NCBI RefSeq assembly: GCF_963678975.1
Contig: NC_089273.1
Coordinates: 24,074,356-24,138,355 of the forward strand
Length of the DNA stretch: 64,000 nt
Direction: 5' to 3'
Source: Dysidea avara
Taxonomy: Eukaryota > Porifera > Demospongiae > Dictyoceratida > Dysideidae
Shown here piece after piece: positions 1 through 64,000 of the stretch. The notes beneath the pieces were generated by a model. It had not been told where the DNA came from. It was given only the letters and a program-made list of their open reading frames with translations, and searched no databases. The position numbers and the translations under genes were made by a program. Within the stretch, counting starts at the first letter, position 1. Every line of letters starts with the position of its first letter.

Positions 1-960
1 AATATTATCCTGCTTGAAATTATCTCATGGATGGATTGTCAACAAGGTGTACTCGTACAGACCAAACAGCTTTTCAGTATTGTCACTGTAGTGCCAATTT
101 AGAAGTCCTGGAACTAGGTGGAAGAAGTAAGGTAATCTACATGATGCTTGTACAAAAAAATACTCTTTCACATTGCATACTGGTCTTTATGTACAGTGAA
201 ACCTGTCTAATCAGGACACTGTGTAGTAAGGTCACTGCTGGGCCAACTTGTAAATCATCAAATGTATTACCTCAAGGGTGTGATGAATTATTTGGTCCTC
301 AAATTTTGTATTACCTCAAGAGTGTGATGAATTTTCAGTTCCCCAAATCTGTCATTTACGTAAAAAGTGACAGATTTTTAGCTGTATTATATTTAATGCC
401 CGTCTGTCAATTTTACAGGTACAGGCTACTTGGTCATAGTATGCGGTTCTCTTACTATCAGTGCTACATACATAACTTGGCTAGAGCTGCTCTAAACTTG
501 GCAGCTAAGATCAAGGTTCAGGGGGGGGGGGGGGGGGGGGGTAAGTAGAGAAAGGAATTGTATAATGTTATGTGTGTTCTTTAGTTCTCAATTGTCAAGT
601 GTACGTGGACTGTACACCAAGTGTACATGGACTGTAGTAACATCAAGGACATTGTGGACCTTCAGGTCAGTCTGCGTGTATACTAAGAAATTTTTGTATT
701 ACCTCAAGGGTGTGATGAATTTTCAGATCCCTAAATCTGTCATTTGCATCAAAAGTGACAGATTTTTAGCTGTATTGTATTTAATGCCCTGTCAATTTTA
801 CAGGTACAGGGTACTTGGTCATAGCATGCGGTTCTCTCACTAGCAGTGGTACATACGTAACTGGACAACTAAGATCAAGGTTGGAGGGAGTAAGTTTATA
901 TAGACAGAGGAATTATATAATGTTATGTGTGTTCTTTAGTTCTCAATTGTTAAGTGTACA
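1..960. repeat. Local tandem duplication, non-coding
   Basis: A block at about 304-580 (from 'ttttgtattacctcaag' to 'tgtgttctttagttctcaat') recurs at about 692-945 with small differences. The offset is 388 nt on the left and 355 nt on the right. A third short piece of the same unit (around 265-290) precedes the first copy. The shared part includes 'aaagtgacagatttttagctg' type sequence and a 'tttacaggtacagg' stretch. The difference in unit length is partly due to a 21-G run present only in copy 1. Open frames here (27-548, 565-843) follow the duplication and show no domain, so I do not call genes. Confidence 0.8.
521..541. repeat. Poly-G tract (21 G)
   Basis: An uninterrupted run of G lies inside the first copy of the tandem duplication and is absent from the second copy, which reads 'aaggttggagggag' at the same place. 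Length may be unreliable in the assembly. Confidence 0.9.
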
Positions 961-1507
961 TGGATGATGAGACCTGGTAAGATCTTGGCATTATATCTCA
1001 ATTGATTACAATCTTCTGAATTTCCAGGATGAAGCGTACTGTTGTGATGGGACTAACTATCTCATTTTATTGTCAGAATTTATTGTTAATGTCACAAACA
1101 ATTAATGTGATATGTGATCGGATCAGCAAAACCCGACATAATGGTGCATTTTTCAAATTCTCTATTATTAAATATTTATAATCTAATTAGCCAAGTGTAT
1201 ACTCTGACCAAGTTGTAGCCTTGTATGCCAACAACTTTTGGAGCTACAGCTCTACAAAGTAACAACAACAGAAAGATCGATTTGTACAGCAAGTATTGGG
1301 AAAATAAAATACATGCTCTTACAAAAACGTTTTTTTTTTTTGTTTTTTTTAAAGAAAGAAGAACCGGCCCAAGTTGGCACTCCCATCCACCACACTCTAC
1401 TCTATGCTAAGATGTTCTATAAAATGGGTTTAGCCTTTTCCTACACCTACAGAGCTACTGAAACAGAACCTACAGAACACAGAATAGGAAAAAAAAGGAA
1501 ATGGGGC
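961..1507. other. Non-coding; start of an inverted-repeat element
   Basis: No gene seen. Positions about 1110-1150 carry a sequence containing 'cccgacataatggtgca' that returns in inverted orientation at about 3855-3900, bracketing the retrotransposon fragment. A T-rich run lies at 1330-1350. Confidence 0.5.
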
Positions 1508-3900
1508 TTAAACGGCCCCAAGACGCCCCTCCCCCAGTGCAAGGTCAACTGATGCTGGAACATGACCCTTAAAGGGATGACCAGAGGAGGAGCGAGAACC
1601 CCTTATGCACATGATGGCAGAGTGCAATAAGGAGAAGCCAAGACGGCAGCGAAGCCAGCTCATCACCCTATAGCATGGTGATTTCCACTTACAGGATAGG
1701 AGGAAGGCCAGGCGTTTGTAAGCCACAGTGGTGGAGGCACCCATGCCTCCAGAAGTTGAAAAAACAAGAGGACTAAAATTACCATGTTCCACCTCTCGCA
1801 CTCTCTCCTCATACTGACGGCGCTTCGAAGTTTCATGCTGGCGATAGGGATTACAACGGTTTGAAGGGGCATAAGGGTTAAATATTCTAACATCAAAAAA
1901 AGTAGGTTCAAACCGAGAACCCCAGAATCCAGAAGCCTTGATGTCCAAGCGAGCACCGACATCTTGGTTAGCTGTACGTAGGGAGAGAGATTCACCACTC
2001 AAGGGCTGAAGGGGAGGTTCAGTAGATACATCATGACAAACCTCTGACATTAATTCTGCAGTCAAATCTCGGATATCATTGTGGCGGATGGTAGGGAAGG
2101 CTCCGTTCGGACAGCTGAGAGCATGTTCAATGTTGTTGGATCTGCTACAGACACAGCTGACAGGAAGATTCTTAGGAGACCAACCATAACGGAGAGCTAA
2201 CGCATCACAAAAGCCACCTTTGTGGAGAGCAAATCCATGACATTCCAAAGGCAAAGTGGAAAGCCAGGAGGATGCACCCTTCTCACCAGCAAGTTTCAGG
2301 GACAGTTGGAGATTGTTGGACAAAGTCGAGAAAAACTCTGAAAATCTTTGAGAGAGAAACTGACGTTTGATGGATGGAGCTTCTTGTGTAAGAGCACGCT
2401 GTTGTTGTAGGATGGAGGAATCAAAGCAAGAAAGCTGATTCAGGATGGCAGATGCTAGGGGGGATGTAACAGATGTGGAAAACTGATAGTTGTCTTGGGA
2501 AGATTTACAAGGGTCAAATACACCAAGGCCCCCTTGACGGATTGGCAAAGCAAACATAGCCCGTTCAGAGTCATTAGGGGCATGGAGACATAACTTTGGC
2601 AGCAAGTGCAGACGAATAGCCTCCTCAAGGGGAGCGAGTTGAGAGGACAAATCACACACAGTCCTAGTTAAAAAGGTCCAACGAGATGACAGGCCGTGAA
2701 TCATAGCGGAATATGCAGCATGTGGCTGACTGGAGGCAAAATTGGAAAGCTGAATAATGTCATTCCGCCATTGACATACCCTTTCCTGAAGAAAAATGGA
2801 TTTAAATTCAGGGGAACCAAGAGGAGCTCCCAAGTAGGGACGACCTTCAGTTGTAATGCGCAGGGAAGTACCAGCAAATAAAGTGCAAGCAGTGTCATAG
2901 TAATCTTCTTTAACGACCAACCAGGACTTGGAAGCATTCACGTGATACCCATAACCAGGACCCAAACCAGACAACTGTTTCCACCAGACCAGCAGGTCAG
3001 CAAGAGACCCGGCAGCAGCAGCATCATCTGCAAACCATACTTGGGTGGCCAAGCCATCCAACTTTCGTATAAGAGGAATAGTATAGAGAGCGCATACATG
3101 GCCATAGCCAAGGGATCACCCTGAGTGGTCCCCTCTTCAGAGAGTAGACATTCACCATCAATAAATAAAGAGGATGCCTCCCTATACACATTGGTAAGAG
3201 TAACAGCAAGTGGAGGGCAGATAAAGTGTAAATTGTGTAAAGAAACATGCCGATTTAAGGAATTAAAAGCGTTGGAGGCATCGGCCAAAAGCACAGCCTG
3301 GGTGTTAGAAGAATGGAAAAGGCTTTGCATAGCATGGACTGCAGCTTCACAGCCAGCCTCTTGACCAGCACAAAGTTGGAGGTTGCCTGCAGCCTCCAAA
3401 ATGTCAGTCTTCACCATAAAAAGAATAGCTTTGGATATAATCCGACGACTCGTCTCACCTATACCGACGGTTGTAACGTACACACGCAATCTAGTACAGA
3501 GTTGCCACTTGCACCATTGTGTTTGCCATGAATAGGGGAGCCCATTACTATGTAAGATTTGTCTTCTGTTACCATTCTTCACTGCATACAGAGACGAAAT
3601 CAGTGAAGAAAAATCAATTGTGTACAATCGTTTCGACGTGACGTAAACAAACGCCCATAACTTACGTATCCTTTAGTCCACTGCAACGAAACAAAGATTT
3701 GTGAATTCCTCTTGAGTAGACGAATAAGATGATATCCAGGTTTTTATCATTGGGCCCTTTCTTCACAAAGAACAAAGCGTTATTTTACAATTTGTTTTTC
3801 AATTACGCAAATATTTTACACATTGCAATCAATGGCTTATACTGAAAATTTAGGCTTGCACCATTATGTCGGGTTTTTGCAGATCCGGTCACATATATTT
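1110..3900. mobile_element. Element with ~40-bp inverted ends enclosing the retrotransposon fragment
   Basis: The plus sequence at about 1110-1150 ('atatgtgatcggatcagc' then 'aaaacccgacataatggtgc') matches the reverse complement of about 3855-3900 ('...gtcgggtttttgcagatcc' then 'ggtcacatat'). The arms diverge inward soon after 'ggtgca'. Similar 'gtgacc.gat...aaaac' ends occur at about 30480 and 45462 without partners. Either a small DNA transposon was invaded by the LINE, or two solo repeats inserted in opposite orientation. Confidence 0.45.
1508..3627 (-). pseudogene. Non-LTR retrotransposon reverse transcriptase with restriction-like endonuclease domain, 5'-truncated and frameshifted
   Basis: Two overlapping minus-strand frames make one broken retrotransposon polyprotein. 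The upstream frame (about 3627-3080) has the reverse-transcriptase motifs LLADASNAFNSLNR (palm, first Asp) and TTQGDPLAMAMYA. The downstream frame (about 3080-1508) continues with VWFADDAAAAG (the catalytic Asp pair), a GGLGVFDP stretch, a CxC...HxxxC zinc-knuckle-like motif (CVCSRSNNIEHALSC), and then RLDIKASGFWG...FFDVRIFNP, which looks like the PD-(D/E)XK restriction-like endonuclease of R2-type elements. The reading frame changes near 3080-3081 between 'ALSI' and 'PLIRKLDG', consistent with loss of one base. N-terminal parts of the family are missing beyond 3627. Known: such elements copy themselves by target-primed reverse transcription. Inferred: this copy is dead. The exact clade is not certain. 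Confidence 0.85.
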
Positions 3901-5814
3901 TGTTATGTAACGTGTATTAATTAAATGACATACATGGCGAAAGCCACAATGGGAGCGACTACTTGCTGTTAGAGTGGGTATGTTATGTAACAAACTGGTT
4001 TGAGCACCACCAGAACACACAAGTTATTTTAATACACCATGTGTGGTGTGGCAACAAGAAGGAACACCTTCTCTAGTGATGCACGTTCTTGACACTTTCA
4101 CACTTGTTTATAAGACATTTGCCAATTATCAACACACGCATGAGGCGTGGCACTAAATGGAGTTTAAAAGATTTCTGCTTAAAACACCTTCCATAGGGAA
4201 CTTACGGTTCTACACGCTTTTACAACTTGTTTATTAGACATTAGTGCTTGTGTCCACATCATGTCTTTAAAAGTTGTTGTAGGGATTAGAGGTTTGATCG
4301 AAGAAAATACACGTATATGAACAAACCAGGATTAGATAATGTCAGTACTAGATAGACTGTACAAACATGGGTAAGTTGACTGGTGCTAGGTGTAATACAA
4401 GGTTGCAAAATAAAGCGAAATATGTCTAAATACATGTTTCATACTGGTCGCAAGAAAAATAATACTACTACAAAAAGATTTTTTTAACACAATACAAACC
4501 TATTGAGAGATGGTGCATAATCCAGGGCTAATATTGCAAAACCATCCCTACACGTAAATAACTCATAGTAGTAGCCGCACGTCTTTTAATTGGGCATGCA
4601 CTTTGTAGTTTCTTGGCCACACGCCTCACTACTGTGAGTCTTGATTAACATACAGTAATTATAGCTGCATCGATTTATCCACTCTAAAGTTTATAGTATT
4701 CATTCATTATATTTACATATTTTTCACTCAAATTATGAATTTCAAATGAGCAAGTATCATGAGAAAGAGCAAGTATCGTGAGAAAGAGCAACTGTAGGCA
4801 AATAGGATGATACTCAGTGCACAATAAATCCACTGTACATCATTTTGACAATACAGGAACACAATTATCTGCAATACATTTCCATTTGGCTATTCTAGCA
4901 AATTCATTTATATTATTTTCATGACATGTTTGGATTATCCCGGATTTGCAGCCGGATTTTTGTAGCCTCTTCTTGAGCAATTTTAACAAGCCATGGTGAG
5001 CATTTATAGCATAAACTATCACTGGTCAAAATGATGTCAAAGTCAGAGGTATGATTCTGAGTGAGACTATTGCTGTAATTTGGCATAGATTCCATCTGAC
5101 TAGTAACGCACAGCAAAGCTTTAACTATAAATCATTCCTCAGAATTAATATAGAACTTTAAAAGACCTCAATATTAAAGAAATTCTCTATGCGCACTCAA
5201 GTCTCAATTCTCCAAAGCACCTGTCATGAATACATTATATGAAGCGTAGTCCTGTCTGTGATGATTCATTTAAGCAGAAATGTATTTTACTAGCATTTAT
5301 TACAAGTTCACCTGAAACCAAAATGAACCAAATTCAAACTAGCTGTGAAATTGTCCCTCAATACCTTCTAGTACTAAGCGCCTTTAAAAATAATTATCGG
5401 CAGTTGTTTAAGGCATTCAGAGCCTTTTAAACAGTTTTTAAGACTTCACAACCATCTAAAAAGGCAAAAATGGCAAAAATCAACAGTGAGACACTACTAA
5501 GAGGTGATTATGTGCTGCTCCAAAAATGCGAGGGTGACACACATGCACTCACTGTAGGTAGATCTGCGACCGCGGTCAAAGGGCAGCACGCTGGATTTGT
5601 GGCAGTCGCTGGAGTCCACGGACCAATTCATGGACTGTATCTTCAAGTGATTGCTGCTCTCAGCTTAATCTCCCTACCCTTGAATCAAGACGTCAGTACC
5701 TTTCTATTTCTTTACTCCATAATATTTATCACTAACGTACATCCATCAAGTTTAATTGTCACTGTAAATTTAATTCAATTTCATCTACTAGAAGTCATCA
5801 CTTGTCAATAAACC
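3901..5814. other. Non-coding, no gene recognised
   Basis: AT-rich DNA with many stops. Short minus-strand frames at 4840-5116 contain cysteine/lysine-rich text (SLCYKCSPWLVKI) but no domain I can name. A frame at 5470-5811 has a loose counterpart of its first part (about 5420-5540) at about 17400-17540, so this is repeat sequence rather than a gene. Confidence 0.5.
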
Positions 5815-6093
5815 CACCACAGTCAACCATCAACTCTCGTCGTTATTTGTTCTTTGTTAACACTGTCTTTCTGTGGAATTCTGTACCATTAACCATCCTC
5901 AATGATCCAAATCCAAAATCCTTCTGGCATTCATTATACCATTATGTGTGTGTTAATTGATGTTTTTGTATTGTTGTGCAGTTTTGTAATTATTTGTTTG
6001 TTGTATATTTTTGTAGTTGTAGTGTTCTTTTTTGTGGCTGACACCTTGTACAGGCTTTGCCTTTTGTGTATGCCTTCCATTGTGGTAAATTTG

Positions 6094-6137
<44 letters not shown>
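5815..6137 (+). mobile_element. CR1/L2-like LINE 3' end with (ATA)n tail
   Basis: Reading the plus strand gives SRRYLFFVNTVFLWNSVP, which resembles the last coding motif of CR1/L2/Rex-type reverse transcriptases, followed by a short hydrophobic stretch. The fragment runs into an (ATA/TAA)n array at 6093-6137, which may be its 3' simple-repeat tail. Only the final part of the ORF is present. Confidence 0.6.
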
Positions 6138-6318
6138 GTCTAAGTCAAAGGTCAAGGCCACCAAAATCATGCCAATTCAACGGTCAAGGGTAAAAGCTTC
6201 TAACCCACAATCGAAAAGTGCTGAAATATCGTCGCTAAGTCACCGGAAAAAGGTCGGAATTGAAAAGGCTCTTAGTCACAGGTCAAAGCAAAATTTCGGC
6301 CGGTCAAGACTTTGACCT

Positions 6319-6499
6319 CCCAGCAAAAACGATCCTGCAAGATCCTGCAGGAGTCCTGCAAGAAATGACCGGATTCTCTGATCTTGCAAGAGGATTTTCT
6401 TGCAAGATCCTGGAACGCTCTTGCAGGATTTCTGCAAGAAATGACCGGATTCTTTTGCAGGATCTTGCTTAAAGTTCTTGCAAGATCGTTTTGCCTGGG
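6319..6499. repeat. Small foldback element (181 bp)
   Basis: The left end 'cccagcaaaaacgatcctgc' is mirrored by the right end 'gcaagatcgttttgcctggg'. Inside, the words 'tcttgcaaga' and 'cctgcaagaaatgaccggat' recur two or more times in both orientations, so the whole segment could fold into a long imperfect hairpin. No coding capacity. Confidence 0.6.
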
Positions 6500-7837
6500 C
6501 GCGGTCGCAGATCTACCTACAGCGCGTACCTACGTGACACCCCCTTTACCACTGAACTAGAGAATCTGGCTCTCCCAAACCAGCCTGTTTGTGCCCCTCC
6601 TCTTGCTAACTCCTGGATCCGCCCCCCTGGTTTAGGCCGTTTTAACGTGCAAAAATTTCTGTATAAATTCAGTATTTTGTTGTACACACCCGGAAAGTTA
6701 CTAAACAGACTCGAGGTAGGCGATACACATTTATAGCTAACCATTGGCTAGCTTTTCAGATCACAAATTACGCACAGAACTATTCTCTCTGATAGTGTGT
6801 CTATCGTGTTTTCTCACGTAAAGTACTCCGGGATACCCGTCGAACACTAGTACAAAGCCATGCAAATTCCGGCCCGTTATTCGTTGTTACTGCATACTAC
6901 AGCCGTGTAGCTATATAGCTAGCTACGTACCTGCATGTGAATGATGCTACACCAATAATTACAGCCAACTGTACCTTGTGCAAACTACATACCAATATTA
7001 TCCAGCTAGCCCAGTCACTAGACGAATCGAAGAATCTTATAACGAATAAAACTCACTGCCGGCAGTTCACAACCCACGTAGCAAGATTGTAAATAATATT
7101 ATCTATGGCAAGATAATTCATTGCCGGGTCAAATAAGGTATTGCATCGCCTTATATGATGAATTATGAAAACTGCCACTATAAAAACAATAGTAGCCACA
7201 CATCATATGACAGAATACATTTCCATGCAAGCAAATACTGGTTTGGGATAATACTAGTGGAAATATCTGATTGCACTATTATAAAATCTAGCTTGCTTCT
7301 GTAATTGCACACAGTATAGCTAAAAAATTAGCACTAGCTATGTCAGTGCTTCTAAGTCAGGTAGCCGCTACAGGTTGACTGGTAATGGCATCATGTAGTA
7401 AGTAGCTGATTACATTTAATGCCAACTACAAATATCAATTCTTTTATCAGTCACAGTGGACACCTTTTTTGGAGAATGTTTACATATTAAGTTGAATTTG
7501 CAGTGGCCATGATATGCATAAATGTTGTATGTGATTCTGGACGCTTAAAATTATCAGTTACCACAAGGCACATGATGATTGTAACATAGCTGAACATAAA
7601 GTAGCTAACATGTAGCTGAGCAGTCTACAGGATGACTTGTAAAGTAGTGTAAGTCTCTACAGCACATCATCTTTATTATTCATTCACAGTGCACACCTCT
7701 AACAAGAAACCAATTAAAACAGTGCACTTTTGGTGGTAAACAGAGCCACAAAGTCGATTACTCAGTATATAAATAAATAAAAGGAAACCATATAAATAAA
7801 TAAAAGCAATAGTGGAACACACAATTTTATGGACAAT
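6500..7837. other. Non-coding spacer
   Basis: No protein-coding or RNA gene recognised. The two opposed frames around 6491-6744 are shadows of each other without a domain. The stretch leads up to the left terminus of the ISL2EU element. Confidence 0.6.
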
Positions 7838-8447
7838 ATCCGCAATGACGTTTACTTACGCGTGCGTGACGTTTTATTGCGTCACCATCGTTATGGCTTC
7901 CGATATGTGGGGACTTTGTACAGGAATGAATGGCGAACGTGGGTGTTTGTGATGAATGACTCAGTAGATCTGAAGGAACTTGCTGGTGAGCGATATTAAC
8001 AATATTGCGATATGAGTAATTACTTTTGCGCGCCGTTAGCGAGTCCCTGTGGTCGATTTCTGGCTAGTGGGCATTAAATGTGAGACGAGCTATAAACACA
8101 GCGTGCACACGTTAAATAAGTTTACCCTTGTCTTCCAAGGACCACTGAGCAGTGTAAATGAATTTTTAAGCTGGTCAAGCCCCGGAACCTAGCTACTAAG
8201 CATGTTTTCATGTGTATGGCTGGGTCCTTAAAATGTGTTTGCCCTATAAAGGCATACACCCCAAACAGCAGGGCATGATATGATCCAGACAGAGTTTTAA
8301 TGTGTGTTACTAATATTGTAGGGTGTGAAGGCAACACTGCTGCGTCCTGCGCTGGCCAGGATACCATTCCAGGTGAGATTTTTCAGTGTACACACATGCA
8401 ACCAAGTAGTCTTCTGTAGATGGTGAACACAGTAGTGCTAACAGCAG
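7838..8447 (+). repeat. Left terminal inverted repeat of the ISL2EU element
   Basis: This 610-bp arm is matched in inverse orientation by 14043-14652 with scattered substitutions. It contains exon 1 (7952-7985), exon 2 (8322-8372) and the start of exon 3 (from 8420) of the plus-strand gene, plus presumably its promoter. The inner boundary is where 'gtgctaacagcag' stops matching. Confidence 0.9.
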
Positions 8448-11400
8448 TCCAGCAGCAGAGAATGGCAGGGATAGGATCCTTGGTAAGAACAACTTTGTGC
8501 TATATATCTACCTTTTATTCATATTGTATCAACAATGTATAGGTTATGGCAACCACAATGGCTGCTTATCGCATGATGACTTGGTAGCTTTCACAGCAGA
8601 CAGTGGCATGGATGGGCTTGCTGGTACGACCATTTTAACAGACATAGATGTCAGAAAATTTTGACTGTAGTGTTTGTTTTATTTAGACTGTAGTACCTAT
8701 GTTTTGCATGATGGTGCATATTCTGATGCAGCGGAGACTAGTACAGTCGGTAAGATGGTTTGTGTAATTCATATGAAGTTATCAAGCACCATCTCAGGCT
8801 CTGAAGATCTTGATAATATTATTGATGATGATCCTGATGATGATACTGACTATGATGGTATTTTATTGACGGAAGCTGATATACCTCGTGCGAAGAGTAG
8901 TAGGGATAAGGCCCTTGGTAAGACGATTTGTGTAATTCATATGAAGTTATCAAGCACCATCTCAGGCTCTGACTATCTCGATAAGATCACTAATGACGAT
9001 CCTGATGATGGTATTTTATTGACAGAAGCCGATATACTTCGTGTGAAGAGCAGTGGGGATAAGGCCCTTGGTAAGATGATTTTTGTAATTCATATGAAGT
9101 TATCAATCACCATGTCAGGCTCTGAAGATCTCGATGATGATCCTGATGGCAATCCTGATGATGATGCTATTTTATTGACGGAAGCTGATATACCTGGTGC
9201 ATCACTAGATGGCAAGCATCCTTCAGAGCTGAATGTTACAGAGCTGAAGAGGTGGCTCAACTGTCGTAGTGCGCCTGTCAGTGGAAGAAAGCCAGAGCTG
9301 ATTGATCGGTAAGAATATGCATTTTGTTATTATTGACCTTTCATGGCCATGATTTGTAGAGTATGTAATTATATCAAGTATGGCTGGGACATTTACCTTG
9401 TTGATCCTGATGGTGGTGCTAATGTACAGAATAAGCTACAAGTGGCACAGTTGAATAAGAATCCTGAAGATGTTACTTTACTGCGGACCATTCCTGACAT
9501 TAAGGACAGCCTCTGGACCAAGGAGATTTACAAAGCCCCCAGTGTTACTTTCGGCACGATTTATCAGTTTTTAGTTGAACGCAAAGTTTTAATCAAGAAA
9601 GCCAACCATTTAGAGAGTGTGATTGATAGGAGAGACAGTTCTGATCTTGGAGTTCATGTTCAAGGCAATGTCAATCTGAGCCCTGGTACATCTGAATCGG
9701 TTAGCTACACTCGAACGTTGGACAAAGCTTATCGCTTTTTTCAGGATGGCCATGTGCAGAAGGTTTGATATCATCCAATGCCAAGTCTCCCAGAGTATGT
9801 TTGCATCGGAGCATCTGTACTACCATCAATGAAGAAGAACAAAATGTACAATGTACGTGTAGTATTGTCTAACAACACTGCACATGTGTGCAAAGCCATC
9901 TGTGATTGCCCAGCTGGATTACCTGGCTGCTGCAATCACATTACAGCTACGCTATACTGTGTTCAAGAATATTTTCATTTAAAGATCAATGAAGAGGATC
10001 AGAAGAGTTGTACTGAAAAGCGGCAATCCTGGAATGTTCCAAAGAAGAAGAAGGTAGATGCACGACCAACTAAGTTGGTCACATTGACTAAAAAAGTTTA
10101 CGGGGTAGAAAAACGACCAAAACTCTGTAGAGTTAATCAGTGGGATTGTCGACCTACGTCCAGAAGGACTGCACATCCGAAAAGAAGAACAAGTTTGGTG
10201 AACAGATTGAGTCAGATACACCAAATGAAAACTGAAGCTGCATCCCACGCTGTTTCTTCAGCTGTCAGTGATGGTGACAAGAAGAAAGCATCTAAGACAC
10301 AGTCTATGTTATTTAGCTATGGAACATCTTGTTTTTTTACAGCTGTTGGATGAGGAACCAGCTCCATCAGAAAACAGACTTGACCAAATTAGAAAAGAAC
10401 GAATTGCCAGAGCAGAAGCCAAGAAACTTCAATTTCAGCTGAGTTTATTGTGCCTCACCAAAATAGTAAATCATGACCATGATTACTGTACAACTACTTC
10501 ATTGATCCAGCGTAAAATTGATGGTGTGCCTGCTCCACACCATTTGGTCAGGAATCTTTATGAAGAGCACGTATGTATCAGTCCAACAGAGGCAGCAGAT
10601 TTGGAAATCAAAACTCGAACTCAAGCTCAGTCGAGTCTTTGGCATGAAGAGCGAAAGTTCCGAATTACTGCTTCAATAATGAAGACTGTGTGTCATAGAA
10701 AGCTAAAACAGATATGATTCCTTTTATCAACAGCAAGTTAGCTCCAAAACCTATCACCACACCTGCAATTGACTATGGAAAAAGAAATGAAGATGTTGCA
10801 ATTGGATGTTACATTGACCATCAGAGGAAGAAGGGAGTTATTGTGAAGGTGTGTGAATGTGACTTGTGGATTGATTCAGCCATACCATGGTTAGCTGCAA
10901 CTCCAGACTCCATACTTGAAGTGGGTGAGGACAGAGGATGCTTGGAGGTGAAGTGTCCTTATGTATGTGCCAATATGTCACTTGCTCAGGCTTCAATGAA
11001 ATCATCCTCTTTTTGTTTACAAAATGGTAACGGAACTTTGCAATTAAAAAGAAACCACCAGTATTTTTATCAGATTCAAGTACATCTTCATGTTACCTGT
11101 CTGTTATGGTGTGACTTTGTAGTATGGACTCCTAATGAAATTTACATCGAGAAGATTGATTATGACCAAAGATTTATTGAAAAGGCCATTTCAAAGGCTC
11201 GGACTTTCTATTTCACTGTGTTTTTGCCAGCTATAGTTCCATATGTCCTCATTCATGATGATAACATGCCGATTGTTGATCTGCCTTCTGCTCCTGTTGT
11301 GACAAAAACTGCGAGTACTGTGTACGAAGAAATTGAACCATTAGATTTTGTGAGTCCAGCAGAAACTTTCACCATACCTGAAGCTATAGAAAATGCTGTC

Positions 11401-12164
11401 TGCAAAGATGTCATGAGTGAATGTGTTCCTGCAATAAGCAAGTCACAGGAATCGCCATGTGTACTTCCATCGGTTATTCATGACAAGAGCTCACAAGTTG
11501 TCAACCCTTTTACTATGACAAAAACTGTGAAGCAGAGTACTCAATCTGTTTGTGCAACAAAAACCTCTATTACAAAAACACGACTGAAAGTGGATGACAA
11601 TTGTGAGGTTTCAATTATGGGTGTCTCTGCCATCAGCCACTCACCTCAACAGTTATCTATTGTATTGCAGCAACTGCATTATGCACAGCATAAAGTTTAT
11701 GGTGATGGCAATTGCTTATATCATGCAATAGCTCACCAAGCTGGGTTTATTGAGCAAAACTCTTCTGGAGACGTATTTGTTGCTCAACAGCTAAGAATTC
11801 TAGCATTGCATTGTATGAATAAATACCCAGAAGTACGTAGAGAGGATGGCATTACACAGCTTCAGTGGGAGGAAAAAAAAGCCGCATTTTGCAGTTGAGT
11901 GAATGGGGAGGTGATTTGGAAGTTCGTCTACTTGCTATAACAATTGGAAGAGAAATAGTGGTTGTGACTGGATGCAGAGGAATGTTTACATCAGCACGGA
12001 AATTTCCATGTAAAACACCTCCTGTGCCAAAAATGAGAGGGGGCATTTTTATTCCTATTGAAATTGCAGAGTTGTGTGTGCAGTGGAATAACTATGAACC
12101 AATACCATTTCTTATTGTATACAATGGTGTTAATCATTACGATTCTACTGTTTGTATAAGTTAG
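7952..12164 (+). pseudogene. ISL2EU accessory gene: SAP - SWIM - YqaJ nuclease - OTU protease (decayed)
   Basis: A multi-exon gene. I read exons at 7952-7985, 8322-8372, 8420-8482, 8543-8623, 8687-8749, 8798-8917, 8966-9070, 9119-9308 and 9360 onward; the first seven joins are phase 1 and the last is phase 2, and all keep frame. Domains in order: acidic Asp-rich repeats (exons 6-8); SAP DNA-binding helix pair ([14 protein letters not shown], about 9210-9306); SWIM zinc finger (CDCPAGLPGCCNHI, about 9901-9945); YqaJ-like nuclease (WLAATPDSIL, GCLEVKCP, YQIQVHLHVT, about 10714-11260); OTU cysteine protease (GDGNCLYHAI at about 11700, WGGDLEVRLLA, and the final NHYDST holding the likely catalytic His). 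Lesions: in-frame TGA at 9766-9768, frame changes near 10320, 10710 and in the A run at 11873-11880. It ends at 12164, convergent with the transposase. Function is inferred: nucleic-acid processing and deubiquitinase-like activity. Confidence 0.82.
8750..9118 (+). repeat. Three tandem exon + 48-nt intron units
   Basis: Introns 8750-8797, 8918-8965 and 9071-9118 are each 48 nt and nearly identical (gtaagatg...tttgtaattcatatgaag...tcag). Each is followed by a related acidic exon (GSEDLD...[10 protein letters not shown]). Because 48 is a multiple of three and no stop is present, the frame is open through the introns as well. Confidence 0.8.
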
Positions 12165-12216
12165 TCTATGTATGTATACATTGACATGTTAATATCGTTT
12201 ACAATGATTATTGGCA

Positions 12217-14537
12217 TCAACACACTAATGGCGGCCCAAAATTAGTCAGCATGCAACAAACGTATATTATGTCACTGATAGAATCCCACATGGAAGCAGG
12301 CAAGGTCTCTCATATAATACGATAGTCCTTCACACGATCGACCAATTGCCCTTTCCACATGTACTCTTAAGCGAGCAATTTTTTTGGTTACAAATACATC
12401 ATTGGCTGGCATTTGTGAATTAGACTGAAGGAATGGCGGCATATTAAGGCGGACACCATATGGGACTAACATGTCTTGTATTGTAAATCCTTTGTCAGCC
12501 ATTATTTCATCACCGGGTTCTAATTTTGCTAATAATCCACTAACTTCTACCAGTTTACGATCAGATACTGAACCTTCGTATGCTTCAGAAACAAATGATA
12601 TTGCCCCACTTGGTGTTACTCCAATCAAAATTTTAACTGTGTTTCTGCTTTTGTACGCTGAATATGTGCAAGCTTGAGAAAGCAAAGAAGATGGTCGCTC
12701 AACTGAAAACTCAGTAGCATCAATTATAACTCTAGTGTTAGGATAATCTTTCTTGAAAGTCTTGGGCATATATTTTTTGACTACGTGCCAAGCTGGAAAT
12801 GTTTCAATTGACTTAAAACTGTGGAACATCAAGTTGATCCAAGTGTTTGTGATTCGCGACACAGATGGCTGTGAAATATCAAATCTGTAGGCGATGTCAT
12901 GTTCAAGTAAGCCTAGTCGTAGCCGAACTAATGTCAAAAAAAATTGCTCTTGTAATGGAAGCTTGAAGGTACGTCCAACTTTCACATCACTGTAGTCACA
13001 TTCACTTCTATGGCCACTCCATTGCCGCATCACTTTAGCATCAGATTCTAAAATCTCCTCATGAAAAGCCACCAGTGTTCATAGTCATTGAAACCAGTGT
13101 AAAATTTTACTAAAGTGTCATTGCCCTTGATGTTTTCCATCCTAAACAAAGACTTTTTAAGCATATTCTCTGAATCTGCAAGCTTTCTTTCCATATCTGC
13201 TAGCTTACATTGCATTTGCAATAGTTTACTCTGGGTATCAGTTAGATTACTCTGTACATTGGCGAACTGTCTTTCATTATCTGCAAGCTTGCTCTGCATA
13301 TCGGCCAACTGCTTTTCAGTCTCTGCAAGCTTGCTCTGTGCAACTGCCAACTGTCTTTCCGTCTCTACAAGCTTGCTCTGTGTAACTGCCAACTGTCTTT
13401 CAGTTTCTGCAAGCTTACTCGATGTACCAGTAGGAATGCACCCCAAATCTGCTACTTGATTTTGAAGCTTTAGAGTCTCTCTTTCAAAATCTGTTATAGA
13501 ATTAGGAGAATCGGTACCTTCACAATCAGTATTAAAATGTTGCAGTTCTCCATCATATGTATCCATATCAACATCAAGTGCAGAAATATCCTTCACATCA
13601 CAGCTATCAACTGTTAATGACTGCAATGCCTTCGTTGAAGTTATCAACATACGTTTCTTTTTCTGATTCCATGGAAATACAGAAGGATCGGCGGAAAGTT
13701 TAAGACATCGGTTTTTACCTCCAGACCAAGTACAAAATGCTCCGAACAAATTTTAGTATTCTGTGTAATAGCAAAGTGCTTTCCAGGATCATGGCGAATT
13801 AAAGCAATCCACTTTTTCCTTTAGCTGAATATGCAACAGGAAAAGTGTGAAATGATATTTTTGGCAGACCTAATTTTTCCTGCTCTTTCCTGTGACCAGC
13901 AGAATTGTGACAATCTGGTACGCAACAATAGTGCCCTTGCCAAGACTTTTTCTTGCTACTGACAGATTTGGCTGCACCTTCACTATAAAAGTGATCATCC
14001 TTCGATTCATCTCCAACATTCTCTGCTGCAGGTAGATCAGTTCTGCTGTTAGCACTACTGTGTTCACCATCTACAGAAGACTACTTGGTTGCATGTGTGT
14101 ACACTGAAAATCTCACCTGGAATGGTATCCTGGCCAGCGCAGGACGCAGCAGTGTTGCCTTCACACCCTACAATATTAGTAACACACATTAAAACTCTGT
14201 CTGGATCATATCATGCCCTGCTGCTTGGGGTGTATGCCTTTATAGGGCAAAAACATTTCAAGGACCCAGCCATACACATGAAAACATGCTTAGTAGCTAG
14301 GTTCCGGGGCTTGACCAGCTTAAAAATTCATTTACACTGCTCAGTGGTCCTTGGAAGACAAGGGTAAACTTATTTAACGTGTGCACGCTGTGTTTATAGC
14401 TCGTCTCACATTTAATGCCCACTAGCCAGAAATCGACCACAGGTACTCGCTAACGGCGCGCAAAAGTAATTACTCATATTGCAATATTGTTAATATCGCT
14501 CACCAGCAAGTTCCTTCAGATCTACTGAGTCATTCAT
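12217..14537 (-). pseudogene. ISL2EU transposase: THAP zinc finger + HTH + DDE_4 nuclease (frameshifted)
   Basis: Exons at 14537-14504, 14167-14117 and 14070 downward. Exon 3 reads on from the inverted repeat into a THAP finger (HYCCVPDCHNSAGH, then FHTFP, CSEHF, and the terminal SVFPW), broken by frame changes near 13817 and 13720. A long heptad-like coiled coil follows (13450-13160, repeated ETERQLAVTQSKLV-type units). Another frame change near 13070 leads to a helix-turn-helix (DIAYRFDISQPSVSRI) and the DDE nuclease: RVIIDATEFSVER (Asp 1), MADKGFTIQD (Asp 2), RVHVERAIGR (Glu). After that Glu the frame shifts again near 12337, and the family-like end LTNFGPPLV is read in another frame up to a stop at 12217-12219. 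Known role: cut-and-paste transposition. This copy cannot make a full product. Confidence 0.85.
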
Positions 14538-14652
14538 CACAAACAGCCACGTTCGCCATTCATTCCTGTACAAAGTACCCACATATCGGAATGCCATAAC
14601 GATGGTGACGCAATAAAACGTCACGCACGCGTAAGTAAACGTCATTGCGGAT
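14043..14652 (-). repeat. Right terminal inverted repeat of the ISL2EU element
   Basis: Inverse copy of 7838-8447. On the minus strand it holds ATG exon 1 (14537-14504), exon 2 (14167-14117) and the first 28 nt of exon 3 (from 14070) of the transposase gene. Exons 1 and 2 are base-for-base identical to their left-arm counterparts. Confidence 0.9.
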
Positions 14653-15152
14653 ATCGCTTATTTGTATGCTTCGTAAGAAGGAAAATTCGTGGCCTAGTAA
14701 GGATCACACTGCTATAATTATAGTGTATATATATACCACAAGCCTGTAGTCAACTGTATGTATCAGCAAGAGCCTATAAGCAATTTGCAAGCAGCTTATG
14801 CCTTTTGGTTTTAGATGCAACTGAATGTTTACAAAGACACAAGATCTACTTCCAGCACCAGCTAGAGATGACATTGGATTTTTTCAAGTAATTTTTCTTC
14901 ATTTGAATCAATTCCCTTGACCCACATTAACATGTGTACAAAGAGACAATCTAATACAAATCAGTTTTACTTCATTATAAAGGATAATCTGTCTAATGCA
15001 TACACACTAACCAGAGTTTTTTTTTTGCAGTTATGACATAATTACTAAACAATTTTTTTTTTCTACTGTATAATACAGCACATGGCACACAGTGAAAATT
15101 TTCAAATAAATCACAATACTAAACTATTACAAAATCTTATTTCAAGCAACAA
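14653..15152. other. Non-coding spacer
   Basis: No gene seen between the ISL2EU element and the 3' end of the NHL gene. The poly-T/A runs near 15019 and 15052 may belong to the 3' UTR of the NHL gene on the minus strand; no clear polyadenylation signal could be assigned. Confidence 0.5.
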
Positions 15153-18100
15153 TTACATATTACAGATGACTTGTAGTCTTTCATTCACCCCCTCTGCAAC
15201 ATACATGACTCCATTGTGATCCAATGAAATTCCCAGAATGCTATAGAATTCTCCAAGTTTAGAACCTTTGTTGCCAAACTGTACAATCCTCTGATGATCA
15301 TAGTTCCACACTTTGATCTTATCATCATCACCATCACTATTAGCTATGATGTAACCATCTGGAGTAAGGATAATACCCCATGGTCTAAGGCATTCTATTT
15401 TACTGATGAAAGAGCCAGTGTGGCTGAACAGTTGAATACAATTACCATGTAGGTCACTGACTGCCACATTGTCAACACTAACAGCTACTCTAACAGGATA
15501 TTGAAACTGTCCTGGGGCATCACCTTCACCACCAAAACAGAACATAAAAGTGCCATCTTGCTGAAATACCTGTACTCTATAATTGTCACTGTCTACAATA
15601 AACAAAACATTATCACTGCTGAAGGCCAATCCCATTGGGCAGTTGAACTGTCCATCTTTACTACCTCTTATGCCAACGGCCGATAAAAATTTTCCTTGTA
15701 AAGAATATTTCTTTACTTGACCACTGCCCCAGTCACTTACAGCAACCACTCCATCAGTACTCACAGCTACGCTGCTGGGCACAACTAGTTTTGTACTGCA
15801 ACCATATTGTCCAATCGTGTTTACAAAAGCAAAAGTAGAATCCAGTACGACCACGCAATTGTTTCCTCCATCGACTATTGCAATTTCTCCAAAAGGACCA
15901 ACAGCAACATCTCTGAGGCCACCCAACTTCTTCTGCCCATAATGTGTCACAAGTGTAGAACAGTGTTTTTCTGACATGTTACTATAATCTCTTAATAGAA
16001 TTGACAACCTATATATAGAATGTTATACGATCTTCAATGAATGTACATGGATGCATGAATTATAGTGCAATTGTACTGTAAATTTACTGACATTATGTGA
16101 CTAAAATTTTGTAGCAGTATGTTGTGTCACATCTAATTACTATGCACCAATTTTGTGGCAGTCATTCTCAGTATATATATATATACAGTACCCTTTTTGC
16201 TAAGACATTTTTCTCACAAGGGATGTCAAAATCATTAATTTTTCTGTTGCCTTGTAGACCAACAAATGTCTGCAATAGCAGTCGATTCTTCTTGATGCCA
16301 TACAGTATAGCATAAGCCTTTATTACTGACAGGAATTGTGATTTGTGCAGGTTGAACACTGTCACCTAGCACCTTCATACATACTAGGTGTCTCTAAAAG
16401 TAAATATCATATTGCTGGTGTTTAATTATAATTAACTTCCTCACCAAATTTGTATGTTGTTAAAAATGAAATGCTATGATGGCGGGCAATTGGAAATAGT
16501 GGAAATGGAAACCGGAAACGGAAAGTGTAAATGGAAAATGGAATTAGTCAAATCATCAATTAAATGTACCCTAGAGTAAAACCCTTGTTTAGTGTCCACG
16601 TCTTAAAGACCACACTATAATTAGTTCTCAAAGATGGCTAAGGTCACCTTTTATAAAGATCACCTCTTTACAAAGCCCATCTCTTCACATTGCAATAATA
16701 GTTAGGTTCCAATCATCCTATATTAGACCACTTTATCAAAACAGGTAAAAAGACTAGGCTCTTTGTTGATACAGTAGGTTGTGGTGTACTAGCTACATTG
16801 GGGTCACTTGCGTGGAATATTTTTGTATGACACATTCTGGTATCATAGTATTATCTATGCTGGTACAAACTAAGTGATGATGGTATATGACTTGAGTGAA
16901 GTGTGGGCAAAGAGATGACATTAATATGAGTCATGAAATACATGTTTGAAGCTATATTACCATGTAATGAGGTAGTCTTTATCAAAGGTGACCACAAAGT
17001 GGTCCTTAACCACCTTTGAGATCTAATTACAGTGTGGTCTTTGTACAGAGGTGGTCTTTATAAGAAGGTGGTCTTTAAGAGGTGGCCACTAAACAAGGGT
17101 TTTACTCTAGGGTACATTTATATGACAATTTGACCATTTCTGTTTTCCATTTCCACTTTCCATTTCCGGTTTCCATTTCCACTGTTTCAGATTGCCCTAT
17201 GATGGCACCTAAAAATGCTAAACTTTGACTGCTCCAGTCAAAAAATAATACCTCTAGATGCTACCATAGCACTTCATTTTTAACAGTGTAGAAGCTCTGA
17301 TCTACCACTTCTAAACAATCCAAATTAACTATAATTATATCAAAATACTTGCTACAGAACATGGTGGTTGTGGTGGTGAGTGGGCTAAGATGTTCATAGC
17401 CATTTACACAGCCTTTAAGACTTCACGACTATTTATTTATTAATGTTTTACAGCACAAGTGCTGAAGGTCTGTAGGACACCTGAACTATCTGCAAAGGCC
17501 AAATGGAAAAAAATCAGCAGTAAGATACTATATTTGCTGCTTCAAGAATGCAGCAACTAATGCTCTCCCCAATCACCTACAACTTAGCCCTCCCTATGCA
17601 AGATCCAGGATCAGCCCTTTTAGGCTTCTGTGGAATTGTTGACATTGCTCGTAATCCCTACTACTACAAGTACACAGAAAAATTTGGAATTTTCAACTAG
17701 AGTAGGGATCATGGCACATCGATAAAATGTACTGAAACAAGCTGGAGTAGTGCATGACATTAAATCACAGTAAAACAGTAAGAAGTGTTATATCCCTACT
17801 GTGCATTTCCACTATGGTATATCTCCCTATTGTTTTACTGTGATTTAATATCGTACACTACTCCAGCTTGTTTCAGTACTTTTTACTACTATGGTCCCTA
17901 CTTTAGTTGAAAATTCATTTTTCTGTGTACTTATTTGTTAACTTTTTTTGCAAATAATTATTATGACTGGTGAATCCACATACACTGCATCTGAAATGGC
18001 ACCCCAATTATCATCTGAAAAGTAAAGTATCCATTACGCTTCGTTGTCAGCTAAGTTTAATCCGTTATGCAACATTTCAAATCAAGAACTGTTCAAAAAG

Positions 18101-21100
18101 CACCTCTACAATCCACGCATACTGAAAGAAAGAAATGGTGCTGTGCACCCCGGTTATATCAATTATCGTCCGAAAAGTGAAGTATCCATTACGTTTCGTA
18201 GCCAACCTGTTACATAGCAGTACAAATTAAGAAATACTTGTAAAGCACCTCTGCTATAAAAATAGCCACTATGGGGGAAGTCCATGAAGAATGCATTGTA
18301 CGTATTGCAGTATGTTAAAAGGCACATGTCGGGTCGAAGCAACCTCAAAACAGTGAAAAAATCAAGCCTGTAGCCATAGCCGTTATTGAGTTACGCTAAT
18401 CTGAAGGCATCAGTCAGTTACTCGGTCAGTCAGTCGAAAATTCCGTTGGATATATATTTTTTAAATTCCATAGCAACTTGTTGAAAGCATTTTGGGTCAA
18501 TCTGAAAGCTTGTTTGGACTTAGTTTTACCAAGAGTACGTAATATATATATTTATATTATGTACTCTTGGTTTTATCTAACCAATACTGCGTCATCATCG
18601 TCAGGGAAACTGAGGCTGGTTTTTGGGTGATGTTATTTCGTGGGTCACGCCTACTCCTTTGTGGTCCCTACTTTACACAGATTATCTGATAACCTGCTAA
18701 AACTACAGTATACATTCTACACAAAACATATGCTTTCTTACTTGAATGGACTGCCAGGAATATGTTCTTCACCAATCAGAACAGATAACTCATAGTTTCC
18801 ATGTGTCTTAGGAACAAATGCAGTTTCATAACTTCCATTTCCGACTGCTTTGACTACTTCCAGTAACACTACTTGTCCAGACTGATCAGTCAGCGACACA
18901 TTTATTTGACTGGTACCATCATTAACAACACCGTTATAAAGGTTTTTTAGAAATACTGTCACTATAGCCTCTTTGTTGACTGCCAGCTTAGGAAAGGTTA
19001 TCGTACATTTACTTGGATCAACTGGAAACCCTTCAATTTTGCTGGCCATCTCAACAAACAGTTTTTCAGCTTCTTGATATGTAACTTCACCATCTTCACT
19101 TTCTGTTAAATCAATTTTTGACTGTTCCTTCATTATCCTCAGGTGGTCTCTTCGTTGCTGCAATATTTTACTCCTTCTAGTTAGCTGATCATCCTTTAGC
19201 TTCTCTGCTCTTGTCTTCTTCACCAGTTCCAAGCAACTTCTCAATTGAGTCCATAGTAGCAATAACTTGTCCAGTTGTAACTGTGAACACAAAAAAGTTT
19301 ACATTTAACACATAGTTAAAATAATTATTTCAATATTGCAATGCATTTATGATAAAAAGTTGATCTTATACCAACAAAGCAGGTCCCACTACATTGTACA
19401 CATTAAAAATGAATTGCTAAATGTAAGCCCCAGCTTTCAAATACTGAGGGCCATTTCACTTCAGTTTCAGTGTTATACAGCATTACAAACATTAAACAGT
19501 ACAGGAAGCATCTTGGTAATCAATCTAGTCAGTATGGAAATTATGAGTAGACACATGCCCCAACATTAATTACTGAAATACAAATTGGCCATTTTGCTTC
19601 ATGTTCCATCTTTTATACAGCATTGCAAACAAACAACAGTATGAAAAGCATCTCTGCAATCAATCCAGTCACTCTATGGAAACTAAAGTACTAAAGTCAT
19701 ACCATGTTTTGCCGCAAATCAACACCGATGCAGTAGTGGACAAAAAATGAGACACAAAGGGGAGGGAAAATGTGGATCAAGATGCATGGAATGTTACAGT
19801 AGTTGCTTTGGTTGGTAAAAAGGTACGTCTCCAACCAAAGCAACATCAAATAGTTAAGAAATCAAGCCCATAGCCTTATACATAGTCAAGATATGCCTTT
19901 GCGGAAAGCATCAAGCTGTTATGAAGGAAAAGTGAGGCTGGCATTTGGGTGATATTTCTGGGCAAGAAAGTCCAAACCTCCATGATCCCTAGTATTAGAT
20001 TATGTTTATCAACTAGAAAATATAATGCACTGAAGAAGAATCAGGTCTGATTCATGCTAACAATTATTCTCTTGGTAGACTGCAGTAAGTTGATGATTGT
20101 AAACATCACAGCTGCTTTCGATACAATTGGGTATTTGTTTACTGATAAACACTACAGAGTTCTGAATATAGCATGCATGGTAGGCTGCTTTCCCACATGA
20201 CAAGTATGTGTGCATGCATGTGTAAACAAAGGTTAGACTTTGTAATAAGTAGCAGAAACTACAAGTTATATACAATGCTTCAAAATGTCTGCTGATGTTT
20301 TACGAGCAGTTTCTGAAATTTTTAACTCTTTGTACATGCACTTATGCATTCCCAATATGTAAACATGACTCACAAAATAAGCTAACTTCCTGTAAGGCTA
20401 GACTATGACTATAGTTGGTACATGTTCACCTGAGTCCCTGCCAAATATTGTAATATCAAAGAGGTGAACATGTGTTCACTCACAATGGTTTTGTACTGGA
20501 ACAAGCATGTTTTCATGTTGTAAACATGTTTGTGCCTGAATCTTCCATACTAAATATATGGGATATTTTTAAAGCCTCATAACTCACTTGTTCTTGCAAG
20601 CCAGTATCAAAGCACTTTTTTGATAAACAGTTCTAGCGTTTGAAGGGCTTCACAGCGCTACTAAATGTTTGAGCAGCTGGCCCTTGTAACAAGAATTATT
20701 AACAAGAAACAAGGGCTAAGGTGATTTTTCCATCTAGCTATCTTTCTTGTCTTCAGTTTTATACCACCTTTGTGTTTAGTTACAAGCAGTTTCTTTTAAA
20801 TCCATGAGACTGCTATAGAGCAATAGCAACATCATTTCAGAAAAAAAAAAAAAACTTTAGGAAACTTTAGGCCAACATCTACAGTCACTTTGTACTCTTT
20901 TAGCTGCAGATGGCTGTGGAGTATATCTAGTTTTAATGAAAGGTCTGCAACTCAAAAAAAATCCTGTATAAGATTTCAAACCTTTAAAATTTTCTAAGAT
21001 ATGAAATATTTGTGGCAAGACTTTAAATTAGAATAGAATTGGCTCACATGTTGTTTATTGTGAGCTAGGTAAGATTTCAGAGTTTGAAATCTCTACAGGC

Positions 21101-21735
21101 CGTACGGCTGTGATGAGATCCTAAGAGTAGCTACACAGAAGTATTTTATACACCTTTATTGCCTTTTCTTTCTTATCAGCTGCTTGCCTAATATCCTGCA
21201 GGACCTGTTGCTCTCTTTCGTTGATTTTATTTCGAAAAGTATCAAATAGTTTTCTTGTCCTCTCCATGGTGTTGTCCCTGTTGTTTATTACGCTACTTTT
21301 CATCTGTTTTGTACGATAAACAGCTTGCTTTGTTTCTTCCAGCAACTCAGAAAGGTTACTAGCGACATCTCCCAGTGGTTGGTCATCCAGTGCTGGTGGA
21401 GAATCAGACGGCAAATCTGCTATCGAATTAGTGGTGTACACGTGATCTTGCTCACCGTCGATATTCAAACCATACAGTTCCGTTATGCCTTGAGTGGAAG
21501 AAGATAAAGCTGGTGAATCAGAATCTAGTCCAGAAATTGTTGGTAGTTTCGGCTGTGTAGTTCCAGTGTCCAAGGTTGTTACAGTAGAACTCGACTGCAC
21601 AATGGCAGCGCAATCGTCAGAACAAGTGATAGCGCCCTGCAGTCGCTTTGGATCATCATAATGTTCCATTGCCACTTGAAATGTGAACAACGAACTCTTG
21701 TAGTGTGAATCTAGCTGAAGGGAGGGGTAAGCCAT
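15153..21735 (-). CDS. TRIM2/3/71-like protein: coiled coil - filamin repeat - NHL beta-propeller, no RING or B-box
   Basis: Three minus-strand exons: 21735-21154 (ATG exon), 19280-18742 and 16008-15153 (stop). Donors GTGTAT and GTAAGA and acceptors CAG and TAG join in phases 0 and 2, giving 1,977 nt and 658 residues with no break. Exon 1 encodes a Ser/Thr-rich N-terminus (about 1-130) and the start of a helical coiled coil (KINEREQQVLQDIRQAADKK). Exon 2 continues the coiled coil (LTRRSKILQQRRDHLRIM), then a filamin/ABP280 repeat (GSYETAFVPKTHGNYEL...HIPGSPF). Exon 3 is an NHL repeat propeller with the typical 'GQFNCPMGLAF..DNVLFIVDSDNYRVQVF' pattern repeated about five to six times. Known family members use RING ligase activity plus NHL-mediated RNA or protein binding. 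Here no RING or B-box Cys/His cluster is visible in exon 1, so ligase activity is unlikely unless an upstream exon exists. Intron 2 (2.7 kb) is full of repeats. Confidence 0.88.
16484..17197. mobile_element. Mutator-like foldback element (714 bp) with 9-bp target duplication
   Basis: The ends are long inverted repeats: left 'gggcaattggaaatagtgga', right arm the complement, 'gggcaatctgaaacagtgga'. The arms run about 200 bp, including 'accctagagtaaaaccctt' and the 'ggtggtcttta' motifs. Flanks are tatgatggc at 16475-16483 and again at 17198-17206. A 9-bp duplication plus long arms is the Mutator pattern. No coding frame. It lies in intron 2 of the NHL gene. Confidence 0.8.
17431..17490 (-). mobile_element. 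LINE/SINE 3' tail
   Basis: The minus strand reads 'gtcctacagaccttcagcac' then 'ttgtgctgtaaaacattaat' and AAATA repeats. The same tail occurs on the plus strand at about 30335-30412. The upstream part at 17500-17540 loosely matches 5460-5530. Confidence 0.6.
17670..18675 (+). mobile_element. Foldback family A, copy 1
   Basis: It begins with a 261-bp near-perfect palindrome (17670-17930; arms 'gtacacagaaaaatt...agtaggga' and complement, conserved core 'tactgaaacaagctggagta'). This is followed by a ~740-bp body made of ~150-bp subrepeats ('gtatccattacg.ttcg' at about 18024 and 18179), and it ends near 18675 with 'ggtccctacttta', the complement of the start motif agtagggacca. No open frame of note. 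Copies 2 and 3 lie at 31603-33094 and from 63465. Confidence 0.8.
19300..21150. other. Intron 1 of the NHL gene, non-coding
   Basis: No gene inside. About 19710-19990 resembles the body of foldback family A (aaatcaagcc.atagcc, ggctgg.ttttgggtgat type words), so it is a decayed partial copy. Confidence 0.55.
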
Positions 21736-24700
21736 TTTCGTACTATTGTAGATTACGTAAACCGGATATTCACCGTACTGTATGCACAGTGCTTCACGTG
21801 TCAGTTGCGTGTCAGTAACCTTCCATGTTTTGCATTACAGCTAGTACATGCACATGGCTACTTACAGCAAGTTTGCATGAGATTTACAGGACAGGAATAT
21901 GAGGGAGAGATGCAGTTTAATAGCTACATAGCTATTGTTATTATTGTAGCTAAATTTTAGGCTACAGAGTCATAGATATTAAAGCATACTGTACTCGAAT
22001 ATCTATGTCTACTAAGCAACTTGATAAGTGAGTAACTACCTAGAGCTTACTAAGAAAGTTGTATTCTGAGTTGATCATGTGAATTATTTGCATCACCTAT
22101 CTACTTAACAAAATTCGAAATTCCGCCCTCCTACATTGCTATTTTGAGTAGTGCCATGTAGATGAGAAACAAGTAAGTTTATGTGACCTTAAAAAACAAT
22201 TCCAGCAGTCACGTTTGAGTTGATTAAATTGCCCATAGGCAGCACGACTTGGCTAGCCATGGGGTACATTTAAGTTAAGCCATGGCTGGCTATATATGGT
22301 GCATTTTGATGTATCATCATAGATATTGTGTAAATTGAATATCTATAGTATGGCCTTGATGTGGAAGCAGTACCACCAGTTCTATTCTAAGCAACTCAAG
22401 CTGAAATTGATTATGGGAGTTTATTATTGTGAAACTGACTTACATCCTACAGCACTCAGATGTAATTGCCGCCGAGAGTTGAGAAACATTAGTTTAAGGT
22501 GTAAACTAGTGACCACTCCCACTTTTTGAATAAAACAAGTTAACCATTCTACAATGAAGCTTACCCTTATGTATAGTATTATGTTGTAAACAGTCTTTAA
22601 ATAATGCAACAGCTTTAAAATACTGAACTTTTCTGTGATAGCAGTTGGTTTATGCGCAATGTAAATTGATTGTGATTTGGGCTTATAGCCCAGGGAGTCA
22701 GCTGATAATGTTACTTGTCTTGTATCCATTGCTGAAGTGCTGGAAACATTTCAGGCCATCAGAAATTGAAAAAGAACTAGAATATCAAGTTCATTCCATG
22801 GTGGGCCCTGACCTCTCTCCATGAGATTTATCCTTAAAGTTACTAATACTGCCCATGCAGAGAGGATTTGCCTATGTGAGACTCAAGTGTCAGGTGTTTC
22901 AGTACAGATTCACTGCACAGGCAGCGATGTGTTTCACATGGCTGCTGGGGGCTTTCCTTTACATGTGTGGGTGGGTTGTTACTACAAAGTGTATCACAGC
23001 TAGAAATGTCATACACAAGGTCATCACTTAACCCTGTTCCTTGCATGTACATATAAATTTTTGAAGTATATATACATATGTAATTTCACAGATTATTGAA
23101 TGTCACGGTTTTATTTTCAATGCTTATTTACGTATTTTTTCACTCAGGTAAATTATTATGTAGTATAGAACCAATCCTGATAATTGTTAATCATAAGTTG
23201 GAAGATTTCATGGGCAGCCAAGCAACTGCAAAATCTGTATAAAATCTGTACATACAGTATGTGGCACATACGTATGACATGATAGTTATGTTTACAAATT
23301 TTAAATCACTTGATGATGTGAAAATATTTTAAACAACCTGAGAATTTGGCAAATTGCTGTCAGTGTTTATAAAAACATCAAGTGATTTGACCACCTTGAG
23401 AAAATTATAATACAAGTAGGTACTATATTTATAAGATTTGAGCAGACTACTAACACAATAATTGTGTATGTTATAGGTGTTAAAAATGCTTTATGTTAAT
23501 TTATCCAATAGCTAATATCTTAGCTGTTGATAGTTGTGTTGATAGAATGACCACCTCCAAGCCAATTATTATAGTAACATTTATAAGATATCAGAAGTTC
23601 ACAACAGTAATAAAGCAAGTACACATTGAAAGTAGTCAACAATATTATGATTGAACTAGAATTACAACTGCTTCCTGTACATTGCATACAATGTACCTAC
23701 ATACGTACGTACAAATGTGTGATCAAGTGTGCAATTAAATGCAATTGGTGGTCTTGGCTATCAATTTTAGATTATCATTTTAACATGACAAGCTATTTGC
23801 TAGGTCATGTATGCACCGTTAACAAACATAAACCAATTACATAATAATTATTATAGTGTACGTGTAAAATGAATAACTTTCATTATGTTTGTATGTATGT
23901 ATGTAGAGGCATCCACAGAAAATTAAGGTTGTATACAATCACTGGACTGGACTAGTGGACACTGGACTAGTGGACTCGTTTTTTATTTTGTTTTGTTTTT
24001 TTTCATTTTGGCACATGTTTGGGCAACTGGTTGTTACATTGAATGTAAAATATGCAGGTGAACCTGTCTACTTATCACTGTCTGTTATCTTAGGATTGTG
24101 TACAATTCTCTCTCTTGGCATAATCTCTATTGTACGACTACCATTTGTCTTATCATGAAGTACAAACCATACAGTACATGTGTATGTAGTGTTGTAGTAA
24201 CCATGTATCCTACAAGTTATAGTCATGGAGTCAGCTAGATTAAGTGGTGACAGTTAACTGTCTTGCTATTCCATAGCTGATACAAAGGTTCTATAGATTT
24301 TGCAACGACAGCAATAACAAGCGAAATCGCATGCACAAGATTTCAACCAATCAAATTGATTCATTTTGAACTTTAAACTATAATTATCGCATGTGACTTC
24401 TGTTTTAGATTTGTTGACGTACAATAACTACTAGAACCTCTGTACATAGCTGAATGTTGACAAATCTGGCATGATCACACCTTTCTTTTGTTTGTGTGTG
24501 GGTTTCTTTATGTGTGGGGGAGTGGTCTAATTAGCATACTTACAACCAGTTGCCCAAATATTTGGTTTAAAAAGGGAAAACACCTGAGTCCAGTCCACCA
24601 GTCCAGTCCACTAGTCCAGTCCAGTGATTGTATACAGCCAAAAATTAACATCTAAACATTTTCTCTTGTAATGATCCTTACTATATAGCATAAAAGTTTT

Positions 24701-26530
24701 CTAACAGTAAGTTGTACTGTGATCACTACAAGGAATAGTGCTATGTTAGGAGTAATAGGTGACCAAATTTCAGGCTAGTACCATACACACAAGTCAAGTT
24801 ATAGATTGCCAAGTACATGCAATTGTAAAGGCTATAAGACCCTTTCACAGATCCAGTCACATACTAGTGTTGGTATGTAGCTAAGAGTTTGCATTTTATA
24901 TCTTCATTTGATTAGTTGCTGAAATGTTTATTCATCCCTCACACAATATGATATTACCAAAAAGTTTTCTTTGTAAATTCTAGAATGCACTAAACTATTG
25001 AGTGGTAAAAGCCTGAACACTAAAATATAAACTGTTGCTTCAAAGAACCAAATGCCTTCTTTTGTTTGCTTGTGGCAACTGGCTGTTATTGTGTAACAGT
25101 GATTTGTTCATTGTGGCTACCTTGAAGAATGTGCAAACCATAAAAATCATTTATTAAAATGATTCACTGGGTGTTAAAATATAAACAGCAGATGGTCATT
25201 CTAATTAATCCTATACACAACCACAAAGTATTTTACATGGATTCTGTTAGTGTAAATTTAGCTTCCTGTTTGAGGTTCAAACAGCTCAACTGTAGAAGAA
25301 ATTTTCCCTTCACAAGCAAAATTTCAAAACTTGGGAAAGCATTGAACATAGCCAGCCAAAATAGTTACATTGACAGCAAATCAAATTGCTGAAGTCAGAG
25401 CTAACTTTTGTTAATATTATAACTACTAATAATGTCACTGCAGCTATTCCTTATCCACTAGTTTTAATTTTACAATAATATGTAATTTAGTTAGACTAGC
25501 CATTCTGCTGTCAATATTTCCAAAGCTTGTGCCTTCTTTAATGTTGTCACTATTCCCCTTAGTGCAAAAGTGCTGGATAAGTGTAATGACATCTATTATG
25601 ATTGCATGTACTAGATATGTATGTATTTGTACAATTGAGTGGCAAACATATACCAACTCCAAAAGTCTGATGTCTACCATGTGTGACTGAGTTAATTTAA
25701 CGGGTGGTTTTAAATGGACTATTTTTAAAATCATAAGATGCATCCTATTAAGTAACCCCTGCATAAGTAGCTGGCTGTTGGTTTGTAGCTGGAAACTTGA
25801 GGAGTGTACTTACTCTAGTATCACAAGTGCTTATACTGAGATAGAAGATAGCCTTGGGGTGTTTTGAATGGCATAGGCTACTAGGTTGGTAGCAATTTAA
25901 AGATAGAGATACAATTACAAGTATGCAGTATGGTGGCTCAGACTTGATAGTGGTTAAAATACAGAAAAGTACAATAGAATATGGCCTGTTTTACTAGGCC
26001 AATCATGCATCTCTGGGTTGCAGATCCTTTCTACATTCTTCATTGGTTTTATTGATGTCTTTTATTTGGTTACACTTATTACCTTTATAATGTGTAATAC
26101 TCTAAACCAGATAGATCAAAGAGTAGAAATAAATTATGTGTTAACCACCTTACTAACCATGGTGCATTACCACAAAGGCCATTCACTGTTTTTTAAACTA
26201 TGAATATGCTACATATAGTAGGGCAGCACCCCTATTGTACAGCTTGGCTGTTTTTGAGTGCATTGACATAACGTAGATAAACAAAATCTGTGGAGTATTG
26301 TGCCACCACATGTAACATGAGTATTGTTGAACTGATGTGACAAGTTATAAATGTTGTTCACAATCCCAACCAAAGTCTGATGTAGACATAACCAAGCTGT
26401 TGTGTACCGATAAAATTTCAGCTTCAAAGATAACTATTGTAGTGACATTTAGCCAGTACAGTATTTATTTAAAGTAAAATCAAATTGACATTCAGAACTC
26501 AACACATAGGGAATCATTGTCTGCTGCACT
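21736..26530. other. Intergenic DNA, no gene recognised
   Basis: Short frames on both strands (22326-22729, 22821-23052, 23626-23844, 25159-25764, 26018-26427) lack domains, codon bias or splice partners. The only structure I can support is the foldback element at 23930-24636. Promoters of the flanking genes should lie at both edges; no TATA or initiator motif is convincing. Confidence 0.6.
23930..24636. mobile_element. Foldback element built of 'ggactggactagt' repeats
   Basis: The left end 'tgtatacaatcactggactg' followed by ggactagtggac units is mirrored at the right end by 'ccactagtccagtccagtga' and ttgtataca. Further in, 'gggcaactggttgt' (about 24019) pairs with 'acaaccagttgccc' (about 24543). 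Total 707 bp. No target duplication can be fixed because the terminal octamer is itself palindromic. Confidence 0.7.
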
Positions 26531-26607
26531 ATGATTCGACTAGAGTTGCAACTAATTTTTGTTACTGTTCTGTGTTTTGCATATCTTCACACAATAGCTG
26601 CAAATGG
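26531..26607 (+). CDS. Exon 1: signal peptide
   Basis: ATG followed by a hydrophobic core (LQLIFVTVLCFAYLHTIAA) and donor G|GTAAGC, leaving phase 2. The start is chosen because it is the first ATG giving a classic secretion signal that splices in frame to the EMI exons. Confidence 0.8.
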
Positions 26608-29600
26608 GTAAGCAAAGATTCATTAACTACATATTAATTTTAATGTCTTTGTGCATTGAAATTTAGTGATGGTGTGTGATTGTAGCTACAGTATGGACAT
26701 AAAAGAAGTATAAAAATATCCAAACTTTTAGACATCCAAATTCAATATCTTGGTTACACCAATTTAGGCAATTCCTCCAATGTAAGTTGATTCTGTGGCT
26801 GCAAACAAGAGGTTACCTTGCAAAAGTTATGATGGCAAAGACTTGCATGGTAAATGAGTTTTTGATTAAGTCATGTTAGTTTACAATGTATGTGGCACTG
26901 ATGTCCTGGCCGTACCCTATTAAGCTCTTGTTGGTTAATTTGTGTTAGCTATTCAAGCTGCCTTTGTAATTATTTTAGTGATTGTCTGTGTTGCATTTCT
27001 TGTAGAAATAATAATTATAAGTTTAGTGAATTTAACATAATGAGGTGGTTGTCTAGCTAGTTTTTACTGCTGTAAATGTACTTTTGTTTATCAATGATGG
27101 TATATTCCTCAGGGTATGTTATAGCTCTTCATCTTACTATGCAAGGAAGTCCAGAAGAGCTCACCGTGTTGAAGGGTATAGCTACAGTTATAGTTGTGGT
27201 TGGTTGAACTCTAGAAGATGTCGAGGAACAAGGTTTGTATTTATTGCTGAGCGCTTTAGCATGAGACTAAATTTTAGTTTTGAAATTTCTGGTATGTTTA
27301 TTTATTGTATATAGCTGTGTTTGTCTGCAACAAAATAATGATGTAAGCTATTGTGCAATGAAGAGGGCAATGTAATGCTTGCAATCCAATGCACCACGGA
27401 TCTTTGAAACCCTGGATGTTGTGTCCAGTGTTGGGAGTAACGCGCTACTTATGTAACGCGTTACGTAATATTATTACTTTTGTGGTAACAAAGTAATATA
27501 ACGAAATACGCTATAAAAACAGGTAATATAACTCAAGTTACTCTACTTGCAAATGTAATATGTTACCTAAGTAATATAGTTGCTGTAACGAATCTAATAT
27601 TACGTAATATTATTACTAAAAGTAACGAAGTTACTAATCTCGTTAGTAATCCACTGAGTAACACCTAGCCACAACGAAGTAATGAAGCCTACTAAATGAG
27701 GCTTATTCACCAGCTACTTACTTATATCAAGACTTGCACATTGTCCAACAACGCAATCGTGTCACGTGATAAGGTGGTAGTTTCACACGTGACAGCTTAA
27801 GGCTATGGACACAAAGTAATATAATATGTAATATTATTACAGTTACTTTATTTTATGGGTAACATGTAACTGTAACTAAATAGTTCAGCTGCAAGTAATA
27901 TGTAATATGTAACTAGTTACTTTTACAAAGTAACTTGCCCAACACTGGTTGTGTCTGGATACTGTATTTACTTTGCGCCACAGTGTTTTTACCTTAGTTC
28001 TAAAAATCAATGTAGCAACTATTCGAATTTGACCACCACTTATGTTCGAAAACAATTTTGAAGCTCTTATTTTCAAAATCAATCATTGTCAAGTGCAGCT
28101 ACTATTGAAGGTGCAGCATTTAACCTTATGGTATCTTAGAACACCACTCCACAGCTGGATAACTGCCACAAAGTGTCAGTGATGTTTACTTAAACATTTG
28201 TCATTGCTTAAGGGTGACCACAAAGCCATACCTCAACAACTTTGATGTGTAGCTACAGTGCACAGATTTTTACATGTGCATATGTAGCTTTATGGTTTGC
28301 TTATATACTAGTGTAACTGTGTTTTTATTTTGTACATTACTATTTAACTGTATGTATCTTACACTGCAGAATTTTGACATAATAGTGAAGATAAAAAATA
28401 ATGTGGTTGACATTGATGTTTACGTATAGTCATGATGGCTGATTTTATATCTTTGCAGATACCGCACAATATATTATACAGCCTATGACAGAGTATTGAA
28501 ATACCGGAGGAATCAGTTTTGCTGCTCAGGATATTATGGTTCTCCTTACAATTGCAAAGGTATATGTCCATAAATATATAAGTACCATCTTATTATAATT
28601 AATTATAAGCATGTGCCTATATAAATGGTTTATTTCACATACATAACAGATTCCCTTCCAAATCACTGCATACATATGTGACCTAATCGTCAATGTGCTA
28701 AAACCATCAATTTGACCTAAACCATCAATAGATTGTGAAATATGTGAACTCAAACATTTCAATCCAGTATAGCATAGCAAGTTCCAAAGTTCTGAATTTG
28801 AAACTTTCCCAGTAAATGCAGCCAATGATAGTGTTTAACCCTTTTTAATCTGCAGCAAGCTAATTAATAGCCATGATTTTGAGCAACTTTTTTCACAATA
28901 GTACTGATCTGTAACATAGGCACACCACCATGGTTGGTGGAATAGTGAATCGGTATATTGACAGAAAATAGCAGACCAAAATTTATGCCACAGATATTTT
29001 TGTACAAAATAGATTAAATGCTCTATTACCCTTCTCACAGGTCCCTAGTTGAATATAGTATTCACAGAATGCTTCAAATAATGACATACAATAGTATTAT
29101 TTCACGGCAGTACTACATGGCTTCCTATGCTTCTCATAGACCACTCATTACCTGGGAATTACCAACAATATGTTTATACTTGCTTCAAATACCCAAGTAT
29201 TTTTGCATTGTAGTATATGGCAACATACTGTAGTAAACAAAGCTATATGTATATCACATTGCAGAACGACCCAGAGTCTTTAGAAATCCTGCTGATGTAA
29301 CTGCTGAAGTTACCAGTAACGTCCACTTCTATGTTCAAGCTACAGGATATGGAACATACAGATATCAGTGGTACCGCAATGGCAGTCGAATGATTAATAA
29401 AATAGATGACTACCTGTATATTAATAACATAGCACTAAATGATGTTGGTACATATCATTGTACTGTTTGTAATCAAGATGGTTATTGTGACACATCATCA
29501 AGAGCTGTACTAACTGTAACAGGTTAGCAATAAAAATAATAATAACATACAGTGTCTTCTGTTTGCAAGAAACATTTTTACATAATATATAATTTATATC

Positions 29601-32600
29601 GGTGCATGATAATACACACACACTTTCACAACACACACACACGCACACTAACACACACGCGCACACACACACACACACATGCACACACACACACACTCAC
29701 AATTTTTTTAAATCGAACATTCTGTGAGCACTGTATAAATGTCCTCAATATTTTGCATTTAATTAAAGTATATACAGTAAATAATAATGTTAACAGATAG
29801 TAAACACTGTCTTCATCACTATTTCTGCAGAAATGTGGGTAAAAAAACCTTATGGCTAGCATACCACTCAATAGCTAACAACCAATCTATTGAAAGTTTG
29901 AGTGGAAAAGTGTGAAATCAAAACATGGCAGCCAAAAACAATTGAAATGTAACTAATATTTATTATTCTTTGCTGCCACAATTGATTTCACAACTTTTCT
30001 CCCAGGCTTTGAAGGCTGCGCCTTTTTTACAGCTTGGTTGTTTTTGAGTGATATCGATATCATGTGCTAGGTACCAGCTGAGCTGAGCATATTATTTAAA
30101 GTACCACTAGGTCTGGGATTTTTTCTGCATTCTTTACATTTTAGTTACATGTTTATGACTCCCTGTATTCGCCTTCTCACAGGTCCCTAGTGTTATACAG
30201 TAGCATTCACAGAATAATTATAATGTTCGAGTGTTAATTGGATGGCTACAGGTTCGAGGCTGCCCAGGTCCAGTCATGGATTTTTCTCCTTTCTCCCCCT
30301 TTTCAAATATACTTTATGTAACAACTTTAAACAAGCTGTAGGATCAAGTGTCCTACAGACATTCAGCACTTGTGCTGTAAAGCCTTAATAGCTAAATAAA
30401 AATAAATAAATAGCTAGCTAGGTGACTAAGAGTCCAATATGTGCATCTAAACGAAACAAAATAATGACTGCAATACATATATGTGACCAGATTTTACAAA
30501 ACCAATCCAAATCGCACATCAAGCAAAATCAAACTAACATCACCAGTGAATAGCTACACTATCGTACTAGTAGTTTTGACCCTCAGTACTACTCAAACTA
30601 CTCGAGGCTGGTTTTAACGGACGTCTTTCTGGGTGGTGTGGAGTGCTCAAATGGCAGTTTTAGGCCTTGTGAAGGACCTGACTTGGCAAGAATCAGTGGT
30701 TTACTGATGGACAGCCTGATAATGTTGACCAGACGTTTTCTCTGTTGATGTTGCTACATATCAGCCACTAAGGAGCCAGCATAGCCCTGTAATCTTGTGT
30801 CTGGACTCCAATCGTTGTCTGCCTCCATTTTGAAGTCTATCTCTTACCCTTCCCACCACCCACCACCCTCCATCCCTTTGTAAGCACTTGTGATACTACT
30901 TCACTCATCCAACTGCTCAGATTTTCTATCTTATTTGGCGGGAAACTCTACAAGCAGCTACAAGTACTGGAAGTGGCCTGAAAGGTAATAGATTGATGCA
31001 TCATTTGTGTAAATTTCATACGCATGCTTGCTATCCTTGGAGAGTTATGCTGGCTTGAATTCTTTAAAACCGTTTATCTCGAAACTAATAATGTTCAAGT
31101 TGGATTGTTTTTCCAAAATCCAGTCACATATATCATTACTGTAGCTATTTCATAAAAATACGTACTATACCTTATTTAATAATTAACCAATCCTTTGTTA
31201 CACTTTGCAGAAATAAGAGCAAGATACTGTAATAAAACAATCAGTTTTCAAGCATAATCTTGACAGCTTAACTTTGAGCATAATAGGCTTGGTCTTTGAG
31301 CTCAAAGAATAATATGCAAACATAAGTATAATAGGCCAGTGCCTACTACTGTATGTGCTAAGTATTATTACTTTAGAGATGCACCAATATAAATGTCAGT
31401 ATCAGTACTGTTATCAAGATACTGGTAATACCAGGCATCGATAAAATGCTAGATATTTCAATTAAGTTCTATTCTTGACTTAGAAGCACTGTGGGTAAAT
31501 CATGAACCTCAAAATGCAAACCTTTAAACACTAGGCAAGGGTTGTAATCATGAGTTTGAGTAATTTTTTTTTTCATTGTATCATACACTACGATAGTAGT
31601 GTATAGTAGGGACCACAAAGGAGTAGGCATGGCCTACGAAATAACATCACCCAAAAAACAGCCTCAATTTCCCAGACGATGATGAGGCAGTATTGGTTAG
31701 GTAAAACTAAGCCCAAACAAGCTTTCAGATTGACCCGAAATGCTTTCAACAAGTTGCTACAAATTTTTTTTTTTATTCAGCGGAATGTTCTACTGACTGC
31801 CTGACTGACTGATTGACTGACTGCCTGATACCTTCAGACAAGCGTAACTTGATAACGGCTAAGGCTACGGGCTTGATTTTTTCACTGTTCGACGTCGCTT
31901 CAGCCCGAGAGATGCCTTTTGGCGTACCGCAATACGTACATTGCGTTCTTCATGGACTTACCACTATCCTCCTCTGTGTCCCATTAATCTTTGCTGACAG
32001 CGAAAAGTGTTGATTTGGTGGTAGCACGTGATGGCTTCCCTTCGTAATGAAAATCGTCCGTATTTTTCATAGTGGCTACTTTGATTGCAGAGGTGTTTCT
32101 AAAACAATTTTTGATTTGTAATGCTGTGTAACGGGTTGAACATAGCCAACAAAGAAGCGTAATGGATACTTCACTTTTCAGACGATAATTTATATAACTC
32201 GGGCGCGTGGCACTAGGGATGCCATGACGTAGAAATTTTTATGTCACATGTCATAGAGGTTTATGACATGTCATATGTCACGACATAATTAAAGTTTCAC
32301 AACTGAAGCTGTTACTTATGAAACTGCATAGCTATTTTGATTGAAATGTGCAAAAATATCAACTTTAACATCAGCAATATTAACTATGACATCAATAACC
32401 AACATTGCTCATACTTATTTTTCAAATTTTGTCATATTTATTGAATCAAATTTGATCAAAATTAATGGAAAAGTGTGCATTATTAGGAGATTTTTATGTC
32501 ATGACATAAAGAAGCCTATGTCATATCATATCATGGAGCTTTATGTCACGACATGTTGTATGTCACGACTATCTTGGCATCCTTACGTGGCACTAACCCT

Positions 32601-35600
32601 TTCTTTTGGTATGCGTAGGTTGCAGAGATGCTTTTCGAACAGCTCTTGATTCATACTGCTGTGTAAAGGGTTGAACATAGCTGACAACGAAACGTAATGG
32701 AAACTTCAGTTTTCAGACGATATAGCTGGGGTGCGTGGCACCATTTCAAATGCAGTATGTGTCACCAATCACAATAATATTATTTACATAAAAGTTAACA
32801 AACAAGTATTTCAAAAAAAATTTGAATTTATAACTAGAGTAGGGACCATAGCACATCGATAAAAAGTACTGAAACAAGCTGGAGTAGTGCACGATATTAA
32901 ATCACAGTAAAACAATAAGAAGTGTTATATCCCTACTGTACATTTCCTATCTTGGAGCACAGTAGGGATATAACACTTCTTATTGTTTTACTGTGATTTA
33001 ATATCATGCACTACTCCAGCTTGTTTCAGTACTTTTTATCGATCTGCTATGGTCCCTACTCTAGCTATAAATTCAAAATTTTTTGAAATACTTGTATATA
33101 TATACAGACCTTTTCCACAAATCTTTCTCCTGCTCATAAAAAATATATTGCAATGTTAACAACCTTTTAAACTTTTTGAAACATTTCTTTTAGTGTCCAC
33201 AATTAAATGTCTTGTATGTTAATGTTCAGACCAGTGTCGGAGGAACTGTAGTTAATGTGAGGGTGGCTGACCAGAGTATAGAATTTCTGGCAGCTTAATC
33301 AGGCTTAATCAGGCTTAGGGGGCTGCACCCCCTAGAAGCTGTAGCCATTTTTAGCTTTCATGATTCCTTAAAGTTCACCAGAATTAATTTACAGGAAGTA
33401 TTTCAACTACAATACCAACTTTATTAATCAAAAGTATTTAAAACAGTTTATTTTCAGTCAATAAAAACTTCTTTTGGCAAAGCTTTTAGCCATTGACTAT
33501 AGGTTAATATACACAGCTTTTAAAAGCAGTACAAAACAGCCTTTAGACACCTGAAAACATGCATTTGGTACAGTGGTAAGAGACACCAGCTTATAAGTAA
33601 GAGGTCAGTGGTTCAATTCCCACTGTAGGCAATACATATATTTTTTTCTTCGATTTTAGATTATATATTTTTAAGGAACACATTATCATGAAGGACTTTG
33701 ACTGCTCTATTAGGGTATTTAAGTGTTCTATTAGAGTATATCAATCTTTTTCACAGTTTTCAGCCCCATTCCAAGAAAGATAGTTTCAGTAAGATATTTT
33801 CTGATGGTAGCTAAGGCCCCTTACCAGACCTCAGCCCCTTAAACCCCATCCCCTTCAGCTCCCTAACCCCCCTCCCTCCGCGCCTATGGTTCAGACAGTA
33901 TCATAATTCTGTAGCCAAAATAATTATGAGTTTTTTCATATTGGTACACCCTAAATAATTACTTTTCATGTGATAGTGCTTTGCGTGCTATATTTTACAG
34001 TGAATCCACCTCATGTCCTCATGCATCCTGTGTCAAGAACAATCAACCTAGTCACTAACAATGTTAACATGTCACTATCATGTGAAGCCAATGGACACAA
34101 CTTGAAATATGCTTGGGAAAGACTTAACAACACTCTTCCTAACAACACCAGAGGTGCTAACACAACTACACTGTATTTTACTTTACTGGAACCTGAAAAT
34201 GCTGGTAAATATCGTTGTAGAGTATACAATGATAGTGGATATGGATACTCTGACTATGGAGTACTGCAAATACATGGTGAGAATCATTAGTATAAAAATA
34301 GTAAATTACCGTGTTTTTCATCCTAAACTGTGTCCTAGCATGCAATGCCTCAGTGTATGACAAACTGACTGGCCAGCTCTTCCAAATATAATTATTATTT
34401 ATTTGCTCACTTAACTAGCTTCTTCATAATGTATTAAATATTACCACAGTATAGCTATCACATACAGTGCATGTTTTATTAATCTACTGCAAGGTTTGAT
34501 GAGTCAGACATCAAATCTGTACTCAGTGTGTGATCTATGTACATATATTGTGTACTGTGTGTTCCTTTTGTAGTGCCTCCTCCACAAATTATTACACAAC
34601 CCAAGAACACAACAGCTGCTGATCCATTTGGTGCTCATTTCACTTGTTCTGCAAATGGATATGGTGAAATAAAAATTGACTGGTACAATAAAAATGTGCA
34701 GGAGAATCTTCCAGCTAAAGTAATCATATCAGAAGAACATTCACTTGAAAGTGTAACAAGTGTCTTGTTTATCCCTCATGTTACATTAGAAGATGAAGGT
34801 GGTTACTTTTGTTCTGTAAAGATAGGAAAAGTATCTACAAAGTCTAACATTGCTTATTTGGACCAAATCAGTAAGTACATAATTATATTTCTGCACCTAT
34901 ATATATATGTATTACAAAGTAATTCCAATGTGATTTTGTACAATTTGTGATCAATAGAAAAAGGAAGTCATCATCACTAACACAGATGACTTGATGACTT
35001 GCTGACCAGCAAGTTAAAATAAGTAAAGGCATAATAGAATGCATATTTTAGGCACTATTTAATTAGTTCTATGTTTAACCTCGAAGAGTGCACAAAGGTA
35101 AATGTGTGATTTATTATTTTTCATATTATGTAACAGATAAATAAGCTAGCCATATGACCTATCTATAATCTATTATAGGCAGTGATATCTAACATAACTG
35201 CCACTAGTTATAGTATAGCCCAGCTGCAACTTACTTTGTTGGTTCTACGTATATACAAAGGCAGCAAATGACTTCCATCAGTAATTTTATTGGAAGAAGG
35301 ATTTAACTCGGATGAAAACAAGTTTTAAGTACTAAATTAAATCTTATTGCATGCTCACCACACGTAGCTGGATAGAGTGTATGTGATACTTCACAAGACA
35401 GTATACGTAGGTAAAGAAATAAAGTTACAATAATTAGCTATAGCAATAAACACATAATTACAGTCCTGAAGGTCTCCCAGTGTCTTGCACTGGTAGCCAT
35501 AATTAATTACATACTAAGTACTGTAAGTATAGTATCCTTTCTAAAATTGATAAACTATAGTTATATTTCTGCATTGCAGAAGTTCCAAAAAACACTCAGA

Positions 35601-38600
35601 AAGTGATGACATGAGATGATAATAGTAAAGATCAGTAGATCAAAACTAATGTTTTAAACACCAAGTTTAATTAAATTTCAAGCATTTGCCCTTGTTTTGC
35701 AAGTCCCAAAGCTAGCAAATGACCAGTTATGAGTGTTGCACTTGCTCACTGTACAGTTATTCCAAACAAATAAATTTTTAAGCATTTGTTCACATTTACA
35801 GAGTGTATGTGTACTGATATCATTCAACACTGCTTACACATACACATTTTTTGCCCTTTAAAGTGAGCCCAATGATCACAGTTGACATGGATAACACTAC
35901 AGTCAACTTGTTGGTTAAGAATTATAACCTCTCTATGAAGTGTTTACCATCCGATACTGACTTGGAATACCAGTGGCATAAGAAGAACTCATCACTACCA
36001 TCATCAGCAGTTGGAGGGAACACTTCCAACATGACAATTTATAGATTAACACCAGAAGATGCTGGTGAATATCAGTGTTTACTCACTAATGCCAGTGGAA
36101 CAATTGCATCTGAATTTGTCACTCTACAGATAAATGGTAGGTGAACAAAGAGGTTGATATCTAGTACTGGACACTGATATGTAGTGACTTAAGTTTACAC
36201 GAAGAAGAATGAGATACTGCATGTACATAATATAGATCAGCAATACGTAATTAGGGAGCAACTAAAGAAAAGATTAATCTTAATTGTATGTTGGAAATAT
36301 CCTTAACATAATGGTCAGATATGCTTCTGAACTTGTTATAATTATACAAGTACATTAAAACAGTAAGCAAAATATTGAACGTGGTAAGTCAGACCAAAAA
36401 AAGAATCCCTGTAAAGAAAAACAGGTGAAGAAAAGAGCAAATAGGATCATCCCTAATAGCAAGAGTGAATAATAGTAGCTGTAGTATACAATGATTAGGA
36501 CAATGCCTATTGTTCTTACAAATCAATGAAAGTTACAGTGAAATGGCTATAAAAGTCTGCACATATGTATTGTCATTATTGCTTATCATAAAATTTGTGT
36601 CATTGATTTTTGTAGCTCGGCTCTGTTGGCATGCCATATATTTATACTAATTAAAGTGTGGTCATGAGTGCAATATCAGAAAAATAGCATGAGGGCATGA
36701 GCGAGAGGACTAATACAACGGGAGGCTAAGCTGGGTGCTGTATTTGGCTCGAGACTATGCCAGAGTTCTATTTTTTCTCATATAGCACAAGCGTGGCAAT
36801 GCTTTAACTGGTTTAAAGTGTTCTCTGGTCATCTTTGTTCAGAACATTCATTTTGTAGACTCGAACTGTTTTCAGCAGCATCAGACAATAAGTAAGTGCT
36901 AGTTTGGTCATAAAACAAACAGATAACATCATTTTGGCTATATATTTCTAAAATGTTTCACACATAATAAACGGTGCTGTATTTTCCACATGCAATGCTG
37001 TATTTTCCTTCCAGTGCTGTGTGGAAATAATATAGCACTCTTATTCATTTGATCTTTGCCCATGCAAATACTTTAAAACTGTATTTGTGAGTGTGTATAT
37101 TCATAAGTATACTGACACGTTATCATTTACAACATGTATATTTTAATTTCATGTGTTTTATATCCTAATCAGTCCCTCCACCTGAATTGTTGATTCCTCC
37201 GGAAAACATAACAGTATCCGCTTATTCTGAAGTAGCACTTTCTTGTACTGGCAGAGGTTTTGGTGATGTTAAAGTTGTTTGGACAAAGCCACCATCTAAA
37301 GTGACCACAACTGCACTATATGCTACTGAGAGATATGATGATAGGATAGTCAGTACATTAACAATCCATCGTGTTGTGGAGATATATTCTGGATCTTATT
37401 GCTGTGCTGTTGTCAACCATGTTGGATCTTCAGATGTTCTGTGTGCCAGTGTACAAGTCAATAGTAAGTATGTATAGAGCACATACATACCCATTGTAAG
37501 ATCCTGATATAGGAGTCCACCCACATATCATCATCTGTAAAATCCTCACTCACTATGAAATAATTGCCTCCAATGTTTACAGGACACTAGGACTAATCCT
37601 AAGGACTTATTCAACATATTCTATCGTATCCAAGAACTTGCTCTATGTTACACTAGTGCAATCATGACTGACTTACTGTAGCCAATTATGGAGGCCTTAC
37701 TTACTAATAGATATTTCTATTCTAGAAAAAGTCCAAAGGAGGGAAATGAAGTACATTTTAAATAGCTACCACTCACCCTACAAACCAGACTAACATAACT
37801 TGATTTACTCCCTTTAACATATCAATATGAACTGAAAATCTTACAAAACTGTTTACCCCAACTTCAACATTAAGAACTACAACGACATTACAAGTTTGTA
37901 CCAGATGCTAGAACCTGGCTGAAGCGGCTGTTTGCAATTCGCATGGGGGGAAGCTTTACAGAGCAGTTCTTTTTGCTACCAAACAACAATGTGAACTCCA
38001 GGGAAGATACCTTGCGAGTAAAACAGTACAAATTTATACCATTACCATCGCTTTGTTTACAATTATCCCATCAGAAATCACTACAAGTTTGCCATTTTGT
38101 GGCATGATGTAATGAAACACAACAAGTTGTTACATCATGAATATATTTTATGGGATATTGATTAGCACTTGTATGGTTTGGTACACTGTCGCTTTAAACC
38201 AAAACATGCAGAAGTCACAGATGGTTTCTCTTTGCTTTGGTTTCTGCCAAATCATGTAGCTTCATTAGTTGAGTTAGCAGACCACAAGATAAGAGGCACA
38301 CTGAAATGTCCTTTTTGTAATGTAAAATAGTTTCTTTGTTTTTGTACAACCAAAATAAACAATCCTCTTTATATATACATATATATGTATAGGCTTACTG
38401 TACTTTCTAGTCATTAGTTTAGATCATTCATCTGAAGTATAGACGTAAAGTGCAGATTGATACTAAGTGTCTGTACTATTGTCATATACTTATACCACAT
38501 TAGCATAGCACTGGTGTTCAAAGTGCTGCTTGGAATTTAACTTGCATATTGCCAGAGCAATATCATTGGAACATAGTTGGTTCATGGATTTGATTCCCAA

Positions 38601-41600
38601 GATATGATACAATTTGACTCGTTATATTGAGTGACATGCCTGATGGGGCATTTAATTGTGGGTTTGGGGTAAATTTACAGGTTAGGCTAGGCTTAGCATA
38701 ATGCTAAGTTTTGGCTAGTCGACAGTTACTAAATGAATGATCAGTGAAATAATTGTTTCGGCAAAATGTGGATGTGTATTTCTACCCACCACATTTCAGC
38801 CATTGAGCATACCACAGAACAAAACAAAGAGGACAACTAGATTTAAATAGGCGAGTAACTTATAGTCCCAACTGTCCTAATAGCAAAGTTAGTATATACT
38901 GTAGGTTTAATGTAGTATAAAACATAAAACTTTTTAAAAAAAACCAGATCCCACAATCGCAATTTTTCTGGTGCTGTATGTGAAGCATAATGACGTATGA
39001 ATAACATTCTAATGGCTATTAGCCCATGCTAGTAAAACTGCTATTGATCATCAGATACTGATATATAAAAGGAAAAAGGTGAGTGCACTGTAGTTCTTTA
39101 ACCTACCAGGTGAGTGTGCCTATATACATCGAATCACTTAGATAACAACTGCGTCAGGTTTTACTGATATATACACCCTTACCCCTCGGGCCTGCAGCCC
39201 TCATGCTTTAGGTGTTATATATCAGCTAAATCCCTTGCAACCATGGTATTATTATTAAATAACTCATGGTTGCAGTGATTGAAAATTATGGTATAATCAT
39301 CCATGCTGTTTTCCATAAACATCTACTAACTGTATAATCCATACATCACTCTTGTTACTATAGTTATGGAACAAACAACAAAATCAGATACTTTGATCCT
39401 TGCACTCAAACTGCAATACAAATAATGCTGAAATGTTGCATTTAGGCATTGCTTGTATGCCACATTATTAATATGTGCTATCTCTTTATTTTATAGTTCC
39501 ATGTCCAGAAATCTCTCTTTCTCCAAGCCGTAGCATTATCTTAGCTGAACAGTCTGCAACTTTTACTTGTCAGGCATTCAGTTTTGGATCAATAAATTAC
39601 ATCTGGGAGAGAGATGGCAACCAGATACCAAGCAAAGCTGTTATTGATGTATGCAGTTCAACACTCACTGTACCAAATGGTAGTCAGTTTGATGAAGGAC
39701 TCTACTGCTGTTTGGCTACTAATGACTGTGGAACAGTCAAAGAGTGTGCAATGTTGTCTGTTACTGGTATGTTTGCTGCACTGTGTCTTGTGTGGCAATT
39801 ATTGTGTAACCAGTTACCAAAAATAGAACTCAGCAGGTTTATAAAATGACATCTGTGCTATATATGTATCGAGTATGCATCTTCACAATTAATCAGGCAC
39901 ACATCCACAGCACTGACCTGTAGGTCAGCTGTGAGTGTGTGGATCATTCTTTAACGTATGATAGTTACTCACTGTCTTAGAGCTCTGTCTTGTTTGGGAT
40001 TATAATAATAATGTGTTGTTCATTTACCAGCTACACCGATCATCACCTTACAACCACAAGGGACCACTGTATATGTTGGTACTAAGACGGTTACAATGAG
40101 CTGTTCAGCTGTTGGACATGGAACAATCAAGTACCAATGGGAGAGATACTTGATCAATACTAATGAATGGACAACTTTACCAACTGACCAACAGTCTGAC
40201 AATGCCAGTATATCAAGTTATAAAATTGAAAATTTAAACAAAGACAATGATGGAGTTTATCGTTGTGGAGCTAGTAACATTGATGGAATCAGTTACTCTA
40301 TGAATACAACTATCACTGTGTATGGTAAGGATCATATTTGCTGTTATATGAATACATATTGTATATACATATTTACTGAGGCTATTCACAATACAAATAG
40401 TGAATTATCAATGTTTAATGAGAATATTATATAACATGACTACTTCAAGTGTACGTAAATAATGCCATTCTCTCTTCTGAAGTCGTGTGCATGACTACAA
40501 TCCTATTCTGCTCATCATTTGAGCATTTTAAATTAAATTTACTGTATACATATATACGCATGTAAGTAAGCATCATTCAAAGTTGAGATTATTCCACTGG
40601 GGGAACATGTGGTGAGCTGGCAAGGATGCTGGAACCAGTATGACAATGAGAAGTTTTATATTTTATGAATTAGTTACAGAGTTACAAAATTATTACTTCA
40701 GCAAGCTGTTGTAAGTGTAGTATGCTATCCTTCCAGTTCTATAATATTTGTTTGCTCAAACTTGTTACTAGTAATACAAATATGTATAATGTTATATTAA
40801 TACTGTTATACTATCACATCCGTCTTTTAAATTTGCATATTAATAGGTCCACCATCAATCACCTCACCTACTACTGAAATAGATATCATAGAAGGTCATG
40901 AGCTGATACTAACATGTGCAGCTACTAATGATATTAAATCTCCCTTCAATGCTGACATATCATGGTATGGCTCTCAAGGAAAAGTCATTGAAGAAAATAA
41001 AAATATTGAAATATCTGCAATAAAAATTGAAAATGTACTGACATCAGCATTGAAATTCAAGTCAGTTAATCACACATTAACTGGAGTAAGCAAATGCAAG
41101 GCTTCCAATCATCCAATGTCTTCAAGTGAATTTAATTTCACAATAACAGTTGAATGTACGTAAGCTGTAATATGCAATTTAATGCTGTATTAAATAATAT
41201 CACTCTTTGTAGATGCACCAAGAGTCTATGTATCACCATCCAGCCCCTTTACCATCAAGCTTGGTCCAAAGTTTCTGTTACATTGCTCAGCAGAGGGAAG
41301 GCCTTCACCTACACTTCAATGGTATAAAAATGGACAGCCTTACACTACAGCAACTACATTATCAGTACAACAAATATTTGTGCCAAGATCATCACCTTCA
41401 GATAGTGCTCTGTATCAGTGTGTTGCTGTTAACAAAATTGGAGGAAAAATTAAATCAAATAATGCTAGCATTGATTTTCGAGGTTAGAGATGATTATACC
41501 GTTCATAGTAAATTTCTATTATGCAATTATTTGTTGTCTTACGTAGTTATTGTACCAACTGAAGGACCATGTGCTACAAACAATGGAGGATGTGATCAAA

Positions 41601-43835
41601 TTTGTACTGATGAGTCTGGAATTGTGCAGTGCTACTGTGAAGCTGGATACTTCAGTATTGCATTCTTGCCTACGAAATGTTTTGGTGAGTCACATCATGA
41701 TCAGCAGAAGTAATAAACCTCTCACCATTACATTAAATGCACATTAAAATTACATCAACACAGCTAGAACAGGGTGTAATGCTACTGTATATAGCTACTG
41801 TATAACTTGTAAAAAGCACTTTGTATATGTATGTGAAGAGTGAGTATATAAACAAGTTTCTCTGAGAGTAATATACATTTATGTGTAGAATATCCGTAGC
41901 TAGTGTAATTCAGAATTTTGTTTAAACACAACCCTAGATATAGTTCTACATGTATGGTTGCATTTAGTACTTGTAGTGCATTTGACAAATGTGTCTGTAT
42001 TGTGTGTTACTACAGAGGTGGATGAGTGTCTTTACAAACTGGATAAGTGTGAAGCTAGCTGTATCAACACTCCAGGAAGTTACAAGTGTTCTTGCCCATA
42101 TGGCCAAGTACTAGCATCAGATGGTTATGGTTGTATACAATGTGCTAATGATACATCAGGAACTAATTATACAGAAATTCAACCACCTAGAGTTATTGAT
42201 GCAAATGAGAATGTATGGCATGTGGCAATATGTGGTACTAACTCCACTACATGTTCAGGCAGTTTAATCAATGATAACTTTGTGATCACATCTGCTAGTT
42301 GTGTGTGTGATCAAGTAACATTCCCTCAATCAGTGATGGTGAAGATGAACAAAAAGTTTGGCTGTCAAACTCAGGAACTTGATTCTATTGATTACAATGT
42401 TATACAAATAATTTGTCACCCAATGTATAATGACACTACTTTAGCATACAATGTTGCCTTATTGAAATTGGGTAGAATTGTTGACACCAGCATCTTTAAA
42501 CCAGTTTGTCTTCCAACAGATCGGGACAAAGGCATTACCTCCATCAGCAGATTTTCTGGTGTGCACGGATATGAAAACTTTGATTATGTAGGATCAAGTA
42601 TTGGCCATAGTGACATCATTACTCCTGATGTTACTGAGGAACTGTATATACAAGTTACTGAAATCGTATCCAACAACAAGTGCAGCACTGCATATGGTTA
42701 TGTAGTAGTTGTTGATAATAAAATGATGTGCACAAGTAAGTATGATATGAGTGATTGTGTACAGAACTACAGATGTAACTGTCTTAGCCAATTACTATAC
42801 TTCTCTTTCTGGTAACCAATTCACTGTATCTCCATGAGTGGTTAGCTATTGTATACTCATGCACTTTCCTTTTATGCTGGAAATAAAGAGTGATCGGAGA
42901 TTCCTTAGGTTTTTCAGATACCCTATTAGGCATCACAGGTCATTGATATGACCACAAAGCTTATTCTGGGTGAATATTGCTGCAATACAACATGGAAGAG
43001 TTACTTGATATAGATACCAATGCATCATGGAAGTGTATCGGCTATGCATATTCAATCATCTAACTCTGCTTTTATCTCAATCTGTACTTATGCTCCAAAA
43101 TCTCCTAATTAATTATTCTTGCAATTATTTCTATTATTCTCAAAGTTAATCTTGTGTTACTTATTATCCTAAAAATTATTCCTGAAATTTGTGTGAAATA
43201 TAAGCATACTAGTTAAGATTTTACTGCTATAGTTGACTGCTCTATTAGAGTGAATGACTGCTCTATTAGAGTATCTTGATCTTCTTAACTGTTTTTATCC
43301 ATGTGCTGTTTCAGCAATGATTTTTGTGTTACATTACAAGAAAATCTGATAATTATTTCTTGAACTCATCCTGCAATTCTTTCAAAAAATTATTCACAAA
43401 ATGATTCCAACATAATATACACAAATCTGTATACTGTATACATGAAAAATGTCTTGTGGCCTTAATATTGGCTATAGGTGGGAATGTCTGAAAAGCCTGT
43501 GAATTTATGACCATGTGGTTATCAATGTATGCATGCATGTACTGTATTCCATAGGCATTAACTATTATGCCATGATGAATACCTCACCCACTACATCAAC
43601 ATGACATTATCTGTACACTTATACAGGTTCTGGCAACTACACAAATTGTTGGGGTAAGAGTGGATCACCAGTTGTGACTAGCAGTGAAGTAGCTGATCAT
43701 GTGATACTAGCTGGAATTGCTAACTACAGAGAAAGAAAAGAACAAAACATGTGTTTATCCAGTGTACCATACGGTGTACATACCAAAATGGATGATGGTC
43801 TTCAAGAATGGATTGGTGATCATGTGATTGCCTGA
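26531..43835 (+). CDS. Secreted EMI - 9 x Ig - 2 x EGF - trypsin-like (pseudoprotease) protein, 15 exons
   Basis: Exons: 26531-26607, 27113-27232, 28459-28559, 29265-29522, 34001-34276, 34574-34870, 35864-36136, 37173-37463, 39497-39766, 40031-40324, 40847-41155, 41213-41482, 41547-41684, 42016-42735, 43627-43835. All have GT/AG borders. The sum is 3,903 nt (1,300 residues) without a stop. Exon 1 is a signal peptide (MIRLELQLIFVTVLCFAYLH). Exons 2-3 form a Cys/Tyr/Arg-rich EMI domain. Exons 4-12 are nine Ig domains, one per phase-1 exon. Exon 13 is an EGF-like module and exon 14 starts with a calcium-binding-type EGF. Exons 14-15 encode a trypsin-fold domain without His57 and Asp102. No transmembrane segment follows, so the product should be secreted. 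The architecture suggests extracellular matrix, adhesion or immune recognition, but I know no named orthologue. Large introns carry hAT, LINE and foldback insertions. Confidence 0.87.
27113..28559 (+). CDS. Exons 2-3: EMI-like domain
   Basis: Exons 27113-27232 and 28459-28559 join in phase 2. The residues show the EMI pattern: an early Cys (VCYSSSSYYARKS), CGWLNSRRC, then TRYRTIYYTAYDRVLKY with spaced Tyr/Arg, and CCSGYYG near the end with a last Cys in NCKG. EMI domains occur at the N-terminus of multimerising matrix proteins (known), so this part may mediate oligomerisation (inferred). Confidence 0.72.
27426..27947. mobile_element. hAT non-autonomous element (522 bp), perfect 8-bp target duplication
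   Basis: Terminal CAGTGTTGGGAGTAACGCG and, inverted, CAGTGTTGGGCAAGTTAC; flanks gttgtgtc at 27418-27425 and 27948-27955. The interior is AT-rich with repeated 'gtaatatta'/'aagtaac' words. Located in intron 2 of the EMI-Ig gene. Confidence 0.92.
29265..41482 (+). CDS. Exons 4-12: array of nine Ig domains
   Basis: Nine exons of 258-309 nt, each phase 1 at both ends and each one Ig domain: core Trp (YQWYRNG, YAWERL, IDWYNK, YQWHKK, VVWTKP, YIWERDG, YQWERY, ISWYGS, LQWYKNG) and a C-terminal Cys in D.G.Y.C context (VGTYHCTV, AGKYRCRV, GGYFCSV, AGEYQCLL, SGSYCCAV, EGLYCCLA, DGVYRCGA, VSKCKA, SALYQCVA). Eight keep the first Cys; the first domain has Tyr/Val there. Exon 11 (40847-41155) contains no ATG-led long frame but fits by splice sites and phase. 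Confidence 0.9.
29629..29702. repeat. (CA)n microsatellite
   Basis: Interrupted CA array in intron 4 of the EMI-Ig gene. It creates spurious Cys/Val and Thr/His frames on the two strands. Confidence 0.95.
30230..30412 (+). mobile_element. tRNA-derived SINE with LINE-type tail
   Basis: A pol III B-box (gttcgaggc, 30252-30260) follows 'ggatggctaca'. The 3' half reads 'gtcctacagacattcagcac', ttgtgctgtaaag, then AAATA repeats, the same tail as at 17431-17490. SINEs commonly borrow the 3' tail of the LINE that mobilises them. Confidence 0.6.
31603..33094 (-). mobile_element. Foldback family A, copy 2 (with nested hAT insertion)
   Basis: Inverted relative to copy 1. It starts with 'agtagggaccacaaaggagt' and has the subrepeat body (31830-32760), then the 292-bp palindrome 32803-33094 (arms caagtatttc... 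and complement; core 'tactgaaacaagctggagta'). It is interrupted at 32214-32585 by a hAT element. A short frame at 31813-32013 is not a gene. Lies in intron 4 of the EMI-Ig gene. Confidence 0.8.
32214..32585. mobile_element. hAT non-autonomous element (372 bp) nested in foldback family A
   Basis: Ends TAGGGATGCCATGAC and, inverted, TAAGGATGCCAAGATAG; target duplication cgtggcac at 32206-32213 and 32586-32593. The inside is made of 'atgtcatgacata'-type inverted words. The corresponding uninterrupted site is seen in copy 1 at about 18120-18150. Confidence 0.9.
33561..33631 (+). repeat. tRNA-like sequence / SINE head
   Basis: A 71-nt stretch has an A-box-like 'tggtaagagacacc' and a perfect T-arm 'cagtggttcaattcccactg' with B-box gttcaattc. 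The acceptor and anticodon stems pair poorly, so it is a tRNA-derived repeat or relic rather than a working tRNA gene. Confidence 0.55.
37540..37880 (+). pseudogene. CR1/L2-like LINE reverse-transcriptase fragment
   Basis: The plus strand reads RTYSTYSIVSKNLLYVTLVQ, then LTYCSQLWRP, LEKVQRREMKYILNSYHSP, the conserved thumb region of CR1/L2-type reverse transcriptases, with in-frame stops near 37677 and 37788. It lies in the intron after exon 8 of the EMI-Ig gene. Confidence 0.7.
37880..39480. other. Intron between exons 8 and 9 of the EMI-Ig gene
   Basis: Apart from the LINE fragment just upstream, it holds repeat-like DNA, including a short palindrome-flanked segment near 39160-39227 ('tgatatatacaccc' ... 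'ggtgttatatatca'). No gene seen. Confidence 0.5.
41547..42140 (+). CDS. Exon 13 and start of exon 14: two EGF-like domains
   Basis: Exon 13 (41547-41684) has six Cys in CATNNGGCDQICTD...VQCYCEAGYF...KC. Exon 14 opens with EVDECLYKLDKCEASC...NTPGSYKCSCPYG, the calcium-binding EGF signature with the first Asp replaced by Glu. Confidence 0.85.
42141..43835 (+). CDS. Exons 14-15: trypsin-like domain with lost catalytic residues
   Basis: The S1 fold is recognisable from CSGSLINDNFVITSASC, YNVALLKLGRI, FKPVCLPTD and WGKSGSPVV. Compared with the family, the His-bearing TAAHC reads TSASC, the Asp of D(I/V)ALLKL reads Asn, and the GDSGGP serine motif reads GKSGSP, so only Ser remains. The Asp next to the Ser, needed for zymogen activation, is Lys. 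Known parallels are haptoglobin and protein Z, which bind partners without cleaving. It ends at TGA 43833-43835. Confidence 0.83.
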
Positions 43836-44960
43836 TCCATGGTAACTAAGAACTGTGGCTGATTACCAGTAGTGATCTGTATATCAATCTTTAGAATTTA
43901 GCTCTCAACATTATAGCTTTCTTTATGCATGTATTTGTGACATAATACTTGAATTTTGTATTGTAGTTGAAAGTTTTTTTGCACAACACTGACTGTCTAT
44001 AGTTCTGTATATAGTAACCTTTGAAATTAGCCACAGACAATACAATTCACTTTTTTCATAACTCATAAATTCATAACATCTGACGAATTTAACCATTTTA
44101 CATGGTGTCATATACTTATTTGGATAAGTGGAGACTACAGGAGGAAGTTATTAGAAACAATGTAAGAACGTATAGTTGCTCTGTCTGTACCCATGAGCTT
44201 GAGTCTACAGTTTTTAATACTGTAAGAGATAGAGACCATCATTTTATTGATGAAAATTGAGTGTTACAACAACAATAATGTGAGGTGAGTCCTCAGACAC
44301 ACACTGCCACTCACAGGGCAATGCTCCAAGAGTGGGTGTGGCAAGGGAAAATTTACAAAAATATAATATTATATACGTATAATTAATCAAGTGTCAACAT
44401 TCAAGAGTCCATTCAGAGTAATCCTTAGCCAAAATATTCTTCTGGAAGTGGAGATAGATATTGAAGCTGCCAAGTCAAAAATTCTCCTGCAGCTTGACTT
44501 AGATATCATGGTGGTCTCATCAACAAAAATTGATACAGTTTTGAAGGGATGATGAAGAAGGTGATAGGTAGTGACCTAATACACTTAGTTCAATTGTACA
44601 TGTGCTGTAAAAACAACGAACTCCCAGTCGATAAAATCCAGACTGTATTTCTTGGTATTCCTTTTCCCTTGTTTACGTTCCCTTGCAGACTCAAGGTTTT
44701 GAACCAAGTCAAATGGACAAGTTAGCTCCAGCATAGCCATTGATTTGTTGCTCTTGTTGAAAATAACTAACCATATTTGTAAATTAGCACTCCCTATACG
44801 GAATAAGATTTTGCAAATTGAATCTACTTTTAATAATAGTGTACATTGTACATATCAAATTTAGCCACAAACTGTACAGGTTTGAGATACAGGAATCTTT
44901 AGTTCATAATGAACATGTGTGTTTTGATATGTTGATATAGGTACAGAAAGTGTGATGTGT

Positions 44961-44991
<31 letters not shown>

Positions 44992-47457
44992 GGGGGAGTA
45001 AAAGTATGCATGAGGTGGTTAGAACATTTTCAGTGTTTACGCGTATAGTAATTTCTATTGTATTATTAGGTAGCAAAAAAATTGATCTTGCATAATTCAG
45101 TAGCTGTTAATAAAATTAATGTGAAGCTGTAACAAGTACAATAATAACTAGTAATGTGCATACTGTGTGTGTTGTGTGCGTTCATTAAATCTGGTAACTG
45201 CATCTCATAATAAAATCATTCAAAATTTAACTCATATGCTGTGGACAAGATGTGCAAAACATTCAGAAAAATGCTAACAATTATTACCAAGCCATATTGT
45301 ATGTACTCTAAATCCTTCTCTGTAAAACTAAACAGTCATTAACTCTATAGAAAAGCAGTCAATTGCAACTAACTAAACTTGATATAACTAACAGAACACG
45401 TAACTACATGTTAAATATTAAAACTTTAAAGTAAAAATTAATGAAGAAAGAAGTTAGTGTATGTGACCTGATTTTGGAAAACTTATGATGTCATAAAGCA
45501 TTCTGGCCAATTTACTGTCTAATACATTACAAACTATGTTCTGCAGGTAATTGAGTGTGCCAAATGGTGACAAATCACTTTGTCTTTGTTGACAAATAAT
45601 TCCAATCTACTATAATATAAAAAAGAGTTCTAATAGTTAAATCAAGTGGTTCTTAGTACTTTAATTCAATTAAATTATGTGACCAGGCCTACGAAAATAG
45701 GACATGTGGGCACATAATTTTTGGCTACTTTTTCAAACTTATTCTTTTGAATCATTCAAGATTATCAATTAAGAGTGCACCAGAATAATTTTCAATATAA
45801 TGCCAGAAATCATTATTCTAGCATTTTAAAAGAATTATTAAAGATTTCATGAATGAATGATCAATATACTCTAATAGAATAGTCACCTATATTTACTCTA
45901 ATAAAGCAATCAATTCCTTTTTTGCATACTACTCTATTAAACAATTAAATATCTTGTTTTTGAAATAATTGATTTTAAAAAGCAGTTAATTCTACATTTC
46001 TATTTCAATTTATTGGAATAATTTTGAGAATAATGCATACATAATGCAAGCTTTTTCAGGAAGAATCAACATAACACACACAATTCAAATATCAATAAGA
46101 TTGTGATACTCTAATAGAGCAGTCATCTACTCTGAAGACAAGTACTAATACACTCTAATAAAACAGTCAGTTCAAGATAGTATAATTATTTAATTAATCA
46201 GGGGCGGATCCAGAGTTCGGAGAAAGGGGGGCACCTTGCTGAAAAAGTTAAAGAGCAAAAAAAAAAAAAGGTCACAGCAATACTAGCTAGTTATCCTTTG
46301 CCAAATATAATTATGATGTTATCATGAATGCAATAAAATCCTTATTTATAGCTTCATAGGTAAGCTACACCATCTCATGGACACTGTGACTGCTTTATTA
46401 GAGTAATTGACTGCTCTATTAGAGTATCTTGATCTTGTATGCAATTTTTTTGAAGGGGGGGGGAGACATCCGCCACTGTTATCCAGACTTAGTCTTCCTG
46501 TATGCAAAAATATTTGATACCGTGCTTTGCTGAATAATCACAAAAGACCATCTCATCTCTATTTGTGCTTCGTTACTTCCATACACATTCTGAATTGTTT
46601 ATGTATGTGAGCATGTGGGCACAGGGTGCTGAGTGCAATCCTTCTAAACTAAATCATACGTACCTGAGCCATTGAAGGAAGCAAACTTTAGTTGCTCATA
46701 TATATCAGGAGACATGCACATTTACAACTTCACATTGCCTAATACAACAAAAAATATACAAGGTACAACTAAGTACATAATATTTGTGTTGTCATTTCAG
46801 TGCTGTTTCCAGTTAATTTGTCTAGTGGATCACTTCATAGTTGGCATCACCGTAGCTGAAGGCATCTGTCCAGCATCCTCCTTCCTCCATAAGCTAGTAA
46901 TGGTCTTCAGTTGAGTGTAGAATTGTATACCCTATAGTGATGGACTAATGGTGATAAGATGCATACTGTAATTTGCTTCTTTTTTTTGCAAAGAATTTTC
47001 ATTTTTTTTTTCAAAAATATTTTTTTCACACGATTTGCATGAATGACTGCTTATTAGAGCATTTCTATCTTTTGTAAAATTTTTGTGTAGATAATTTTAG
47101 CACAGAAAATTACTTTACAACGAAAAAAGTAGTGAATTGTGGTAGTAAACGTATGTGTTTGAAGTGAATATCCAGTGAGATTATAGCCACTAAAATAATT
47201 ATCAAATATAAACCAAATGTAGCTGCAGAACATGTTGTCCTTGGCTTTGAGAGTCATGTCAATGACTAAGAAGTATTATTGCTGGATACCAGTACACTCT
47301 TTAGAGCTAACAATCAGTGCAAGCAAATCCTTGAGTTACGTAGTAACCCACAAGTGGACTGTACAATGAACCAAAAGAAGTTGTGGAACCCAAATTCACA
47401 AATCATTTGTACACACACACACAGCAGACACACACACAAATGTACACAACACTTAAC
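43836..47457. other. Intergenic DNA between the EMI-Ig gene and ALDH6A1
   Basis: No gene recognised. It includes the GT/poly-G tract at 44955-44996, several copies of the 'ctctattagag' motif (45850-46450), and a segment bounded by 'caggggcggatccag' (46199) and 'atccgccactg' (46468-46478) that resembles hAT ends but has no matching flanks. The terminal ALDH6A1 exon should lie here; I could not find it. Confidence 0.55.
44955..44996. repeat. (GT)n followed by poly-G
   Basis: About 10 GT units run directly into about 22 G. Length uncertain in assembly. Confidence 0.9.
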
Positions 47458-61798
<14,341 letters not shown>

Positions 61799-61799
61799 C

Positions 61800-63330
61800 T
61801 GCAGCAAAGAAGACATTATGCACTACAAAATGATCAGTTTTGTACATTTAATACTATGAAGGTAATAAATCACTAAGGTGCATTGGTACCTTGAGCATAA
61901 AAGATGAAATTGTTAAGGGAAGGACGTAACTATTTTGGCTTAGTGTGGTGCCCCCCCCCCGTGAGACTAATTGGGCTGCCGTTCATGAGCACTCCCAGAT
62001 AAGCTGCGTCATTGTGATATTGAGCAACTGCTATGCATGATATGAAAGCAACTTTCGTAGCAATGTTGTGACTTGCCATGCAACACTCGCCCATATGGAA
62101 CCAACTGAAAAAGAAATCAAGGGTACGTGCAACCCTCCCAAAGATAAAGACAGTACTAGTGTTGGCAGCTTTGTACAAAGGGTGGAGCAACAGCTACTTT
62201 TCCACTGATCTCCAGTTTCATTTTTTCCCCAGTGATTTTCATTGGTAGCTACTAGTTGTTGTGCAATTGCTTTTTAGCTGTTAAGTTAACTACTGCTTAC
62301 ACTATGGAGGATAGCATCCCTGGTGATGTTCCTGTTACCACAGAATCCACAGATACAGCTTCTACCATGAAGGGTAGCAAAATAGCTCCTCAATATTTCA
62401 TCAAATGCAAGAATAACAACTCCAAGAAATGGGATGGCAAGATTTTAAGCATAGATGAGGAGATCCAGTTATATTATGAAATAGATACAAGCCAAAAGAG
62501 TACCTGTCTAGGTCAACTGTAAAAGACTATACATGTAATACTACTATTATCTATGGGGTGATATTTTACTAGTTTCGCATGGCTACCAGGAATTCAAGAG
62601 CCTAAAATGCTTTTTTTCTAATAAAAATTCCTACCCTGATTTAGCACATTAAAATTTTATACACAGACATACAACACATTGTTACTAAAAATTGAGTGAT
62701 TTGTAGATTTTGAGGTGGATCCTAATGACATAAAAAGGCTAATCTAACAACAAGGAGTTATGCTGCAGCATAAAAGGAAATACGATAAACATCCTTTCAA
62801 CTACATTCCAGCAAATTCAGCGGCCAAACAACACTACTACTACTTCAGGAAGTTGCAACAACCAGTACTACGGTCACTACTCCTGTATTCCAGCAGCCAG
62901 TTACTATGACCAGTACTCAATAACAGACCCACCTGCAGTTACCACCTCCAGTACTGCATACCAACAGATGGTTACTGCTGGCACTATTTCCATCTTCCAA
63001 CAGGCAGTTACCGTGACCATCACTTCTCAACACCAACAGTTACTGGTACAGAACTGGTACTATTCCTGTCTTCCGGTAGCCAGTGGATGTTACTACTAAT
63101 TATTTCATCCAGACTCCAAGCCTAAGTGAGCAAATTAGTTCTATACACTGAAGAACTCACTGATAATGTGGAATTTCTGTTGTCAGAATCAGTAGGAGAG
63201 AATAGGACCATGCCAGCAGTACCTTTACCAATTCCTCCTCTTCAAAGATCATTTCTGCAACCCATACACTCAAGGTCAAGGTGTAGAGAAGACTTGAGCA
63301 ACATTCCCTTGTAAACCATAGCACAAACTG
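61800..63330. other. ALDH6A1 intron, repeat-like
   Basis: A short plus frame 62256-62522 (SKIAPQYFIKCKNNNSKKW) is unrecognised. Positions 62820-63090 hold degenerate tandem text ('cagccagttactatgaccag' and variants). No upstream ALDH6A1 exon was recognised here. Confidence 0.5.
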
Positions 63331-63331
63331 T

Positions 63332-63402
63332 TGAAGTGGTAGAACGCCTGACTAGTGTGTAGGAGGTGGTGGGTTAGAATTCATGTGTTGGCAATTGTTG
63401 TT
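63332..63402 (+). repeat. tRNA-Thr-like SINE head
   Basis: 'gaagtggtagaacgcctgac' (A-box), an anticodon-arm-like 'actagtgtgtaggaggt', and a degraded B-box 'gggttagaattc', followed by a T-rich run. It reads like a decayed threonine tRNA ancestor. Confidence 0.55.
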
Positions 63403-63464
63403 TTTTTCTGTTCTAAACAGCACCTTTTTGTGCACACCTTTTTAAAACTCAACTATTAGCTGAC

Positions 63465-64000
63465 AAATTTTCAACTAGAGTAGGGACCATAGCACATTGA
63501 TAAAAGGTACTGAAACAAGCTGGAGTAGTGCACGATATTAAATCACAATAAAACAATACAAAGTGTTATATCCCTACTGTGCTCAAGACACCGTGCACTA
63601 CACCAGCTTGTTTCAGTACTTTATCTATGTGCTATGGTCCCTACTCTAGTCGAAAATTCCGATTTTTTTTCTGTGTAGTTGTTTGTTAACTTATTTTGTA
63701 AATAATTATCATAACTGGTGAACCCACACATACTGCATCTGAAATGGCGCTGTACACCCCAATTATCATCTGAAAAGTTACTTTTCGTTGTCAGCTATGT
63801 TCAACCTATTACTCAACATTTCGAATCAGGAACTGTTTGAAAAGCACCTCTGCAATCCACGCATACAAAAGGAAAGAAATGGTGCCACACGCTCCAGTTA
63901 TATCAGTTATAGCCTGAAATGTGAAGCATCCATTATGCTTCGTTGTCGACTACGTTCAACCCGTTACACAGCAGCACGAATCAAGAACTGTTGGAAAAGT
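63465..64000 (+). mobile_element. Foldback family A, copy 3 (truncated by window end)
   Basis: The palindrome 63465-63659 has the same arms as copies 1 and 2, but the right arm lost about 60 nt internally. It is followed by the body with 'gaactgtttgaaaagcacct' and 'ccattatgcttcgttgtcga' subrepeats running off the end. Confidence 0.8.

Follow-up and report, generated by a model that had tools for sequence, protein, structure and literature searches.

Terminal inverted repeats of a sponge ISL2EU transposon appear to hold a shared coding start for both of its genes

The window, a stretch of 64,000 nucleotides from the sponge Dysidea avara, contains an ISL2EU DNA transposon with two convergent genes at positions 7831 to 14659. 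Comparison of its flanks with those of the close copies L012 and L013, which run from GGAC to GTCC between two AT dinucleotides, identified a duplicated AT at 7829 to 7830 and 14660 to 14661. The duplication is present at the window copy, L012, L013, and L053, in each case judged from the flanks. The terminal inverted repeats (arms), as defined by their alignment and the flanks, occupy 7831 to 8447 on the forward strand and 14043 to 14659 on the reverse strand. A sequence-only reading of this DNA had proposed 610-bp arms and an element starting at 7838. The long identical arms stand, but their ends lie 7 nucleotides further out, giving 617 bp, and we discarded 7838 in favor of 7831 on the evidence of the L012 and L013 flanks. 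The tips of the window copy read GGAC on the left and, read inward, AAGC on the right; GG ends are found at its left end and at both ends of L012, L013, and L053, and its right end is AA. AAGC takes the place of GGAC at the transposase-side tips of the window copy (14653 to 14659) and of L014 (left end), a side-specific variant in arms that are otherwise homogenized.

Pfam searches of the element match SAP and YqaJ domains and, below the cut-off, OTU on the forward strand; on the reverse strand, a sub-cut-off THAP match is followed by HTH and DDE domains. In the left gene, an open stretch at 8671 to 9312 ends in the SAP domain (1.3e-06, above cut-off), and a second at 10699 to 11898 holds YqaJ (7.6e-07, above cut-off) and the start of the OTU-like match (0.0099). 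The gene ends in an open stretch past a frame break (11841 to 12164) that has no Pfam match. Its product had been read as a SAP/SWIM/YqaJ/OTU protein; SAP and YqaJ hold, OTU stays below the cut-off, and no SWIM match was found by Pfam in this gene. The transposase, on the reverse strand, carries its HTH and DDE domains at 12272 to 13078 (HTH_Tnp_4 3.1e-19, DDE_Tnp_4 9.9e-36) and a coiled-coil-like middle at 13048 to 13752, which gives weak coiled-coil matches only. Its THAP match scores 0.0012 (20.0 bits against a cut-off of 23.9). In the sibling L052, THAP scores 3.6e-13 and YqaJ 9.7e-17. Downstream frames are broken in both genes of the window copy, and the arm exons are intact. The left gene also contains tandem repeats of about 150 to 170 bp (...LLTEADI) at 8749 to 9200, apparently duplicated coding units, and 84-bp repeats lie within the coiled-coil part of the transposase (13244 to 13420). 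Elsewhere in the window, 56766 to 58653 is probably a Harbinger element, with a Myb/SANT-like gene on the forward strand and a DDE_Tnp_4 transposase on the reverse strand.

The two arms are complementary at 99 to 100% in three blocks (7836 to 8447 and 14043 to 14654), with 11 substitutions over 616 aligned sites, 4 of them at the tips, plus short gaps. Nine arm differences fall within 7836 to 8447, none of them in 7952 to 7985, 8322 to 8372, or 8420 to 8447. These three intervals correspond to the predicted start of the left gene: a leader exon with its ATG at 7952 to 7985, which the gene finder also chose, a second exon at 8322 to 8372, as indicated by relatives, and a third at 8420 to 8482, whose first 28 bp lie within the arm. 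On the reverse strand, exon 1 of the right gene (14504 to 14537) and exon 2 (14117 to 14167) are identical to their left counterparts, as had been claimed, and the third exon (13802 to 14070), again with its first 28 bp within the arm, contains the THAP start. Direct comparison thus bears out the proposal that the arm exons lead in phase into the SAP- and YqaJ-containing protein on one side and into the THAP transposase on the other. Spliced in this way, the two predicted proteins would begin with the same 37 residues, MNDSVDLKELAGCEGNTAASCAGQDTIPDGEHSSANS, in agreement with the roughly 37 first suggested. Beyond the arm edge at 8447, similarity between left and right continues but decays, with PAAEN on both sides.

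Some details of the gene models vary. For exon 2 of the left gene, the gene finder favors an alternative acceptor at 8289 (same phase, 11 additional residues) over 8322, which is favored by the relatives C14 and C4. Five ATGs lie upstream of 7952 in the left arm. One extra base in the right arm produces a longer frame, and the model there begins at an upstream ATG with the exon end unchanged, and the left model of L013 also begins further upstream. At the left end of L013, the AT duplication and the GG end together spell an ATG whose frame is open into leader exon 1, probably by chance.

Close relatives retain this arrangement. Both leader exons and their splice sites are kept in both arms of L012 and L013 and in one arm of L014, whose other arm is cut off before exon 2, and the leader exons differ by few substitutions among copies of the window family. 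L014 (C15:1989200-1997500) is a rearranged copy that retains both ends and has a partly inverted and deleted interior. On C14, a single, diverged end encodes MIDSTNLKEIA followed by DCEGNVTAIDADKDTIF, with exon lengths unchanged (34 and 51 nucleotides) and in frame into THAP; the C14 fragment L015 was left out beyond its match. Across exons 1 and 2 in the predicted frame, the window copy and C14 differ at 11.2 of 18.5 synonymous and 17.8 of 65.5 nonsynonymous sites (one-sided Fisher p = 0.009); the two remaining frames give p = 0.39 and 0.65. Exon 1 alone gives no significant frame signal in comparisons of C4 with either the window copy or C14. In the C4 pair of neighboring elements, exons 2 and 3 are common to both ends; the ATG exon at the left end reads MKQSRRFKEES, and the right end that was read has no ATG exon.

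A transposase search of the 550.8-Mb host genome, whose filamin, trypsin, EGF, and NHL domains look animal-like, returned at least 144 matches, and the true number is higher, since only 143 of 909 candidates were scored. Outside the host genome, the transposase search gave 0 pattern matches in viral contigs and 27 in contigs of prokaryote species, none of them confirmed, and our comparison among elements is confined to the one genome of D. avara. There, we inspected both ends in 12 groups (the window group, C4, L051, L053, L054, L041, L038, L025, L050, L055, L036/L052, and L056); the C4 ends come from two neighboring elements, the L036/L052 ends from different copies, and for L025 the stretch covered stops short of the left gene's start. 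Places with both arms number seven for L053, six for L054, five for L041, two for L038, and one for L051. Elements of about 320 to 390 bp with ISL2EU-like ends of about 60 bp (for example, C9:15265314-15265704 and C13:7959393-7959715) are probably non-autonomous derivatives.

In 6 of the 12 groups (the window group, L051, L053, L054, L041, and L038), both genes are modeled with their start codon and leader within the arms. The leaders are mostly unrelated between groups and range from 5 residues in L038 (MDHSA, in an arm of about 180 bp) to about 150 in L053, where a 1186-bp arm encodes MNSVKNSRESS along with a series of acidic exons (six, and part of a seventh). The L053 leader includes serially similar phase-1 exons starting DAEG, DAED, and DAES, which suggests exon duplication inside the terminal repeat. 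L051 has an arm of about 790 bp, a leader starting MITVKKLSNND, and five arm exons by the gene finder, and L054 has an arm of about 276 bp with the leader M(K/E)AKNDASLSTPHANDDSHLDSG. The clearest case is L041, where an ATG at position 73 of a 326-bp arm opens 84 codons that run to the arm end. This frame is open in all seven close arms read (five right, two left), and on the left side it continues unspliced towards SAP as ...NDCNKPPNGDILMLTETDIPGASL. Among diverged relatives of L041, L064 is broken and L063 has no ATG; both were excluded from the coding test. Leaders are often acidic, with D+E to K+R ratios of 7:1 in the window copy, 20:5 in L051, and 30:9 in L053; the C4 leader (9:9) is not.

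The sequence-only reading was to be abandoned if relatives had arms lacking the leader. Such arms occur in two of the 12 groups, L036/L052 and L056, where the arms are short and each gene has a start of its own; four more (C4, L055, L050, and L025) are partial, borderline, or unclear, and half keep the design. In the distant sibling L056, each protein begins immediately ahead of its motif, SAP-side or THAP, MPHGCCVP being among these starts; outer inverted blocks of 128 and 83 bp at this element were not taken as its arms. L055, with a 262-bp arm, has its ATG at the arm's inner edge. Two candidates were dropped: L050, whose score was matched by 106 of 200 shuffled arms, and L025, whose identical 338-bp arms have no clear leader.

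These shuffles come from a test in which each pair of arms was dinucleotide-shuffled 200 times with the real interiors kept, and the joint score of both genes was compared with that of the real element. The gene finder used generic splice weights, not trained on the host, and codon odds from both genes of L052. The real joint score was matched by 1 of 200 shuffles for the window copy and for L054, by none for L012, L013, L051, L053, L038, or L041, and by 8 for L055. Further, for both genes the arm start scores higher than any inner start in the window copy, L012, L013, L051, L053, L054, and L041. In L038, the gene finder found no inner start for either gene, and in the window copy, L012, L013, L038, and L055, it found no open inner start that reaches the THAP anchor. 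The left gene of the window copy does have an inner start, which scores 29.2 against 45.3 for the arm start. The right-hand join of L054 is weak, with a 10-nucleotide exon 2 and a weaker margin matched by 7 of 200 shuffles. Apart from that exon, all called arm exons end in phase 1.

The history of the arms differs between families. Four features of the window copy, L012, and L013 (indels of 7 and 21 bp, and the substitutions in columns 24 and 597 of the alignment) follow copy lineage and not side, unlike the tip variant AAGC, which sorts by side. Since both arms of a copy lineage share the indels, homogenization of the arms in the window family took place after the copies had diverged. Elsewhere, a tendency to sort by side is seen: in four of six two-armed L054 elements, with the two C10 copies undecided, and in L041, whose left and right arms have residues of their own. 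Conversion that keeps the arms alike in all families is ruled out by this grouping, which leaves it at most episodic. A tree of 32 transposase rows, all from this genome, places the window, C4, L051, L053, and L025 groups in one clade (98/99); L054, L041, L038, L055, L050, and L036/L052 fall outside it, and L056 has a very long branch. The six leader groups are therefore distributed both inside and outside the clade of the window copy.

Taken together, three lines of evidence support a shared gene start within the arms: the gene models, conservation against one diverged relative in the predicted frame only, and the recurrence of the design in five more groups. We consider it probable that arms grown inward hold a promoter region, the start codon, and the first coding exons for both genes of these ISL2EU elements. 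In this scheme, the terminal inverted repeats would have extended until they captured the promoter region, the ATG, and the first exons, and each arm would be transcribed inward. With arm exons that end in phase 1, one leader could be in frame with either gene, so that the YqaJ-type nuclease and the THAP transposase would begin with the same residues; by the same token, a start region copied to the other end can join the second gene in frame. End-to-end copying, by gene conversion or by repair that uses the opposite end as template, would have spread the leader and may at times keep the arms alike. That the arms are transcribed, that the transcripts are spliced and translated as modeled, and that the arms grew inward is our inference. 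As the L056 proteins start directly at their motifs, the leader looks like an addition, a polarity that we likewise infer. The motifs TGACGTCA, which we take to be CRE-like, AAAATGG, presumably YY1-like, and GGGGACT recur near many ends, and this conservation suggests that a promoter may be copied in each arm.

It is improbable, in our judgment, that the arm exons form a shared 5' untranslated leader only, with translation of each protein starting further inside. This arrangement would resemble MuDR, whose arms are described as holding promoters and transcription starts (PMC3440606), and it gains from the five upstream ATGs, which make scanning to 7952 uncertain, from the position of the L055 start, and from the weaker inner start of the left gene in the window copy. 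Against it, the gene finder gave no open inner start to THAP in the window copy, L012, L013, and L038, and such a leader does not account for the frame-specific constraint between the window copy and C14 or for the 84 open codons in every close arm of the L041 group, unspliced towards SAP on the left. The shuffles bear on a chance origin, in which long arms merely contain open, splice-like chains and owe their length to transposase binding, as in Galileo, where arms of about 1.2 kb contain several THAP binding sites (PMC3688188). An open chain of some kind does exist for both genes in most shuffled arms (both margins are positive in 198 of 200 for the window copy), but the real joint score is reached by at most one shuffle in 200 in the six supported groups and two siblings of the window copy, and the seven close L041-group arms all stay open, which makes chance a very remote explanation.

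The preferred reading, a coding start captured by the arms, leaves room for different views of what the residues do. The shared leader could be a working module that persists because neither protein can do without it, for instance for mutual contact or joint regulation, and its occurrence in half of the groups with both genes in frame, the constraint between the window copy and C14, and the frequent acidity of the leaders would fit. We regard this as rather unlikely: the leaders are mostly unrelated between groups and vary from 5 to about 150 residues, that of C4 is not acidic, and some groups have no leader at all. Moreover, the called exons of the left and right arms in the C5 copy of L041 are separated by seven amino-acid substitutions and a single silent one, suggesting that the residues are hardly constrained. 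The cheapest view is that the leader residues are tolerated passengers of arm growth. That the arms stay long on account of the leader, as had also been proposed, does not follow, as a 326-bp arm (L041) already holds 84 leader codons. A more speculative idea, to which we give little credence, is that the leaders are family-specific identity tags, a matching tag pairing an element's own transposase and nuclease rather than the proteins of siblings in the same nucleus.

If the reading is correct, terminal repeats act as coding exons, two unrelated proteins receive the same N terminus from two DNA copies, and long transposon arms have a concrete consequence. Annotation of the arms as non-coding would then trim the start off both proteins. 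Arm lengths in the sibling groups run from about 50 to 1186 bp, a ready-made series for studying how inverted repeats grow into genes, and with many copies in one genome, RNA and peptide data could test the design directly.

Partial parallels exist outside transposons: immediate-early genes of the herpesvirus short region have a common 5' region in repeats, and plastid inverted repeats can end inside a gene. Among transposons, the nearest working analogue, for promoters only, is MuDR (Mutator) of maize, which likewise has two convergent genes and is described as carrying promoters and transcription starts in arms of about 215 bp (PMC3440606). That description concerns promoters and transcription starts, not shared coding exons (PMC3440606). 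Pfam gave no Mutator-type (MULE) match in the window copy. The MuDR transposase belongs to a different family from that of ISL2EU. Galileo and Foldback-like elements share unusually long arms and a THAP transposase (PMC3688188), and gradual growth in arm length has been proposed for them (PMC3169594). Galileo, however, belongs to the P-element superfamily, and the account of its long arms invokes multiple THAP sites without a shared coding start (PMC3688188). In the ISL2EU and related transposon literature, mostly at the level of abstracts, we found no description of arm-encoded residues common to two transposon genes. A 2-bp target duplication is an ISL2EU trait, and the window copy resembles this group in its DDE_Tnp_4 and HTH transposase, YqaJ second gene, AT duplication, and GG left end. 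Published accounts of ISL2EU, placed in the PHIS superfamily and found in animals, describe a transposase with THAP, HTH, and DDE domains, a second protein with YqaJ, and ends that are usually GG (PMC4482050, PMC9179366); target duplications of 0, 2, or 3 bp are reported in the wider group around it. The published arm lengths of 6 to 259 bp are a survey range rather than a definition (PMC4482050). The arms of the window copy (617 bp) and of its sibling L053 (1186 bp) lie outside that range, and both gene starts are predicted to lie within them.
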